Positions 1 to 64,000 of a stretch of DNA of 64,000 nucleotides are shown here, piece after piece; position 1 is the stretch's first letter, and each line of letters begins with the position of its first letter. Origin of the DNA: Catalinimonas niigatensis (lineage in GTDB: Bacteria; Bacteroidota; Bacteroidia; Cytophagales; Cyclobacteriaceae); contig NZ_CP119422.1 of assembly GCF_030506285.1 (NCBI RefSeq), forward strand, positions 2,170,001 through 2,234,000, given 5' to 3'. The notes under the pieces were generated by a model. That model was not told the origin of the DNA. It ran no database searches and saw only the letters and a list, made by a program, of their open reading frames with translations. Made by a program: the position numbers and the translations under genes.

Positions 1-339
1 ATCATAAAAATAAGCCTTCAGTACCTGGTCAACCAATGTTACTAAGGTAGCAATGACTGCCAATTGTACAATAATCCTTACCCGGCCAGGCACCATGTTT
101 CTAATCAGTGAGATAATAAGATTAGAAAACACAATCACAAATACCACTGAAATCGCCATAATCAATGTAGGGCTTAACTGTGTGGTAACGGCAAGGGCTG
201 AACATATTCCCAAAACCTGTACTGTAATCGGATTATCATCATTAAGGGGATCTGAAATAAACTTACGTCTTCTTTTAGAAAATAAGTCTTCCGATTTCTC
301 TTTTTGTTTTACTGGTTTATCAGCTACTTCTGTGCTCAT
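1..339 (-). CDS. nqrD: Na+-translocating NADH:quinone reductase subunit D (partial, 5' part)
   Basis: The minus-strand frame opens at ATG 339 and runs off the left edge of the window, giving 113 residues of the N-terminal part. It starts with a charged cytosolic stretch (about residues 1-30, rich in Lys, Glu and Arg), followed by the NqrD-type segment [20 protein letters not shown] and hydrophobic membrane helices. NqrD is an integral-membrane subunit of the sodium-pumping NADH:quinone oxidoreductase. It follows nqrC on the same strand after 30 bp, in the canonical nqrABCD order; nqrE and nqrF would lie beyond the window. The identification rests on the sequence and the operon order. Confidence 0.93.
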
Positions 340-369
340 AAGATATGCTTTTAAATACAAAGAGTTTTT

Positions 370-1134
370 TTAAATGCCTGCTTCTTGCCTATGGCTGGCT
401 TGCGCGCCACCTTCCGATAATTTCTTTAAATAAGGCTGGTAGTAGTTAAGATAGTCTGAAATCATATTATTTACCCCTTTGGCAGTAATAGTAGCTCCAG
501 AAAGTCCATCTACTTCATTGTCGCCATAAGCGCTTGGCTCTCCGGTTTCTCCTTTTACCATCCTGATTCCTACCAGTTCACCTACATCATCGTAGATTTT
601 CTTTCCTTTAAAGCGTTCCTGCACTTCTATGCTGGTGATTCTTGCTCCCAGACCAGGAGTTTCACCTGCATGGTCAAGTACTATACCTGCTAAGGTTTCA
701 AAATCATTGTTTAAAGCAATATAGCCCCAGATATCGTCCCAGAGGCCTACACCAAATATTGGTAATATATAGGCAGTTACCTGATCACCTCCTTCGCTAT
801 ATTTATACACTGGATAAAGCCTGTCCTGCGGATCTTTATCAAACTCTGATTCTATACTTACTTTTTCAGCCACTATAGGCTCTCCATCCACTTCTTTCAC
901 TTCCTCTCCATTGGCATCTACCACCAGTGATTCTATTTTTTCTTCATAGATCGCAGGAACATCATCGGTAGGTTGCAACTGCATGACCGCACCCAGAATT
1001 TTTTTCTGTGTATCCAGTGCTACCTGCATGTCCTGCATAGGCTTCAGGCCCACTGCAGCAAGTGATAACAATCCGCCCAGTATGATCGTCAATACAGCGG
1101 AGAAAACGATAATATAAGTATTAGACTGTCGCAC
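370..1134 (-). CDS. nqrC: Na+-translocating NADH:quinone reductase subunit C, FMN-binding
   Basis: 254 residues, the usual NqrC length. An N-terminal membrane anchor (about residues 7-30) is followed by a periplasmic FMN-binding domain. The ApbE-type flavinylation motif DGLSGAT is visible at 209-215, so Thr215 is the predicted site of covalent FMN attachment by the phosphoester bond known in this family. The gene overlaps the end of nqrB by 14 bp and precedes nqrD by 30 bp, which implies translational coupling in one nqr operon. It carries electrons through the pump that couples NADH oxidation to Na+ export. Confidence 0.96.
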   Translation of the reverse strand: MRQSNTYIIVFSAVLTIILGGLLSLAAVGLKPMQDMQVALDTQKKILGAVMQLQPTDDVPAIYEEKIESLVVDANGEEVKEVDGEPIVAEKVSIESEFDKDPQDRLYPVYKYSEGGDQVTAYILPIFGVGLWDDIWGYIALNNDFETLAGIVLDHAGETPGLGARITSIEVQERFKGKKIYDDVGELVGIRMVKGETGEPSAYGDNEVDGLSGATITAKGVNNMISDYLNYYQPYLKKLSEGGAQASHRQEAGI

Positions 1135-2314
1135 GTTGTAATCTTCTTTTTTTGTTAGACTGAACTACTACATGATCAATAAGCGGGGCAAATACATTCA
1201 TAAACAGTACTGCCAGCATGATTCCTTCCGGATAAGCGGGGTTTAACACCCTGATTATTACTGTAATAATGCCAATCAGAGCTCCATAAACCCACTTTCC
1301 GGATTCTGTATGGGCAGCAGAAACGGGATCTGTCGCCATAAATACCGCACCAAAAGCCAAACCACCCATCACCCAGTGATAATGAGCCGGCATCATCATA
1401 AACTCATTGGCTCCTGCCAAAGAGAGAATATATCCTAAACCTAATGCCCCTGCAAATACACTTACAATAATTTTCCAGCTTCCTACCCCGGTAACAATAA
1501 GGATCAATGCCCCTATCAAGGCCATAAGCGTAGAAGTCTCTCCAATAGAGCCGGGAATAAAGCCCATAAACATATTCCAGAAAGTGAATAATCCTCCATC
1601 AGTAGCGGCAAGTGTAGACACTACATTTTGAGTTCCTTCGGTAATACTGGCTTCTGCAGCAATTCCTAGTGCTGTAGCTCCAGTAAAACCATCAGCGTAT
1701 TGCTGATCTCCCATGTAATACCATACGTCTCCTGACATATCTGAAGGATATGCAAAGTAAAGAAACGCCCTGGCTGTCATCGCAACGTTCAACACATTCA
1801 TTCCAGTTCCGCCAAATACTTCTTTAGCAATCACGATAGCAAATACAGAAGCCAATGCAACCTGCCACAAAGGAATGGTAGGAGGCAGAATCAAAGGAAT
1901 CAACATACCTGTCACCAGAAAGCCTTCATTGATAGGGTGACGGCGAATGAAAGAAAATGCTACCTCCACCAAACCACCTGCGACATAAGCAACCAGTACT
2001 ATCGGTAATACTACTGTTGCTCCTAACAAAACTTTTTCTCCAAATGTAGCAACTCCGCCAGTAGCCAAAAAGTGCATATGGCCTACATTATAAATACCAA
2101 ATAAAAGACAAGGTATCATGGCAATCACCACCGTAATCATCAGGCGCTTGAGGTTGAGTGCATCCCTTACCTGAGCTCCCTTACTATGCGTGGTTTCATT
2201 TGGTGTAAAAAGAAAGGTCTCATTTGCCTCCCAGAGATAGTAATACTTCTCAAACTTACCACCTTTTTCAAAGAGCGGCTTCTGTTTATCCAAAATGTCT
2301 CTAATCGCTTTCAT
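1121..2314 (-). CDS. nqrB: Na+-translocating NADH:quinone reductase subunit B
   Basis: 397 residues, highly hydrophobic, with about ten predicted membrane helices after a soluble N-terminal stretch of about 55 residues. The covalent-FMN motif DGFTGAT is at 208-214, making Thr214 the predicted flavinylated residue. NqrB also carries riboflavin and forms the core of the Na+ channel in characterised complexes. The gene starts 17 bp after nqrA and overlaps nqrC by 14 bp. The two flavinylation motifs (here and in NqrC) imply an ApbE flavin transferase elsewhere in the genome; none is encoded in this window. Confidence 0.96.
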   Translation of the reverse strand: MKAIRDILDKQKPLFEKGGKFEKYYYLWEANETFLFTPNETTHSKGAQVRDALNLKRLMITVVIAMIPCLLFGIYNVGHMHFLATGGVATFGEKVLLGATVVLPIVLVAYVAGGLVEVAFSFIRRHPINEGFLVTGMLIPLILPPTIPLWQVALASVFAIVIAKEVFGGTGMNVLNVAMTARAFLYFAYPSDMSGDVWYYMGDQQYADGFTGATALGIAAEASITEGTQNVVSTLAATDGGLFTFWNMFMGFIPGSIGETSTLMALIGALILIVTGVGSWKIIVSVFAGALGLGYILSLAGANEFMMMPAHYHWVMGGLAFGAVFMATDPVSAAHTESGKWVYGALIGIITVIIRVLNPAYPEGIMLAVLFMNVFAPLIDHVVVQSNKKRRLQRATV

Positions 2315-2331
2315 ATATATCTATACAAAAT

Positions 2332-3696
2332 TTATGTAGCCTTTATCAAATTTATTCCTTCACGAAGTATAGCCTGGATATCATGCTTGGATACATCTAT
2401 AAACTCACAAAGCGCTAAGTCTTCTTCTATTACTTCATAAATCCCCAACTCTTCCATGCCGTCGTAATCTTCGGCCAGAATAGCCTTGATCAAAAACAAA
2501 GGAAAAATATCCATAGGCGTTACTTTCTCAAAAACTCCGGTCTGCACAAAAGCTCTTTCTTCTCCCTGCGTGTTTGTAGTTAATACAAACTCTTTTTTTG
2601 GATTCAAATAAGAAAATAATCCCAATGCCCGGTGAAAACTTAACTTACTGGTAGTAGGTTTTAACCAACCCAAAAACTCATATTGATCTCCTTCAGGAAT
2701 GACGGTAATTTGATGATGGTAAAATCCCAGATAACCTTTTTCAGAAATTTTCTCTCCTGTAAGTACATTTCCGGAAATATACCGCACATGATCCTGCTTA
2801 ATCTGTCCATTAACCAGTTTGTCTATGCATCCTCCGATAAATGTATGGTAGTATTTAGGCTCCTTTACCTCAGAACCCGTAAGGGCTATTATTTTAGAAG
2901 CATCATAGATTCCTTTTAGGAAAAGTTTTCCTATTTGCACCACACCATAAGGATCTATGGTCCAGATTAAATCTCCTTTACCGATAGGATCTACATGATG
3001 GATGTGAACTCCCACATTACCTGCCGGATGAGGTCCGGAAAATTTAGTCACCTGGGTGCCTTTGGCGTTAGAAAATACAGGTGAGACTTCTGCATCAGCA
3101 TTTACACCCAGATTTACTTTTCCTAGCGTAAATTTTTTAAGGATTTCGACACCTGCCTCAAAATAACTGGCCTGGTTTTTCAGAAGAACATCATAATCAG
3201 GAGCCAGAGGATGGGTATCAAAGGTGGAGATGAAGATCGCTTTAGGAGTATCTTCAGGATTTGCTACGATTCCATAAGGACGCTGAATCAGTTGGGGCCA
3301 TACGCCACTTCTAAGCATGCTTTCCTGTGCCTGTTCGCGGCTCATCCCTGCCAACTCAGAAGCAGAATATTCCTGAAATTTTTCGTACTCAATCTCTTGG
3401 TCAGCCAATATTTTGATCTCCAGCAGCTTTCGCTTCTGTCCTCTGACAATCTCTACTACCTCACCACTTACCGGGGCACTATACATGACCTGATTCATTT
3501 TCTTATCAAAGAAAACCGGGGTACCCGCCTTGACAATGTCACCCTCACGTACTGCTACCTTAGGCCGGATGACCCCTAGAAAATCAGTAGGTTTTATAGC
3601 GAAAGTTTCTGGTCGTTCGGATTCGGCAACTACTTTTTGAGGTTTACCTGCAAGATTGATGTTAAATCCTTTTTTAAGTTTGATGTGCTGAGACAT
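2332..3696 (-). CDS. nqrA: Na+-translocating NADH:quinone reductase subunit A
   Basis: 454 residues, full length for NqrA. It is the soluble, membrane-associated subunit linked to quinone reduction. The N-terminus shows the family start (HIKLKKGFNINLAGKP), and a biotinyl-lipoyl-like segment follows (KVAVREGDIVKAGTPVF at about 48-64). It is the first gene of the nqr operon. The 157 bp between it and ispH contain a TATTTTTG on the minus strand (3746-3753), resembling a Bacteroidota -7 box about 50 bp upstream of the ATG. I see no good -33 element, so the promoter remains tentative. Confidence 0.96.
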   Translation of the reverse strand: MSQHIKLKKGFNINLAGKPQKVVAESERPETFAIKPTDFLGVIRPKVAVREGDIVKAGTPVFFDKKMNQVMYSAPVSGEVVEIVRGQKRKLLEIKILADQEIEYEKFQEYSASELAGMSREQAQESMLRSGVWPQLIQRPYGIVANPEDTPKAIFISTFDTHPLAPDYDVLLKNQASYFEAGVEILKKFTLGKVNLGVNADAEVSPVFSNAKGTQVTKFSGPHPAGNVGVHIHHVDPIGKGDLIWTIDPYGVVQIGKLFLKGIYDASKIIALTGSEVKEPKYYHTFIGGCIDKLVNGQIKQDHVRYISGNVLTGEKISEKGYLGFYHHQITVIPEGDQYEFLGWLKPTTSKLSFHRALGLFSYLNPKKEFVLTTNTQGEERAFVQTGVFEKVTPMDIFPLFLIKAILAEDYDGMEELGIYEVIEEDLALCEFIDVSKHDIQAILREGINLIKAT

Positions 3697-3853
3697 TTAC
3701 CGTTGCAAATAAGGTTTATTGATGGTTTCCACTGGAAAAACGCTGCAAAAATAATCAAAATAAGGTAATAACCTTAAGTTTTCTAAGTTACTTCTTTGCA
3801 TTGCAGCAGATTCACTTTATGTTATAATTTTATATTCTATAGACCCATACTAA

Positions 3854-4750
3854 TCATGAGGTTACACAACTCTCTCCAATATTTTTGATAGCGTCAGATA
3901 CATTTTTCATCAACCACATAGGCGTTGAGGTAGCTCCACAAATGCCCACCTTTTGTGCATTATCAAACCACTCCGTCTGAATCTCATCTTCATTGGCAAT
4001 AAAGTAACTTCTTTCATTTTCTGCTTTGCATACACTATACAAGGCTTTGCCATTTGAACTTTTTTTGCTGCTCACAAAAATGATTACATCCTGCTCTTTA
4101 GAAAATTTTTGCAACTGAGGCTCCCGGTTAGAAACCTGTCGGCAAATACTATCATTGGCATTGAACTCAATAGTCTGTAAATGATGGTTGGAAGCATGCA
4201 AGCGCTCTTCAATAAGCGCTTTAATACGATAAAAACCTTTGGTACTTTTAGTAGTCTGACTAAATAAGGTAACGGAACGGGTAAAATCTATTTTATCAAG
4301 ATCTTCGTCTTTGAGTATAATAATCGCTTCTCCACCTGTCTGTCCGGTCAATCCAATAACTTCGGCATGCCCTGGCTGACCATAAATCACAATCTGACCT
4401 TTCTTCTCACGCATTGCGTCATAGGCGTTCTTTACCCGGTTCTGTAGTTTTAGTACTACAGGACAAGAAGCATCAATAAGTTCAATATTATTATTTAAGG
4501 CAGTCTGATACGTTTCCGGAGGTTCGCCATGTGCCCTAATGAGTACTTTACAGTTGGTAATCCGGGACAGATCATCCCTGGAAATAATTCGAAGACCTTT
4601 ATTATGCAGGCGTTTCACCTCCATGTCATTGTGTACTATATCTCCCAAGCAATAAAGTGTATTGCCATCGAGCATTTCATCTTCAGCCATTTGAATGGCA
4701 AACTCAACGCCAAAACAATAACCTGAGTTGCTATCAATTGTAACTTCCAT
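3854..4750 (-). CDS. ispH: 4-hydroxy-3-methylbut-2-enyl diphosphate reductase (IspH/LytB)
   Basis: 298 residues. It catalyses the last step of the MEP isoprenoid pathway, reducing HMBPP to IPP and DMAPP with an iron-sulfur cluster. The three cluster cysteines are visible at C12 (GYCFGVE), C96 (DASCPVV) and C203 (SICRQVS). The substrate-binding histidines are at H40 (GDIVHN), H74 (RAHGEPP) and H128 (PGHAE), and the C-terminal SSKKSSNG motif is at about 227-234. It follows cmk on the same strand after 47 bp, so a lipoprotein-cmk-ispH transcription unit is likely. Confidence 0.97.
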   Translation of the reverse strand: MEVTIDSNSGYCFGVEFAIQMAEDEMLDGNTLYCLGDIVHNDMEVKRLHNKGLRIISRDDLSRITNCKVLIRAHGEPPETYQTALNNNIELIDASCPVVLKLQNRVKNAYDAMREKKGQIVIYGQPGHAEVIGLTGQTGGEAIIILKDEDLDKIDFTRSVTLFSQTTKSTKGFYRIKALIEERLHASNHHLQTIEFNANDSICRQVSNREPQLQKFSKEQDVIIFVSSKKSSNGKALYSVCKAENERSYFIANEDEIQTEWFDNAQKVGICGATSTPMWLMKNVSDAIKNIGESCVTS

Positions 4751-4797
4751 AGGAAGAATTCACTTAGTTAGTTTTTACTCCTGTTAAGCGTAAAAAT

Positions 4798-5478
4798 TTA
4801 TTTTCTAATTAGTTCTTTAGCCAATTTAATGATCTTATTTACCTGCTCCGAAAAGCTTAGGTTTGTAGTATCAATTTCTATAGCATCTTCAACTTTGACC
4901 AGAGGACTCTGAGCTCTGCTAGTATCTATTCTATCTCTTTCTGCCAGATTACGTTCAATTTCTTCTAGCTTCACCTCTACTCCTTTTTCTTCAAGCTCTT
5001 TTTTTCTTCTTTGTGCTCTTACAGCCAGATCAGCTTTCATGAAAATCTTTAGTTCAGCCTCAGGAAAAACATGACTTCCAATGTCCCTGCCATCCATCAC
5101 CACTCGTCTTCCTGCACCCAGCGTACGTTGCTGTTTGACCATTTTTCTTCTTACTTCAGGAATGGCACTTACCGCACTGACATGTTCTGAAACTTCCATT
5201 TTTCTAATCTCCTCCTCAACGTTTTCACCGTTTAAATAAGTTTCATTCCTAAGTGTCTCCTTATTTCTGTAAAAGTGAATGTCAATATTGTTCAATGCTC
5301 TATCTATGGCCTGTGTATTTTGTACATCTATCTGATTTCTGATAAAATAGAGGGTAGCAGCCCGATACATTGCTCCCGAATCCAGATAAGTATAGCCTAA
5401 TGCCTTCGCAACTTCTTTGGCGGTTGAGCTTTTGCCGCAACCAGAATATCCGTCTAAAGCTATGATAATGTCGTGCAT
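4798..5478 (-). CDS. cmk: (d)CMP kinase
   Basis: 226 residues, normal for cytidylate kinase. It phosphorylates CMP and dCMP with ATP in the cytosol. The P-loop GYSGCGKS is at 10-17, followed by the CMP-specific DSGAMYRA motif at about 33-40 and the VVMDGRDIGSHVFP segment in the centre. The start codon ATG 5478 puts the P-loop ten residues from the N-terminus, as expected. It lies 12 bp downstream of the small lipoprotein gene and 47 bp upstream of ispH. Confidence 0.97.
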   Translation of the reverse strand: MHDIIIALDGYSGCGKSSTAKEVAKALGYTYLDSGAMYRAATLYFIRNQIDVQNTQAIDRALNNIDIHFYRNKETLRNETYLNGENVEEEIRKMEVSEHVSAVSAIPEVRRKMVKQQRTLGAGRRVVMDGRDIGSHVFPEAELKIFMKADLAVRAQRRKKELEEKGVEVKLEEIERNLAERDRIDTSRAQSPLVKVEDAIEIDTTNLSFSEQVNKIIKLAKELIRK

Positions 5479-5490
5479 TTTGCAGTTAGG

Positions 5491-5628
5491 TTAACAGTCT
5501 CTGATAGGACAGGGAATAGGCCCTTTTTTTGGGATTTTTCTCGGTTTATTAGTAGCACATGCACTCATTATTCCGGCCAAAAGTATAACGCACATCATTG
5601 ATAACCTAATTTTTTTCCAGACAATCAT
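5491..5628 (-). CDS. Small putative lipoprotein, 45 aa, with PCPIRDC C-terminus
   Basis: This short frame on the minus strand encodes 45 residues. A positively charged N-terminus (KKIR at 5-8) precedes a hydrophobic stretch (about 9-20), then the lipobox MSAC with Cys24 as the lipidation site. The mature peptide is only 22 residues, basic (KPRKIPKKG), and ends in PIPCPIRDC with Cys40 and Cys45. It stops 12 bp before the cmk ATG on the same strand. No function is known to me. The lipobox, the tight spacing and the defined C-terminal cysteine motif argue for a real gene rather than a chance frame. Confidence 0.7.
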   Translation of the reverse strand: MIVWKKIRLSMMCVILLAGIMSACATNKPRKIPKKGPIPCPIRDC

Positions 5629-6470
5629 AAGCTGAGTTTCTTTTTGCCAAAGAAACGAATTTGTATGCACAAAAAATTCATAACTACAATAATCATCTTA
5701 CGCATACTTGTCTTCTCTAGTGCCATCCAACATTTTTAACATTGATAACAATCATTCTGTTTAGCTAATTACGCATCTAAAAAGTATGCTGATGAAAGCT
5801 AACCAAAGAAAAAAAGTAAAAGTAACTGTAGGTTAAGAATTATGGATTACTGATGCCTCTGGTTTATTTATCTTGACAAAAAGCGTAAACTCTGGAGCAA
5901 AGAATTTTTGATTTGGTTAGCTTCGCTTTGTTCTACTGCTTTTATACACAGTAAAAGTCTTGGTTTTCTTACTTTTGAGAATGGCAGTGTTTGTTTTTAC
6001 AGATTTGGTACTGTTTTACATATCCATTCCAAATTCGAATTTCATCATTATACTCTGGAAAAATGAAATGTTCGAGAGCTGTCTAACCCATTTATTTTCA
6101 TCGTTACAATCATGATAGAAAAAACATTTTCAATTTTTTTGCAAATTTTAACATTATGTAATACTACAAGATAACCCTCTTCGTTTCTCTGTAGAGGAAA
6201 TAATGGAGTAATAAAAAACTTCAAATTAAAATTTTTATATTATTTTTATCGTTTTCCTGAAACCTTAGGCTTATTATTACGTCTTTACTGATAAACATAG
6301 CAAATAGACACAAAAATATTGAAGATATAAAGATTGATTAAACCCAATCTTACCGTTTTGATTGAGTAGTTTTAGGTTGTTGTATTAGTAGTGAAAAAAG
6401 TGATCCTCTTAGGTTCACTTTTTTTTTGTTTATATAGCTATCTTTCGCCTCATAATTTGTTTCAAACTAT
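5629..6470. other. 842-bp gene-free region between divergent transcription units
   Basis: I find no convincing coding frame and no tRNA. The stretch is AT-rich. Visible structure includes a perfect 12-bp inverted repeat, AAGCTAACCAAA at 5796-5807 against TTTGGTTAGCTT at 5912-5923. There are competing short arms at 6330-6336 (AAGATTG), 6345-6351 (CAATCTT) and 6360-6364 (GATTG). A strong hairpin with a T-run follows at 6394-6427. TATCTTTC at 6439-6446 resembles a degenerate -7 box for the ABC-F gene. The left part presumably holds the promoter of the lipoprotein-cmk-ispH unit, but no clear motif was found. Confidence 0.6.
6394..6427 (+). terminator. Hairpin with T-run upstream of the ABC-F gene
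   Basis: The arms AAAAAGTGA (6395-6403) and TCACTTTTT (6415-6423) are perfectly complementary. An inner CCT/AGG pair closes around a 3-nt loop, and a T-run extends to 6427. On the plus strand it looks like an intrinsic terminator, yet no plus-strand gene lies upstream. It ends 44 bp before the ABC-F ATG, so it terminates either an unannotated RNA or the leader of that gene. Confidence 0.55.
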
Positions 6471-8372
6471 ATGATCCATATTTCTGTAGACTCCTTGAGT
6501 AAACATTACCTGACCGCAGAAGGTCGGGAAAAATTCCTTTTTGAAGACATTTCTTTTGGTATTGAGCAAGGACAAAAAGTAGCGCTTGTTGGTATCAATG
6601 GCACTGGCAAATCTACTTTATTGAGAATTATTGCCGGACAAGAGGTACAGGATAAAGGTCAGGTAGCGATCAGTAAAGATATAAAACTGGCTTTTGCCGA
6701 ACAGCAACCTCAGTTTGATCCGGATGCTACGGTATTGTCCGCCATTTATGAAAGCGAAAATGAAGTACTGGAACTTCTCAGAGAATACCGACAAGAACTC
6801 CATAAAGATGCCTCTTCCGATCGCTTACAGGCCCTGATGAGCCAGGTGGATAGCCTGAATGCCTGGGATTATGAGTACCAGATTGAACAAATTCTGGGAC
6901 AGTTAGGATTGTATGACTTGGATCAATCGGTAAAAAACCTCTCCGGTGGACAGCGAAAGCGCGTAGCTTTAGCAAGGGCTTTGATAGAGCGTCCTGATTT
7001 TCTAATTTTAGATGAGCCAACCAACCATTTGGACCTGGATACCATTGAGTGGCTGGAGAATTACCTGTCAGCACAGAAGATGTCCCTCCTGCTCGTCACT
7101 CACGACCGCTACTTTCTGGAGCGTGTCACCAACGAGATTTTGGAGCTGGACCAGGGAAAAGTCTATCGTTATAAAGGTAAGTATCAGTACTTTTTGGAAA
7201 AGAAAAGTGAGCGTATGGCCCAGCAGCAAGCCAGTGTTGACAAAGCGCAAAATCTAATGCGCAAAGAACTGGATTGGATGCGTCGACAGCCCAAAGCAAG
7301 AGGAACCAAAGCAAAGTATAGAGTAGAAGCTTTTTATGATCTGAAAGATCAGGCTAGTCAAAAAGTGGAGGATAGGAACATGGAACTGGGCCTTAAAGGT
7401 CGGCGTCAGGGAAAAAAGATTCTTGAAATTTCGCACATACATAAGTCCTACGGTGAGAAAAAAATTGTTGATGACTTTTCATATGTCTTCAAAAGAAGTG
7501 ATCGCATCGGAGTTATAGGGAAGAACGGCACAGGAAAGACTACTTTTCTGAATATGCTTACCGGACAGTTAACTCCTGATCAGGGAGAGATTGACTCAGG
7601 GCAAAACACTGCGTTTGGCTACTACACTCAGCAGGAAATCAGTTTCAACGACGAACAACGAGTGATAGATGTGGTGAAAGAAGTAGCGGAAGTCGTAGAA
7701 ATCAGCCAGGGTAATTTTATTTCAGCCTCTCAGTTTTTGCAGCATTTTATGTTTCCTCCCGAGATGCACTATAATAAAGTGAAGAATCTGAGCGGTGGAG
7801 AAAAGCGTAGATTGCAACTGCTGCGTGTATTGATGACTAACCCTAACTTTCTGATCCTGGATGAGCCTACCAATGACCTGGATTTGATGACCTTAAATGT
7901 ACTGGAAGATTTCCTGTTCAACTTTGACGGTTGTCTCCTGCTGGTATCACACGACCGCTATTTCATGGATCGGTTGGTAGAGCATTTATTTATTTTTAGC
8001 GATCAGGGAGGTGATATCAAGGATTTTCCTGGCAATTACACGGACTTTAGGGAGACCTTGCAAGAGGTAGAACAAAAACCTAATTTCAAGAAAGTTTCTG
8101 AAAAGAAAGAATATAAACAATCTTCTACACCCCAAAGTAAATCTCAGAAAGTCTCTTATAAAGAAAAGAGAGAGTACGAAACGCTGGAGGCAGAGATAGC
8201 AAAACTGGAAACTGAAAAACAAAAGCTAGCAGAAGAGTTAAATCAGTTATCTTCAGCTTCTTCTCCTGACCATCAGGCCTTGGTTGATGTTTCCCAGAAA
8301 ATTGATGAGGTCAGCAAACAAATAGATGTAAAATCAAACCGTTGGCTGGAATTGGCAGAGATGATAGGTTAG
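6471..8372 (+). CDS. uup: ABC-F family ATPase, Uup-like
   Basis: 633 residues with two ABC cassettes and no membrane segments, the ABC-F layout. Cassette 1 has Walker A GINGTGKS (41-48), signature LSGGQ (157-161) and Walker B LILDEPTNHLD (178-188). Cassette 2 has Walker A GKNGTGKT (350-357), signature LSGGE (440-444) and LILDEPTNDLD (461-471). An arm-like linker sits between them (about 240-310). The C-terminal region (about 560-633) is a Lys/Glu-rich coiled coil beginning VSYKEKREYE, as in the Uup C-terminal domain. ABC-F proteins act at the ribosome or, for Uup, have also been linked to DNA transactions. Other ABC-F subtypes cannot be excluded by eye. Confidence 0.93.
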   Translation: MIHISVDSLSKHYLTAEGREKFLFEDISFGIEQGQKVALVGINGTGKSTLLRIIAGQEVQDKGQVAISKDIKLAFAEQQPQFDPDATVLSAIYESENEVLELLREYRQELHKDASSDRLQALMSQVDSLNAWDYEYQIEQILGQLGLYDLDQSVKNLSGGQRKRVALARALIERPDFLILDEPTNHLDLDTIEWLENYLSAQKMSLLLVTHDRYFLERVTNEILELDQGKVYRYKGKYQYFLEKKSERMAQQQASVDKAQNLMRKELDWMRRQPKARGTKAKYRVEAFYDLKDQASQKVEDRNMELGLKGRRQGKKILEISHIHKSYGEKKIVDDFSYVFKRSDRIGVIGKNGTGKTTFLNMLTGQLTPDQGEIDSGQNTAFGYYTQQEISFNDEQRVIDVVKEVAEVVEISQGNFISASQFLQHFMFPPEMHYNKVKNLSGGEKRRLQLLRVLMTNPNFLILDEPTNDLDLMTLNVLEDFLFNFDGCLLLVSHDRYFMDRLVEHLFIFSDQGGDIKDFPGNYTDFRETLQEVEQKPNFKKVSEKKEYKQSSTPQSKSQKVSYKEKREYETLEAEIAKLETEKQKLAEELNQLSSASSPDHQALVDVSQKIDEVSKQIDVKSNRWLELAEMIG

Positions 8373-8484
8373 GGTTATGGTGTTATGAATTGCAACTTCA
8401 TTATGCTAACAGAGTTATTCCAAAAACTCTAATATCGCGGTGGCCATAACATCACTCCATGACGGCCAAGGACTATAATACTAT

Positions 8485-9822
8485 TTACCTCACCACATCA
8501 TCCACATCTTTTACAAAAATGACCATCAATCCGGCTACTATCATGGCTGCTCCACCCAGCATCAATACATAAATCCCTTGGTTTTCAAAGAAGGTACGGG
8601 ATATGAAGCCTAATGTACTGGATGCGATAATTTGAGGAATGACAATAAAGAAATTAAAAATCCCCATATAAATTCCCATTTTGGAAGCGGGTAAAGAGCC
8701 TGCTAAAATCGCATAGGGCATCGTTAGTATACTGGCCCAGGCCAATCCTACACCCAGCATAGATACAAGCAAAATGATAGGATCACTGATAAAGAAAATA
8801 GAAATCAGGCTCAAGCCTCCAACAATTAGAGAGAGCATATGCACTTTTTTGCGGCCCATACTAAGTGCCAACTTTGGCAGTAGAAAAGCAAGCACTGCTG
8901 AAAAACCATTATATACCGCAAAACACACACCTACCCAATTGGCGCCTTCATTATAAAGTGCTGATGTGGGATCAGTGGTACCATATACGTGCTCGGTCAC
9001 TGCTGCTGTGGTATAGAGCCACATACAAAAAAGAGCAAACCAGGTAAAAAACTGTACTGCTGCCAGTTGTACCATAGTTTTAGGCATCCTAAAAAAGTCT
9101 ATAAAGATCTGGCTTATTCCGTGGTCATGTTCCTCCGTAGCCTCTTCTCCATTATAGCGATTAAACTCCTTGGGTGGGTATTCTTTCGTCTTGACTACCG
9201 ACCAGATAACAGCACTGAAAAAAGCAAAAGCTCCCAGATAGAATGAAATTTTTACCGAATCAGGAATCTGGCCAGCAGATGCGGTATTGCTCACATCAAG
9301 CCACTCCGTAAGCATATAAGGTAAGGCAGAAGCTACCACTGCTCCTACTCCGATAAAGAAGGTCTGTACCGCAAATCCCGAGGTCCTTTGGATGGAGGGT
9401 AACATATCAGCAACCAGAGCACGAAACGGCTCCATAGAAATGTTGATGGAAGCATCCATGATCCACAACATACCAGCAGCTACCCAAAGCACCGGGGAAT
9501 TGGGCATAAAAACCAAAGCAATACTGGCCAGGACAGCGCCAATTAAAAAATAGGGCCTCCGCCTTCCTAAACGAGGATGCCAGGTACGGTCGCTAAAATA
9601 ACCGATGATAGGTTGCACCAGCAGACCAGTGGTAGGTGCTGCCAACCATAAGATTGGAATTTCATCCTTGCTGGCTCCCAGGGTTTCAAAGATACGGCTG
9701 GTGTTGGCATTTTGCAGGGCAAAACCAAACTGTATACCCAAGAAGCCAAAGTTCATATTCCAAATCTGCCAGAAGCTAAGACGGGGCTTCTCCATGGTTG
9801 CTTTTTGTAAGGTTGGCTCCAT
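8485..9822 (-). CDS. MFS sugar transporter, SLC45/GPH-like
   Basis: 445 residues with about twelve hydrophobic segments. After a short cytosolic N-terminus it has a GFLGIQFGFALQNANTSRIF helix and the loop GYFSDRTWHPRLGRRRPYFL (about 75-94), a diagnostic cytoplasmic loop of the SLC45/sucrose-maltose symporter group. A second MGRKK loop follows the sixth or seventh helix. In Bacteroidota, relatives are usually proton-coupled maltose or oligosaccharide importers; the substrate here is not determined by the sequence. It stands alone, convergent with the ABC-F gene, with no glycosidase beside it. Confidence 0.85.
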   Translation of the reverse strand: MEPTLQKATMEKPRLSFWQIWNMNFGFLGIQFGFALQNANTSRIFETLGASKDEIPILWLAAPTTGLLVQPIIGYFSDRTWHPRLGRRRPYFLIGAVLASIALVFMPNSPVLWVAAGMLWIMDASINISMEPFRALVADMLPSIQRTSGFAVQTFFIGVGAVVASALPYMLTEWLDVSNTASAGQIPDSVKISFYLGAFAFFSAVIWSVVKTKEYPPKEFNRYNGEEATEEHDHGISQIFIDFFRMPKTMVQLAAVQFFTWFALFCMWLYTTAAVTEHVYGTTDPTSALYNEGANWVGVCFAVYNGFSAVLAFLLPKLALSMGRKKVHMLSLIVGGLSLISIFFISDPIILLVSMLGVGLAWASILTMPYAILAGSLPASKMGIYMGIFNFFIVIPQIIASSTLGFISRTFFENQGIYVLMLGGAAMIVAGLMVIFVKDVDDVVR

Positions 9823-10467
9823 TACTTTAAATTATACATCTTCAATTTCTTATAAGAAAGGCTTCATTATACAACCTCAATGCTCTCATGGATAACTCAC
9901 CAGAATCCTTTATGAAAATTTTTCAAGAACAGAAAATTCCTTTTGTTTAATAATCACGAAAAATTACCTGTTAAAAGATATACAAAATTGAGATATCTTT
10001 ATAATAGAGCTAAAATTTAACAAATAAATAAAATAAAGGGAGTTTTGAGGGTGATTTATCTTTTACGTTCATAGTAAAGGAACATTACTTTAGTTTGTTA
10101 TAAGCTCTTTGTTAGTCCATTCTCAGCAACCTTTACTTACTCTACGTGAGCGAAAATATTTTATGCAGAATAATATTATTGCTATAGACAAAATGATCTG
10201 GAACAAAGCAAACCAGAAATAATTCAGTAAAACATGAGATATACAAAAAGTGCCATAGAGTCAAATACCAGAATCAACATCACAAACAGACTCAAAAAGT
10301 CTTTCATAACCAAAAAATTTGTGATCATATTCAAATTTGGAAAACAGCCCCCTCTCTAGATTGTTAGCATACATAATACTGGATGAATTAACTTTCTCAT
10401 CTTGATATGCATTTTAGTATTTTATCTGTCAAGCTCATATTTTTATTTATACACTATTTTCTAAAGC
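9823..10467. other. 645-bp region between transporter and SDR genes, with a possible broken small membrane ORF
   Basis: This is the divergent upstream region of the MFS transporter (-) and the SDR dehydrogenase (+), so it should hold both promoters, but I see no TAnnTTTG box in good position. On the minus strand ATG 10307 opens a 27-codon hydrophobic frame that stops at 10224. A second frame continues immediately with another hydrophobic helix and a basic tail and stops at 10123. Together they would resemble a two-helix small membrane protein interrupted by a frameshift. It could equally be chance in AT-rich DNA. Confidence 0.4.
10224..10307 (-). pseudogene. Possible small membrane protein, frameshifted (N-terminal half)
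   Basis: The 27-residue frame starts MKDFLSLFVMLILVF and is almost entirely hydrophobic. The stop at 10224 is followed in another frame by NYFWFALFQIILSIAIILF and a basic end (KYFRSRR), stopping at 10123. A transmembrane helix plus helix plus positive tail is a plausible small-protein topology, but there is no homologue I recognise and no promoter. Treat as tentative. Confidence 0.22.
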
Positions 10468-11268
10468 ATGCAAAGACTTAAAGGACAAGCTGCACTTATT
10501 ACCGGAGCCAGTTCTGGCATAGGTCAGGGCATCGCCATTGCTATGGCGAGAGAAGGCGCCCTTGTTGGAATTAATTATTCCAGTAGTGAAGATGGTGCCA
10601 GAACCACTTTGAAAGAGGTCAAGGCAGCAGGCAGTGAAGGGCTGATCATACAAGCGGATGTTAGTGATCCTGACAGCGTAGAAAATATGTTTGCGCAGTT
10701 TTTTGATCGTTTTGGAACGATAGACATTCTGGTCAGTAATTCCGGTATACAGAAAGATGCGCCTTTTTTGGAAATGAGTTTTGACGATTGGCAAAAAGTG
10801 CTTGCCATCAACCTGAGCGGGCAGTTTCTCTGTGCTCAGCATGCCGCCAGAGAGTTTATTCGTCGGGGCGTTATTAAAGAAAAGTCCAAAGCAGCAGGTA
10901 AAATTATTTGTATGAGCTCTGTCCATGATATCATTCCCTGGGCAGGCCATATCAATTATGCTACTGCCAAAGGCGGTGTGATGATGTTTATGAAAACGCT
11001 GGCACAAGAACTGGCCCATCATAAAATCAGGGTAAACTCCCTGAGTCCAGGTGCTATTAAAACTCCTATCAACGAAGAAGTGTGGAAAGATGAAGCGCAA
11101 CGGAAAGAATTGCTTAAACTGATTCCTTACCAACGTATAGGGGGACCTGAAGACATTGGAGATGCAGCGGTTTGGCTGGCCTCCGATGAATCTGACTATG
11201 TCAATGGCCATACTCTCTATGTAGATGGTGGCATGACATTGTACCCAGGCTTTATTGGCAACGGCTGA
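10468..11268 (+). CDS. Short-chain dehydrogenase/reductase (glucose 1-dehydrogenase-like)
   Basis: 266 residues, classical SDR length. The Rossmann motif TGASSGIG is at 12-19. The catalytic tetrad is N115 (INLSG), S151 (CMSSVH), Y164 and K168 (YATAK), all present. The usual NNAG is replaced by SNSG at 90-93. The C-terminal YVNGHTLYVDGGM segment is typical. Overall it resembles bacterial glucose 1-dehydrogenases of the SDR family, which oxidise glucose to gluconolactone with NAD(P)+, but substrate cannot be assigned from sequence alone. It is a single-gene unit, convergent with the next gene. Confidence 0.88.
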   Translation: MQRLKGQAALITGASSGIGQGIAIAMAREGALVGINYSSSEDGARTTLKEVKAAGSEGLIIQADVSDPDSVENMFAQFFDRFGTIDILVSNSGIQKDAPFLEMSFDDWQKVLAINLSGQFLCAQHAAREFIRRGVIKEKSKAAGKIICMSSVHDIIPWAGHINYATAKGGVMMFMKTLAQELAHHKIRVNSLSPGAIKTPINEEVWKDEAQRKELLKLIPYQRIGGPEDIGDAAVWLASDESDYVNGHTLYVDGGMTLYPGFIGNG

Positions 11269-11339
11269 TATCTTAAATGAAAGTTGTTTTTTTAAACCCG
11301 ATTTTGAATAATTAGAAAAGTCGTGCTACATAATTCAGC

Positions 11340-12908
11340 TTATCCTCTGACGTTTTCTATACTTAGAGCACATTGCTCGGCACATTTTTCACCGTCAATC
11401 GCTGCTGAAATGATCCCTCCGGCAAATCCTGCACCCTCACCACAGGGGTACAGGCCTTTGATTTCAACGTGCTCCAGCGTATAATGATCCCTAGGGATTC
11501 TCACTGGCGAAGAAGTTCTGGATTCTGGCGCATGAACGACTGCTTCATTGCTGAGATAACCTTGCATGGCTTTTCCAAACTGCCGGAAGCCTTCTTGCAG
11601 CGTTTGATAGATAAAAGGTGGCAAAACTTCTCCTATCTCTACTGAAGTGGTCCCCGGAATGTACGAAGTCAATGGAATGTCCTGAGACAATTTGCCGTTG
11701 GTAAAATCAAGCAAACGCTGGGCAGGCACTTTTTGGGTTTTGCCTGCCAATGCCCATGCCTGCTGTTCAATACTTTTCTGAAACTCCATTCCCGCCAAAG
11801 GTCCTGATGCTTTATGCGCTAAAAAATCTTCTGTCTTCAGTTCTACCACAATACCTGAGTTTGAGGTAGGTTGATTTCGCTTGGATGGTGACCAGCCGTT
11901 GGTCACTACCTCATCCTGAGCGGTGGCACAGGGAGCAATAATGCCTCCCGGGCACATGCAAAAGGAATACACGCCTCTACCCTTCACCTGCCTCACGATA
12001 TTATAAGGCGCAGGAGGAAGATACGCGCCTCTGGATTCACATTTGTACTGGATCTGATCAATCAGTGCCTGTGCGTGTTCTACTCTTACGCCCAGTGCAA
12101 AAGGTTTGGCTTCAATCTTAATTCCTTTGTGATATAGTAATTCAAAAATATCACGTGCAGAATGTCCGGTTGCCAGAACTAATTTAGAAGATTCTATGAT
12201 GTCTCCGTTTTGCGTTTTTACCCCTGTTACTGCTTTATTTTTGATGATGATATCCACAACCCTGCTATTAAAAAATACTTCTCCACCCTGACGGATGATG
12301 GTCTCACGGATGGCAGTTACGATATCCGGTAATTTATTAGTACCAATATGAGGATGGGCATCTACCATAATATCCTTGTGTGCACCATGGGCTACCAGCA
12401 AGCTTAATATACGCTGTACATCTCCTCTTTTTTTGGAGCGTGTATAGAGCTTCCCATCAGAATAAGTACCTGCGCCTCCTTCTCCAAAACAGTAGTTGGA
12501 ATCTTCATTTACAATGTGCAAACGGGTAATCGCAGCTAGGTCCCTTCTCCGGCTTTTTACATCTTTTCCTCTCTCCAATACAATAGGTTTGAGCCCCTTT
12601 TCTATCAGCCTCAATGCAGCAAATAAGCCTGCCGGGCCTGCACCAATGACAATGACTTCCTGCGCCCGGAATACATCAGGGTAGTCTGGTAATTCTACCA
12701 ATACTTCCTCAAAATCCTCCTTTACAAAGACATTCGCTTTTAAATTGACCTTGATGGCACGCTGGCGGGCATCAATAGAACGCTTGAGAATCTCCACATG
12801 CCGAATCTCCTGGCTAGGAATAGCTAATTTATCAGAAACAGCTTTCTTGAGGGCTTCATCGTTTCCGGCAATCTCAGGAGCGACTTGCAATTGAATTTCC
12901 TCTTGCAT
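11340..12908 (-). CDS. FAD-dependent oxidoreductase, COG2509-type
   Basis: 522 residues. An N-terminal domain of about 80 residues precedes the FAD-binding dinucleotide fold, with VIGAGPAGLFAALRL at 87-101 and LERG at 111-114. Further family marks are the Gly-rich FGEGGAGTYSDGKLYTR segment in the first third, ATGHSARDIF in the middle and a C-terminal CGEGAGFAGGI flavin motif. This is the conserved but biochemically uncharacterised COG2509 flavoprotein group. Start ATG 12908 preserves the full N-terminal domain. No neighbour suggests a pathway. Confidence 0.85.
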   Translation of the reverse strand: MQEEIQLQVAPEIAGNDEALKKAVSDKLAIPSQEIRHVEILKRSIDARQRAIKVNLKANVFVKEDFEEVLVELPDYPDVFRAQEVIVIGAGPAGLFAALRLIEKGLKPIVLERGKDVKSRRRDLAAITRLHIVNEDSNYCFGEGGAGTYSDGKLYTRSKKRGDVQRILSLLVAHGAHKDIMVDAHPHIGTNKLPDIVTAIRETIIRQGGEVFFNSRVVDIIIKNKAVTGVKTQNGDIIESSKLVLATGHSARDIFELLYHKGIKIEAKPFALGVRVEHAQALIDQIQYKCESRGAYLPPAPYNIVRQVKGRGVYSFCMCPGGIIAPCATAQDEVVTNGWSPSKRNQPTSNSGIVVELKTEDFLAHKASGPLAGMEFQKSIEQQAWALAGKTQKVPAQRLLDFTNGKLSQDIPLTSYIPGTTSVEIGEVLPPFIYQTLQEGFRQFGKAMQGYLSNEAVVHAPESRTSSPVRIPRDHYTLEHVEIKGLYPCGEGAGFAGGIISAAIDGEKCAEQCALSIENVRG

Positions 12909-13309
12909 TGTATCTATTCATCAGATAAGGTAAAAAGACTTACACAACCTACACAATTCTATTTAAGTCGGCTAAGTTCGTGATTTTAGAGGATTTTCTA
13001 AATCATACCTCTTAATGGCAGCAAAAAACCGACATCTACTATAGTTGAAGCAGCATAACTCAGAGGTTGCTAAAATTAGGGTATTTGTGTAGTATACTAT
13101 TGTTTTAATCTAAACTTACTTTCACTCAAAAAAACATGGTATCACATATAGTATCTTTTCAAAGCTATGAAATGTAGCTTGTATGATTTATACATCTACT
13201 TACTCCGGCAAAGCATGTCAGCCCTTTCCATAACATTAAGATGCTGTATAAATGAAAAACTACAAGATTAGCAATCAAAACTTCAAAATGCTCAAAATAA
13301 CACACACTC
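12909..13309. other. 401-bp divergent promoter region with a near-palindrome
   Basis: The region separates the minus-strand flavoprotein from the plus-strand Ldh2 gene and should hold both promoters. I see no clean TAnnTTTG box. The sequence from 12982 to 13004 is a near-palindrome, GATTTTAGA against TCTAAATC with a 6-nt spacer, which could be an operator. Nothing else is recognisable. Confidence 0.4.
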
Positions 13310-14416
13310 ATGCCTGATATAGAATGCTATACTTTTAAGTCTGAATATCTCCAACACTTCATAGAGGAAGTATTCAAACACTATGGAGTACCGGAAGCAG
13401 ATGCACAACTTGCTTCTGATGTACTGATCACCAGTGATCTGCGGGGTATTGATTCCCATGGTGTGGCCCGCCTGCATACTTATTTCGGTTTGCTTAAAGC
13501 TGGCCGTATCAATCCAAAACCTAAAATCAAAATCTTAAGAGAGAAAGCCAGCGTAGCTACCGTTGACGGAGACAATGGTTTAGGCTTGGTGATTGGCCCC
13601 AAGGCCAATGCAATTGCGATGGAAAAAGCAGAAAAAGTAGGTTCAGGTTGGGTAAGTGTCTGCCATACCAATCACTTTGGCATAGCTGGTTATTATCCTT
13701 TACAGGCATTAAAAAGAGACCTCATTGGCTGGGCAATGACCAACACTACCAAAATCGTAGCCCCTTTATGGGGTATGGAACGTATGTTGGGTACCAATCC
13801 TATCGCCATCGCCTTTCCGGGGCTGAAAGAGCCCCCTATCGTCATTGATCTGGCTACCAGTGTGGCTGCTTTCGGAAAAGTTGAAATAGCCAAACGCGAG
13901 CAGAAAACCATGCCCAGGGGCTGGTGTATCAATGATCGGGGGTTGGAGACTATCTATGCTGATGAGATGATAGAAGGTGGTGCTTTACTTCCGTTAGGAA
14001 CAGATCGTGAGCGAGGCGGACACAAAGGCTACGCCCTTTCTGCCATGGTAGACATACTGAGCGCTGTACTCAGTGGTGCTAACTGGGGGCCTTTTGCACC
14101 TCCCTTTACACTACAGCAGAGTATGCCGGAAAGGAGTGTAGGCAAAGGTATAGGCCATTTTTTTGGGGCAATGCAGATTGACGGATTCATAGAAGTGGAT
14201 GAATTCAAAAGGCAGATTGACGACTGGATACAGACATTTCGGCAAACAAAAGCTGCTCCCGGAACTTCAGGCACAATAATTCCCGGTGATCCGGAAAGAA
14301 AAGCAGAACAGATCAGAGGCGAGCAAGGAATACCTTTACTACAGCCGGTAATTATTGATCTGCTGGATATTTCCCGGCAAAGTGGCATTCCCTTTAAGCT
14401 TAACAAAGCCAATTAG
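13310..14416 (+). CDS. Ldh2/malate-lactate dehydrogenase family oxidoreductase (paralogue 1)
   Basis: 368 residues, the usual size for the NAD(P)-dependent Ldh2 fold, which is unrelated to classical LDH/MDH. Family motifs are DLRGIDSHGVARL (43-55, with the conserved His50) and TNHFGIAGYY (120-129, with N121/H122). RMLGTNPIA and PGDPER towards the C-terminus also fit. Members oxidise malate, L-lactate, ureidoglycolate, sulfolactate or related 2-hydroxyacids; which of these applies here cannot be said. A clear paralogue lies at 35204-36283. The gene appears monocistronic. Confidence 0.9.
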   Translation: MPDIECYTFKSEYLQHFIEEVFKHYGVPEADAQLASDVLITSDLRGIDSHGVARLHTYFGLLKAGRINPKPKIKILREKASVATVDGDNGLGLVIGPKANAIAMEKAEKVGSGWVSVCHTNHFGIAGYYPLQALKRDLIGWAMTNTTKIVAPLWGMERMLGTNPIAIAFPGLKEPPIVIDLATSVAAFGKVEIAKREQKTMPRGWCINDRGLETIYADEMIEGGALLPLGTDRERGGHKGYALSAMVDILSAVLSGANWGPFAPPFTLQQSMPERSVGKGIGHFFGAMQIDGFIEVDEFKRQIDDWIQTFRQTKAAPGTSGTIIPGDPERKAEQIRGEQGIPLLQPVIIDLLDISRQSGIPFKLNKAN

Positions 14417-14550
14417 TACTCACTACTCAAAAATATCAATTAACCATACCCATTTGTATAAAGATGCGTAATGTATAAAGAGGGCAAACTTATTTTTTGA
14501 AATTATTTTTGAGCATATCCTCTATCAAGATTTTTTAAACTCAATTCTTT

Positions 14551-15183
14551 ATGTCAGATATTAACAATAACAATCAAAGAAAGAAAAGCAGATCAAGATG
14601 GCTCATCCCGGCAGTAATCGCAATAATTATTGGCTTCGTCATTGTACAATTAGTATTGCTGGATGAAACTCGTGACCAACAAGTGACTGATGAAGTTGAG
14701 GAGCTTACAGAGACATCTGGTGAAAAGGAAATTAGCCCAACGAATATTCCCCTTCGCTCAATTGATGAGTACGTTGTATTTGTGAGTGAGAATAATCCTG
14801 ATGATAACAGTATTTTTGTAAGCGAATATATTGCCAGTGCTCTAAATTATCTCACTGAGGCTTTAGAAGAACTTTCCGAACAGCAAGAGATACGATTAAA
14901 TGCAGCTACCCTTACACAATTAAAGGAGCAATCTGATAGAATTTCTGATTCTGAAGCTCAGGAAAAAGCTGTGCATGTTAAAAATTCTTTCATTATGATT
15001 TCTGAAACGATGGAATCTTTAGATTTAGAAGGTTCTGAAAAGCTACAAACTGAAATCAGAACGCTACAGAAGATGATCAGTGCTATTGATATTGAAAGTA
15101 ATATAGAAGAACAAGATAAAGCAGTGAGTCAGTTTTTAGAACAGACTGGAATAGTACTGGAATTGATTGAAAACGAAGTGTAA
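14551..15183 (+). CDS. Unrecognised single-pass membrane protein
   Basis: 210 residues. The N-terminus is polar and basic (NNNNQRKKSRSR at 5-16), followed by one strong hydrophobic helix (about 17-37) and then an acidic, mostly helical exterior of about 170 residues (pattern VTDEVEELTE, EALEELSEQQE, Gln/Glu/Ser-rich). Topology should be N-in with the helical domain in the periplasm. No family is recognised. It stands between Ldh2 and the operon on the other strand and has no partner. Codon composition looks like its neighbours. Confidence 0.65.
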   Translation: MSDINNNNQRKKSRSRWLIPAVIAIIIGFVIVQLVLLDETRDQQVTDEVEELTETSGEKEISPTNIPLRSIDEYVVFVSENNPDDNSIFVSEYIASALNYLTEALEELSEQQEIRLNAATLTQLKEQSDRISDSEAQEKAVHVKNSFIMISETMESLDLEGSEKLQTEIRTLQKMISAIDIESNIEEQDKAVSQFLEQTGIVLELIENEV

Positions 15184-15658
15184 AGGCCTTTTAACAATTT
15201 AATATCTGCTTCATCTGCGCTGACCTTCCCATAAGTTTCAAGATACATTAATTCCGGTAAGAAAAGTGATTTAACAGAAGGGAAAACCATGCTCTAATTG
15301 GGCCTATTTTTTCTCCGCACACAGGTCAACTTGAAGGCAAAAAAAAAGCTTCAGACCCTAGGCTTAGGAGACAGAAGCTTCATTAAGAGTAATAGATTGT
15401 TGTAATAGAGCGAAAAATGTGAGTAAGAATTAGATAATCAGTAAATGATGTTAATTCTTACTACCAATGTATAAAAAATTACCTTAATACGACAATTTAT
15501 TTTGAAAATCTTTCAAATTTTCTGATTTTAATTAAAAAGTGAAGAAAAATAACAAATAAATCATACCTATAATTTTCTTCTCAATAAAAGTGACTAACTT
15601 TTGTTGAGATTGATTAAACGTTTTTTCAGATGATTTTCTTCTCCAACTAACCATTTTG
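15184..15658. other. 475-bp convergent intergenic region with terminator and inverted repeat
   Basis: The gap lies between convergent genes. A minus-strand terminator is at 15339-15380. A separate perfect 10-bp inverted repeat is at 15423-15461 (GTAAGAATTA and TAATTCTTAC around a 19-nt loop). The roughly 190 bp nearest the di-heme gene are plain AT-rich sequence with no coding frame. Confidence 0.6.
15339..15380 (-). terminator. Rho-independent terminator candidate of the di-heme/MbnP operon
   Basis: Read on the minus strand, AAGCTTC and GAAGCTT (15374-15380 and 15346-15352) pair with an inner CCTA/TAGG (15357-15368). A run of nine T follows. It sits about 280 bp beyond the last gene of the operon, leaving a long 3' untranslated stretch. 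Confidence 0.6.
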
Positions 15659-16720
15659 TTATGGATGAACTAATGAAAAATCCTGATCACTAAGCGTATG
15701 CAAAAAAGCAATGATGGCTTCTTTTTCACCTTCCTGCATTGGAATTCCCACTTGTCCATTGCTGTTTTGTAAAGCAGTATCCAGATAAGGTGAAGCAAGC
15801 ATATTTTGATTGTAATGGTCTAGTACTTCCTTTAGAGATTGGAACCTTCCGTCGTGCATATAGGGAGCAGTCAGAGCTACATTGCGTAATGTAGGTGTTT
15901 TGTAAGCACCAATCTGCGTGGAATCAAAGCTTATGCGGAATCTACCCATTGATACCCTTTCCTCCTCTTCAGAGAATATTGTATCCAATCCATTATTATG
16001 GTAAGAGAAATCAGTGAAGAAATCTTTTTTCCCACTTTCAAAAGCATGACAGCTAGCACATTTTTCTTTGAACAAATTTAAGCCTTCTCGTTCTATGGCA
16101 CTCAAACTTCCTCCTTCTTCACTCCTCACAAATCGGTCGTAACGGCTATCAGCACTAATCAAAGTGCGCATATATTGCGCCAATGCTCTGGCTACCAAAG
16201 CGGATTGAATACTATCCGTACCATATGCTTTTCTGAACAAGTGAGGATAATCCGGCATTTGTTGCAGTTCCTGCAGCAATTGCTCAAGATCCTCTCCCAT
16301 TTCATCAGGATGGGTTAATGGGCCGAATACCATAGATTCCAGATTGTTTGCCCCTCCATCCCAGAACAAGCCCTCACTCCATCCAACATTTGTCAGATGA
16401 GGCACATGCCTGACGAATGTTTTTTTGCTTAATCCCGCATTGCTCAATGTTTTTCCATCAGAAAAAGAAAGCGCAGCAACATGGCAAGTAGCACAGGAAA
16501 TCTGATTATTTGCGGATAGTAGAGGGTCATAAAAAAGCTTTTTGCCCAAGACTACACCTTCTTCCGTCATAGGATTGTGTCTGGGAATAGGCATGGCTTT
16601 TTGAAGATTGGCCGGAATGCTAAGGGTATAGGGAGTAGGCTCAAGTACTTCTTGTTTTTTTCCACAAGCTACCCCAAGCCACACAAGAAAAAAGAAATAG
16701 CTGTAGCTACGGGTTTTCAT
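15659..16720 (-). CDS. Di-heme cytochrome c peroxidase/MauG-family lipoprotein (operon copy 2)
   Basis: 353 residues. The N-terminal hydrophobic signal ends in lipobox LGVAC with Cys19 as lipidation site. Two c-type haem motifs are visible, C76-ATCH80 and C221-ASCH225, and the C-terminal APYMHDGRF segment (286-294) supplies the usual axial region. Members reduce peroxide or, like MauG and MbnH, oxidise tryptophan residues in a partner protein through a bis-Fe(IV) state. It is the last gene of the operon, starting only 25 bp after the restored end of the DUF3050 frame. It is a paralogue of 18263-19405, but the second haem motif differs (CASCH versus CGDCH). Confidence 0.9.
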   Translation of the reverse strand: MKTRSYSYFFFLVWLGVACGKKQEVLEPTPYTLSIPANLQKAMPIPRHNPMTEEGVVLGKKLFYDPLLSANNQISCATCHVAALSFSDGKTLSNAGLSKKTFVRHVPHLTNVGWSEGLFWDGGANNLESMVFGPLTHPDEMGEDLEQLLQELQQMPDYPHLFRKAYGTDSIQSALVARALAQYMRTLISADSRYDRFVRSEEGGSLSAIEREGLNLFKEKCASCHAFESGKKDFFTDFSYHNNGLDTIFSEEEERVSMGRFRISFDSTQIGAYKTPTLRNVALTAPYMHDGRFQSLKEVLDHYNQNMLASPYLDTALQNSNGQVGIPMQEGEKEAIIAFLHTLSDQDFSLVHP

Positions 16721-16745
16721 TTCTACAATACTTGGTCAGAATAAT

Positions 16746-16832
16746 TTAATGAAGCATGTTGGCGATGCCATCCCACAGCGTAATCCTCGCCTTGAGTGCT
16801 TTTTGTGCTATTTTATAGCTACTGATTCCATT
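16746..16832 (-). pseudogene. Out-of-frame C-terminal tail of the DUF3050 gene
   Basis: Immediately after the TAG that ends the DUF3050 frame, the +1 frame reads AQKALKARITLWDGIANMLH and then stops at 16746. As I recall the DUF3050 family, its C-terminus carries a conserved AL-aR-LWDGI pattern, so this is probably the displaced end of the same protein. Twenty-eight bases separate the Trp codon at 16828-16830 from this segment, which is one more than a multiple of three. A single-base insertion, real or a sequencing error near AAAAA 16831-16835, explains it. Confidence 0.7.
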
Positions 16833-17514
16833 TTTGCTGATCGTCGCCACAGAGTGCTTCCATCATCTGCATAGCCAGTGGACCATGTTCATCGGCATCC
16901 AGTTCAATATGACGTTCCAGATAGTAGATAAAATCCTCCAGATGGGCAGATTGGTTCTGCTGTATATCTTTGACCAAGGAGGTAAACATGTCGGGAATCA
17001 AATCTTCTCTACCCCAGGCAAACACGGCGGCTACTTCATGTAGTTTTCCTCGGCTCAGGGTCTGAAAAGTGAACTCCATAAAGTCTTGGACCTCCTTGGA
17101 AATGGCTTGCTGTCGTGCTGCCTGAGCCACAGGCTGACCTTTACCAACAGCAGAAAGCAGTTGTTTGATCTGTGAAGTATCTGCACCTGCCTGATCCATC
17201 GCCTTCAGGTAGAGTTGGTAGTGGCTGGAAGGCTGCCCCTGCCTGTCTATATCCGTTTCCTCTCCCAAAACAATTTCGTTGATCATACGCGCAGCAGCGG
17301 TATGTTCAGAGGGTAGCCAGGGAAGTTGCACACAGGTCAGTTCGCGCTGCAAAAATTTAAGCAAAGACATGAAGTCCCAGACCGCAAATACATGCTGCTC
17401 CATGAAAATGTGCAGATGTTGCGGAGACTTTATTTTCTGATAAAGAGGATGATGAATCAATTGCTGTTTTAAAGGCGACAATCCATTTTCTATTCTTGCA
17501 ATATGTACATTCAT
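16819..17514 (-). CDS. DUF3050 family protein, predicted haem-oxygenase-like fold
   Basis: 231 residues as read, lacking the last 25-30 because of an apparent frameshift near 16825-16835. The family core is clear: HHPLYQKIKS at 21-30, FMEQHVFAVWDFMSLLKFLQ at 37-56, LPWLPSE at 64-70 and NEIVLGEETD at 79-88. A late His/acid-rich helix RHIELDADEHGP is at 201-212. DUF3050 is placed by fold with haem-oxygenase-like proteins, many of which are non-haem iron oxidases. H41, E85/E86, H202, E204, D208 and H210 are candidate metal ligands, which is inference. It starts 5 bp after the MbnP-like gene. No signal peptide is seen, so it is probably cytosolic. Confidence 0.85.
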   Translation of the reverse strand: MNVHIARIENGLSPLKQQLIHHPLYQKIKSPQHLHIFMEQHVFAVWDFMSLLKFLQRELTCVQLPWLPSEHTAAARMINEIVLGEETDIDRQGQPSSHYQLYLKAMDQAGADTSQIKQLLSAVGKGQPVAQAARQQAISKEVQDFMEFTFQTLSRGKLHEVAAVFAWGREDLIPDMFTSLVKDIQQNQSAHLEDFIYYLERHIELDADEHGPLAMQMMEALCGDDQQKWNQ

Positions 17515-17519
17515 AGCGC

Positions 17520-18266
17520 TTATTTTATTCTATCAATGGTAAACATACCGGATGCATAATTGTCAGCGACTTTTTCAGAAAAAGGATCAAACATCACTAC
17601 AGCATGCTCCTGAAAACTCACCAGATTAGGTGCATCAAAGAGCTCGGCCACATCCACCCGGACACTGACTTGCGTTTCATTTCCGGCAGATAACACAACT
17701 TCCGGCAAATTCTCCTGCCCCAAAGTATACGTCAGTTTACGATAGTTTGGATCCCCTCCAATATGATAAATCAGGCCTTCACTCTCTTCTTCTGTCACAA
17801 AGTATGTTCCTTCTACTGAAAGAAACTTATAACCGGTATTCCAGTTCCATGCCATGTCATTACTTGGGTCAAGGGCTCCTACTCTATCGGTTGAGGTATT
17901 GGTGCTATTGTCAACACCAATGGCAAACTCCAGCTGATTGTATGTTCCAATCGGGAGCTTTTCCAGAGAAATTTCAAATACATCACTACTTTCTGTCCCC
18001 ACCAGATGATAACTTTCCGGCTCAATGTACACTTCACCTGTAGTGGTATTGCGGAGCCTGATGTTACTGATATAATACCTTACTTTGCTCAGGCTGTATG
18101 CTTCACCCGCTGCATTAACATATCGGGCAGTATTCAATTGTAAGGGTTCTTCACCTACAACATGACTGAAGCTTAACTTCAATGTCGCATCATCAGCCGT
18201 CTGCTCATCCTCTTTGCAGGCAGATAAAATAAGGATACAAGCCAGGTAAACCGCTAAATTTTTCAT
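17520..18266 (-). CDS. MbnP-like lipoprotein
   Basis: 248 residues. A signal sequence with lipobox LSAC gives Cys17 as the acylated residue, so the protein is envelope-anchored. The body matches the MbnP family: LSFSHVVGEEPL at 31-42, YSLSKVRYYISNI at 57-69, and the hallmark AWNWNTGYKF at 139-148 with Trp140 and Trp142. Candidate ligands include H34, H87, H168 and H221. In Methylosinus, MbnP binds copper using a kynurenine made from Trp by the di-heme enzyme MbnH. Here the start overlaps the preceding di-heme gene by 4 bp (ATGA), so the two are translationally coupled. A copper role in this organism is inference. Confidence 0.85.
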   Translation of the reverse strand: MKNLAVYLACILILSACKEDEQTADDATLKLSFSHVVGEEPLQLNTARYVNAAGEAYSLSKVRYYISNIRLRNTTTGEVYIEPESYHLVGTESSDVFEISLEKLPIGTYNQLEFAIGVDNSTNTSTDRVGALDPSNDMAWNWNTGYKFLSVEGTYFVTEEESEGLIYHIGGDPNYRKLTYTLGQENLPEVVLSAGNETQVSVRVDVAELFDAPNLVSFQEHAVVMFDPFSEKVADNYASGMFTIDRIK

Positions 18267-19405
18267 GGGGTAAATGGATTTGAAAAGCGTTCATCTTCAA
18301 TAAAAGTACTATCGGTCAGCATGTGCAAAAAGGCAAGTATCGCTTCCTTTTCTTCCGGAAGCAGATGCAGCCTGATGGGCTCACCACTTTGTATAGGCGC
18401 ATTACTGGCCTCCTGAATCAGAGGATCAAGGGTTGCACTCATCTGAATATGCTCATCATAATGCGCCAGTACTTCTTCCAATGTATTGAAACGGCCATCA
18501 TGCATATAAGGTGCGGTAAGGGCTATGTTTCGCAAGGAAGGTGCACGAAATTTTCCTTTGTCAAAATCATTTCCTGTATGTGCCGCCAGGCCTTCTTCCA
18601 TATCATTATCCTGATCCAATCCGTTATTATGAAAACCATTAAATGCATCCGTAGCTCCCCCGGTAAAAGGTCCCAAATGGCAGTCACCGCAGTTCCCTCC
18701 CTTGATACCCTGAGAAGCTTCGGGATGGGTATAGAAAAGATCCATACCCTTGCGTTCTAAATCTGTGGGCTCGTATTCATCTCTCCAGTATTTGTCCAGC
18801 TTAGACTGATTGCTGATCAAGGTTCGTTCAAACTGCGCCAGCGCTTTAAGAAGGTTTTCTGCGGTAATGCTATCCGAACCAAATGCTGCAAAGAATTGTG
18901 GGGGATAAATTTCTGTCGCCTGCAACCGCAAAACTGCTTCATTCACATCTTCCAGGCCCATTTCCAGAGGATTGGTCAGCGGGCCTACCGCCTGTGCTTC
19001 TAGGCTAGTATCTCTCCCGTCCCAATTCAGGCGGTTTACCCATAAAAGGTTGTGCAGAGACATGGTATTTTTGTTCACCTGCCCACCATTGATTCCCAGG
19101 GGGAACTGTCTGCCATCTGTAAAGGCTTTCTCCTGCTGGTGGCAGGAGGCGCAGGAAATGCTTTTGTCTGCTGAAAGCTGCTTTTCATAAAAAAGCATAC
19201 GCCCCAGCGCTATACCCTCTTCGGTAAATGAGTTATCAGAAGGTACCGTAGCTCCATCAGGAAAATACCAGGGCAAAGAAAGTGTATAAGGAGTAGGGTC
19301 ATAGACTGGCTCCTTATCTATATCTTTTTCTTCGTTGCAAGCAGCATATAGCCCCAGCATAAGGAGAGGCAAATATATCCGATGTAATAACCTATGGCTG
19401 TTCAA
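18263..19405 (-). CDS. Di-heme MauG/CCP-family lipoprotein, MbnH-like (operon copy 1)
   Basis: 380 residues. Signal sequence with lipobox YAAC, Cys23 acylated. Two haem c motifs, C85-ASCH89 and C239-GDCH243, and the axial region APYMHDGRF at 298-306. It is placed directly before the MbnP-like gene with a 4-bp overlap and overlaps the upstream lipoprotein by 14 bp. That adjacency is the known MbnH-MbnP arrangement, so it is the better of the two paralogues as MbnP modifier. Peroxidase activity is the alternative. Electron donors are not encoded nearby. Confidence 0.9.
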   Translation of the reverse strand: MNSHRLLHRIYLPLLMLGLYAACNEEKDIDKEPVYDPTPYTLSLPWYFPDGATVPSDNSFTEEGIALGRMLFYEKQLSADKSISCASCHQQEKAFTDGRQFPLGINGGQVNKNTMSLHNLLWVNRLNWDGRDTSLEAQAVGPLTNPLEMGLEDVNEAVLRLQATEIYPPQFFAAFGSDSITAENLLKALAQFERTLISNQSKLDKYWRDEYEPTDLERKGMDLFYTHPEASQGIKGGNCGDCHLGPFTGGATDAFNGFHNNGLDQDNDMEEGLAAHTGNDFDKGKFRAPSLRNIALTAPYMHDGRFNTLEEVLAHYDEHIQMSATLDPLIQEASNAPIQSGEPIRLHLLPEEKEAILAFLHMLTDSTFIEDERFSNPFTP

Positions 19406-19847
19406 ACTTTTGCAATACTTTTTCAGCTTGTTCTATGCTGTTGAGCATTTTATCTTTAACAACGATAATCTTTTCTTTTTCTGATGCTAGTTCCTGCATT
19501 ATTTCTTCTTCTTCCATATTTTCAAACTGAAAGTCATTGGAACGCATCCAGTTCATCATCGCATCGTCTGCTTCTTTGAGATCTGCTTGGATGTTTTTGA
19601 GTGAGTCAACGGAGATAGAGGCTGATACTTTCTGAGTTTCCAAGCTATCAATTACCTGTTTCAGCGCTTTTTGGAGACGAAAAATACGCCCCATTTCAGG
19701 CATTACTTCATCGTGTATGGCCATCACTTCATTGAACAAAGCATCCTTGCTGCTTTCCTCCAAATTTGATTGAGATTGATTTTCCTGTGGAGATGCGTTA
19801 CAGGCAACCATAATGACAGTCGCCAACATATATATGACCTTTTTCAT
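19392..19847 (-). CDS. Met/His-containing coiled-coil lipoprotein
   Basis: 151 residues. The signal peptide ends MVAC with Cys16 as lipidation site. The mature protein is helical and acidic, with two conserved-looking Met clusters: VMAIHDEVMPEMG at 41-53 (M42, H45, M49, M52) and DAMMNWM at 95-101 (M97, M98, M101). Similar short Bacteroidota lipoproteins are often labelled hypothetical or inclusion-protein-like. Met/His clusters in an envelope protein heading an MbnP/di-heme operon suggest Cu(I) binding, which is inference. It is the first gene of the operon, overlapping the di-heme gene by 14 bp. Confidence 0.75.
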   Translation of the reverse strand: MKKVIYMLATVIMVACNASPQENQSQSNLEESSKDALFNEVMAIHDEVMPEMGRIFRLQKALKQVIDSLETQKVSASISVDSLKNIQADLKEADDAMMNWMRSNDFQFENMEEEEIMQELASEKEKIIVVKDKMLNSIEQAEKVLQKFEQP

Positions 19848-19901
19848 GGAATGAAAGTATTGAGATTTGAGATCGTGATTAAAAGAATTAGGTGTATACG
19901 T

Positions 19902-19929
19902 AAAAAAAGGCTCCCTTACGAAAGCCTTT
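19902..19929 (-). terminator. Intrinsic terminator of mdh
   Basis: On the minus strand AAAGGCT (19929-19923) pairs with AGCCTTT (19912-19906) and is followed by further T residues. It begins 25 bp after the mdh stop codon and separates mdh from the lipoprotein/di-heme operon. Confidence 0.75.
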
Positions 19930-19953
19930 ATTTATCTCATATAAAACCTGTGA

Positions 19954-20883
19954 TCAGGCCATTTTATCCAGCACCTGCATTACCTCTTTCACATGTCCTT
20001 CTGAGGTTTTAAGCAGTTGCATTTCATCATCAGTAAGCTCAAGCTCAATGATTTTTTCAATACCGTTTTTACCTAGAATTACCGGAGCACCCAGGTAACA
20101 GTTATCAATGCCATACTCTCCTTCCAGTTTCAGACAAACCGGGAATACACGACGCTGATCTTTCACAATCGCTTCTACCATTTGAGCTGCAGCTGCTCCA
20201 GGTGCATACCAGGCTGAAGTTCCCATAAGTTTTACCAGCTCTCCACCACCGGTTTTGGTACGCTCCACAATAGCATCCAGCTTAGCTTTGTCGATGAGTT
20301 CAGTGACAGGTATACCACCCACCGTAGTGTAGCGAGGTAGAGGTACCATGGTATCACCATGACCGCCCATCAATACTGCCTGAATATCTTTGGGAGAAAC
20401 GTTGATTGCCTCGGCCAGAAAGGCACGGTAGCGTGCAGTATCCAGAATACCTGCCATACCCATTACCTTAGTACGGGGAGCCTTGGAGGTCAGGTGTGCC
20501 TGATAGGTCATTACATCCAGAGGATTGGATACAATGATCAATATGGCTTCAGGAGAATGCTTAATCACATTTTCAGTCACTGTTTTTACGATACCAGCAT
20601 TGGTCTCGATAAGGTCGTCACGGGACATACCAGGCTTACGAGGTAGTCCTGAAGTGATCACTACCACATCAGAACCAGCAGTTTTGGTATAGTCGTTTGT
20701 AGAACCAATAGTACGGGTGTCATAAAGATTGATAGGTGATTTTTGCCATATATCCAAGGCTTTTCCTTCGGCAAATCCTTCTTTGATGTCTACCAACACC
20801 ACTTCATTGGCTATTTCACGATAAGCCAAAACGTCGGCGCAGGTTGCTCCCACATTTCCGGCTCCTACTACAGTTACTTTCAT
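19954..20883 (-). CDS. mdh: Malate dehydrogenase (LDH-like type)
   Basis: 309 residues. NAD-linked interconversion of malate and oxaloacetate in the TCA cycle. The Rossmann motif GAGNVG is at 7-12, with the NAD-specifying Asp32. Active-site residues are R82 (LPRKPG, selecting malate over lactate), R88, N120, D148, R151 and H175 (GGHGDTM), all present. It has its own terminator and a good upstream promoter at 20934-20968. It is distinct from the two Ldh2-fold dehydrogenases elsewhere in the window. Confidence 0.97.
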   Translation of the reverse strand: MKVTVVGAGNVGATCADVLAYREIANEVVLVDIKEGFAEGKALDIWQKSPINLYDTRTIGSTNDYTKTAGSDVVVITSGLPRKPGMSRDDLIETNAGIVKTVTENVIKHSPEAILIIVSNPLDVMTYQAHLTSKAPRTKVMGMAGILDTARYRAFLAEAINVSPKDIQAVLMGGHGDTMVPLPRYTTVGGIPVTELIDKAKLDAIVERTKTGGGELVKLMGTSAWYAPGAAAAQMVEAIVKDQRRVFPVCLKLEGEYGIDNCYLGAPVILGKNGIEKIIELELTDDEMQLLKTSEGHVKEVMQVLDKMA

Positions 20884-20933
20884 AGTATATAGGTATTTTT
20901 AGTTTGGTAAAAAATTTTACTTTTCAGTAGGCA

Positions 20934-20968
20934 CAAATTTAGCAAAGTAGTGCAAAGAAGATAGCAAA
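20934..20968 (-). promoter_or_regulatory. Bacteroidota-type promoter of mdh
   Basis: On the minus strand the -7 box TAAATTTG is at 20941-20934 and TTTG is at 20968-20965, with 23 bp between. The spacer is at the long end for this class. The box is about 50 bp before the mdh ATG. Confidence 0.6.
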
Positions 20969-21016
20969 TACTGCTTCAATGTGCATCTCGCCAATATGTA
21001 TTGTGCCAATATGTGC

Positions 21017-21538
21017 TTAGAAAGTTGTATACAACAAATCCAGGCTAAAGAAACCTCTGGAAGAACGGTAAGAGGCAAAGAGTTGTTTGGTATACTCATC
21101 ATACATTTCAGTGAGTGAGGCCAGCACCTTGGCCTTGATTTTTGGCTGAGCAGAGAAAATATCCATGATATTTACATGTGGTATCACATAAAGGTCAGCA
21201 TCCACAGAGGTAACGATTGCATTGTAAAAGCGATTGGTATCAGCGATACAGGCATTGTTACCAAAAGAATGACCACTACCAATCTGATTCAATATTTCCA
21301 GGTTATCCCCGATATCAAAAGATATAGATACTTTCCCTCTTTTGATGATGTAGAGCGCATGACTAGGATCTTTTCTGAAAAACACCACTTCATCCTGCTT
21401 GTACTTCCGCAAATATAAGTAAGGCAAAAAAGATACCTTCTCATCATCCGTGAGTGTTTCAAAAATTTTGATTCCTGACAGGAAATTAAAAATACTTGTT
21501 TCCTCAGCAGAATACGAACGTTGAAAAGGGTTTTTCAT
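21017..21538 (-). CDS. Cyclic-nucleotide-binding-fold protein without DNA-binding domain
   Basis: 173 residues. A single CRP-like beta-roll domain spans about 20-125 (IFETLTDDEK, ALYIIKRGKVSIS, IGSGHSFGNN), followed by a helix at 130-155. There is no helix-turn-helix, so it is not a CRP/FNR transcription factor. In the phosphate-binding cassette the canonical FGE becomes FGN (N94), and the position of the conserved Arg is Tyr105, so cAMP binding is unlikely. Its function is unknown. It lies upstream of mdh on the same strand, separated by mdh's own promoter. Confidence 0.75.
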   Translation of the reverse strand: MKNPFQRSYSAEETSIFNFLSGIKIFETLTDDEKVSFLPYLYLRKYKQDEVVFFRKDPSHALYIIKRGKVSISFDIGDNLEILNQIGSGHSFGNNACIADTNRFYNAIVTSVDADLYVIPHVNIMDIFSAQPKIKAKVLASLTEMYDEYTKQLFASYRSSRGFFSLDLLYTTF

Positions 21539-21751
21539 CTGTCTACTAATATTTTTTTAAAGGGCAGATGCGTTTCCTCGCCACAAAATTTGTTTATTCA
21601 TTTTCTGATGATATCTCCGGACTAAACAGTAGTCACACTTTTTATAGATAATGTAGTGTCGCTACGAAGATTATTACACATCTAATCTATGGCTATTAAT
21701 CATAAAAATGACTTTCCCGCTTCGCTATGCAAAACATATATCTTTTATTGA

Positions 21752-23104
21752 TTAAGGTAGTGATTTTACGTGCTGAGTAATTTCGTAAATCTGATGTGTA
21801 TTATCAGTGAGCCTATACCTGTGATCAATCCTATACCCTACTACCCAAACGATATCCCCATCAGAGGTAAGCACCATTACTCTGTTTTTCAAGTTTAGCG
21901 GAATTTTAATGTCAATCATAAAATCGCTGAGCTTTTTTTTGGAGTTCATTCCTAATGGATAAAAAAAATCGCCTTTTTTCCACTTTCTTAGTGTCAGCGG
22001 GAATTTCAGCCTTTCATGATCCAGGGCTGCAATATTAGCCAGAGGCATCACTCTATAATTATGAGCATCCAATACTTGCAAGCTAAGGTCAAACTCATCA
22101 GTATCTAATTTGTGCTCTTTTTCTGTGATGGTGTACGTGCCCATAGGATCGCTGGAGATTAGGCTGATGATCAATTCTTTGCGATCTATATTCAGACAAT
22201 GAGACGAAGAATTAAATACCTTTCCGGACTGCCTTTCCGGATTTTTGCGCCGTATGGCTTCCACTATTTCGCGGGCCTGATGGTATTGAAACCCATATTC
22301 TTTAATCATTTCGTGGAGTACGACGTATAGCCCAGGCTGATTTTTGATTTTGTTGATATTGATGAATACATCTTTCCCGAGGGTATACATGCACTTTTTT
22401 TTAAGCTCATGTACAGCATACTGGAAGAAATTTTCAGTGCCTGAAATTCTTTCCAAACTCATATCCATGGTTTCCATCAGCTTTGGGTTGATTTCTTCCA
22501 GTACAGGAATCACTTTTCTTCTAATCAGATTTCTACGGTATTTTTCATCCACATTGGAACTATCTTCGCGCCAGGGAAGCTGATGTTCTTGAGCGTATTG
22601 CTCTATTTGCTTTCGGTCAGCAAATAACAAAGGACGAATGATCTGCGATTGTTTTAGTTTGATGCCATGTAAACCGGCAATTCCAGTACCTTTGGTAAGA
22701 TTGAAAATAATTGTCTCCAGCACATCGTTTTTATGATGCGCTGTGGCTATGTACTCATAATTCTGCTCTTTGAGCAAGTCATTGAACCACGTATAACGAA
22801 GCTGCCGGGCAGCCATCTGTATGGAGATGTGTTGAAGATCTGCAAAACCAGAAGTATCAAATGATTTAACAAAGCAACTCACCTGGTATTTTTGTGCCAG
22901 TTGTTTTACAAATACTTCATCATCGTCTGATTCTTCTCCTCTCAGATTGAAGTTGCAATGTACTATAGCAAACCTGAAGTTTGCCCTGGCAAATAAATCT
23001 GCCATCACTACAGAGTCTATTCCACCACTGACTGCCAGCAGTATTGGGGTTTTTTCTACAAATAGATTTGTTTCGTGAATAAAAGACCGGAATTTGTTAA
23101 CCAT
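21752..23104 (-). CDS. tilS: tRNA(Ile)-lysidine synthase
   Basis: 450 residues. The enzyme converts C34 of the CAU-anticodon isoleucine tRNA to lysidine using ATP and lysine. The PP-loop SGGIDS is at 26-31. The N-type ATPase domain (about 1-215) includes TAHHKNDVLET and the GIAGLHGI segment, followed by the substrate-binding domains up to a C-terminal TilS fold (KKLSDFMIDIKIPL near residue 390). It is divergent from the OstA-like gene with a 70-bp shared upstream region. Confidence 0.96.
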   Translation of the reverse strand: MVNKFRSFIHETNLFVEKTPILLAVSGGIDSVVMADLFARANFRFAIVHCNFNLRGEESDDDEVFVKQLAQKYQVSCFVKSFDTSGFADLQHISIQMAARQLRYTWFNDLLKEQNYEYIATAHHKNDVLETIIFNLTKGTGIAGLHGIKLKQSQIIRPLLFADRKQIEQYAQEHQLPWREDSSNVDEKYRRNLIRRKVIPVLEEINPKLMETMDMSLERISGTENFFQYAVHELKKKCMYTLGKDVFININKIKNQPGLYVVLHEMIKEYGFQYHQAREIVEAIRRKNPERQSGKVFNSSSHCLNIDRKELIISLISSDPMGTYTITEKEHKLDTDEFDLSLQVLDAHNYRVMPLANIAALDHERLKFPLTLRKWKKGDFFYPLGMNSKKKLSDFMIDIKIPLNLKNRVMVLTSDGDIVWVVGYRIDHRYRLTDNTHQIYEITQHVKSLP

Positions 23105-23174
23105 ACTTTAAAAATATTCGTCAAAGCCACATAGTGTAATTTGACATTAAAAAAAGTAAGTACTGCTATAAAAA

Positions 23175-24776
23175 ATGAAAATAGTATATTTCTTCTTACC
23201 AGTCTTATTTCTTTTTGTTTGCTCTGTTTCAGCATTAGGCCAGGGAAAAATTAATATTGAAAATGCCGATACTTTGCAAGGAGGAAAAAATAAGGACAAT
23301 GAGCAGTTCCGCAAACTCATCGGTAATGTAATTCTAAGACAGGGAAACACCCGTATCTTTGGAGATTCTGTCATTTTGTATACCAATAAAAACATCTCAG
23401 AAGTATTCGGAGAGCGTGTAAGGGTAGAAGATGGCGACTCTATCAAAGTAATAGGCGATAGACTTATTTATAATGGAAACACCCGAGTAGCCCAAATGCG
23501 TGATGATGTGATTTATACTACCCCCAGCATGACTCTTTATTCTGACCATCTGGATTATGATCTGCCTGCTAATCTGGCCTATTACTATGGAGGTGGTAAA
23601 TTAGTAGATTCAACCAATGTACTTACCAGTAAAGAGGGTACTTATCACACGGCCACTAACCTGGCGTCATTCAAAGATAATGTCATATTGGTAACTCCCG
23701 ATTACAAACTGGAATCTGATACCCTCCAGTACAATACAGTGAGTAAGGTAGCTTATACGCTGGGCCCTACGCTGATCACATCCAATGATGGCACACAACT
23801 GGTGGCTGAGGCTGGTAGTGAATTCAGGACCCTGGAGGAGCAATCCATGTTTGGGCAGGGTACTGTAGAAACAGAAAAATATATTATCAGTGGTGACCGG
23901 CTTTTTCTGGACGATGTAAACAAACTTTATCGGGCCACCTCGAATGTAGAAATGATTTCTAAGGACAATAATGTCATTATCACCGGCGATAGTGCTATTT
24001 ATTATAGAAACAGGGGGCTCACCAAAGTGTATGGAAAAGCAGTGATGAGGCGACCTATGGAATTAGATACTCTTTATCTCTCTGCCGATACACTGGTGAG
24101 TGTTGAGGATTCCATCCCTTCCAAAGAAAGAATACTGGCTTATCACGATGTCAGAATCTACAGAAGTGACTTGCAGGCTTTATCTGATTCATTGGCATAT
24201 CATATTACTGACTCCATATTATATCTTTACCGTGATCCCATCCTCTGGAATGATAAAAGCCAGATAGAAGCTGACTCCATTAATTTGGAAATTATTGGGG
24301 GGCAAGTACGTAGGATGAATACGATAGAGAACTCTTTTGTCATTTCAAAAGATACTATCAACAACTTTAACCAGGTAAAGGGACGAGAAATGGTAGTTGA
24401 TTTTGATCAGGGAACTATCAATAAAATTGATGTCAATGGTAATGGAGAAAGTATTTATTTTGTGTTGGAGCGAGATTCTATTATGGTAGGTATGAACCAT
24501 ATTCTGTGTAGTAATATGGTATTAAGATTTGAAGAAAGCGGCCTTAATAACATCTCTTTTTATACAAAACCTAATGGAAAACTTATCCCTCCGCATGAAT
24601 TGACCAAAGCAGAAAAACAACTCCAAGGTTTCCAATGGAGGATCAGTGAACGCCCTACAAAAGAGCAGGTAGTCGAAAGGACAGAATTAAAACGCTCAGA
24701 TGGAATACAAAAAAATAATGAAATTTTGTCTGAAGACCAGCAGAAAATAATTCAAGAGCTAAACCCACCAGAATAA
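23175..24776 (+). CDS. OstA/LptA-like organic-solvent-tolerance domain protein
   Basis: 533 residues. A signal peptide (about 1-22, ending SALG) precedes an elongated all-beta region with repeated segments such as IFGDSVILYTNKN, VIGDRLIYNGNTR and VYGKAVMRRP, typical of the OstA/LptA beta-jellyroll. LptA-type proteins bridge lipopolysaccharide from inner to outer membrane; Bacteroidota members are much longer than the roughly 180-residue LptA of enterics. It is close to the bamD cluster, consistent with envelope biogenesis. The exact role is inferred from the family. Confidence 0.85.
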   Translation: MKIVYFFLPVLFLFVCSVSALGQGKINIENADTLQGGKNKDNEQFRKLIGNVILRQGNTRIFGDSVILYTNKNISEVFGERVRVEDGDSIKVIGDRLIYNGNTRVAQMRDDVIYTTPSMTLYSDHLDYDLPANLAYYYGGGKLVDSTNVLTSKEGTYHTATNLASFKDNVILVTPDYKLESDTLQYNTVSKVAYTLGPTLITSNDGTQLVAEAGSEFRTLEEQSMFGQGTVETEKYIISGDRLFLDDVNKLYRATSNVEMISKDNNVIITGDSAIYYRNRGLTKVYGKAVMRRPMELDTLYLSADTLVSVEDSIPSKERILAYHDVRIYRSDLQALSDSLAYHITDSILYLYRDPILWNDKSQIEADSINLEIIGGQVRRMNTIENSFVISKDTINNFNQVKGREMVVDFDQGTINKIDVNGNGESIYFVLERDSIMVGMNHILCSNMVLRFEESGLNNISFYTKPNGKLIPPHELTKAEKQLQGFQWRISERPTKEQVVERTELKRSDGIQKNNEILSEDQQKIIQELNPPE

Positions 24777-24875
24777 AATTCTTTTGAATAAGATGTAATA
24801 AAATGAGCTTAATTTGTTGATTTAGAGGAAAAATTTCAGTTAATTTTATGAAATATTCTTTCTTTAAATCCGTTT

Positions 24876-25580
24876 ATGAAGTTTTTTTTACCGCTCATTT
24901 TTTTTCTATATGCATTAAGTGCTTATTCTCAGGGGTTTACGCTGTTAAATTCCCAGGAAGAGTATTTTGTGCAGACCGGTGAGCTTCATAAATCTCCACT
25001 AAGTATTCGCAATAACTCAACAAAACCTCTAAGGCTTGCCGTAAGGGTGCTGGATACTGATCAGGAAACTGAGGAACTACTGGCTTCTATTTGTGCAGAT
25101 GAAAGCTGTCTGGATAGAAGTGGATTATTGGAAATAAAAACTTTAGAACCTGGCGAACTCTTTGAAGGACTTTCTTTTCATCTCAAAACAAGCTTTGAGG
25201 AAGTTCAGGGTAATATTCGTTTTTTGTTCTTTGACACTGACAATCCTTCCAATGCAATTGAACGCTCTTTCAAATTTCACGTTCAAGGTGAGTTTCCCAG
25301 TGGCATCATGTACCAGCGACCTGACTTAAAAGTAAGTAATGCCTACCCTAACCCCATTGCCAATACTGCCACGATTGACTATTCTTTAGGAAGTGCTAAT
25401 AACAATGCGCGCATTATTATACTCAATATTTTGGGAAATCAAGTCCTGGAGCATGAACTTCCTTCTAACGAAAGCAGCATTAAAATTCCCACCGATCAAC
25501 TTACCAACGGCGTCTATTTCTACACTTTGCAGTTAAATGGCAAAAATGTAGCTACCAAAAAGATGGTGGTTAGAAAATAA
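24876..25580 (+). CDS. Secreted protein with type IX secretion sorting domain
   Basis: 234 residues. The signal peptide (about 1-19, ending AYS) is followed by a domain of about 130 residues with two cysteines (ICADESCLD near 69-77) that I do not recognise. The C-terminal 80 residues form a type A T9SS sorting domain: SNAYPNPIANTATIDYSLG near the start, then ILNILGNQVLE, TNGVYFYTLQLNGK and the terminal basic KKMVVRK. It should be exported by the type IX machine and attached to the surface or released. The passenger function is unknown. Confidence 0.85.
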   Translation: MKFFLPLIFFLYALSAYSQGFTLLNSQEEYFVQTGELHKSPLSIRNNSTKPLRLAVRVLDTDQETEELLASICADESCLDRSGLLEIKTLEPGELFEGLSFHLKTSFEEVQGNIRFLFFDTDNPSNAIERSFKFHVQGEFPSGIMYQRPDLKVSNAYPNPIANTATIDYSLGSANNNARIIILNILGNQVLEHELPSNESSIKIPTDQLTNGVYFYTLQLNGKNVATKKMVVRK

Positions 25581-25648
25581 GCCCATTGAGGTTTCGTTTA
25601 ATTTATTGGATTGATTTATACGCTGGAACTTTGTTTATACAACTTACA

Positions 25649-25679
25649 TTGTATTTTCATCAAGATACGATTACCTTTG
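25649..25679 (+). promoter_or_regulatory. Bacteroidota-type promoter of bamD
   Basis: TTG at 25649-25651, a 20-bp spacer and TACCTTTG at 25672-25679 match the Bacteroidota vegetative consensus. Transcription would start near 25685, downstream of an in-frame ATG at 25611, so that ATG cannot be used from this transcript. Confidence 0.7.
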
Positions 25680-25700
25680 CATGACTTAAACTCTTACGCA

Positions 25701-26528
25701 TTGCAGAAAAACACATACTTTACTATTCTAGGCATTTTCTTACTACTTACTACTTCTTGTAGTGATTTCAGGAAGATTCAGAAGAGTTCTGACTGGCAGG
25801 TGAAATATGATGCTGCCCTTGCCTACTACAAGGATAAAGATTATTATCGCGCTATTGTACTTCTTGAAGAAGTATTGCCTATCATCAAAGGTACCAAAAC
25901 GGCTGAAGAAGCACAGTACTATTATGCGTATGCACATTACTATGAGAGAAAATATATCTTGAGCTCTCACTATTTTAAGAATTTCTACGATACTTATACC
26001 CGAAGTCAGTATGCCACTGAAGCCCTGTATATGCATGCGTATTCCTTGTATTTGCAGTCGCCGGTGCCTAACCTGGATCAAACCAGTACATTTGAAGCGA
26101 TCGAAGCCATGCAGCTTTTTATTAACAAATACCCTTATAGTGAATTTAAAGATAAAGCTGAGCAGATTTTAAATGAATTGCAGGCCAAGCTGGAATTGAA
26201 AGCTTTTGACAATGCAATTTTATATTACAAACTTTCCCGCTACAATGCAGCCATCATTGCTTTCAACAATTTTCAGAAAGACTTTCCTGATTCTCATTTG
26301 AATGAAGAAATTAGTTACTGGAAGGTGGCCGCTCAATTTAAGTTGGCTGAAGAAAGTATTCTTGTAAAGCAGAAAGAAAGATATTATACTACTATTGAAT
26401 ATTATCAATCGTTTATTGATCAATACCCTGAAAGTAAGTTCGTAAATGAGGCAGAAAATATTTATGAAACTTGTGTCAGTAAAATTCAAAAAGATCCTAG
26501 TGACAGTAAAGCATCCATTATACAATGA
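25701..26528 (+). CDS. bamD: Outer membrane assembly lipoprotein BamD
   Basis: 275 residues from a TTG start at 25701. From this start a hydrophobic signal and lipobox (LTTSC, Cys17 or so) appear at once, whereas the in-frame ATG at 25611 adds 30 residues that are not signal-like and lie upstream of the predicted transcription start. The mature part is a tetratricopeptide-type array (YDAALAYYKDKDYYRAIVLL, then FKNFYDTYTRSQYATEALYM and similar). BamD is the essential lipoprotein partner of BamA in inserting beta-barrels. It overlaps the next gene by 4 bp. Confidence 0.88.
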   Translation: MQKNTYFTILGIFLLLTTSCSDFRKIQKSSDWQVKYDAALAYYKDKDYYRAIVLLEEVLPIIKGTKTAEEAQYYYAYAHYYERKYILSSHYFKNFYDTYTRSQYATEALYMHAYSLYLQSPVPNLDQTSTFEAIEAMQLFINKYPYSEFKDKAEQILNELQAKLELKAFDNAILYYKLSRYNAAIIAFNNFQKDFPDSHLNEEISYWKVAAQFKLAEESILVKQKERYYTTIEYYQSFIDQYPESKFVNEAENIYETCVSKIQKDPSDSKASIIQ

Positions 26529-26851
26529 ACAAAAAGACTAACATACCCGCATCTATTGTAACTCGTGACATGGACAAGATTGCCGATGTAACTGGTAACG
26601 TCTACGAGTCAGTATCCATTATCTCTAAAAGGGCAAGACAGATTTCTGTAGCCATGAAAGAAGAGCTCAATGGTAAGCTTGCTGAATTTGCATCTACCGT
26701 TGATAATCTGGAGGAGGTTTTTGAAAATAGAGAACAAATTGAGATATCAAGATTCTACGAAAGAATGCCCAAGCCTACTTCAATGGCTATTGAGGAGTTT
26801 ATTGATGGAGAAGTTGGGTTCAGACGCTTGGAAGAAGAGGACGAACAATAA
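26525..26851 (+). CDS. rpoZ: RNA polymerase omega subunit, Rpb6-like
   Basis: 108 residues, overlapping bamD by 4 bp (ATGA). The N-terminal part MDKIADVTGNVYESVSIISK and the RARQISVAMKEEL helix match the Bacteroidota omega subunit, which assists folding of beta-prime. The C-terminus is acidic (LEEEDEQ). Placement between bamD and coaBC is common in the phylum, as rpoZ sits next to coenzyme A genes in many bacteria. Confidence 0.85.
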   Translation: MNKKTNIPASIVTRDMDKIADVTGNVYESVSIISKRARQISVAMKEELNGKLAEFASTVDNLEEVFENREQIEISRFYERMPKPTSMAIEEFIDGEVGFRRLEEEDEQ

Positions 26852-26859
26852 TTAAGCAA

Positions 26860-28068
26860 TTGCTGAAAAGCAAAAAGATAATCATAGGAATTTGTGGGAG
26901 CATAGCGGCTTATAAGGCCGCTTTTCTCGTTCGACTCCTGGTGAAAGAAGGTGCCGAGGTTAGGGTAATTATGACTTCCTCTGCCAAGCAGTTTATTACC
27001 CCTTTGACTCTTGCTACCCTCTCAAAAAACGAAGTCCTTTCAGAATTCACTGCCAATGCTGAACAGGGAGTATGGAACAATCATGTAGCTTTAGGGCTAT
27101 GGGCTGACCTCATCCTGGTAGCTCCTGCCAGTGCTCATACGCTTGCCAGATTTTCTCAAGGTATATGCAATGATTTACTGACCGCCGTATATCTTTCAGC
27201 CCGGTGTCCGATAATGTTAGCCCCAGCCATGGATCTGGATATGTATTTACATCCCTCTACCCAGGCTAATCTGCAAAAGCTACGCGATTATGGTAATATT
27301 ATTATTGACGCAGCATCAGGAGAGCTTGCCAGTGGACTGAGTGGAGTAGGTAGAATGGCTGAGCCAGAAGATATCTTGCAAAAATTGAAGCACTACTTTT
27401 TACCCGATCTACCGCTCAAACAGAAGAGAGTCCTGCTCACTGCGGGCCCTACACAAGAAGCCATAGACCCAGTACGTTTCATTAGTAATGCCTCTTCCGG
27501 TAAAATGGGCTACGCTTTGGCACACACACTGACTGAATATGGTGCAACTGTTTATCTTATCAGTGGGCCTACCCATCTGACAATGGAAAATGATAAAGTA
27601 ACGCTCATCTCTGTCAGGTCTGCACAGGAGATGTTTGAAGCTGCCGAGCAGTATTTTGAGACATGTGATATTGCAATTTTTGCAGCAGCAGTTTCAGATT
27701 ATACACCTGTAAAAAAACATACGAAAAAAATAAAAAAGAGCACAGAAGACCTTCATCTTGAGCTTAGTAAAACTCCAGATATTGCCAAAAGTCTGAGTAC
27801 CCGAAAAGGTAAACACCAGTTTACAGTTGGTTTTGCATTAGAAACGCACGATGAGGAAAAGAATGCAAATAAAAAGATCCGAGAAAAAAATCTGGATATG
27901 ATTGTGCTCAATTCTTTGAACGATCAGGGGGCTGGCTTTGGTTATGATACCAATAAGGTAAAGGTTATTCTAGCCCATTCAGCTGAAATAAAGACGTTTC
28001 CTCTCAAATCAAAACAAGAAGTTGCCAAGGATATCGTTCAGCTTATTATTGATAATTACCATGCATAA
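26860..28068 (+). CDS. coaBC: Bifunctional phosphopantothenoylcysteine decarboxylase/synthetase
   Basis: 402 residues from a TTG start at 26860, 8 bp after omega. The CoaC flavoprotein domain (about 1-180) and CoaB synthetase domain (about 190-402, [15 protein letters not shown] near its start) are both complete. The enzyme makes 4'-phosphopantetheine from 4'-phosphopantothenate and cysteine. The catalytic His75 (NNHVAL) is present, but the positions equivalent to Asn125 and Cys158 of the E. coli enzyme read Asp125 (APAMDLDMY) and Ser158 (GELASGLSG). No better ATG exists near the start. Confidence 0.93.
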
Positions 28069-28969
28069 TAGATACTTTTTACTCGTCATTTTCCTTATAT
28101 CAGCTGCTATAGGCTCTCTACATGCCCAGGAGCTTAATGCCAATGTGGTAGTCAATTATCAAAATGTGCAAACTACCGAAACCAGAGTGTTCACAGATAT
28201 GCAGAATGCTTTTCAACAGTTTCTGAATAACCGCAAATGGACGGATGATACCTATGCACCGGAAGAAAGGATCAACTGCAATTTTGTAATCAACATAGAA
28301 CAAATGCCTTCTGTGGGTAACTTTCAGGCTACTGTGCAGGTTCAATCTTCCCGTCCGGTATATGGCACAAGTTATGAGTCCTTAATGCTCAATTTTGCAG
28401 ATCGGGATTGGGTGTTTCAGTATGTGGAATCTCAGCCGTTGGAATTTAATATTAACAGCTATACTAATAATATTACCAGTCTCCTGGCCTATTATGCTTA
28501 TATCATTTTGGGTATGGATTATGACTCATTTAGCAAACTGGGTGGTCAGGAGTATTTTGAAAAGGCTCAGCTTATTGTCACCAATGCTCAACAACAAGGA
28601 GGTGAGGGATGGGATCAGTTTGGTAGCAATAGAAGAAGAAATCGCTATTGGCTGGCAGAAAATTTTATCAATCCACAGATGATCCCTGTCAGAGAAGGTA
28701 TTTATAATTATCATAGAAAAGGATTGGATACTTTTCTTGAAAATGAAGAAGAAAGCCGTCAAAATATGCTGAACGCAATAAAAGAGATCCAAAAAGTAAG
28801 TAAAATTTTTCCCCAGTCCATTTTGTTAATTTCATTCTTTGATGCAAAGAATGATGAAATTATCAGTACTTATTCTAAAGGAGGTACGCAGATACGACGA
28901 GATGCTTATAATGCATTGGTAGAAATCAATCCCACCATGGTGGATGACTATAGTGTTATTATCAAATAA
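28061..28969 (+). CDS. DUF4835 family secreted protein
   Basis: 302 residues from ATG 28061, overlapping coaBC by 8 bp. An earlier in-frame TTG at 28022 would add 13 residues before the signal peptide and is less likely. The signal peptide ends LHAQ at about residue 22. The domain is DUF4835 (VTVQVQSSRPVYGTSY-like segment, then NNITSLLAYYAYIILGMDYD). Some annotations, as I recall, link this family to the type IX secretion protein PorD; I cannot confirm this. The coaBC-DUF4835-recN order is typical of the phylum. Confidence 0.82.
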   Translation: MHNRYFLLVIFLISAAIGSLHAQELNANVVVNYQNVQTTETRVFTDMQNAFQQFLNNRKWTDDTYAPEERINCNFVINIEQMPSVGNFQATVQVQSSRPVYGTSYESLMLNFADRDWVFQYVESQPLEFNINSYTNNITSLLAYYAYIILGMDYDSFSKLGGQEYFEKAQLIVTNAQQQGGEGWDQFGSNRRRNRYWLAENFINPQMIPVREGIYNYHRKGLDTFLENEEESRQNMLNAIKEIQKVSKIFPQSILLISFFDAKNDEIISTYSKGGTQIRRDAYNALVEINPTMVDDYSVIIK

Positions 28970-28999
28970 TTAATTCTCAAATAAGCACTATCAACTTTA

Positions 29000-29030
29000 T
29001 TGTTATTCCTGTTCCCGTATTGTAGCTTTG
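29000..29030 (+). promoter_or_regulatory. Bacteroidota-type promoter upstream of recN
   Basis: TTG at 29000-29002, a 20-bp spacer and TAGCTTTG at 29023-29030. It is about 200 bp before the recN ATG, so the transcript would have a long leader, or serve a small RNA. Confidence 0.55.
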
Positions 29031-29032
29031 CC

Positions 29033-29049
29033 ATACTTAAATTAAGTAT
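29033..29049. promoter_or_regulatory. Perfect 17-bp palindrome over the predicted recN transcription start
   Basis: ATACTTAA-A-TTAAGTAT has two perfect 8-bp arms around one base. It begins 2 bp after the -7 box, the position where a repressor would block initiation. The regulator is not identified. Confidence 0.5.
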
Positions 29050-29231
29050 TGTATTTGAAAATAGTGTCTATGCCAATTAGATTTAAGGAGCCATTAACTT
29101 ATAAAGCTGCATGATAAGTGTCTTGAAAGCCTCTAACAAGTAAACAAAGTATACGCTTTTTGCTGTTTAAAGATAATACCTAATAAATCATTAATTTTAG
29201 ATATAAACTGACTTCACTTTCTCAGTTTTGT

Positions 29232-30881
29232 ATGCTCAAAAACTTAGTAATAAAAAATTATGCACTTTTGCAGGCACTGGAAATGGAACCTTCCCAGTCC
29301 CTCAATATTATTACCGGTGAAACAGGCGCTGGTAAATCCATCATGCTCGGAGCAATCGGTTTGTTGTTAGGCAACCGCGCAGACAAGAAAAGTCTCTACA
29401 ATGAGGAGAATAAATGTATTATTGAAGGCACCTTCACTGTCAATAAATACCAACTTGAATCAATCTTTGATCAGGAGGAGCTAGATTATGATCCTGTTTG
29501 CATTTTGCGAAGAGAAATTACTCCTAGTGGCAAATCCCGTGCTTTTATCAATGATACTCCGGTAAGGTTGGAGACCATGAAAGGAGTAGGTAAATTCCTG
29601 GTAGATATCCATAGCCAGCACGATAGTTTGTTGCTTGGCAACAACGAGTATCAACTGGAAATCATTGACGCCTACGCAAATAATGAAAAGTTACTAAAAT
29701 CCTATCAACAAAGTTACTACCACTACCGAAGGGCATTGGGTGAGTATGATCGCCTTCGCCAGGAGGCTGCTTCAATGAAACGTGAAGCTGATTACCATCA
29801 ATTCTTACTGGATGAACTACACAAGGCCAAACTGGTAGCAGGCGAGCAAAATAAGCTGGAGGAAGAACTGAAAGTAATGGAAAACGCCGGTAATATTAAA
29901 GAGCAATTTAACCTGTTAAATACGCTACTGAACAATGATACCCATAGTGTAGATGATATGCTGGTGCAAGCTAAGCAGGCTTTAGGCAAAATTTCCGGCT
30001 ATTCCCATAAATATGAGTCTCTATATCAGCGTCTGGAGAGTTGCCTTATTGAACTGCGAGATATCAATGACGAATCCGAAAGCGCAGCTTTAGAGGTGGA
30101 TTTTGATATGGACAAAGTAGAATCAGTACGTGAAAGAGTTAATCTGATTTACCAATTGCAACAAAAGCACCAGGTAGATTCAGTAGAAGAACTACTTAAA
30201 ATACAGGCAACGCTGGAGAAAAAACTGGAAAAAATACTAAATCTGGACAATGACATTCAGCATCTGAAGGCTGTAAAGGAAGCTGCATACCAAGAAATGA
30301 TGATGCATGCTAAAAATTTAAGTATATCCCGCCAGGAGGTGTTTCAAAGTTTTGCAGGAATCATTGGTGATTTGCTAAAAAACCTGGGTATCCCGGATGC
30401 TCATCTGAAAGTTCTTTGCAGAAGCGTAGAACCAAATCATAGCGGGCTTGATGAGATCAGCATACTTTTTAGCGCCAACAAAGGTATTGCTCCACAAGAG
30501 ATCAAATCAGTTGCTTCCGGAGGTGAATTCTCACGGCTTATGTTTTGTATCAAATATGTTTTGGCTGAAAAGATTTCTTTGCCTACCATTATCTTTGATG
30601 AAATTGATACTGGAGTTTCCGGAGAGATTGCCATCAAAATGGTGCATATGATGAAGGAAATGGCAAAAAATCATCAGGTGATTGCCATCAGCCATTTGCC
30701 GCAAGTGGCTGCCAAAGGAGATGCACATTATTTTGTGTACAAAGACAGTAGCTCAGACAAAGCAGTGAGCAAAATCAAAAAACTGACCCAGGAAGAACGC
30801 ATACGGGAAATTGCAAAAATGATCGGTGGGAGTAATCCTTCTAACATAGCTTTTGAAAATGCCAAAGAGCTATTGACTTAG
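29232..30881 (+). CDS. recN: DNA repair protein RecN
   Basis: 549 residues, normal for this SMC-like ATPase acting in double-strand break repair. Walker A GETGAGKS is at 29-36. A long coiled coil (about 160-340, for example EGDE-type Glu/Lys heptads) separates the two half-sites. The ABC signature region is SVASGGEFSRLMF and Walker B is PTIIFDEIDTGVSGE, followed by ISHLPQVAAKGD. Its last 4 bp overlap the convergent rhomboid gene. Confidence 0.96.
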   Translation: MLKNLVIKNYALLQALEMEPSQSLNIITGETGAGKSIMLGAIGLLLGNRADKKSLYNEENKCIIEGTFTVNKYQLESIFDQEELDYDPVCILRREITPSGKSRAFINDTPVRLETMKGVGKFLVDIHSQHDSLLLGNNEYQLEIIDAYANNEKLLKSYQQSYYHYRRALGEYDRLRQEAASMKREADYHQFLLDELHKAKLVAGEQNKLEEELKVMENAGNIKEQFNLLNTLLNNDTHSVDDMLVQAKQALGKISGYSHKYESLYQRLESCLIELRDINDESESAALEVDFDMDKVESVRERVNLIYQLQQKHQVDSVEELLKIQATLEKKLEKILNLDNDIQHLKAVKEAAYQEMMMHAKNLSISRQEVFQSFAGIIGDLLKNLGIPDAHLKVLCRSVEPNHSGLDEISILFSANKGIAPQEIKSVASGGEFSRLMFCIKYVLAEKISLPTIIFDEIDTGVSGEIAIKMVHMMKEMAKNHQVIAISHLPQVAAKGDAHYFVYKDSSSDKAVSKIKKLTQEERIREIAKMIGGSNPSNIAFENAKELLT

Positions 30882-31435
30882 TAGCTCACGCTTTTTGTCT
30901 TACTGGTACTCACGGCATTAAAAAATCCTACAATCCCTCCCAAAAGATGAGATTCCCATGATACACCTGCCTGCGTAGGAAGTACGCCATAAAATAAACT
31001 TCCGTAAATAAAAATAATTAGCAGGGAGATTACTAATGACTTAAAATCCTGTCTGAAAATACCAAAGAAGACAAGGAAGGAGGCTAAACCATAGATAAGT
31101 CCACTGGCACCTATATGGAAAGCTGGCCGGGCAAAAATCCATACCAGTACTCCGGTTAAGAAATAACATTGCAAGAAGACCCGGGCAGCTATTTTGGTAT
31201 AAAACATATACAACATCGTTCCCAAAAAGAGCAAGGGTATGGTGTTGGATGCCAAGTGCCTTACCCCTCCATGCAGAAGTGGCGCGGTGACGATTCCAAC
31301 TAATCCTCTTATGGTTCGGGGCATAATACCGAAAAGTGCTAAATCTACGTGATAAGTATATTCAAAAAGCAATACCGCCCACATAATCATGATCAAACGT
31401 GCTGGTACGATAATGCTTCTGCTGATATCCTGCAT
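30878..31435 (-). CDS. Rhomboid family intramembrane serine protease
   Basis: 185 residues with about six membrane helices. The catalytic serine is Ser111 in GASG (109-112) and the base is His163 (WESHLLGG). The supporting His60/Asn64 (GGVRHLASN) are in place. Rhomboids cleave substrates inside the membrane. The gene follows the EEP nuclease gene after 4 bp, so they are probably co-transcribed, and it overlaps recN by 4 bp tail to tail. Confidence 0.92.
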   Translation of the reverse strand: MQDISRSIIVPARLIMIMWAVLLFEYTYHVDLALFGIMPRTIRGLVGIVTAPLLHGGVRHLASNTIPLLFLGTMLYMFYTKIAARVFLQCYFLTGVLVWIFARPAFHIGASGLIYGLASFLVFFGIFRQDFKSLVISLLIIFIYGSLFYGVLPTQAGVSWESHLLGGIVGFFNAVSTSKTKSVSY

Positions 31436-31439
31436 AGTA

Positions 31440-32465
31440 TTAATTTTCTTTTTCGGCTAGAATTCCAGGTTTTACTTTTAACTCTAAAAAAACAGGTAAA
31501 TGATCACTGTACCCACCGTGATAGCGAAAGCCTGCATATGTCCGGTTAGGTTTTACGCCTCCAAACGCTTTGTCCATTTCCAAGAGCCAGTCAGGATGAA
31601 AAATTTCTGCCTTACGATTTTTGACATAAAACGTATTACTCTGCATTAAAGATTTGCTGACCCACATATGATCAAAATGACTCCATAAACCCTGGAATTT
31701 GTGTGTACCGGAAAAATCCTGATCAGAAATGATATGTAAAATAGAATCAGATGCAAGAATCCTCAGACTTTGGTCTTCCGGTGTGTCATTGAAGTCTCCT
31801 GTGACGACGATTGAAGACTCTGGCTCATACGTTAAAATTGAGTCAATCTCAGCCCTCACTACAAAAGCTGCATAATTTCTGCCTTGTTCAGAAGCTTTTC
31901 CTCCTCCATATCTGGATGGCCAGTGATTTACAAAAAGATGAAAATCATGCTCTTCTGTAACTCGGGCTTTCAGATAAATGATATCTCTTGTTTTACGATA
32001 TGGATCATCAGGAAAATTCAGTTTTATAAAATTTGTGTCTATCACTTGAAGACGATCAGGTTTGTACAGAATTGCTAAATCAATACCTCTTCTATCTTCA
32101 GATTCCTGATGTATGATTTTGTAACCAGACCTTATCAAAGGTGTTCTTTCTATTAAATCCTGTAATACTTTTTCATTCTCAATTTCGGCAAGAGCAACTA
32201 CCTCTGGTAATTTCCACTGACCTGTAGCAACCAAAGTTTTGTATATGCTGAATAATTTTTTCTGGTACCGATCTCTGTTCCATCCTCTCATACTGTAAGG
32301 CAAAAATTCCTCATCATTCTTTAGGCTATCATCTTCAGTATCAAAGAGATTCTCCACATTCCAAAAAATAATCTGTATTTCATCCTCAATAGGAGTCGCT
32401 GATTCCTGCGCATGCGCAAACTTAAAAATAGAGAAAAATATAAGTACTATGCTAGTCCTCCTCAT
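31440..32465 (-). CDS. Endonuclease/exonuclease/phosphatase family protein, secreted
   Basis: 341 residues. A signal peptide ends AHAQ (about 1-20). The EEP fold is shown by WNVENLFD near 35-42, EIENEKVLQ, the VTGDFNDTPEDQ motif and the C-terminal GGYSDHLPVFLEL. Catalytic Asn, Glu, Asp and His residues are therefore all represented. Family members hydrolyse phosphodiester or phosphomonoester bonds; the substrate is unknown. Export suggests scavenging of phosphate or nucleic acids. It is 72 bp downstream of the carboxylase gene and 4 bp before the rhomboid. Confidence 0.88.
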   Translation of the reverse strand: MRRTSIVLIFFSIFKFAHAQESATPIEDEIQIIFWNVENLFDTEDDSLKNDEEFLPYSMRGWNRDRYQKKLFSIYKTLVATGQWKLPEVVALAEIENEKVLQDLIERTPLIRSGYKIIHQESEDRRGIDLAILYKPDRLQVIDTNFIKLNFPDDPYRKTRDIIYLKARVTEEHDFHLFVNHWPSRYGGGKASEQGRNYAAFVVRAEIDSILTYEPESSIVVTGDFNDTPEDQSLRILASDSILHIISDQDFSGTHKFQGLWSHFDHMWVSKSLMQSNTFYVKNRKAEIFHPDWLLEMDKAFGGVKPNRTYAGFRYHGGYSDHLPVFLELKVKPGILAEKEN

Positions 32466-32537
32466 CTGTAACAGAATTTACCGGCAAGTTAGAGGCTGTA
32501 GAATCCTGATGCATAGTAAAAGACTCCGCTATATTAC

Positions 32538-34124
32538 CTAAAGAGGAATATTACCATGTTTCTTTTTTGGTAACATATCCACTTTATTTTCCAACATCTT
32601 AAAAGCTTTCATAAGTTTAACCCTGGTTTGATGAGGATAGATTACTTCATCAATATAACCTCTTTGCGCAGCCATATAAGGATTAGCAAACTTATTGGTG
32701 TATTCCTCAATTTTTTCCTGCAGTTTGGCCTCAGGATCATCTGTATCGGCTATCTCTCTGCGAAATATGATTTCAGCAGCTCCTTTTGCACCCATTACCG
32801 CAATCTCAGCACTAGGCCAGGCATAATTCATATCTGCCCCTATGTGTTTAGAGTTCATCACATCATAAGCACCTCCATAAGCTTTACGGGTAATGACGGT
32901 AACCCTGGGAACAGTAGCTTCGCTGAATGCATACAGCAGCTTGGCTCCGTTGGTAATGATTGCATTCCACTCCTGATCAGTGCCTGGCAGGAATCCCGGA
33001 ACATCTTCCAATACCAGTAAAGGAATATTAAAACTATCACAGAAACGTACAAAACGTGCCCCTTTTATACTTGCTTTAATGTCCAACACCCCTGCCAATG
33101 ATGCCGGTTGATTTCCTACGATGCCGATACTTCTCCCTCCTATTCTGGCAAAACCGACTACTATGTTTTCCGCAAAATTTTGGTGTACTTCCATAAAGCT
33201 ATTCTCATCTACTATACCATTGACCACATCCCTCATATCATAGGGCTGATTTGGATTCTCGGGAACAATGTCATCCAAAACTTTCCTTGCCTCATCTTCC
33301 TGAGGTTTGTACTTCATCATCGGCGCATCTTCTTCACAATTCTGAGGCATGTAGCTTATCAATTGACGAATGGCTTTGAGACATTGCAATTCATTTTTAC
33401 AGGCAAAATGAGTCACTCCGCTCTTAGTACTGTGTGTCATGGCACCTCCCAGTTCTTCAGCGGTTACATCTTCCTGAGTCACTGTTTTCACCACATTGGG
33501 TCCCGTCACAAACATATAAGAAGTTTTTTCTACCATCAGCACGAAATCGGTGATGGCAGGAGAGTAAACGGCACCTCCGGCACATGGGCCCATCACTGCG
33601 GAGATCTGAGGAACAACACCGGATGCTAGTGTATTACGGTAAAAAATGTCAGCGTACCCGCCTAATGAAACTACTCCTTCCTGTATTCTGGCTCCGCCCG
33701 AATCATTGAGACCGATGATAGGCGCACCGTTTTTCATAGCCAGATCCATAATTTTGACAATCTTTTCGGCATGCGCTTCGGATAATGAACCTCCAAAGAC
33801 TGTAAAATCCTGAGAATAGACATAGACAAGTCTACCCTCAAGGTTACCATAACCTGTAATTACCCCATCTCCCAGGTATTTTTGGTTTTCCAGCCCAAAA
33901 GCAGTACTACGATGCTCTACGAATTTCCCGGTTTCTTCAAACGAACCTTCATCTAACAAAAGATTTATCCTCTCTCTGGCAGTTAGCTTCCCTTTATCAT
34001 GTTGTGCTTTGATACGTTTTTCTCCACCACCTTGCAGTGCAAGTTTATTCTTTTCATCAAGTTGTTTTAGTTTTTCAGCTTTGCTAACTGGCAATGGTAA
34101 AAATTCCTTTTGTTTATCTTTCAT
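32538..34124 (-). CDS. pccB: Acyl-CoA carboxylase beta subunit, propionyl-CoA type
   Basis: 528 residues from ATG 34124; an upstream in-frame ATG at 34286 would add 54 residues of non-conserved sequence crossing the divergent promoter region, so I reject it. The start [18 protein letters not shown] leads into the carboxyltransferase halves. N-terminal markers are [20 protein letters not shown] and SGGARIQEG, and C-terminal ones are [13 protein letters not shown] and [19 protein letters not shown]. It resembles propionyl-CoA or methylmalonyl-CoA carboxyltransferase beta chains more than acetyl-CoA AccD. The biotin-carrying alpha subunit is not beside it. Confidence 0.87.
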
Positions 34125-34220
34125 AGTAATTATCAATTTATATGGGTTAAATATAGTTATATATAAGAAACCATTTATTTTCGCATCGCATTTAGATATA
34201 ATAAATGTATATACAGTTTT

Positions 34221-34240
34221 ACTGTCTGTGAATAGACAGT
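34221..34240. promoter_or_regulatory. Perfect inverted repeat before the Ppx/GppA gene
   Basis: ACTGTCT-GTGAAT-AGACAGT has 7-bp perfect arms and ends 8 bp before the ATG. It may be an operator or a hairpin that masks the translation start. The surrounding 124 bp are the shared upstream region with the carboxylase gene. Confidence 0.4.
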
Positions 34241-34248
34241 ACATAGAT

Positions 34249-35196
34249 ATGGAGAAGCAACAAATTGCCGTCATTGATTTAGGCACAAATACTTTTCATT
34301 TGCTTATTGTAAGCATTGATGAACATCAGCATTTTCATCTGCTTCACCGTGAACGGAAAGCTGTAATGATTGGTAGAGGTGGTATTAATCTGGGATTGAT
34401 CAAGGAAGAAGCACAGCTTAGGGCATTGGCTGCCCTTGATCAGTTTAAAGAAGTAATTGATCAGTATCAGGTTGAGCATGTAGTAGCCACTGCTACAAGT
34501 GCTTTTCGTAATGCGCATAACGGACAGGAACTTGCTGACCGGATATATAAGGCTACAGGTATTTTTATTGATATTATTTCCGGAGATACTGAAGCTGATT
34601 ATATTTTTCATGGCGTGAAAGCAGCTATGCGCCTACAGGATGAAAAAGCGCTGATCATGGATATAGGGGGTGGTAGTGTTGAGTTTATCATTTGTAATGC
34701 TGATTGTGTTTTATGGAAGTATAGTTTTGAAATTGGAGCACAGCGCTTGCTCGATCGTTTTCAGATTGAAGATCCAATCTCGCAGGAAAATATACATGAT
34801 CTCTTACAATACTTTGATGAGGAACTATTAAGTTTGACAACAGCAGTTAGTAAATATAAGCCTGACACATTGATCGGCGCATCAGGTACTTTTGATACGC
34901 TAAGCGATATTTATGTAATTAGAGAGACTATTTCTGTTGATCCAGATGCTTCGGAATTACCCTTATCTTATGAACATTATATAGGTATTCATCAGGAGCT
35001 TAATCAAAAGAATCATGAACAACGGCTAAAAATCCCAGGAATGGTAGATATGAGAGCAGACATGATTGTAGTCGCTTCATGGCTTATCCATTTTGTATTG
35101 GAAAAATATCATATACGTCAAATTCGTGTATCTGCCTATGCACTGAAAGAAGGTTTGCTCCAATGTGCTACTAAACAGCTAATTGCCAACCAGTAA
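34249..35196 (+). CDS. Exopolyphosphatase/guanosine pentaphosphatase (Ppx/GppA family)
   Basis: 315 residues from ATG 34249; the longer frame to 34009 would run back through the carboxylase gene and is not used. The ASKHA fold begins [14 protein letters not shown] (6-19), with Asp10 in the phosphate-1 loop. Further motifs are [10 protein letters not shown]-like [11 protein letters not shown] and [14 protein letters not shown]. At this length it is the short two-domain form, without the C-terminal HD domain. Members hydrolyse polyphosphate or pppGpp. It is followed after 7 bp by the Ldh2-type gene, so the two are probably co-transcribed. Confidence 0.88.
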
Positions 35197-35203
35197 CCTA
35201 TAC

Positions 35204-36283
35204 ATGCCACACTTTACCTATACTGACCTCCATACTTTCACATATAACATTTTCAAAAAAATGGGCTGCCCCTCCCATGATGCAGAACTGGCAGCTGATG
35301 TTTTACTAAAGGCAGATCTTAGAGGCGTAGATTCTCATGGAGTAGCTCGTCTGGTAGGTTACGTGAGGCTATGGGAAAAGAAGAGGATCAATGTAAGGCC
35401 AGCCATTCAAATCGTACATGAAACTCCTAGTACTGCTGTGATTGATGGAGATGGAGGATTAGGTTTGTTGGTGGCTCCTTTTGCAATGAAAGTGGCCATG
35501 GAAAAAGCTCACTCAGCGGGCACAGGATGGGTAAGTGTAAGAAATTCCAACCATTTTGGTATTGCAGGATATCATGCAATGATGTCTTTGGAAAAAGATA
35601 TGATCGGGCTGGCGATGACTAATGCCAGCCCATTGGTAGCTCCAACGTTTGCTACGGAACGAATGCTAGGAACTAACCCTATTGCTGTGGCTATTCCGGC
35701 AGATCAGCAACCTCCTTTTGTAGCCGATTTTGCTACAACTACTGCTGCTAATGGAAAACTGGAGATGCTTCAACGAAAAAACGAGCAAGCTCCCCTGGGT
35801 TGGGTACAGGATATGCAAGGTAATGCTTCTACTAATCCCCATGAACTTTCAAAAGGCGGAGCTTTGCTGCCTCTAGGCAGTGATCGTGACAGAGGTAGCC
35901 ACAAAGGCTATTGTCTGGGTTCTATCGTTGATATTTTTTCCGCAGTGTTTTCAGGAGCTAATTATGGTCCCTGGGTGCCTCCCTTCGTTAGCTTTCTCCC
36001 TTTAAGCAAAGATCCGGTAGGAGAAGGAATTGGTCACTTTTTAGGTGCTATGCGAATAGATGCTTTTCGTCCTGCAGATGAGTTCAAAAGGAATATGGAT
36101 CAATGGATTGCTCGTTTTCGTTCAGCCACGCCAGTCGCTGATCAGGAGAGAGTATTGATTCCCGGAGACCCGGAGCGTGAGATGGAAAGTATACGGCTGA
36201 AAGAAGGTATTCCTCTGTTAGAACCGATAGTGGAAGATCTGACAGCACTGGCAAAAAGATTTGATATGAGTTTTATAGAGTAA
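35204..36283 (+). CDS. Ldh2/malate-lactate dehydrogenase family oxidoreductase (paralogue 2)
   Basis: 359 residues from ATG 35204, 7 bp after the Ppx stop. A TTG at 35183 in the same frame would overlap ppx and is less likely. It shares DLRGVDSHGVARL (38-50, His45), SNHFGIAGYH (N116/H117), RMLGTNPIA, GSHKGY and PGDPE with the copy at 13310-14416. It is a distinct paralogue, not a recent duplicate, since most surface residues differ. It overlaps the convergent beta-barrel gene by 11 bp. Confidence 0.9.
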   Translation: MPHFTYTDLHTFTYNIFKKMGCPSHDAELAADVLLKADLRGVDSHGVARLVGYVRLWEKKRINVRPAIQIVHETPSTAVIDGDGGLGLLVAPFAMKVAMEKAHSAGTGWVSVRNSNHFGIAGYHAMMSLEKDMIGLAMTNASPLVAPTFATERMLGTNPIAVAIPADQQPPFVADFATTTAANGKLEMLQRKNEQAPLGWVQDMQGNASTNPHELSKGGALLPLGSDRDRGSHKGYCLGSIVDIFSAVFSGANYGPWVPPFVSFLPLSKDPVGEGIGHFLGAMRIDAFRPADEFKRNMDQWIARFRSATPVADQERVLIPGDPEREMESIRLKEGIPLLEPIVEDLTALAKRFDMSFIE

Positions 36284-36830
36284 AGCCTACATTCAATACC
36301 CAGGGACTGTTATAAGGAGAGCGGACATTGTCGTGTAGTAAGTTGTACATGGCTGACAATAAAATTGCTCCCCGTCTTCCTAAAGGTTGGTATAGCCCTC
36401 CTCCTACAAAAAAGCCAGACACCCAATCTCTTCTAATGCTTACATCACCATTAACTGAAACAGGATAATACTGAGTGTTGAGACTTTCATATTGAGTTTG
36501 AGCAAAAAACTGGCTTCCGATTAGATAACGGGCAAAAGCACTTCCACCATAAATACTACTTCCTTCAAACCCTCTTACTTTCAAATATCGATAAGTAAAT
36601 CCTGGGCCAGCGGTTAATTTGTCAGTAAAGCGATAACCAATCATGGGGGAAATATCAATATAGGTAACAGTACCAAACTGCAAGCCAAAATTACCTCCTA
36701 CAGTGATCTTATCCCACAGTGCTCCACTGTTATCAGTTCCTCTCCTATTTTCTTCTTGTATATCCTCTTCTTGCGCAAATGAAAAAAAACTGAGTAGACA
36801 AAAAACAAAAGTAAAATATACGCTTTTCAT
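36273..36830 (-). CDS. Putative outer-membrane beta-barrel protein
   Basis: 185 residues. The signal peptide ends SFAQ at about 20. An acidic linker (EEDIQEENRRG) is followed by amphipathic, Gly- and aromatic-rich strands (TVGGNFGLQFG, GPGFTYRYLKV, VSGFFVGGGLYQPLG) ending WVLNVGFTL, a C-terminal beta-signal with a hydrophobic last residue. Size fits a small barrel of about eight strands. No specific family is recognised. It follows the FtsB-like gene by 10 bp. Confidence 0.75.
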   Translation of the reverse strand: MKSVYFTFVFCLLSFFSFAQEEDIQEENRRGTDNSGALWDKITVGGNFGLQFGTVTYIDISPMIGYRFTDKLTAGPGFTYRYLKVRGFEGSSIYGGSAFARYLIGSQFFAQTQYESLNTQYYPVSVNGDVSIRRDWVSGFFVGGGLYQPLGRRGAILLSAMYNLLHDNVRSPYNSPWVLNVGFTL

Positions 36831-36840
36831 ATATATTTTT

Positions 36841-37137
36841 TTACTGCTTTACTATGACGTACACATCTTCATTAGGCTTCTTCATTAAATACTTTTCACG
36901 CGCAAATTTTTCAAGCAACTCATCATTACTTAAAAGCTCTTCCCGGTCTTTCTCTACCTGATTTATTTTTTCCTGATAAAATTCCTTCTCCCTTTCTAAT
37001 GCATCAAGCTTTCTTGTCAAGGTTATTTGCGTGCCTATGTCATTTGTATCCAGAAAAAGCATCCAAATGACAAAGCCTAAGGTGAAAAGAAAGTAAAAAC
37101 TCTTAATGAATTTCGGCACTTTGTTGAAAAGGTTCAT
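36841..37137 (-). CDS. FtsB/DivIC-family septum formation initiator
   Basis: 98 residues. A short cytosolic N-terminus is followed by one membrane helix (about 13-28) and then a coiled coil (about 38-70, LTRKLDALEREKEFYQEKIN). The ending NDELLEKFAREKYLMKKPNEDVYVI is diagnostic for the FtsB/DivIC family. It should act in the divisome with FtsL and FtsQ-like partners. Position near eno is the same as in many other bacteria, where ftsB follows eno. The beta-barrel gene lies 10 bp downstream. Confidence 0.87.
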   Translation of the reverse strand: MNLFNKVPKFIKSFYFLFTLGFVIWMLFLDTNDIGTQITLTRKLDALEREKEFYQEKINQVEKDREELLSNDELLEKFAREKYLMKKPNEDVYVIVKQ

Positions 37138-37190
37138 GCATAGCCATTTTGTATGTAAACGAATAGCAAAGTAAATTGATTACATCTACT

Positions 37191-37227
37191 AAAAAAAAGA
37201 AAATGCAACCCATGTATGAATTGCATT
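37191..37227 (-). terminator. Intrinsic terminator of eno
   Basis: On the minus strand AATGCAA (37227-37221 complement) pairs with TTGCATT (37208-37202) around a 12-nt loop. A T-rich tract follows to 37191. It lies about 35 bp past the eno stop and separates eno from ftsB. Confidence 0.6.
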
Positions 37228-37263
37228 AATCTAATCAATTTTATGCTGATTTACTTAAGGCTC

Positions 37264-38550
<1,287 letters not shown>

Positions 38551-38598
38551 TTAGTACGCTACGTAAGATTATGGCGTGAATTTACAGATTGTAATTAA

Positions 38599-39699
38599 TT
38601 ATGTGTTCATCAATTCCAGGAATTGATCAAAAAGATATCTTGAGTCATGAGGACCTGGAGATGATTCGGGATGATACTGCACAGAAAATGCTTTGCGATC
38701 CAGCATTTTGATTCCAGCCACCGTATTATCATTCAAGTTAATATGGGTAATCTTAAGATTTCTATTTTTCTCAGATTCTTCCAAATTTACTGAAAACCCA
38801 TGGTTTTGAGAAGTAACTTCACTTTTACCTGACTCCAGATTTTTTACCGGATGATTAAGACCCCTATGTCCATGATGCATTTTATAGGTTGAAATATCGT
38901 TTGCTCTAGCCAGTATCTGATGTCCCAGACAAATACCAAAGAGAGGACGATCGTCTTTCAGAATGTTCTTCACAGTTTCTACAGCATATTCCATAGCTCC
39001 AGGATCTCCAGGTCCATTAGACACAAAGTATCCGTCAGGATTCCAGGCTTTCATTTGTTCATACGTCGTTTTAGCTGGAAATACTTTACAATAACATCCC
39101 CTTTCAGCCAGATTCTTCAAAATGCTCGTTTTGATTCCTAGGTCAAGCACTGCTACTCTCTTAGGAGCACTCTCATGGCCCGCAAAATATTCTTCTTGTG
39201 TACTTACTTGAGAAGATAATTCCAATCCATCCATAGAAGGAACTTCATCCAAAACCTTTTTCAATTCCTCTAAATCTGTAATTTCCGAAGAGATCACAGC
39301 ATTCATCGCTCCTTTAGAACGGATATGTCTTACCAGTTTTCTTGTATCTATATCAGCGATTCCTACTATTCCTGACTTTTCCAAATAATACTGTAGATCA
39401 TGGTCCGCCTTTTCCCTGCTATAAATATCGGAGAAACTATTGACTACTAAAGCACTGATTTTAGGAGTATTTGATTCTTGTTCTACATCTAATACTCCAT
39501 AGTTTCCTATATGTGAAGTGGTATTTACAATAATTTGTCCATAATAAGAAGGGTCAGTATAGATCTCTTGATATCCGGACATACCTGTATTAAAGCAGAT
39601 TTCTCCACCTTTAGTCCCTATTTTTCCGATGGCCTTTCCCTGATAATAGGTTCCATCTTCTAAAAGTAAAATGGCTGGCGCTTTTTTAACGAGCTTCAT
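38599..39699 (-). CDS. carA: Carbamoyl phosphate synthase small subunit
   Basis: 366 residues. The glutaminase subunit supplies ammonia for carbamoyl phosphate in arginine and pyrimidine synthesis. The class I amidotransferase triad is C257 (GICLGH), H343 and E345 (YHPES). The N-terminal CPSase domain (LLLEDGTYYQGKAIG onwards) is complete. No carB is adjacent. The ATG lies only 32 bp after the strong terminator that follows rplQ, with no clear promoter in between. Confidence 0.97.
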   Translation of the reverse strand: MKLVKKAPAILLLEDGTYYQGKAIGKIGTKGGEICFNTGMSGYQEIYTDPSYYGQIIVNTTSHIGNYGVLDVEQESNTPKISALVVNSFSDIYSREKADHDLQYYLEKSGIVGIADIDTRKLVRHIRSKGAMNAVISSEITDLEELKKVLDEVPSMDGLELSSQVSTQEEYFAGHESAPKRVAVLDLGIKTSILKNLAERGCYCKVFPAKTTYEQMKAWNPDGYFVSNGPGDPGAMEYAVETVKNILKDDRPLFGICLGHQILARANDISTYKMHHGHRGLNHPVKNLESGKSEVTSQNHGFSVNLEESEKNRNLKITHINLNDNTVAGIKMLDRKAFSVQYHPESSPGPHDSRYLFDQFLELMNT

Positions 39700-39731
39700 A
39701 GGTATTTTAATAATTTTAAGGATAATATTAT

Positions 39732-39775
39732 AAAAAAAAAGGGATTAAGCTGCGTTTAACAAACAGCTTAATCCC
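39732..39775 (-). terminator. Strong intrinsic terminator after rplQ
   Basis: A perfect 12-bp stem, GGGATTAAGCTG (39741-39752) against CAGCTTAATCCC (39764-39775), with an 11-nt loop. On the minus strand nine T residues follow. It is the clearest terminator in the window and closes the ribosomal protein cluster. Confidence 0.9.
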
Positions 39776-39796
39776 CTGTAAAAGAATAGTAAGATA

Positions 39797-40441
39797 TTAT
39801 TTGTCTTCTTTTTCTTCTGATTCACTTGAACCTTCAGATTTATCTGAATGATCACCTTTTACCTTTTTAGCCTCTTCTTCCGTTTCAGAAGACTGGTCTT
39901 TAGCTTCAACTTCTGGAGCTTCTTCAGCAGCAGCCTCTTCTTTAGTTTTTTCCTTAGCAGCCGCTGCTACTGGCTTAGCTTCTTGAGTAGTTTCTGCTGT
40001 CTTATCCTTTTTAGTGCCAGACCCCGCCCTGCGGCTTCTTCTTGTACGAGTCTTTTTAGTAGAATCTTCCTGTTGGTAAACTTCATTGAAATCCACCAAT
40101 TCTATTAAACACATATCTGCATTATCTCCCAGACGATTACCAAGCTTAATAATACGAGTATACCCGCCTGGTCTATCTGCTACTTTTTCTGCAACCTCGT
40201 TAAAAAGTACATGTGCTGAAGTCTTATCTTGAAGATAAGAGAACACAACTCTTCTGGAGTGTGTAGTATCAGATTTTGATTTAGTAATCAAAGGCTCTAC
40301 ATACATTTTCAAAGCTTTTGCCTTGGCTATGGTTGTAGTGATTCGTTTGTTGAGAATCAAAGACGTAGCCATATTTGCCAACATCGCCTTACGATGCGGA
40401 GCAGTTCGTCCTAAATGATTAAATTTCTTTGCGTGTCTCAT
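39797..40441 (-). CDS. rplQ: 50S ribosomal protein L17 with acidic/Ala-rich tail
   Basis: 214 residues. The conserved L17 core occupies about 1-120 ([20 protein letters not shown], then [20 protein letters not shown]). The remaining 90 or so residues are low-complexity Lys, Ala, Glu and Ser (for example [17 protein letters not shown]) and are absent from the roughly 127-residue enteric protein. It is last in the alpha-type operon, 41 bp after rpoA. Confidence 0.96.
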
Positions 40442-40482
40442 TACTTCCTTACTATTTTCAGCTAATGGCTTCTTCTATGAGG

Positions 40483-41475
40483 TTAATCTTCTTCCAATTT
40501 ATATTTACTTACATCCATCCCGAATGTTAAGTTCTTGTCAGCTATAAGTTGCTCCAATTCTGCCAATGATTTTTTTCCGAAATTACGAAATTTCATCATG
40601 TCAGAAATTTCTAGTTGAGCCAAATCTCCCAAGGTTTTCACATCGGCTGCTTTCAGACAGTTGTAAGCACGTACAGAAAGATCCAAATCATTTAAAGGAG
40701 TTTTCAATAACTTTCTCATGTGCAACATTTCCTCATCCACTGTATCCGGCTCTCCCTGTTGAGGCATTTCTAAGATCATATTCTGATCTGAGAACAACAT
40801 GAAATGTTTGATCAAAATATTAGCTGCTCCTTTCAATGCATCTTCAGGATGTATAGAACCATCAGTCTCAATATCTAAAATGAGTTGCTCATAGTCAGTA
40901 CGCTGTTCCACCCTGGTATTCTCGACGCTAAACTTAACATTCTTAATGGGAGTGAAAATAGAGTCAATGGCTATGATTCCAAAACTTTGATCATTTTGCT
41001 TATTATCATCTGAAGGTACATATCCCCTGCCTTTCTCCACGTACAGTTCAATCTCAATATCTACAGATTCATCTAAATGACAAATCACATGTTCAGGATT
41101 AAGTACTTCAAAAGAAGTAACATATTTCTGAATATCAGCTCCTGTAAAAGTAGTTTGATTCTTAATTGGAATCACAATTTTGTTATCCACAAAATCTTCC
41201 GCTACTTTTTTGAAACGAACCATCTTGAGGTTCAATATGATCTCAGATACATCTTCTACAATTCCTTCTACTGTAGAAAACTCATGCATTACACTAGGAA
41301 CTTTAACGCCTGTGACAGCATAACCTTCAAGTGAGGATAATAAAATTCTTCTTAGCGCATTACCAACAGTGACCCCATAACCTCTTTCCAGTGGTTTGAA
41401 AGTAAACAGACCATGAAAATTGTCTGCTTTTTCCATGACCACCTTTTCAGGCATTTGAAATGCTAGTATTGACAT
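40483..41475 (-). CDS. rpoA: RNA polymerase alpha subunit
   Basis: 330 residues. The N-terminal dimerisation domain (about 1-235) includes GNALRRILLSSLEGYAVTG. A linker leads to the C-terminal domain (about 260-330) with LSVRAYNCLKAADVKTLGDL and FRNFGKKSLAELEQLI, the helices that touch DNA and activators. It lies 44 bp after rpsD and 41 bp before rplQ. Confidence 0.98.
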   Translation of the reverse strand: MSILAFQMPEKVVMEKADNFHGLFTFKPLERGYGVTVGNALRRILLSSLEGYAVTGVKVPSVMHEFSTVEGIVEDVSEIILNLKMVRFKKVAEDFVDNKIVIPIKNQTTFTGADIQKYVTSFEVLNPEHVICHLDESVDIEIELYVEKGRGYVPSDDNKQNDQSFGIIAIDSIFTPIKNVKFSVENTRVEQRTDYEQLILDIETDGSIHPEDALKGAANILIKHFMLFSDQNMILEMPQQGEPDTVDEEMLHMRKLLKTPLNDLDLSVRAYNCLKAADVKTLGDLAQLEISDMMKFRNFGKKSLAELEQLIADKNLTFGMDVSKYKLEED

Positions 41476-41519
41476 ATTTGTTAGGTATACTACGTTTAAA
41501 AATTGAGATGATAGAAAGC

Positions 41520-42125
41520 TTACTTAGAATAAAGTTCAACAATGAGTTGTTCTTGTAAGTTCTCTGGTATTTCATCTCTTTGAGGAACATTGTTAAATCG
41601 GCCTGCCATTTGTGATTTGTCCCACTCTAACCATGAAAAACGGCTGGCATTATGTGCAGCAAGACTATTGGTTATTGCTTCAAGAGATTTTGATTTTTCT
41701 CTTACACCCACCAAGTCACCTGGCTTTACTTGATAAGATGGTATATTTACAACTTCACCATTTACGGTGATATGCTTGTGTCCTACAAGTTGTCTGGCAC
41801 CTCTGCGGGTAGGGGAAATTCCTAATCTGAATACTACATTATCAAGTCTGGATTCTAATAATTGCAAAAGGATTTCTCCAGTAATGCCTTGGCTACTATT
41901 TGCTTTCTCAAAAAGATTAGCAAATTGACGCTCCAGAACACCATATGTGTATTTAGCCTTTTGCTTAGCCATCAACTGCACTGCGTATTCCGATTGTTTA
42001 CGTCTTCTTCCACGACCATGTTGCCCGGGGGGATATCCTTTCTTTTGCAGCGCTTTGCTAGGACCAAATATAGGATCATTAAACTTTCTTGCTACTTTAG
42101 ACTTAGGGCCTCTATATCTTGCCAT
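41520..42125 (-). CDS. rpsD: 30S ribosomal protein S4
   Basis: 201 residues from ATG 42125, where the family start [15 protein letters not shown] begins; the frame is open 17 codons further upstream but that part is not conserved. The S4 RNA-binding domain (about 92-155, [11 protein letters not shown]) is typical. The N-terminal region has no Cys quartet, so this is the zinc-free form. S4 is an early 16S rRNA binder and often the autoregulator of this operon. Confidence 0.97.
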
Positions 42126-42141
42126 AATAGTGTATCGTATT

Positions 42142-42534
42142 TTATACTCTTCTTCTTTTAGGTGGACGGCAACCATTGTGTGGTAGAGGAGTTACATCTT
42201 TGATCATCGTAACTTCCAAACCTGTATTTTGAAGTGTCCTGATTGCAGATTCACGTCCTGCGCCAGGGCCTTTAATAAAAACTTCTACCTTGCGCATGCC
42301 CAAATCATAGGCAGTCTGAGCACAATTTGAGGCTGCTGTCTGAGCTGCATAAGGCGTATTTTTCTTGGATCCCTTAAAGCCCATCTTACCTGCTGATGCC
42401 CAAGACACTACCTGTCCTGACATGTTGGTAATAGAGATGATGATATTGTTAAATGAGGCTTTGATATGAGCTTGTCCTGCGGACTCAACCGCTACTACTC
42501 TCTTTTTTGCCTTATCTTTTCTTTTCTGAGCCAT
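42142..42534 (-). CDS. rpsK: 30S ribosomal protein S11
   Basis: 130 residues. The core begins [19 protein letters not shown] and shows [20 protein letters not shown] and the C-terminal [13 protein letters not shown] end. S11 lines the platform of the small subunit near the mRNA exit. It lies 12 bp after rpsM and 16 bp before rpsD. Confidence 0.98.
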
Positions 42535-42546
42535 AACTATTTAACT

Positions 42547-42924
42547 CTACTTAGTAGCTTTCTTTTTATTTGCGACAGTTTTACGCTTACCCTTACGTGT
42601 ACGAGCATTATTTTTGGTCTTTTGTCCTCTTACAGGAAGACCTCTACGATGTCTCAGTCCACGATAGCAACCAATATCCATTAGTCGCTTGATACTCATC
42701 TGAATCTCAGATTTAAGTACACCTTCTACTTTAAGTTCATTAGCAATAATACTACGGATAGCATTGGATTCTTCATCATCCCACTCGCCAACTTTCTTAT
42801 TCAGATCAATACCTGCCTGATTAAGAATTTTTTGAGCGGCACTTCTGCCAATGCCAAAGATATAGGTAAGCCCTATTTCTCCTCTCTTATTATCGGGGAT
42901 GTCTACGCCTGCAATTCTAGCCAT
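42547..42924 (-). CDS. rpsM: 30S ribosomal protein S13
   Basis: 125 residues, starting [20 protein letters not shown]. The helix-two-turn-helix region and the C-terminal [20 protein letters not shown] plus Lys-rich tail are standard. S13 contacts P-site tRNA and bridges to the large subunit. It begins 2 bp after rpmJ. Confidence 0.98.
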
Positions 42925-42926
42925 AA

Positions 42927-43043
42927 TTATCCTTGTCTTTGCTTAAATCTGGGATTCTTCTTATTAATGATATACAATTTTCCTTTCCTTCTGACAATTT
43001 TGCAGTCGGAACTACGCTTTTTAATAGATGCTTTTACTTTCAT
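42927..43043 (-). CDS. rpmJ: 50S ribosomal protein L36, zinc-free form
   Basis: This 38-residue gene fits exactly between infA (3 bp) and rpsM (2 bp). The sequence starts [19 protein letters not shown] and ends [11 protein letters not shown], the L36 fold. Of the zinc ligands of the C-plus form (C11, C14, C27, H33) only Cys14 remains, with S11, N27 and F33 at the others. It is therefore a C-minus L36. Confidence 0.95.
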
Positions 43044-43046
43044 AGC

Positions 43047-43265
43047 TTACTTATATCTATATACTATTCTTCCTTTACTTAAATCGTAAGGTGACATTTC
43101 AAGCTTCACTCTGTCACCAGGCAATATTTTAATATAATTCATCCTCATTTTACCAGAAATATGGGCTATTACCTGGTGTCCATTTTCAAGCTCAACTCTA
43201 AACATCGCATTGGATAATGCTTCTGTAATCGTACCATCCTGCTCAATTGATGCTTGTTTCGCCAT
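43047..43265 (-). CDS. infA: Translation initiation factor IF-1
   Basis: 72 residues, the standard length. The OB-fold sequence [20 protein letters not shown] then [20 protein letters not shown] and the terminal [11 protein letters not shown] are diagnostic. IF-1 occupies the A site during initiation. It lies 37 bp after secY. No adk or map gene separates secY from infA, unlike many Firmicutes. Confidence 0.98.
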
Positions 43266-43302
43266 ATAATACTATAAGTTTAAAAAAATAATTAAGGTTA
43301 AG

Positions 43303-44619
43303 TTAAGCTACAGCTGCATTTTCAGATCTACCCTTTAATCTTCCCGACTTCATCATTCCCTCATAATGTCTCATCAACAAATAACTTTCAATCTGCTGTA
43401 AGGTATCTAAGATTACTCCTACCATTATTAACAATGAAGTACCACCATAAAAATAGGAGAATTCAGTAGTAATACCTGCGACACTTGCTAAGGCTGGCAT
43501 CACTGCAATGAGTGCCAAAAATAAAGAACCAGGCAAAGTGATACGTGAAAGTACAGAATCTATAAACTCAGCAGTAGGCTGGCCAGGCTTAACACCCGGT
43601 ACAAAGCCACCGTTTCTTTTCATATCATCCGCAATCTGCTTTGAGTTGATCGTTATCGCAGTGTAGAAGAACGTAAAAAGTATAATTAAAATTCCAAACA
43701 CTAAATTATATTGCCAAGAAGTAAAATCGGAGAATGTACTCCCAATAGATGCGGCTATATCATTATTATCTGCCCAAATACTAGCCACTAAGCCAGGAAG
43801 AAACATCAAAGATTGAGCAAAGATAATGGGCATTACACCTGATGCATTTACTTTCAAAGGGATATATTGACGCTGCCCTCCATATACTTTGTTACCTACT
43901 ACTTGCTTTGCATACTGCACTGGAATTCTTCTTACAGCTTGTGTAAGCATAACAGCAGCCATCACAACAAAGAAAAGAGCAACAATTTCAATCACGAATA
44001 AGAGTGCTCCATTCATACCTTTGGCTAAAGCTTCTGCTACAATAGATCCCGGGAACCTTGAAATAATACCAATCATGATGAGCATGGAGATGCCATTTCC
44101 AATTCCTTTGTCTGTAATCTTCTCACCCAGCCACATGCAGAAAATAGTACCGGAGGTAAGGATGATCAAAGATGATACAGTAAAGAAAAATCTGTCAATG
44201 AGTATAGCTTCAGCTGGTACCGCATATGAAAGATAGCCGATTCCCTGACCAAAAGTAATGAAGATAGTCAGGACACGAGTAATCTGATTAATCTTCTTTC
44301 GCCCGGAATCTCCTTCTTTTTGTAATTTCTGAAAGTAGGGAACAGCTACAGTTAGTAATTGAATAACAATAGATGCCGAGATGTAAGGCATAATACCTAA
44401 GCCAAAAATAGATGCCCTTTCAAAAGCTCCTCCAAGAAATGTATCAAGTAAACCAAAAATACCCCCTGCTCCCTCTCCTAATCGAGAAGGGTCTACTCCA
44501 GGTAATACCACAAAAGATCCTAATCTAAAAATGATAAGGAACCCCAGTGTGTTCAGAATCCTGGTTCTGAGCTCTTCTATTGAAAATATATTACGTATAG
44601 TGGTAATAAATTTCTTCAT
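43303..44619 (-). CDS. secY: Preprotein translocase subunit SecY
   Basis: 438 residues from ATG 44619; the frame is open 26 codons upstream into rplO, but homology starts at MKKFITTIRNIFSIEELRTR. Ten membrane helices are evident, with the plug-region segment GGIFGLLDTFLGGAFERASIFGLGIMPYISAS-type (about 58-85). The cytosolic loops needed for SecA and ribosome contact follow. It forms the SecYEG protein-conducting channel. It begins 4 bp after rplO. Confidence 0.97.
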   Translation of the reverse strand: MKKFITTIRNIFSIEELRTRILNTLGFLIIFRLGSFVVLPGVDPSRLGEGAGGIFGLLDTFLGGAFERASIFGLGIMPYISASIVIQLLTVAVPYFQKLQKEGDSGRKKINQITRVLTIFITFGQGIGYLSYAVPAEAILIDRFFFTVSSLIILTSGTIFCMWLGEKITDKGIGNGISMLIMIGIISRFPGSIVAEALAKGMNGALLFVIEIVALFFVVMAAVMLTQAVRRIPVQYAKQVVGNKVYGGQRQYIPLKVNASGVMPIIFAQSLMFLPGLVASIWADNNDIAASIGSTFSDFTSWQYNLVFGILIILFTFFYTAITINSKQIADDMKRNGGFVPGVKPGQPTAEFIDSVLSRITLPGSLFLALIAVMPALASVAGITTEFSYFYGGTSLLIMVGVILDTLQQIESYLLMRHYEGMMKSGRLKGRSENAAVA

Positions 44620-44623
44620 GGCT

Positions 44624-45070
44624 CTAAAGTTTTTTGACTGACCCTCCTGCTGCTGATATGGCTTCTTCAGCCGATGCAGAAAAAGCATGGGCTTCAACTT
44701 CTAATTTAGCAGAAAGCTCCCCACTGCCTAAAATCTTAACTTTATCGTTCTTTCCTACTAGACCATACTTTTTTAAAGTATCTATTGACAGAGCAGTCTC
44801 CCCTATCTTTTCAGATAAAATTTGAAGCTGGCCAATATTGATGGCATTATATTCAACTCTATTAGGATTTCTAAAACCAAATTTGGGCACTCTACGCTGT
44901 AAAGGCATCTGACCACCTTCAAAACCAGCTTTTTTCTTGTAACCAGATCTTGATTTAGCTCCTTTGTGGCCTCTTGAAGCAGTACCGCCAAATCCAGAAC
45001 CGATACCTCTTCCTAATCTTTTCTTAGTCTTAACAGAACCTTTAGCAGGCTTTATTGTATGCAAATCCAT
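44624..45070 (-). CDS. rplO: 50S ribosomal protein L15
   Basis: 148 residues with the Gly/Arg/Lys-rich N-terminus (KRLGRGIGSGFGGTASRGHK at about 17-36) and the MPLQRRVPKFGF motif typical of L15. The C-terminal domain is an alpha/beta fold ending SAAGGSVKKL. It is 4 bp from both neighbours. Confidence 0.97.
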   Translation of the reverse strand: MDLHTIKPAKGSVKTKKRLGRGIGSGFGGTASRGHKGAKSRSGYKKKAGFEGGQMPLQRRVPKFGFRNPNRVEYNAINIGQLQILSEKIGETALSIDTLKKYGLVGKNDKVKILGSGELSAKLEVEAHAFSASAEEAISAAGGSVKKL

Positions 45071-45074
45071 CTAT

Positions 45075-45254
45075 TTAAGCTTCAGTAACGTTAACTAAAT
45101 GAGATACTTTAATAACCATACCGTTGATTTGAGGAGTATTTTCTACTTCAACGGTCTTATTTATTTTCCCCAAACCCAAAGCTTTTATAGTAGCCTTTTG
45201 ATTTTTAGGACGCTTTATCGCACTCTTAACCTGGGTAATTCTAATTTTTGCCAT
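45075..45254 (-). CDS. rpmD: 50S ribosomal protein L30
   Basis: 59 residues from ATG 45254 (MAKIRITQVKSAIKRPKNQK). The open frame extends 12 codons further, into rpsE, but without homology. L30 is the small protein between S5 and L15 in the spc operon. Confidence 0.96.
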   Translation of the reverse strand: MAKIRITQVKSAIKRPKNQKATIKALGLGKINKTVEVENTPQINGMVIKVSHLVNVTEA

Positions 45255-45258
45255 AATA

Positions 45259-45774
45259 TCAACCGTTAAAAACTTTTTCCAAAGTAACACCTCTTTGCTC
45301 GGCTACTGCATAAGGATCTCTCATATTAGCTAAAGCATCAAATGTAGCTTTTACCACATTATGGGGATTAGAAGAGCCTTTTGATTTAGCTAAAACGTCA
45401 TGTACACCCGCACTCTCTAAAACAGCGCGCATAGCACCACCTGCAATAACTCCAGTACCAGGAGATGCTGGCTTTATAAGTACAAATCCTCCACCGTACT
45501 TGCCTAGTGTTGCATGAGGTATAGTACCTTTCAAAACAGGTACTTTAAGAAGGTTTTTCTTAGCATCATCCACTCCTTTAGTGATTGCATCAGTCACCTC
45601 ATTGGCTTTACCCAATCCATACCCTACTACACCATCACCATTACCAACTACAACAATTGCCGCGAAACTAAATCTTCTACCTCCTTTAACTACTTTTGCA
45701 ACTCTTTTAATAGCTACAACACGCTCTTTGAGGTCTATTTCACTCGCTTTTACTGATCTTACGTTTTGTGCCAT
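45259..45774 (-). CDS. rpsE: 30S ribosomal protein S5
   Basis: 171 residues. The double-stranded-RNA-binding-like domain includes [20 protein letters not shown] and [15 protein letters not shown]. The C-terminal domain ([20 protein letters not shown]) is complete. S5 supports decoding accuracy. It lies 4 bp from both rplR and rpmD. Confidence 0.98.
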
Positions 45775-45778
45775 TTAA

Positions 45779-46132
45779 TTAAAATTTTAATCCTCCCTCT
45801 CTAGCGCCTTCAGCTAATGCTTTAACTTTACCATGATAAATATAACCACCTCTGTCAAAGACTACCTGAGAGATTCCGTTAGCAATTGCTTTTTCGGCCA
45901 ATTTTTTCCCTACTTCTTTTGCTATATCAATAGTAGCATTTGCAGTATTTATTTCTAAAGACGTAGCATGAGCCATAGTATTGCCTACTTCGTCATTGAT
46001 AATCTGGGCGTATATCGCTTTATTACTTTTATAAACTGACAAACGAGGCCGCTCAGAAGTACCACTTAACTTCCGACGTATACTCTTTTTTATTCTTTGT
46101 CTTCTTTGAAGCTTTTTATTAGTAACAGCCAT
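45779..46132 (-). CDS. rplR: 50S ribosomal protein L18
   Basis: 117 residues. The basic N-terminus (RRQRIKKSIRRKLSG) and the body RPRLSVYKSNKAIYAQIIND followed by FDRGGYIYHGKVKALAEGAR are standard. L18 binds 5S rRNA. It lies between rplF (8 bp) and rpsE (4 bp). Confidence 0.98.
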   Translation of the reverse strand: MAVTNKKLQRRQRIKKSIRRKLSGTSERPRLSVYKSNKAIYAQIINDEVGNTMAHATSLEINTANATIDIAKEVGKKLAEKAIANGISQVVFDRGGYIYHGKVKALAEGAREGGLKF

Positions 46133-46140
46133 TGATATAA

Positions 46141-46692
46141 TTATTTACTTGCTGTCTTACCAGCCTTACGTCTTATTTTCTCTCCAACAAATCTGACTCC
46201 CTTACCTTTGTAAGGCTCTACTGGTCTCAGAGATTTGATTTTGGCAGCTACCTGACCAATAAGCTGCTTATCATGACTATCCAGAGTAATTGTTGGATTC
46301 TTTCCTTTTGCAGTTTCAGCTGAAGCACTTACACCCTCGGGTAAACCCAAAAATATATTGTGGGAATAACCTAAATTTAATTCAATCACATTTTGCTGCA
46401 CTGTAGCACGATATCCTACTCCAACTAATTCTAACTGCTTTTGATAGCCTTTATTTACTCCTTCTATCATGTTATGAATTAGAGCTCTATATAAGCCATG
46501 CAAAGCTTTATGTCTTTTCTGATCAGTGGGTCTTACCAAAGTGATTTTTCCCTCTTCAATCTTTACATCAATGTCTTTATCCACTGACTGCTTTAATTCT
46601 CCTTTAGGACCCTTGGCAGTAATCACATTTTTATCATTACTAACAGTAACTCCTTGCGGTATATCTATGGGCAACTTTCCTATACGTGACAT
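46141..46692 (-). CDS. rplF: 50S ribosomal protein L6
   Basis: 183 residues with the two repeated L6 domains. It starts MSRIGKLPIDIPQGVTVSND and ends with the conserved PYKGKGVRFVGEKIRRKAGK. L6 sits near the factor-binding site of the large subunit. Confidence 0.98.
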   Translation of the reverse strand: MSRIGKLPIDIPQGVTVSNDKNVITAKGPKGELKQSVDKDIDVKIEEGKITLVRPTDQKRHKALHGLYRALIHNMIEGVNKGYQKQLELVGVGYRATVQQNVIELNLGYSHNIFLGLPEGVSASAETAKGKNPTITLDSHDKQLIGQVAAKIKSLRPVEPYKGKGVRFVGEKIRRKAGKTASK

Positions 46693-46702
46693 ATTCTACA
46701 GT

Positions 46703-47104
46703 TTAATAGACGTAACAAAGAATCTCACCACCAATATTCAGCTCTCTAGCTTCTTTATCGGTAATTACTCCTTTAGAAGTAGACAAAATTGCCAAACCCA
46801 GTCCATTAAGGACACGAGGCAAATTTTCAGCTTTTGCATATTTCCTTAGACCAGGTTTACTGATCCTCTCTAAATGTACAATGGCTGAGTTTTTATTTTT
46901 AGGATTATATTTAAGCGCTATCTTAATTACTCCCTGATAATTCACACCATCTTCAAACTTATAGTTCTGAATATATCCCTTATCGTGAAGCACCTTGGTG
47001 ATTTCCTTCTTAATATTAGAAGCTGGTATTTCAACGATTCTATGTCTAGCTTTTATAGCGTTTCTGACTCTTGTCAAATAATCTGATATGGGATCCGTTA
47101 TCAT
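46703..47104 (-). CDS. rpsH: 30S ribosomal protein S8
   Basis: 133 residues, starting [20 protein letters not shown] and ending with [20 protein letters not shown] plus LCYVY. S8 is a central-domain 16S rRNA binder and the usual translational repressor of the spc operon. It is preceded by the widest gap in the spc block (72 bp), which holds a promoter-like -7 box. Confidence 0.98.
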
Positions 47105-47142
47105 TATGGATAAATATTACATGCTCACGAAAAAACGAAGTG

Positions 47143-47172
47143 CAAAGGTAAAACTTTTTTTTACAAACTAAA
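47143..47172 (-). promoter_or_regulatory. Internal promoter candidate upstream of rpsH
   Basis: On the minus strand a perfect -7 box TACCTTTG occupies 47150-47143, about 40 bp before the rpsH ATG. The TTTG at 47167-47164 is only 13 bp upstream; a weaker TTAG offers about 17 bp. The -7 box is excellent, the -33 box is poor. Confidence 0.5.
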
Positions 47173-47176
47173 ATTT

Positions 47177-47446
47177 TTACCAACTTGCTTTAGTAATGCC
47201 TGGTATTTTTCCGTTAGAAGCCATCTCTCTAAACGTAACTCTTGAGATACCAAACTTTCTCATATAACCTCTTGGTCTTCCTGTTAACTTACAGCGATTG
47301 TGTAAACGAACTGGGGAAGCATTTTTTGGTAACTTATCCAGCGCTTCATAATCACCATTAGCTTTCAGCTCTGCTCTCTTCTGAGCATACTTTTCTACTA
47401 ATCTTTTTCTTTTTCTTTCTCTTGCAATTACTGATGTTCTCGCCAT
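47177..47446 (-). CDS. rpsN: 30S ribosomal protein S14, zinc-free long form
   Basis: 89 residues. The sequence has [20 protein letters not shown] and the ending [18 protein letters not shown]. Only one cysteine is present, so it is the long C-minus form rather than the 61-residue zinc-ribbon type. Confidence 0.98.
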
Positions 47447-47451
47447 TGTAT

Positions 47452-48033
47452 TTATCGATTATTTGAGCTTGAGCTGTTAGCAAAAGGCATTCCCATTGAC
47501 TTCAACAACTCATAACATTCCTCATCTGTATTAGCATTAGTCACAAACGTTATGTCCATGCCTGAAATGCGATTGACTTTGTCAATGCTAATTTCTGGAA
47601 AAATAATTTGTTCTTTTACGCCTAACGTATAATTACCTCTTCCGTCAAATCCTTTATCATTTACTCCTCTAAAATCTCTTACCCGGGGCAGCGCAACATT
47701 CAGAAGGCGATCCAGAAATTCATACATTCTGTTTCCTCTCAAAGTCACTTTTGCTCCAATCGGCATTCCTTCACGTAACTTAAAGTTAGAAACTGATTTT
47801 TTTGCATAAGTAGGTACTGCTTTTTGGCCGGTGATAGTAGATAATTCTTCTACTCCTACATCTACCAATTTCTTATCCGCTACTGCAGCTCCAATTCCTT
47901 TGTTAATACAAATTTTTTCAATTTTGGGAACTTGCATGATGGATTTATATCCGAATTTTTCACGCAAAGCAGGTATAATATCTTCCTGATATTTTTCCTT
48001 AAGCCTTGGTTTATATGTTTCTGTAGCTGCCAT
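47452..48033 (-). CDS. rplE: 50S ribosomal protein L5
   Basis: 193 residues. Signature [16 protein letters not shown] and [20 protein letters not shown] are clear, and the end [17 protein letters not shown] is complete. L5 binds 5S rRNA and contacts P-site tRNA. It lies 2 bp after rplX. Confidence 0.98.
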
Positions 48034-48035
48034 TA

Positions 48036-48365
48036 TTAAATAAATTCACCGGTTTTCTTAGAATACCTCTGAAGCTTGCCTTTATCATTTTGCTTTCGGC
48101 CAACACGTGTAGGTTCTCCCGTAGAAGGATCTACCAACATAAGTTTGCTTACATGAATTGCCGCTTCTTTTTCATTTCTTCCTCCCTCAGGGTTCTGTGC
48201 AGAAGGCTTAACATGCTTTGTAACCAAATTAATTCCTTCTACAATAGCTTTATTCTTTTCAGGAAATACCTCCAATACTTTTGCTGTACGTCCTTTATGA
48301 TTACCAGCAATTACCTTAACTGTATCGTCCTTCTTGATGTGTAGCTTTTTCTTAAAAGTTTTCAT
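48036..48365 (-). CDS. rplX: 50S ribosomal protein L24
   Basis: 109 residues from ATG 48365 ([20 protein letters not shown]), 1 bp after rplN. Ten further codons are open upstream but would overlap rplN. The KOW motif [20 protein letters not shown] is at about 17-36. L24 starts assembly of the large subunit. Confidence 0.97.
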
Positions 48366-48366
48366 A

Positions 48367-48735
48367 TTATAAAACTTCTGGTGCAAGTGAAACAATTTTC
48401 ATAAACTGCTTCTCGCGCAATTCACGAGCAACAGGGCCGAATATACGTGTGCCACGAGGTTCGTCATTAGCATTAAGCAACACTGCCGCATTTTCCTCAA
48501 AACGGATATAAGAACCATCCTTTCTACGGATTTCTTTTTTAACTCTTACAATCACGGCTCTTGAAACAGTTCCTTTTTTCAAACTGCTTGAGGAAAGGGC
48601 AGATTTTACGGTAACAATAATTTTATCACCGACGGAGGCGTACCTTTTACCTGTTCCGCCTAATACACGGATACAAAGGACTTCCTTTGCACCGCTATTG
48701 TCCGCTACATTCAATCTAGATTCTTGCTGTATCAT
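48367..48735 (-). CDS. rplN: 50S ribosomal protein L14
   Basis: 122 residues, starting [20 protein letters not shown] and ending [16 protein letters not shown]. It has the usual beta-barrel core with [19 protein letters not shown]14 forms an intersubunit bridge. Confidence 0.98.
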
Positions 48736-48738
48736 TGC

Positions 48739-48999
48739 TTATTTGGCTCTTTCTATGACTTCTAATAAACGCCAGCGCTTTCTTTTACTAAGCGGCCTCG
48801 TTTCCATTATTTTAACTGTATCTCCGATACCACACTCATTTTTTTCATCATGAGCCATCAACTTGGTTGTCTTGCCTATGAACTTTCCATACATAGGATG
48901 CTTAAGCTTTCTCTGCACAGCAATAGTAATAGACTTATCCATTTTGTTGCTAACAACCAAACCAATTCTTTCTTTTCTTAAATTTCTTTCGGTACTCAT
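48739..48999 (-). CDS. rpsQ: 30S ribosomal protein S17
   Basis: 86 residues with the OB-fold: [37 protein letters not shown] and [20 protein letters not shown] primary 16S rRNA binder. It lies 3 bp before rplN. Confidence 0.98.
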
Positions 49000-49006
49000 A
49001 AAGCAC

Positions 49007-49201
49007 TTATTTAACTAATTCTTTGGCTCTTAATTCTGTTTTTAAACGAGCTATGAGTTTGCGGGAGACGCGTATTTTCATAGGATTCTCAATAGGAGAA
49101 ATACCGTGCGCAAATTTTAGCTTCAGGAGCGTTTCTTTTTCTGCTTCTAACTTTTCAAGCAGCTCTTCTTTGTTAAGAGATTTAATTTCTGAATTTTTCA
49201 T
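49007..49201 (-). CDS. rpmC: 50S ribosomal protein L29
   Basis: 64 residues, a helical hairpin: [20 protein letters not shown] then [19 protein letters not shown]29 is at the exit tunnel near L23. It lies 2 bp after rplP. Confidence 0.98.
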
Positions 49202-49203
49202 AA

Positions 49204-49626
49204 CTATAGTCCGGCGTAATCTCTACGTACACTAAATTTTGTCTTTACAGGTAGCTTTTGCGCAGCCAATCTCAATGCTTCCTGAGCTACTGCTGTACTT
49301 ACACCTGTTAGCTCGAATAGGATATGTCCTGGCTTGATTACAGCTACCCAATATTCAGGAGCTCCTTTACCTTTACCCATACGTACTTCCGCTGGTTTTT
49401 TGGTTATCGGCTTATCAGGAAAAATCCGTATCCATACTTGTCCCTCTCTTTTCATAAATCGGGTCATGGCAATACGAGCGGCCTCAATTTGACGGCTGTT
49501 AATCCAGCCCGGTTCTAAGGTTTTCAGAGCAAAATTTCCGAATGCAATGGTATGCCCTCTTTGTGCAATACCTTTTACTCTTCCTTTTTGCTTTTTTCTA
49601 TATTTAGTTCTTTTCGGCTGTAACAT
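49204..49626 (-). CDS. rplP: 50S ribosomal protein L16
   Basis: 140 residues: [40 protein letters not shown] and [21 protein letters not shown]16 shapes the A-site side of the peptidyl transferase centre. 38 bp separate it from rpsC. Confidence 0.98.
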
Positions 49627-49664
49627 GTTTCAGAATGTTAATTATCCGTGATTGATCGGGAATC

Positions 49665-50396
49665 TTATTTTTTTCTTCTTCTATTTCTTCTTTCACCTCT
49701 ACCTCCACCACCGCTATTTCCTGCACCACTGCTCTGCTGTTGAGTTCCTACATTTGGTGAAAGATCTCTTTTACCATAGACTTCTCCTTTAAAGACCCAT
49801 ACCTTCACGCCAATCTTACCATATACTGTTTGAGCTTCAGAAATCGCATAATCTATATCTGCTCTTAAAGTATGAAGAGGAATTCTCCCTTCTTTGTATT
49901 GCTCTGTACGTGCCATTTCAGCACCTCCTAACCTGCCAGAAACTTTGATCTTAATTCCCTGTGCACCTACTCGTACAGCAGATGCCAAAGCTTGTTTCAT
50001 CGCTCTACGATATGAGATACGTGCAGCTAATTGTTGCGCGATAGAGGCTCCAATAAGTTTAGCATCAAGTTCTGGACGTTTAATTTCATAGATGTTGATC
50101 TGTACTTCTTTACCAGTCAACTTCTTTAGTTCTTCTTTAAGACGGTCTACTTCAGAACCTCCTTTACCTATCACCACACCAGGACGCGCAGTATGTATAG
50201 TTAAAGTAATTCTTTTGATAGTGCGCTCAATTACAACTTTAGAAATACCTCCTCTGGGCAGACGAGCGTCTATATATTTTCTTATTTCATGGTCTTCAAC
50301 TAGTTTGCTGGAGAAATCCTTTCCACCGTACCAGTTAGAATCCCAACCTTTTACGATGCCTAGCCTAAAACCTATAGGGTTTATTTTCTGTCCCAT
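49665..50396 (-). CDS. rpsC: 30S ribosomal protein S3
   Basis: 243 residues. The KH domain is visible with [19 protein letters not shown] at about 72-90, and the C-terminal domain begins [20 protein letters not shown]. The last 30 or so residues are Gly/Ser/Arg-rich and end RRNRRRKK. S3 lines the mRNA entry tunnel. Confidence 0.98.
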
Positions 50397-50425
50397 TTAG
50401 CTACTTTATTAGTTCTGAATGTAGT

Positions 50426-50803
50426 TTACTCTTTGCTATCAGTTGTTGTTCCTTCCCCTTCATTACGACTATCTACCACCAATGTGATATGATTAGAACG
50501 CTTACGAATTCTATGCGCACGACCTTGTGGTGCGGGTCTTAACCTCTTTAACATCCTTCCTCCATCAACCCTCACTTCTTTTACAAATAGATCAGCATCC
50601 TCTAATCTGGCATCTTCATTTCTTTCTTGCCAGTTGGCTATAGCAGACAACAACAATTTCTCCATTTTTGGAGCCCCTTGTTTGGCTTCAAATTTCAACA
50701 TATTGAGTGCTTCGCTAACTTTGCGTCCACGAATCATATTCGCTACAAGGCGCATTTTACGCGGAGGAGTTGGCACATTATTTAACTTGGCTATTGCTTC
50801 CAT
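50426..50803 (-). CDS. rplV: 50S ribosomal protein L22
   Basis: 125 residues: [20 protein letters not shown], then the beta-hairpin region [20 protein letters not shown], which lines the exit tunnel near the macrolide site. An acidic/Thr tail extends the end. 2 bp after rpsS. Confidence 0.98.
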
Positions 50804-50805
50804 GA

Positions 50806-51084
50806 TTATCTTTTACCTTTATCTTTCTTAGAGATGTGTCCTCGGAAATTTCTGGTTGGAGCAAACTCTCCTAATTTATGACCTACCATATTTTCAGTTA
50901 CATAAACCGGAATAAATTTGTTTCCATTATGTACTGCAAAGGTATGCCCAACAAAATCTGGAGAAACCATGGAACGACGTGACCAGGTTTTAATCACTGA
51001 TTTTTTATTAGATTGATTCATTGTATCAACCTTTTTCTCCAAACGGAAATCTATATAGGGTCCTTTTTTTAGAGAGCGTGCCAT
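50806..51084 (-). CDS. rpsS: 30S ribosomal protein S19
   Basis: 92 residues: [20 protein letters not shown], then [20 protein letters not shown] and [18 protein letters not shown]. Its first base overlaps the last base of the rplB stop codon. Confidence 0.98.
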
Positions 51085-51908
51085 TATCTTTTCTTTCTGC
51101 TAATGATTAAACGATTTGAATACTTCTTAGGGGTTCTGGTTTTTTGTCCTTTAGCCTTGATACCATTTCTGGAACGAGGGTGACCACCTGTAGCTCTACC
51201 TTCACCACCACCCATAGGGTGATCCACTGGGTTCATTACAACACCTCTTACTCTGGGTCTTCTTCCTTTCCACCTGTTTCTACCAGCTTTACCATCTACT
51301 ACATTCATGTGATCCACATTGGATACTGAACCTACTGTAGCAATACAAGTACTCAACACCATTCTCATTTCACCAGAGGGCAGTTTAAGGGTAGCATATT
51401 TTCCTTCACGTGCAAGTAGTTGTGCATATGCCCCCGCACTCCTTGCCATTTGTCCCCCCTTACCAGGATGCAACTCAATATTATGAAGGATTGTACCCAA
51501 AGGAATTGATGAAAGGGGTAATGCGTTTCCAACTTCTGGAGCAACTGCTTCTCCGGATATCACTTGCTGACCCACTTCTATTCCTACCGGTGCCAGAATG
51601 TAAGATTTACTACCATCTGCATAAAAAAGTAACGCCAGACGAGCCGAACGATTCGGATCATATTCAATGGCTTTTACGGTAGCAGGGACATCATGCTTAT
51701 TCCTTTTAAAGTCAATTACACGAATTTTCCTTTTATGTCCACCCCCAAGATAACGCATTGTCATGCGACCTTGGTTATTCCTACCTCCCGATTTCTTTAA
51801 AGTAACAAGCAAAGACTTTTCCGGCTCCTTTTTACTAACATCAGCAAAATCGGGCGCTAATCTATGTCTTTGTCCTGGAGTTATCGGCCTTAATTTCTTT
51901 ATCGCCAT
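51084..51908 (-). CDS. rplB: 50S ribosomal protein L2
   Basis: 274 residues. Core features are [20 protein letters not shown], the SH3-like region and the signature [20 protein letters not shown] near 220-240, whose histidine lies close to the peptidyl transferase centre. It lies 18 bp after rplW. Confidence 0.98.
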
Positions 51909-51926
51909 AGCACTCTTCTATTCTAA

Positions 51927-52214
51927 TTATATTCCACTATAAAAATCTATAATTTCTCCTTCTGCTACTTGTACAATAGCTTTTTTAAAGGAGGGCTTTC
52001 TTCCACTAACTACCTTGGTTTTGGTATAGCGACTTTTCTCTTTGCCCTGATAATTCATGGTACGGACTTTCTCTACAGTAACTCCGTACATTTTTTCAAT
52101 AGCTTCACGAATTTGCAACTTATTGGCCCTGCGATCTACCACAAACCCATATTTGCCACTTTCGTTTTGCCCTGAGATTTTTTCTGTTACCAGAGGTTTC
52201 TTTAAAACTTCCAT
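51927..52214 (-). CDS. rplW: 50S ribosomal protein L23
   Basis: 95 residues: LKKPLVTEKISGQNESGKYG, IREAIEKMYGVTVEKVRTMN and a tail VAEGEIIDFYSGI. L23 is the docking site for SRP and trigger factor at the exit tunnel. 3 bp after rplD. Confidence 0.98.
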   Translation of the reverse strand: MEVLKKPLVTEKISGQNESGKYGFVVDRRANKLQIREAIEKMYGVTVEKVRTMNYQGKEKSRYTKTKVVSGRKPSFKKAIVQVAEGEIIDFYSGI

Positions 52215-52217
52215 GAT

Positions 52218-52859
52218 TTATGCAGTAGCTTTTGAGTTAAACAGGGATTCAATTTTTTCTACAGCGCCTTCACTAAGTATCAGATGATTAGCATTCATAA
52301 TCTCATAAGTATTAAGCTTATCTACTGTTACCACTTTCGTGTTGGGTATATTACGAGAAGAAAGATAGACATTTGCACTAACGTTATCCAGCACTACCAA
52401 GGACTTCTCTTGCTGTACAGAAAGAGCATGAAGGATATTTAAGAAAGATTTAGTTTTAGGTGCATCCAAATTGAAGTTTTCCAAAACTGTTACTCTCTCT
52501 GCTTTAGCTTTGTATGATAAAGCAGTTCTGCGTGCTAATTTTTTAAGCTTCTTATTTAACTTAAAACTATAGTCACGAGGACGAGGTCCAAATACTCTAC
52601 CACCTCCTCTAAACACAGGAGACTTGATACTTCCTGCACGGGCAGTACCCGTACCCTTTTGTCTTTTAATCTTTCTGGTAGATCCTGCGATCTCAGCCCT
52701 TTCTTTAGATTTATGAGTGCCCTGTCTTTGGTTAGCAAGGTATTGCTTTACATCAAGGTACACGGCATGATCATTTGGCTCTACACCATAGATATCATCA
52801 ATCAGTTCCACTGATTTGCCGGTATCTTCTCCGCTGATATTTTTTACATTAACTTTCAT
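52218..52859 (-). CDS. rplD: 50S ribosomal protein L4
   Basis: 213 residues from ATG 52859 (MKVNVKNISGEDTGKSVEL). The frame is open for 18 more codons, into rplC, without homology. The extended loop GSTRKIKRQKGTGTARAGS reaches the exit tunnel, and GGRVFGPRPRDYSFKLNKKL follows. L4 is the S10-operon autoregulator in enterics. Confidence 0.97.
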   Translation of the reverse strand: MKVNVKNISGEDTGKSVELIDDIYGVEPNDHAVYLDVKQYLANQRQGTHKSKERAEIAGSTRKIKRQKGTGTARAGSIKSPVFRGGGRVFGPRPRDYSFKLNKKLKKLARRTALSYKAKAERVTVLENFNLDAPKTKSFLNILHALSVQQEKSLVVLDNVSANVYLSSRNIPNTKVVTVDKLNTYEIMNANHLILSEGAVEKIESLFNSKATA

Positions 52860-52863
52860 GATA

Positions 52864-53496
52864 TTACTTCTCAAGTACGATGTAAGAGTTTTTTGCACCT
52901 GGCACAGAACCACTTACTAAGATAAGATTTTTTTCAGGCAGGATCTTCAATACTCTAAGGTTGATCATCTTCACTCTTCTACCTCCTGTTCTACCTGCCA
53001 TTCTCATTCCTTTAAATACTCTTGAAGGAAAAGAGGACGCTCCTATAGACCCTGGCGCTCTTCCGCGGTTGTGCTGACCATGTGTAGCTTGACCTACCCC
53101 ACCAAATCCATGTCTTTTAACAACTCCTTGAAATCCCTTTCCTTTAGAAGTTCCTATAGCATCTAAAAAGTCGCCTTCATTAAATACTTCTCCTACCAGG
53201 ATTTCCTTCCCTAGTTTCACTTCATCCTCAAACTCAACTCTGAAGTCTCTGAATTCCACGACTTTCCGCTTAGGGGTAGTCTTGGCTCTATCAAAATGAC
53301 CTTTAAGCGCCTTTGGTGTCTTTTTTTCTTTTCTTTCACCATAAGCTAACTGGATCGCTGTATAGCCATCAGTATCTTCATTTTTGACATGCGTGATTAC
53401 GCAAGGACCAGCTTCTATTAACGTGCATGCGACACTACGTCCATCGGCACCATAGATGCTAGTCATACCAATTTTTTTTCCAATTATTCCCGACAT
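52864..53496 (-). CDS. rplC: 50S ribosomal protein L3
   Basis: 210 residues: [20 protein letters not shown], then [20 protein letters not shown] and [21 protein letters not shown]3 helps start large-subunit assembly. It is the first gene of its own transcription unit: a terminator lies behind rpsJ and a clean promoter lies 50-80 bp upstream. Confidence 0.98.
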
Positions 53497-53547
53497 TTTC
53501 TAAATATTAACTTCCCTTTTCTAGGGCGTTTTTTCTGTAAAAGACTG

Positions 53548-53578
53548 CAAATTTAGATATTTTTTCTTCCTTATCAAA
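53548..53578 (-). promoter_or_regulatory. Bacteroidota-type promoter of the rplC operon
   Basis: On the minus strand TTTG at 53578-53575, a 19-bp spacer and TAAATTTG at 53555-53548 match the consensus exactly. Transcription should start near 53542, about 45 nt before the rplC ATG. Confidence 0.82.
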
Positions 53579-53639
53579 TTATTACATACGCTTATTCAGA
53601 GTATTTTTTATTTTTTTAAGAAAGCTGCTCAATACTCTA

Positions 53640-53676
53640 TAAAAAAAGAACCAATTCTACGAGAGAATTGGCTCTT
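53640..53676 (-). terminator. Intrinsic terminator between rpsJ and rplC
   Basis: The arms CCAATTCT (53651-53658) and AGAATTGG (53664-53671) are perfect around a 5-nt loop, extended by AAGA/TCTT outside one mismatch. On the minus strand a T-run follows. It starts about 20 bp after the rpsJ stop. Confidence 0.78.
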
Positions 53677-53697
53677 CTTAAATATATGTATATCAAA

Positions 53698-54003
53698 TTA
53701 TACTTTGATCTCTACATCAACACCACTCGGCAGTTCAAGTTTCATCAATGCATCTACTGTTTTTGTACTACTAGAATAAATATCTACCAGTCGTTTGTAG
53801 GTACAAAGTTGAAATTGCTCACGAGCTTTTTTGTTGACATGCGGTGAACGCAATACAGTGAAGATTTCTTTGCGCGTAGGCAAGGGAATAGGTCCGCTTA
53901 CTACAGCGCCTGTTGTCTTTACTGCACGTACTATCTTCTCAGAGGACTTATCCACTAAGTTATGATCGTATGACTTAAGTTTAATGCGAATTTTCTGATT
54001 CAT
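53698..54003 (-). CDS. rpsJ: 30S ribosomal protein S10
   Basis: 101 residues: [20 protein letters not shown] and [40 protein letters not shown]. Here it is the last gene of the str unit, 27 bp after fusA, cut off from rplC by a terminator. In E. coli it instead heads the S10 operon. Confidence 0.98.
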
Positions 54004-54030
54004 GATATCTATATATACTCAGAATAGTTT

Positions 54031-56169
54031 CTAACTTTTTACTGCTACACCATTTGCTTTTGCTATGACTGTCTCTGCGATGTTTGTAGGGACTGGGTCA
54101 TAGTGAGAGAAAGTAAGACTTGCTACTGCTCTACCAGAAGAGATGGTTCTTAAATCAGTAATATATCCAAAAAGTTCAGACAATGGTACGTCTGCTTTTA
54201 ACACTTGTGCTCCTCCTTTTGAATCCATACCTTTCATAAGCCCTCTTCTTTTGTTTAAGTCACCTGTCACCGGACCAGTATATTCTTCAGGACAGACTAC
54301 TTCTACTGCCATAATTGGCTCAAGCAATATTGGCTTAGCTTTTTTGGCGGCAACTTTATAACCTATTCTTGCTGCCATTTCAAATGAGAGAGAATCAGAA
54401 TCCACATCATGGAAACCTCCGTCATATAACTTTACTCTCATTGCTTCAATAGGATAACCTGCCAAAGGACCATTAGACATTGCTGACTCAAATCCTTTTT
54501 GCACCGCAGGAATAAATTCCTTAGGAATTTTACCACCTACAATTGCATTTACGAATTCAAGCCCAATTTTATCATCATCTCTAGGTCCGATCTCAAAAGC
54601 AATATCAGCAAACTTACCTTTACCACCGGACTGCTTCTTATAGACTTCCCTGTGCTGTACTGTATCACTTATGGTCTCTTTGTATGCCACCTGAGGAGCT
54701 CCCTGGTTAATTTCAACCTTGAATTCTCTCTTTAAACGATCAATGATGATATCCAGGTGAAGTTCTCCCATCCCTCTCAAGATCGTCTGACCAGTCTCCT
54801 GATCAGTATTTACTTTCAGAGTAGGGTCTTCTTCTACCAGCTTAGAGATAGCCATACCCAGTTTATCCACATCTTCTTGTGTTTTAGGCTCAATAGCATA
54901 TCCAATTACCGGCTCAGGGAAAGACATAGATTCTAAGATGACCTGATGCTTTTCATCTGTTAAAGTGTCACCGGTTTTTATGTCTTTAAATCCAACACCT
55001 GCTGCAATATCTCCTGCCTCTACCATTGGAATTTGGTTTTGCTTATTGGCATGCATCTGAAGCAGACGAGAAATTCTTTCCTTTTTGTCTGTCCTCATGT
55101 TATGTACATAAGAACCAGATTCTAATTTACCTGAGTATACCCGGAAGAATGCCAATCTTCCTACGTAAGGATCGGTAGCAATCTTAAATGCTAATGCAGC
55201 AAACGGCTCATCAGGATCGGGCTTACGTGTAATTTTTTTCTCTTCATTATCGGGGTCATGACCAACCACCGGAGGCATATCCAATGGAGATGGCAGGTAT
55301 TCGCAGACTGCATCAAGAACAGCCTGCACACCCTTATTCTTGAATGCAGAACCACAAAGTACAGGTGAGAAAGACATATCGACAACTGCTTTACGAACAG
55401 CGGCCATAATTTCCTCAACTGAAATAGAGTCCGGATCATCAAAGAATTTTTCCAACAAAGTATCATCATACTCAGCAACAGACTCTATTAAATTCTGACG
55501 CCATTCATCTGCTGTCTCTTTAAGATCTTCAGGTACATCCATATACTTATAGGTCATACCAAAATTATCTTCATCCCAGATAATAGCTTTATTCACAATA
55601 AGGTCAACAACACCTTTAAAAGTTTCTTCAGCGCCAATAGGAATTTGCAAAGGAACAGGCTTAGCACCCAATTTTTCTTTTATTTCTTTGATTACGTTAA
55701 AGAAATCAGCCCCTGCCCTATCCATTTTGTTTACAAAGCATATTCTAGGCACTCTGTACTTATCAGCCTGACGCCATACTGTCTCTGATTGAGGCTCCAC
55801 TCCTGAAACAGCACAGAATAAAGCAATAGCGCCATCAAGTACACGCAGCGAACGCTCTACTTCTACAGTAAAATCAACGTGACCAGGAGTGTCAATAATA
55901 TTTATTCTATAATCTTTAGTATCATCAACTGGCTGTCCTTGCTCAGTAGGGTATTTCCAAAATGTAGTTGTCGCTGCTGAGGTAATTGTAATACCACGCT
56001 CCTGTTCTTGCTCCATCCAGTCCATAGTAGCAGCCCCTTCATGAACTTCACCAATTTTGTGAGTCATACCCGTATAAAATAAGATACGCTCAGTAGTCGT
56101 GGTTTTTCCAGCATCAATGTGTGCCATGATGCCTATATTACGTAAAAATCGTAAGTCTCTCTTTGCCAT
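54031..56169 (-). CDS. fusA: Elongation factor G
   Basis: 712 residues. GTPase motifs are AHIDAGKT at 16-23 (G1), [10 protein letters not shown] (G2), DTPGHVDF (G3) and [10 protein letters not shown] (G4). Domains II to V follow, with the domain IV segment [21 protein letters not shown] drives translocation on the ribosome. It lies 3 bp after rpsG. Confidence 0.98.
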
Positions 56170-56172
56170 TTC

Positions 56173-56640
56173 TTAAAACTTAAAGTGTGAGAACGCTTTA
56201 TTTGCTTCTGCCATTCTGTGTGTATCGTCCTTCTTCTTCACAGCAGCACCTTCACCTTTAGACGCAGCAACAATCTCTCCTGCCAGTCTTTGTGCCATCG
56301 TTTTCTCCCCACGTAACCTTGCGTAGCGAATCATCCACTTTATACCTAAAGATGTCTTCCTTGAAGGACGTACCTCTAAAGGCACTTGAAAGGTAGCACC
56401 GCCAACACGTCTACTTTTTACCTCTACAGAAGGAATAATATTATTAAGCGCTTTCTTCCAAACCTCTAATCCATTGTCATTAGTTCGCTCTTCTACAATT
56501 TTTACTGCATCATAGAAAATAGTATATGCCACGCTCTTCTTACCATCTACCATCAGATAGTTCACAAAACGGGTTACCTGCGTATCATTAAATTTAGGAT
56601 CAGGTAATACATACCTTTTCTTAGGTTTCGTCTTCCTCAT
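56173..56640 (-). CDS. rpsG: 30S ribosomal protein S7
   Basis: 155 residues: [40 protein letters not shown] and [21 protein letters not shown]7 organises the head of the 30S subunit. It lies 6 bp after rpsL. Confidence 0.98.
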
Positions 56641-56646
56641 AACGGA

Positions 56647-57021
56647 TTATTTTTTCGGTCTTTTTGCTCCATACTTTGATCTTGCCTGTAGTCTACCACT
56701 TACACCAGCTGTATCTAAAGCTCCTCTTATAATATGGTATCTTACACCAGGCAAATCTTTCACTCTACCACCGCGTATCAACACGATAGAGTGCTCCTGG
56801 AGGTTATGTCCCTCCCCTGGTATATAGGCGTTAACTTCTCTTCCATTGGTAAGCCTTACCCTTGCTACTTTACGCATAGCCGAGTTAGGCTTTTTAGGAG
56901 TAGTAGTGTATACTCTGGTACATACACCACGTCTTTGAGGACAAGCATCCAGTGCAGGAGACTTTGACTTGGAAGTCAGCTTTGTCCTTCCTTTCCTTAC
57001 TAATTGCTGTATAGTGGGCAT
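56647..57021 (-). CDS. rpsL: 30S ribosomal protein S12
   Basis: 124 residues. The decoding-centre loop TTPKKPNSA is at 40-48 with both lysines, and [17 protein letters not shown] is also unchanged, the form usually sensitive to streptomycin. It is the first gene of the str unit, 42 bp after the promoter box. Confidence 0.98.
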
Positions 57022-57062
57022 TAATTTCTTACGTTTACGTACTGCTTTTGCAAATTAAGGTG

Positions 57063-57094
57063 CAAAGCTACGGATAATGTTAATGTAAAACAAA
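57063..57094 (-). promoter_or_regulatory. Bacteroidota-type promoter of the rpsL operon
   Basis: On the minus strand TTTG at 57094-57091, a 20-bp spacer and TAGCTTTG at 57070-57063. It lies in the gap after the DUF3467 gene and separates rpoBC from the ribosomal genes. Confidence 0.8.
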
Positions 57095-57115
57095 TTGTAT
57101 TCTTTGATTTTAAAA

Positions 57116-57448
57116 CTAAGCTTCGCCTATTGTACCCCCAAAATTAATGGGAAATTTAGGGGTATCAGTATTCTGCTTAATTTGACCAAAAGCTTCCTCA
57201 AATTTTTCAATATTGTCTTTGAGTGCAAATAGAAGCCTTTTCGCATGCTCAGGTGTCACAATAATTCTTGCCTTTACTTTAGCTTTGGGAGTACCCGGCA
57301 TCAGGCGGATAAAATCAATGACAAACTCGCTGTTTGAATGAGCAATAGTAGCCAGATTAGCATACTCACCTTCAGCCATTTCCTCTGAAAGTTCAATACT
57401 AATCTGGTTACGCTTGTGGCTTTTTTCTTCTTTATTTTCCTCAGCCAT
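57116..57448 (-). CDS. DUF3467 domain protein
   Basis: 110 residues. A charged N-terminus (EENKEEKSHKRNQ) precedes the DUF3467 core SEEMAEGEYANLATIAHSNS, FVIDFIRLMPGTPKAKVKAR and VTPEHAKRLLFALKDNIEKF. The function is unknown. It starts 3 bp after rpoC, so it is co-transcribed with RNA polymerase genes, a placement I associate with Bacteroidota. A role with RNA polymerase or the ribosome is only suggested by context. Confidence 0.85.
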   Translation of the reverse strand: MAEENKEEKSHKRNQISIELSEEMAEGEYANLATIAHSNSEFVIDFIRLMPGTPKAKVKARIIVTPEHAKRLLFALKDNIEKFEEAFGQIKQNTDTPKFPINFGGTIGEA

Positions 57449-57451
57449 GGA

Positions 57452-60400
57452 TTAACTATTTGCTTCCATTGTGCTTCTGGTTTCTTCTTTCTTACTTTCC
57501 CGAGACGACTTCAATTGATCATATTCTTCTTTAGAGTGAACAATAATCCTTTCATAAGTGCGTATGCCTGTACCTGCCGGGATTGCATGTCCAACAATAA
57601 TGTTTTCTTTCAATCCTTTAAGTTCGTCACGCTTTCCTCTGATAGAAGCTTCACTAAGTACTTTAGTTGTCTCCTGGAATGATGCCGCTGACAAGAAACT
57701 TTCTGTCCCTAATGACGATTGGGTAATTCCTTGTAATGTAGGTTTAGCCAATGCTGGTTCAGCATCTCTTACCTGGACTATCTTTTTATCCTGCCTCTTC
57801 AATGATGAATTTTCATCTCTAAGTTGTCGCTGGCTTACAATCATACCCGGTTTCAACTTTATAGAATCTCCAGAATCCAAAATAACTTTCTTGTCCAGTA
57901 TCAGGTCATTTTCTTCCCTAAAGGCAAATTTATCAACTACCTGACGCATCAAGAAGGTTGTGTCACCGGCATCCACGATCTCTACCTTTTGCATCATCTG
58001 GCTTACAATCACCTCTATGTGCTTATCATTGATCTTCACGCCTTGTAAACGGTACACTTCCTGAATCTCATCCACAAGATATTCCTGAACTGCAGTAGGT
58101 CCTTTGATAGACAAAATATCAGCAGGAGTAATTGCACCATCTGATAATGCCATACCCGCCTTGACAAAATCGTTGTCCTGAACAAGAATATGTTTAGAAA
58201 GAGGCACTAAATACCTTTTCTTTACACCATCTTTTGATTCAATAAATATCTCCCGGTTACCTCTTTTCACTCCACCATAGGTTACTGCTCCATTGATCGC
58301 GCTAACCACCGCAGGATTAGAAGGGTTTCGTGCTTCAAATAACTCGGTCACTCTTGGTAAACCTCCCGTAATATCACGTGACTTACTCATCATACGCGGA
58401 ATTTTTACCAAAACCTGGCCTGCTTTTACTTTATCACCCTTATCTACTGCCAAGTGAGCGCCTACTGGAATGTTATAAGCTTTAGGCTCATCCAAATCAG
58501 AAGCTTTTGTAGGGTTAATAAGTATAGCGGGGTTTTTAGCCTTATCCTTAGTCTCAGTAATTACCTTCTCTCTGTGACCTGTATGCTCATCAAACTCTTC
58601 TTTGAAAGTGATTCCCTGTTCAATAGCTTCAAAATCTACTGTACCCTCATATTCAGAGAGTATAACTGCATTGTACGGATCCCAGTTGCAAAGTTCCTGT
58701 CCTTTCTTCACCTTTTCACCCTCTTTTACTTTCAGGAATGAACCATAAGGCACATTATTGGTAGAGAGTACTTTGCCTGATTTTTCATCAAGAATTTTAA
58801 TTTCTCCCGACCTTCCCATGACCACAGTTTTGGCTTCTCCTTCGTCATCAGTAGTTTTGAGGTATTTTATTTCTTCGTACTCTACGACACCATCAAACTT
58901 AGACTTGATCATCGCATCAACGGCAATGTTTGAAGCTGTACCACCCACGTGGAATGTTCTCAAAGTAAGCTGTGTGCCTGGCTCACCGATAGACTGTGCT
59001 GCAATTACGCCTACAGCCTCTCCGATTTGCACCATTTTACCGGAAGCTAAATTTCTTCCGTAACAATTTGAACAAATACCATGACGAGTTTCGCAAGTCA
59101 ATGGAGAGCGAATCTCCATTTCATCTATACCACTGTTATCAATACGCTGCGCAATCTTCTCGGTAATTTCCTCACCTGATTTTATCAGCAACTCATTGCT
59201 TATCGGATCATATTCATCATTTACTGCAACCCGGCCAAGTATTCTTTCTGAAAGTGGTTCAACAATTTCTTCATTGTCTTTCAACGCTGACACTCTCAGT
59301 CCTCTCACAGTACCACAGTCAAAATCACGGATTACCACGTCTTGTGCCACATCTACCAAACGACGGGTCAGGTAACCTGCATCTGCAGTTTTCAGTGCTG
59401 TATCGGCCAAACCTTTACGAGCACCGTGGGTAGAGATAAAGTACTCAATTACGTCGAGTCCTTCTTTGAAGTTGGAGAGGATAGGGTTTTCTATAATCTC
59501 TCCTACTGAACCTTGAAGGTTTTTCTGAGGCTTAGCCATCAGACCTCTCATTCCACCCAACTGTCTGATCTGCTCTCGTGAACCTCTCGCTCCAGAGTGC
59601 ATCATCATATAAATAGAGTTAAAGCCTTGACGGTCTTCCTCCATCTGCTTCATAAGCGCAGCCGTAATCTGAGAGTTTACTCTTGTCCAGATATCAATCA
59701 CCTGATTATAACGCTCGTTATCTGTGATCAGACCCATGAAGTAGTTATTCTTCACAGCATCCACCTCGTTCTTCGCTTGCTCTACCAGCTTATCTTTTTG
59801 TCCAGGAACTACGATATCATCCAGACCAAAAGATAGTCCACCTTTATAAGCCGATTGGAATCCTAGTTCTTTAATATCATCTAAGAACTTCGCGGCTCTT
59901 GATACTCCAGCAATTTTGAAGACTGTTGCAATAATTTGTTGCAATTTCTTTTTTGTCAAAAGCTCGTTTACATAGCCTACTTCCTCAGGAATCAGCTGGT
60001 TAAATATCACCCTTCCGGCAACCGTTTCTACAAGCTGTACACTCAGTTCGTTGGTTTCCTCATCTCTCACTTTAACCCTTACCTTGATATAGGCATGTTT
60101 GGAAACACACTTTTCATTGATGGCCAGGATTACTTCCTCAGGGGAATAAAAGGTCATTCCTTCTCCCTCTACCGCCAAATCTTCAGTACTTCTTCTTCCC
60201 TTAGTCACATAATAAAGACCTAATACCATGTCCTGAGAAGGTACAGTAATAGGGGCACCATTCGCAGGGTTCATAATATTATGAGAAGAAAGCATCAGCA
60301 TAGAAGCTTCCAGGATAGCCTCATGTCCAAGAGGAACATGTACCGCCATCTGGTCACCATCAAAGTCAGCGTTAAAGGCTGTACATACCAATGGGTGCAG

Positions 60401-61786
60401 TTGTATCGCTTTTCCCTCAATCAACTTAGGCTGAAATGCCTGAATACCCAGACGGTGAAGTGTAGGAGCACGGTTCAGCATGACTGGATGTCCTTTCAAT
60501 ACGTTTTCCAGAATATCCCAAACCACAGGATCTTTGCGATCCACAATTTTCTTGGCAGATTTTACGGTTTTAACAATACCGCGCTCAATCAGCTTGCGAA
60601 TAATAAAAGGCTTGAAAAGCTCGGCAGCCATATCTTTGGGCAGACCACACTCATGCATTTTCAATTCAGGTCCTACGACGATGACCGAACGACCGGAATA
60701 ATCCACACGCTTACCTAACAGGTTTTGACGGAAACGTCCCTGCTTACCTTTAAGCATATCACTCAAAGACTTTAATGCTCGGTTTCCATCAGAACGTACA
60801 GCATTCACTTTACGTGAGTTATCAAACAATGAGTCTACCGCTTCCTGCAGCATGCGCTTCTCATTTCTAAGAATTACTTCAGGCGCTTTAATATCAATTA
60901 GACGCTTCAGACGGTTATTTCTGATAATTACCCTACGATACAGGTCATTCAAGTCAGAAGTAGCAAATCTACCACCATCCAAAGGTACCAATGGACGTAA
61001 CTCAGGCGGAATCACCGGCACCATTTTGATCACCATCCACTCAGGGCGGTTTTCGATACGGGTTTTGGCATCGCGGAAAGATTCTACTACTTTCAGGCGC
61101 TTAAGTGCTTCAGCTTTACGTTGCTGAGAAGTATCGGTCTGTGCCTGATGTCTCAGGCTATAGGATAATTCGTCCAGTTCAAGACGAGCCAGGAGCATTT
61201 CCAAGGCCTCTGCTCCCATCTTGGCAATAAATTTATTTGGATCGTTATCATCCAGCTTTTGGTTATCAGCTGGCAGTTTGTCAATAATGTCGAGATACTC
61301 ATCTTCTGTTAAGAAATCTAAGTAACTGATTCCATCTTCTGCCTTAATACCGGGCTGTACGACCGCATATCTTTCGTAATAGATAATCTGATCCAGCTTT
61401 TTGGTCGGAAGCCCAAGAAGATATCCGATTTTGTTGGGAAGCGATCTGAAATACCAAATATGAGCAACAGGTACTACCAGCTCAATATGCCCCATTCTTT
61501 CACGGCGCACTTTCTTTTCAGTAACTTCAACACCACATCTGTCACATATAATACCTTTATATCGTATTCTCTTGTATTTCCCACAGTGACATTCCCAGTC
61601 TTTTACAGGACCAAAAATGCGCTCACAAAACAAACCTCCCATTTCAGGCTTATATGTCCTGTAGTTAATGGTTTCCGGTTGTGTTACTTCACCGTGAGAG
61701 CTCTCCAGTATGGATTCAGGTGAAGCCAAACTGATTGTTACAGTGGAGAAATCATTAGAGATTTTTCTATTTTTCTTGAATGCCAT
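57452..61786 (-). CDS. rpoC: RNA polymerase beta-prime subunit
   Basis: 1444 residues. The N-terminal zinc ribbon is C66, C68, C81, C84 ([15 protein letters not shown]). The catalytic metal motif NADFDGD is at 472-478, with D474, D476 and D478 binding magnesium. The second zinc site includes [13 protein letters not shown]. The protein ends with a Ser/Lys/Glu tail. It lies 67 bp after rpoB; the gap holds a hairpin. Confidence 0.99.
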
Positions 61787-61817
61787 AGGTGAATGTTTAT
61801 TTCATGAATGGAAGAAA

Positions 61818-61843
61818 GCCCACATCCTTAGCAGATGTGGGGC
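61818..61843 (-). other. Intercistronic hairpin between rpoB and rpoC
   Basis: CCCACATC (61819-61826) and GATGTGGG (61834-61841) pair perfectly with a 7-nt loop, with flanking G and C adding one more pair over a bulge. No T-run follows on either strand, so it is not a standard terminator. It may be an RNA processing or stability element. Confidence 0.6.
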
Positions 61844-61853
61844 ATTCAATAAT

Positions 61854-64000
61854 TTACTCAAGCGTAATTTCTAAAGCCAGACCTCTGAGTTCATGTACCA
61901 GTACATTGAAAGACTCAGGAATATTTGGCTTAGGCAGGTTTTCACCTTTTACAATGGCTTCGTAAGCCTTGGCTCTACCTACTACATCATCAGACTTGAC
62001 AGTAAGAATTTCCTGGAGTACGTGCGAAGCCCCGAAAGCTTCCAATGCCCAAACCTCCATCTCACCGAAACGCTGCCCACCAAACTGTGCTTTACCACCA
62101 AGGGGCTGCTGCGTGATGAGAGAGTATGGTCCAATAGAACGCGCGTGCATCTTATCATCTACCAAGTGTCCTAATTTCAACATATAGATGACACCAACCG
62201 TTACTTTCTGGTCAAATTTTTCTCCGCTTAGCCCGTCATACAATTCGGTACGGCCAAATTCAGGGAGACCAGCATCTTTAAGTTCCTTGGCTACATCATC
62301 CAGGGTGGCGCCATCAAAGATAGGTGTACTGTATTTTCTTCCCAGCTTTAATCCTGCCCATCCTAATACAGTTTCATAAATCTGTCCCAGGTTCATACGT
62401 GAAGGCACGCCTAAGGGGTTTAATACAATATCGACTGGTGTTCCGTCGGCCATAAACGGCATATCTTCTTCACGAACAATTTTAGCAACTACACCTTTGT
62501 TTCCGTGACGACCTGCCATTTTATCTCCTACTTTCAGCTTACGCTTTTTGGCGACATATACTTTAGCCAGTTGGACAATACCCGCAGGAAGTTCATCGCC
62601 TACTTCAAGCGTGAAGCGTTCACGCTTAAAATGCGCAGTCAGCTCATTACGTGTCTGATTATAATTTTTGACCATTTCAAACACTAGATGATTCGCATGC
62701 TCATCTTCAGTCCAGTTCTCGATAATCAGATCCGAAATCAGATTCGCTTCTTCAGGTACGTTGTAGTTACTCTCATCTCTGTAAATATTCTTTTCGGGGA
62801 AAAGATTATTCTCGATGTTAGCCCTAGAATATTTCACTCCTTTGGAAATAATCTCATCTCCAAATTTGTGCTTGACACCCTGAGATGATTTTCCTTCCAG
62901 AAGACCCACCAATTTATTGATCATGGTGGCTCTCAATCCTATTAGATCTTTCTTGTACTTTACTTTAAGATTTTCAACCTCTTTCTTCGCTTTAGCACGA
63001 AGGTCCTTGTCTTTCTTAGGACGAGAGAAGAGCTTAGTGTCAATGACTACTCCACGCAACGAAGGAGAAGCTTTTAGAGAAGCATCTTTAACATCGCCTG
63101 CTTTGTCACCAAAAATAGCTCTTAGCAATTTTTCTTCTGGTGTAGGATCAGTTTCTCCTTTAGGAGTAATTTTACCAATCAGGATATCTCCTTCTTTTAC
63201 ATCAGCACCCACACGGATAATACCGTTTTCATCCAGGTTTTTGACTGCTTCCTCGCTCACGTTCGGAATTTCAGAAGTTAATTCTTCCTCTCCACGTTTG
63301 GTATCTCTCACTTCCAGTTCAAACTCTTCAACGTGAATAGAAGTAAAGATATCATCTCTTACTACTTTCTCTGAAATTACTATCGCATCCTCAAAGTTAT
63401 ATCCCTGCCAAGGCATAAAAGCCACCATCATATTTCTACCCAAAGCTAACTCTCCATTTTCGGTAGCATAACCTTCGCAGAGTGGTTGACCTTTTTTCAC
63501 TCTTTCACCTTTCAGTACAATAGGCTTCAGGTTAACGCAGGTATCTTGATTGGTTCTGCGGAATTTTGTCAGGTAATAAGTCTTTAAGTCTCCCTCAAAA
63601 CTTACCAGTCTCTGCTCGTCAGTAAGATCATATCGCATAACGATCTTACGGCCTTCTACATATTCTACTACGCCATTTTCCTCAGCCAATACCAATGAAC
63701 GGGAATCTAAAGCTACCCTGGCTTCCAAGCCTGTTCCCACGATTGGAGCTTCAGGATTGAGCAGAGGTACTGCCTGACGTTGCATGTTAGATCCCATCAA
63801 AGCACGGTTAGCATCATCATGTTCCAGAAATGGAATCATAGAAGCTGCCACTGATACAATCTGGTTAGGTGCTACGTCCATATAAGTTACCTGACCTGGT
63901 TCAACTACTGGGAAGTCACCTTCGTAACGCGCCTTGACCGTCTCATTGATGAATTTACCATTATTCTGTAATGGAGCATTTGCTTGGGCAATATTATGTG
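61854..64000 (-). CDS. rpoB: RNA polymerase beta subunit (partial, 3' part)
   Basis: The frame is open from the right edge and ends at TTA 61854, giving about 715 residues of the C-terminal part of beta. Conserved elements include [20 protein letters not shown], the [20 protein letters not shown] switch segment, [20 protein letters not shown] and [20 protein letters not shown] near the end. The 5' half, including the rifampicin region, lies outside the window. Confidence 0.98.

Follow-up and report, generated by a model that had tools for sequence, protein, structure and literature searches.

The window, a stretch of 64,000 nucleotides from the one-contig genome of Catalinimonas niigatensis (7.13 Mb), includes five tightly packed genes on the minus strand. 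The genes and associated features are as follows:

19392..19847, minus strand: MetLP, a lipoprotein of an unnamed family with a Met/His/Trp motif, predicted to be a three-helix bundle
18263..19405, minus strand: enzyme A, an MbnH-type di-heme lipoprotein with two CxxCH motifs, Trp128, Gln138, Glu148 and Tyr300
17520..18266, minus strand: MbnP, an MbnP-family lipoprotein with M138-A-W140-N-W142 and H168
16819..17514, minus strand: DUF3050 protein of the HDO-like di-iron family, with six ligand positions kept and an early stop
16746..16820, minus strand: C-terminal tail of the DUF3050 protein in another frame (frameshift)
15659..16720, minus strand: enzyme B, a second MauG/MbnH-type di-heme lipoprotein with two CxxCH motifs, Trp120, Met130 replacing Gln, Glu140 and Tyr287
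19906..19929, minus strand: terminator-like hairpin between the upstream dehydrogenase gene and the operon, a consensus match only

The MetLP gene overlaps the gene for enzyme A, which starts with TTG, by 14 bp. Enzyme A overlaps MbnP by 4 bp, and 5 bp separate MbnP from DUF3050. The DUF3050 frame stops early, and its conserved C-terminus is found at 16820-16746 in another frame; both sister genes encode the corresponding tail without a frame change. From the end of the tail, 25 bp are left to enzyme B, which lies two genes downstream of MbnP in the same operon. The initial annotation had described this packing, including the frameshift and a gap of about 25 bp, and every overlap and gap is where it was placed. 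Lipoboxes were recognized by eye in A (AACN), MbnP (SACK), B (VACG) and MetLP (VACN). Terminator-like sites are not commoner in the sequence than chance (5 found, 4.9 expected from shuffles). The gene upstream of the operon encodes a lactate/malate dehydrogenase, and a cNMP-binding-domain protein is encoded at 21017-21538.

The whole genome contains one match each for MbnP, DUF3050 and MetLP, and only two CCP_MauG proteins, both in the operon. Thus, all genomic matches of the four families lie in one cluster. MbnB (PF05114) has no match in the whole genome, in agreement with the earlier statement that methanobactin genes are absent, and the locus does not qualify as a methanobactin operon. Among the scanned proteins beside the operon there is neither a TonB receptor, as had also been stated, nor a copper regulator, which counts against a copper-handling function.

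One sister species (G001) has all five genes in the same order. The other (G002) has MetLP, A, DUF3050 and B in order; MbnP is missing from its locus, and no remnant was found in the ~245 bp at the expected MbnP position. The lactate/malate dehydrogenase gene upstream and the small protein gene downstream are the same in the three species. The Ldh_2 gene beyond is common to G001 only, and is not in the stretch of G002 examined. Based on the conserved order and the shared flanks, this is one ancestral operon, and its layout is conserved more than by chance. Co-occurrence of the five genes in related genomes, which had been proposed as a check, is seen in two of the three species of the genus, but the five are together only in this genus. 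The lack of MbnP in G002 weighs against a copper function of the operon; with both enzymes kept, this species is also a natural test of the remaining enzyme role. The A-MbnP-B trio recurs across genera, and this recurrence of the core layout in related bacteria would make the locus a wider version of a known system.

The MbnP protein exceeds the cut-off of the Pfam family PF20243 (156 bits, cut-off 27) and falls short of the NCBIfam equivalog TIGR04052 (59 bits, cut-off 140). It is therefore a family member and not the equivalog, a point against the copper interpretation. The W-x-W, the preceding Met and the downstream His are all present. As a single sequence, MbnP matched an unrelated designed repeat protein among solved structures (E 1.9e-5); its profile reached the MbnP structure 7l6g at only E 0.00064, and a fold match then backed the assignment to the MbnP fold.

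Enzymes A and B score 188 and 185 bits against the Pfam CCP_MauG domain (cut-off 25.6). Both have two CxxCH hemes, the Trp of WDG and the Tyr of PYMHDG, as in MbnH, and both have MbnP as a gene neighbor, A by the 4-bp overlap and B within the same operon. The roles of the heme-pocket residues and the MbnH chemistry are those known from MauG and MbnH; in MauG, the WDG Trp sits between the hemes. The best match of A and of B among solved structures is the di-heme enzyme 6e1c, which we take to be MbnH, and PDB chains of MauG also match both. These results uphold the initial identification of an MbnP/MbnH-like locus. Among named organisms, Algoriphagus and Echinicola have the nearest A enzymes.

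The family assignment alone would also suit ordinary periplasmic peroxidases that remove H2O2, with MbnP and the other proteins as mere neighbors and no copper role. Bacterial cytochrome c peroxidases are among the next-best solved matches of A and B, and both enzymes (275 and 226 bits) miss the cut-off of 362.85 for the NCBIfam MbnH family TIGR04039, which counts against an MbnH-type function. Such peroxidases are nevertheless improbable, given that the MbnH structure is the best match of both enzymes, that MbnP adjoins A- or B-type enzymes in many genera, and that the grouping in the MbnP tree mostly agrees with the type of partner.

A and B of the operon fall in separate clades of a tree built from 131 di-heme proteins by a short search with SH-aLRT support only. 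The B clade has 14 rows (support 99), and 11 of its members are clustered with an A: those of the window, L046, L049, L066, L067, L069, L074 and L084 in the relatives, and Echinicola L106 and L107 and Pontibacter L109 among the named genomes. Since the named loci are the best 80 of 584 matches to a query of the A type, they favor A; counting only the relatives, an A accompanies 8 of 11 B-clade enzymes. The loci L060, L077 and L083 have MbnP and B without A. The initial annotation regarded the second di-heme enzyme as a new part; it is not special to this locus but a recurrent partner in the trio. Members of another clade, B' (9 rows, support 99), are encoded between MbnP and an A'-type enzyme; their hosts are Flavobacteriales, Sphingobacteriales and other Bacteroidota, nearly all represented by MAGs. 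At L165, which has the B' layout, MbnP is a 70-aa piece at a contig end.

None of the 131 rows lacks either CxxCH motif, the Glu of PxEM or the Tyr of PYMHDG. The Trp of WDG is conserved in A (38/38), B (14/14), C (21/21) and A' (49/49). The distal Gln is kept in A (38/38) and A' (48/49), and in only a minority of B (4/14) and C (4/21) enzymes. C enzymes are the only di-heme neighbor of most of their MbnPs, so the loss of the distal Gln alone is no argument for an idle B.

The relatives contain 53 MbnP places, 44 of which were examined with flanks. In the MbnP tree, 9 of the 11 rows from A-MbnP-B loci, the window included, are in one 24-row clade (SH-aLRT 94), which also holds MbnPs from A-MbnP pairs, MbnP-B pairs and solo loci. 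Another clade of 21 rows includes 17 of the 20 MbnPs labeled as partners of C. Beyond G001, the closest sequences to the operon MbnP are L047_8935 and L048_7864, the second MbnPs of the sister species. L047_8935 carries the MbnP-C label due to an MbnP-C pair that follows it. MbnP is known to be oxidized at Trp to kynurenine. Across 99 MbnPs, the second Trp of the motif is kept in only 78 and the Met in only 72, which counts against the copper interpretation. Phe replaces the Trp in four MbnPs that adjoin A' enzymes; thus, kynurenine at that position cannot be general.

A-MbnP and MbnP-B pairs are also found without the other enzyme, and at L074 (G045) the two pairs stand side by side in tandem. 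The trio may therefore stem from the joining of two pairs. It follows as an alternative that A and B could be redundant or sequential duplicates from such a merger, the second enzyme having no separate job. The replacement of the WDG Trp by Arg, Ser or Lys in all nine B' enzymes, although these have another layout, fits this idea. It is somewhat unlikely for the operon, however, because B keeps both CxxCH motifs, the Trp, the Glu and the Tyr in 14 of 14 rows, and the trio persists across genera.

MetLP reaches the cut-off of no Pfam or NCBIfam family. It is present in 44 of 59 relatives, the match in G048 being weak (E 2e-4). The motif is H-D-x-x-M-P-x-M ... M-M-x-W-M. Among 45 MetLPs, which were chosen with a profile of six sequences already sharing the motif, H45, M49, M97, W100 and M101 are each found in 43 to 45 (W100 in all 45), and M52 in 36. 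The single-sequence model (pLDDT 79) has three helices at 33-72, 80-103 and 113-149. If helices 1 and 2 are packed antiparallel at a turn near residue 76, H45, M49 and M52 would, by hand geometry, lie in one layer with M97, W100 and M101. A fold search with the model gave no match at E < 0.001 (best 0.2), and the MetLP profile gave only weak matches to solved structures (best E 0.011). CusF is a beta barrel in which a His, two Met and a Trp bind Cu(I). Residues of these types are almost invariant in MetLP and may form a metal site there, but MetLP is predicted to be a helical bundle and not a beta barrel like CusF.

In 19 of 44 genomes, which belong to six families of the order, SCO1 lies within 5 kb of MetLP; ~0.17 would be expected by simple arithmetic based on a genome size of 5.2 Mb and a total of 89 SCO1 places, rows weaker than E 9.2e-8 being left out. 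In an example, the SCO1 neighbor exceeds the cut-off of PF02630. A cytochrome c gene and a HemJ-family gene often accompany the MetLP-SCO1 pair. MetLP is within 5 kb of MbnP in four genomes. At L067 (G042), the trio, cytochrome c, SCO1 and MetLP are all together. The two SCO1 matches of the C. niigatensis genome are far from MetLP. MetLP is also present in genomes without MbnP, and outside the genus it is near only one of eight A-MbnP-B clusters (L067); both observations count against a joint copper function with MbnP.

It could also be supposed that, in a copper cassette, MbnP is matured by A and that B has a different target protein, such as MetLP at Trp100. The invariant Trp of MetLP is framed by Met, with a nearly invariant His, like the Met-x-Trp and His of MbnP, and MetLP heads the A-B operon in the three species, including G002 without MbnP. 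This is quite unlikely, since the association outside the genus is limited to that single cluster and MetLP keeps its Trp in 45 of 45 sequences even though 38 other MetLP loci have no di-heme enzyme within four genes on either side.

The locus is best explained, with a probability of roughly 0.6, as an operon of the MbnP/MbnH type that handles copper in the envelope and encodes two maturation enzymes and a candidate copper carrier. The copper role proposed initially agrees with the W-x-W, Met and His of MbnP and with the linkage of MetLP to SCO1 elsewhere, as far as sequences can indicate function. A di-heme enzyme with H2O2 would oxidize W140, the first Trp of the W-x-W of MbnP, probably to kynurenine, and the oxidized residue would form a copper site with Met138 and His168. 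The MbnH-like A, with the distal Gln kept, and B, with the Gln replaced, may serve one MbnP in two steps or at two residues. MetLP, whose family sits with SCO1 in related genera, would carry Cu(I) via His45, Met49, Met52 and Met97/Met101 beside Trp100, and then hand it on.

The operon shares with the MbnH/MbnP pair of Methylosinus trichosporium (MbnP structure 7l6g) a di-heme enzyme adjoining MbnP, the W-x-W, Met and His positions, and the MbnP fold. It differs in having two di-heme lineages per MbnP, a lipobox on each, the additional MetLP and DUF3050, no MbnB in the genome, and scores under the NCBIfam cut-offs. MauG, which functions in tryptophan tryptophylquinone maturation, is in the same superfamily as A and B, but both enzymes score below the MauG cut-off and have MbnP as their neighbor. 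The MbnP/MbnH pair itself is not new, and is described far beyond methanobactin producers in PMC3621798. CorA/CorB and MopE, methanotroph surface copper proteins with kynurenine, are alike by description; an oxidized-Trp copper protein with a di-heme peroxidase-like gene partner is described for them in PMC3621798, PMC3912023 and PMC3423442. The novel aspects seem to be the repeated occurrence of two enzyme lineages with one MbnP and the SCO1-linked MetLP family; the literature search found nothing in titles and abstracts on a two-enzyme MbnP operon or on MetLP. It is tentatively suggested that MetLP represents a new helical Cu(I)-carrying lipoprotein family of Bacteroidota that serves both SCO1 and MbnP routes, and that MbnP of this phylum is often matured by two different MauG-class enzymes that act on the one protein. 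If so, some MbnP-type copper proteins would require two radical-type heme enzymes rather than one, and MetLP would be a candidate for connecting copper capture in the envelope with delivery that depends on SCO1.

Acidic residues following the lipid Cys are described as a lipoprotein export signal in PMC5080379. At least two acidic residues in the four positions after the Cys are found in 8 of 11 MbnPs of A-MbnP-B loci and in 1 of the 42 MetLPs (of 45) with a recognized lipobox. By eye, the signal is present in MbnP (CKEDE) and A (CNEEK) of the operon and absent from B (CGKKQ) and MetLP (CNASP). The A and B groups have nearly equal means (1.20 and 1.00), and lipobox recognition failed for 18 of 38 A and 3 of 14 B and was wrong in a few others, so a split of the lipoproteins between surface and periplasm is only a hint.

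The DUF3050 protein scores 317 bits against its Pfam family (cut-off 22.2). The operon protein has all six di-iron ligand positions that PMC4520260 names for the heme-oxygenase-like family. In 12 rows, E86, H98, E170 and H202 of this 3-His/3-carboxylate set are invariant, and D206 and H210 are kept in at least 90%. With these ligand positions (PMC4520260, PMC13108848), it resembles HDO proteins such as MgoB, itself a DUF3050 protein, CADD and UndA. The operon partners of the Pseudomonas HDO are biosynthetic, as described in PMC3298696, whereas those here are envelope proteins. No signal peptide was recognized by eye; the protein is therefore expected in the cytoplasm, out of direct reach of the lipoproteins.

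All three species of the genus have DUF3050 in the operon, and in two of them it lies beside MbnP. As a conserved partner of MbnP beyond the genus it was rejected, with none of 20 outside loci having an MbnP or di-heme gene; these loci came from the 59 relatives, with flanks of ~5-9 kb a side, some ending at contig ends. No neighbor family is common to more than three of 22 DUF3050 loci, and no DUF3050 is paired with the best 80 of the 584 named A-type matches. In a sample of 321 genomes of the order, DUF3050 is present in 143 and MbnP in 211, with no close pair among the matches listed when compared by eye. DUF3050 had been put forward as a new part of the system; it fits better as a genus-level addition, probably an oxidase of the di-iron type that is cytoplasmic and entered the operon within this genus. 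Its top match among solved structures is the DUF3050 protein 9vwb.

Alphaproteobacterial pairs of the di-heme enzyme A and MbnP were observed at three loci: L123, L125 (Ruegeria atlantica), and L118 (MAG labelled Proteobacteria). In the di-heme tree and the MbnP tree, these pairs fall within Bacteroidota clades, for A and for MbnP alike. Such nesting of the sequences suggests transfer of A-MbnP pairs between phyla.

The WDG Trp is lost in all nine di-heme enzymes of the B' clade (L138, L146, L149, L156, L157, L159, L165, L173, and L179). B' is placed between MbnP and an A' enzyme, and this A' neighbour retains the WDG Trp.

Phe replaces the Trp expected to become kynurenine in the MbnPs of L143, L169, L170, and L184, from Polaribacter, Winogradskyella, and Tenacibaculum genomes. 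The A' enzyme adjoining these Phe-type MbnPs has every checked residue. Glu is aligned to the predicted copper-site His in four MbnPs located after a B gene, where W-x-W is retained:

L106, 12509-13336: one MbnP
L107, 12547-13344: one MbnP
L060, 6731-7645 and 7665-8585: two MbnPs

Among relatives of the Met/His/Trp-motif lipoprotein MetLP, those of L217, L221, L222, L230, and L233 have His-rich stretches shortly past the lipid Cys, a feature resembling metal-binding lipoproteins.

Four further genes of the window stand out:

13310-14416: Ldh_2 malate/L-lactate dehydrogenase
14551-15183, strand opposite to the operon: small membrane-anchored protein without known family
19954-20883: lactate/malate dehydrogenase, unrelated to the Ldh_2 pair
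35183-36283: second Ldh_2 malate/L-lactate dehydrogenase

Both sister species retain the small protein next to the operon; a weak counterpart is found near DUF3050 in L098. The window holds two Ldh_2 genes plus one unrelated lactate/malate dehydrogenase gene.
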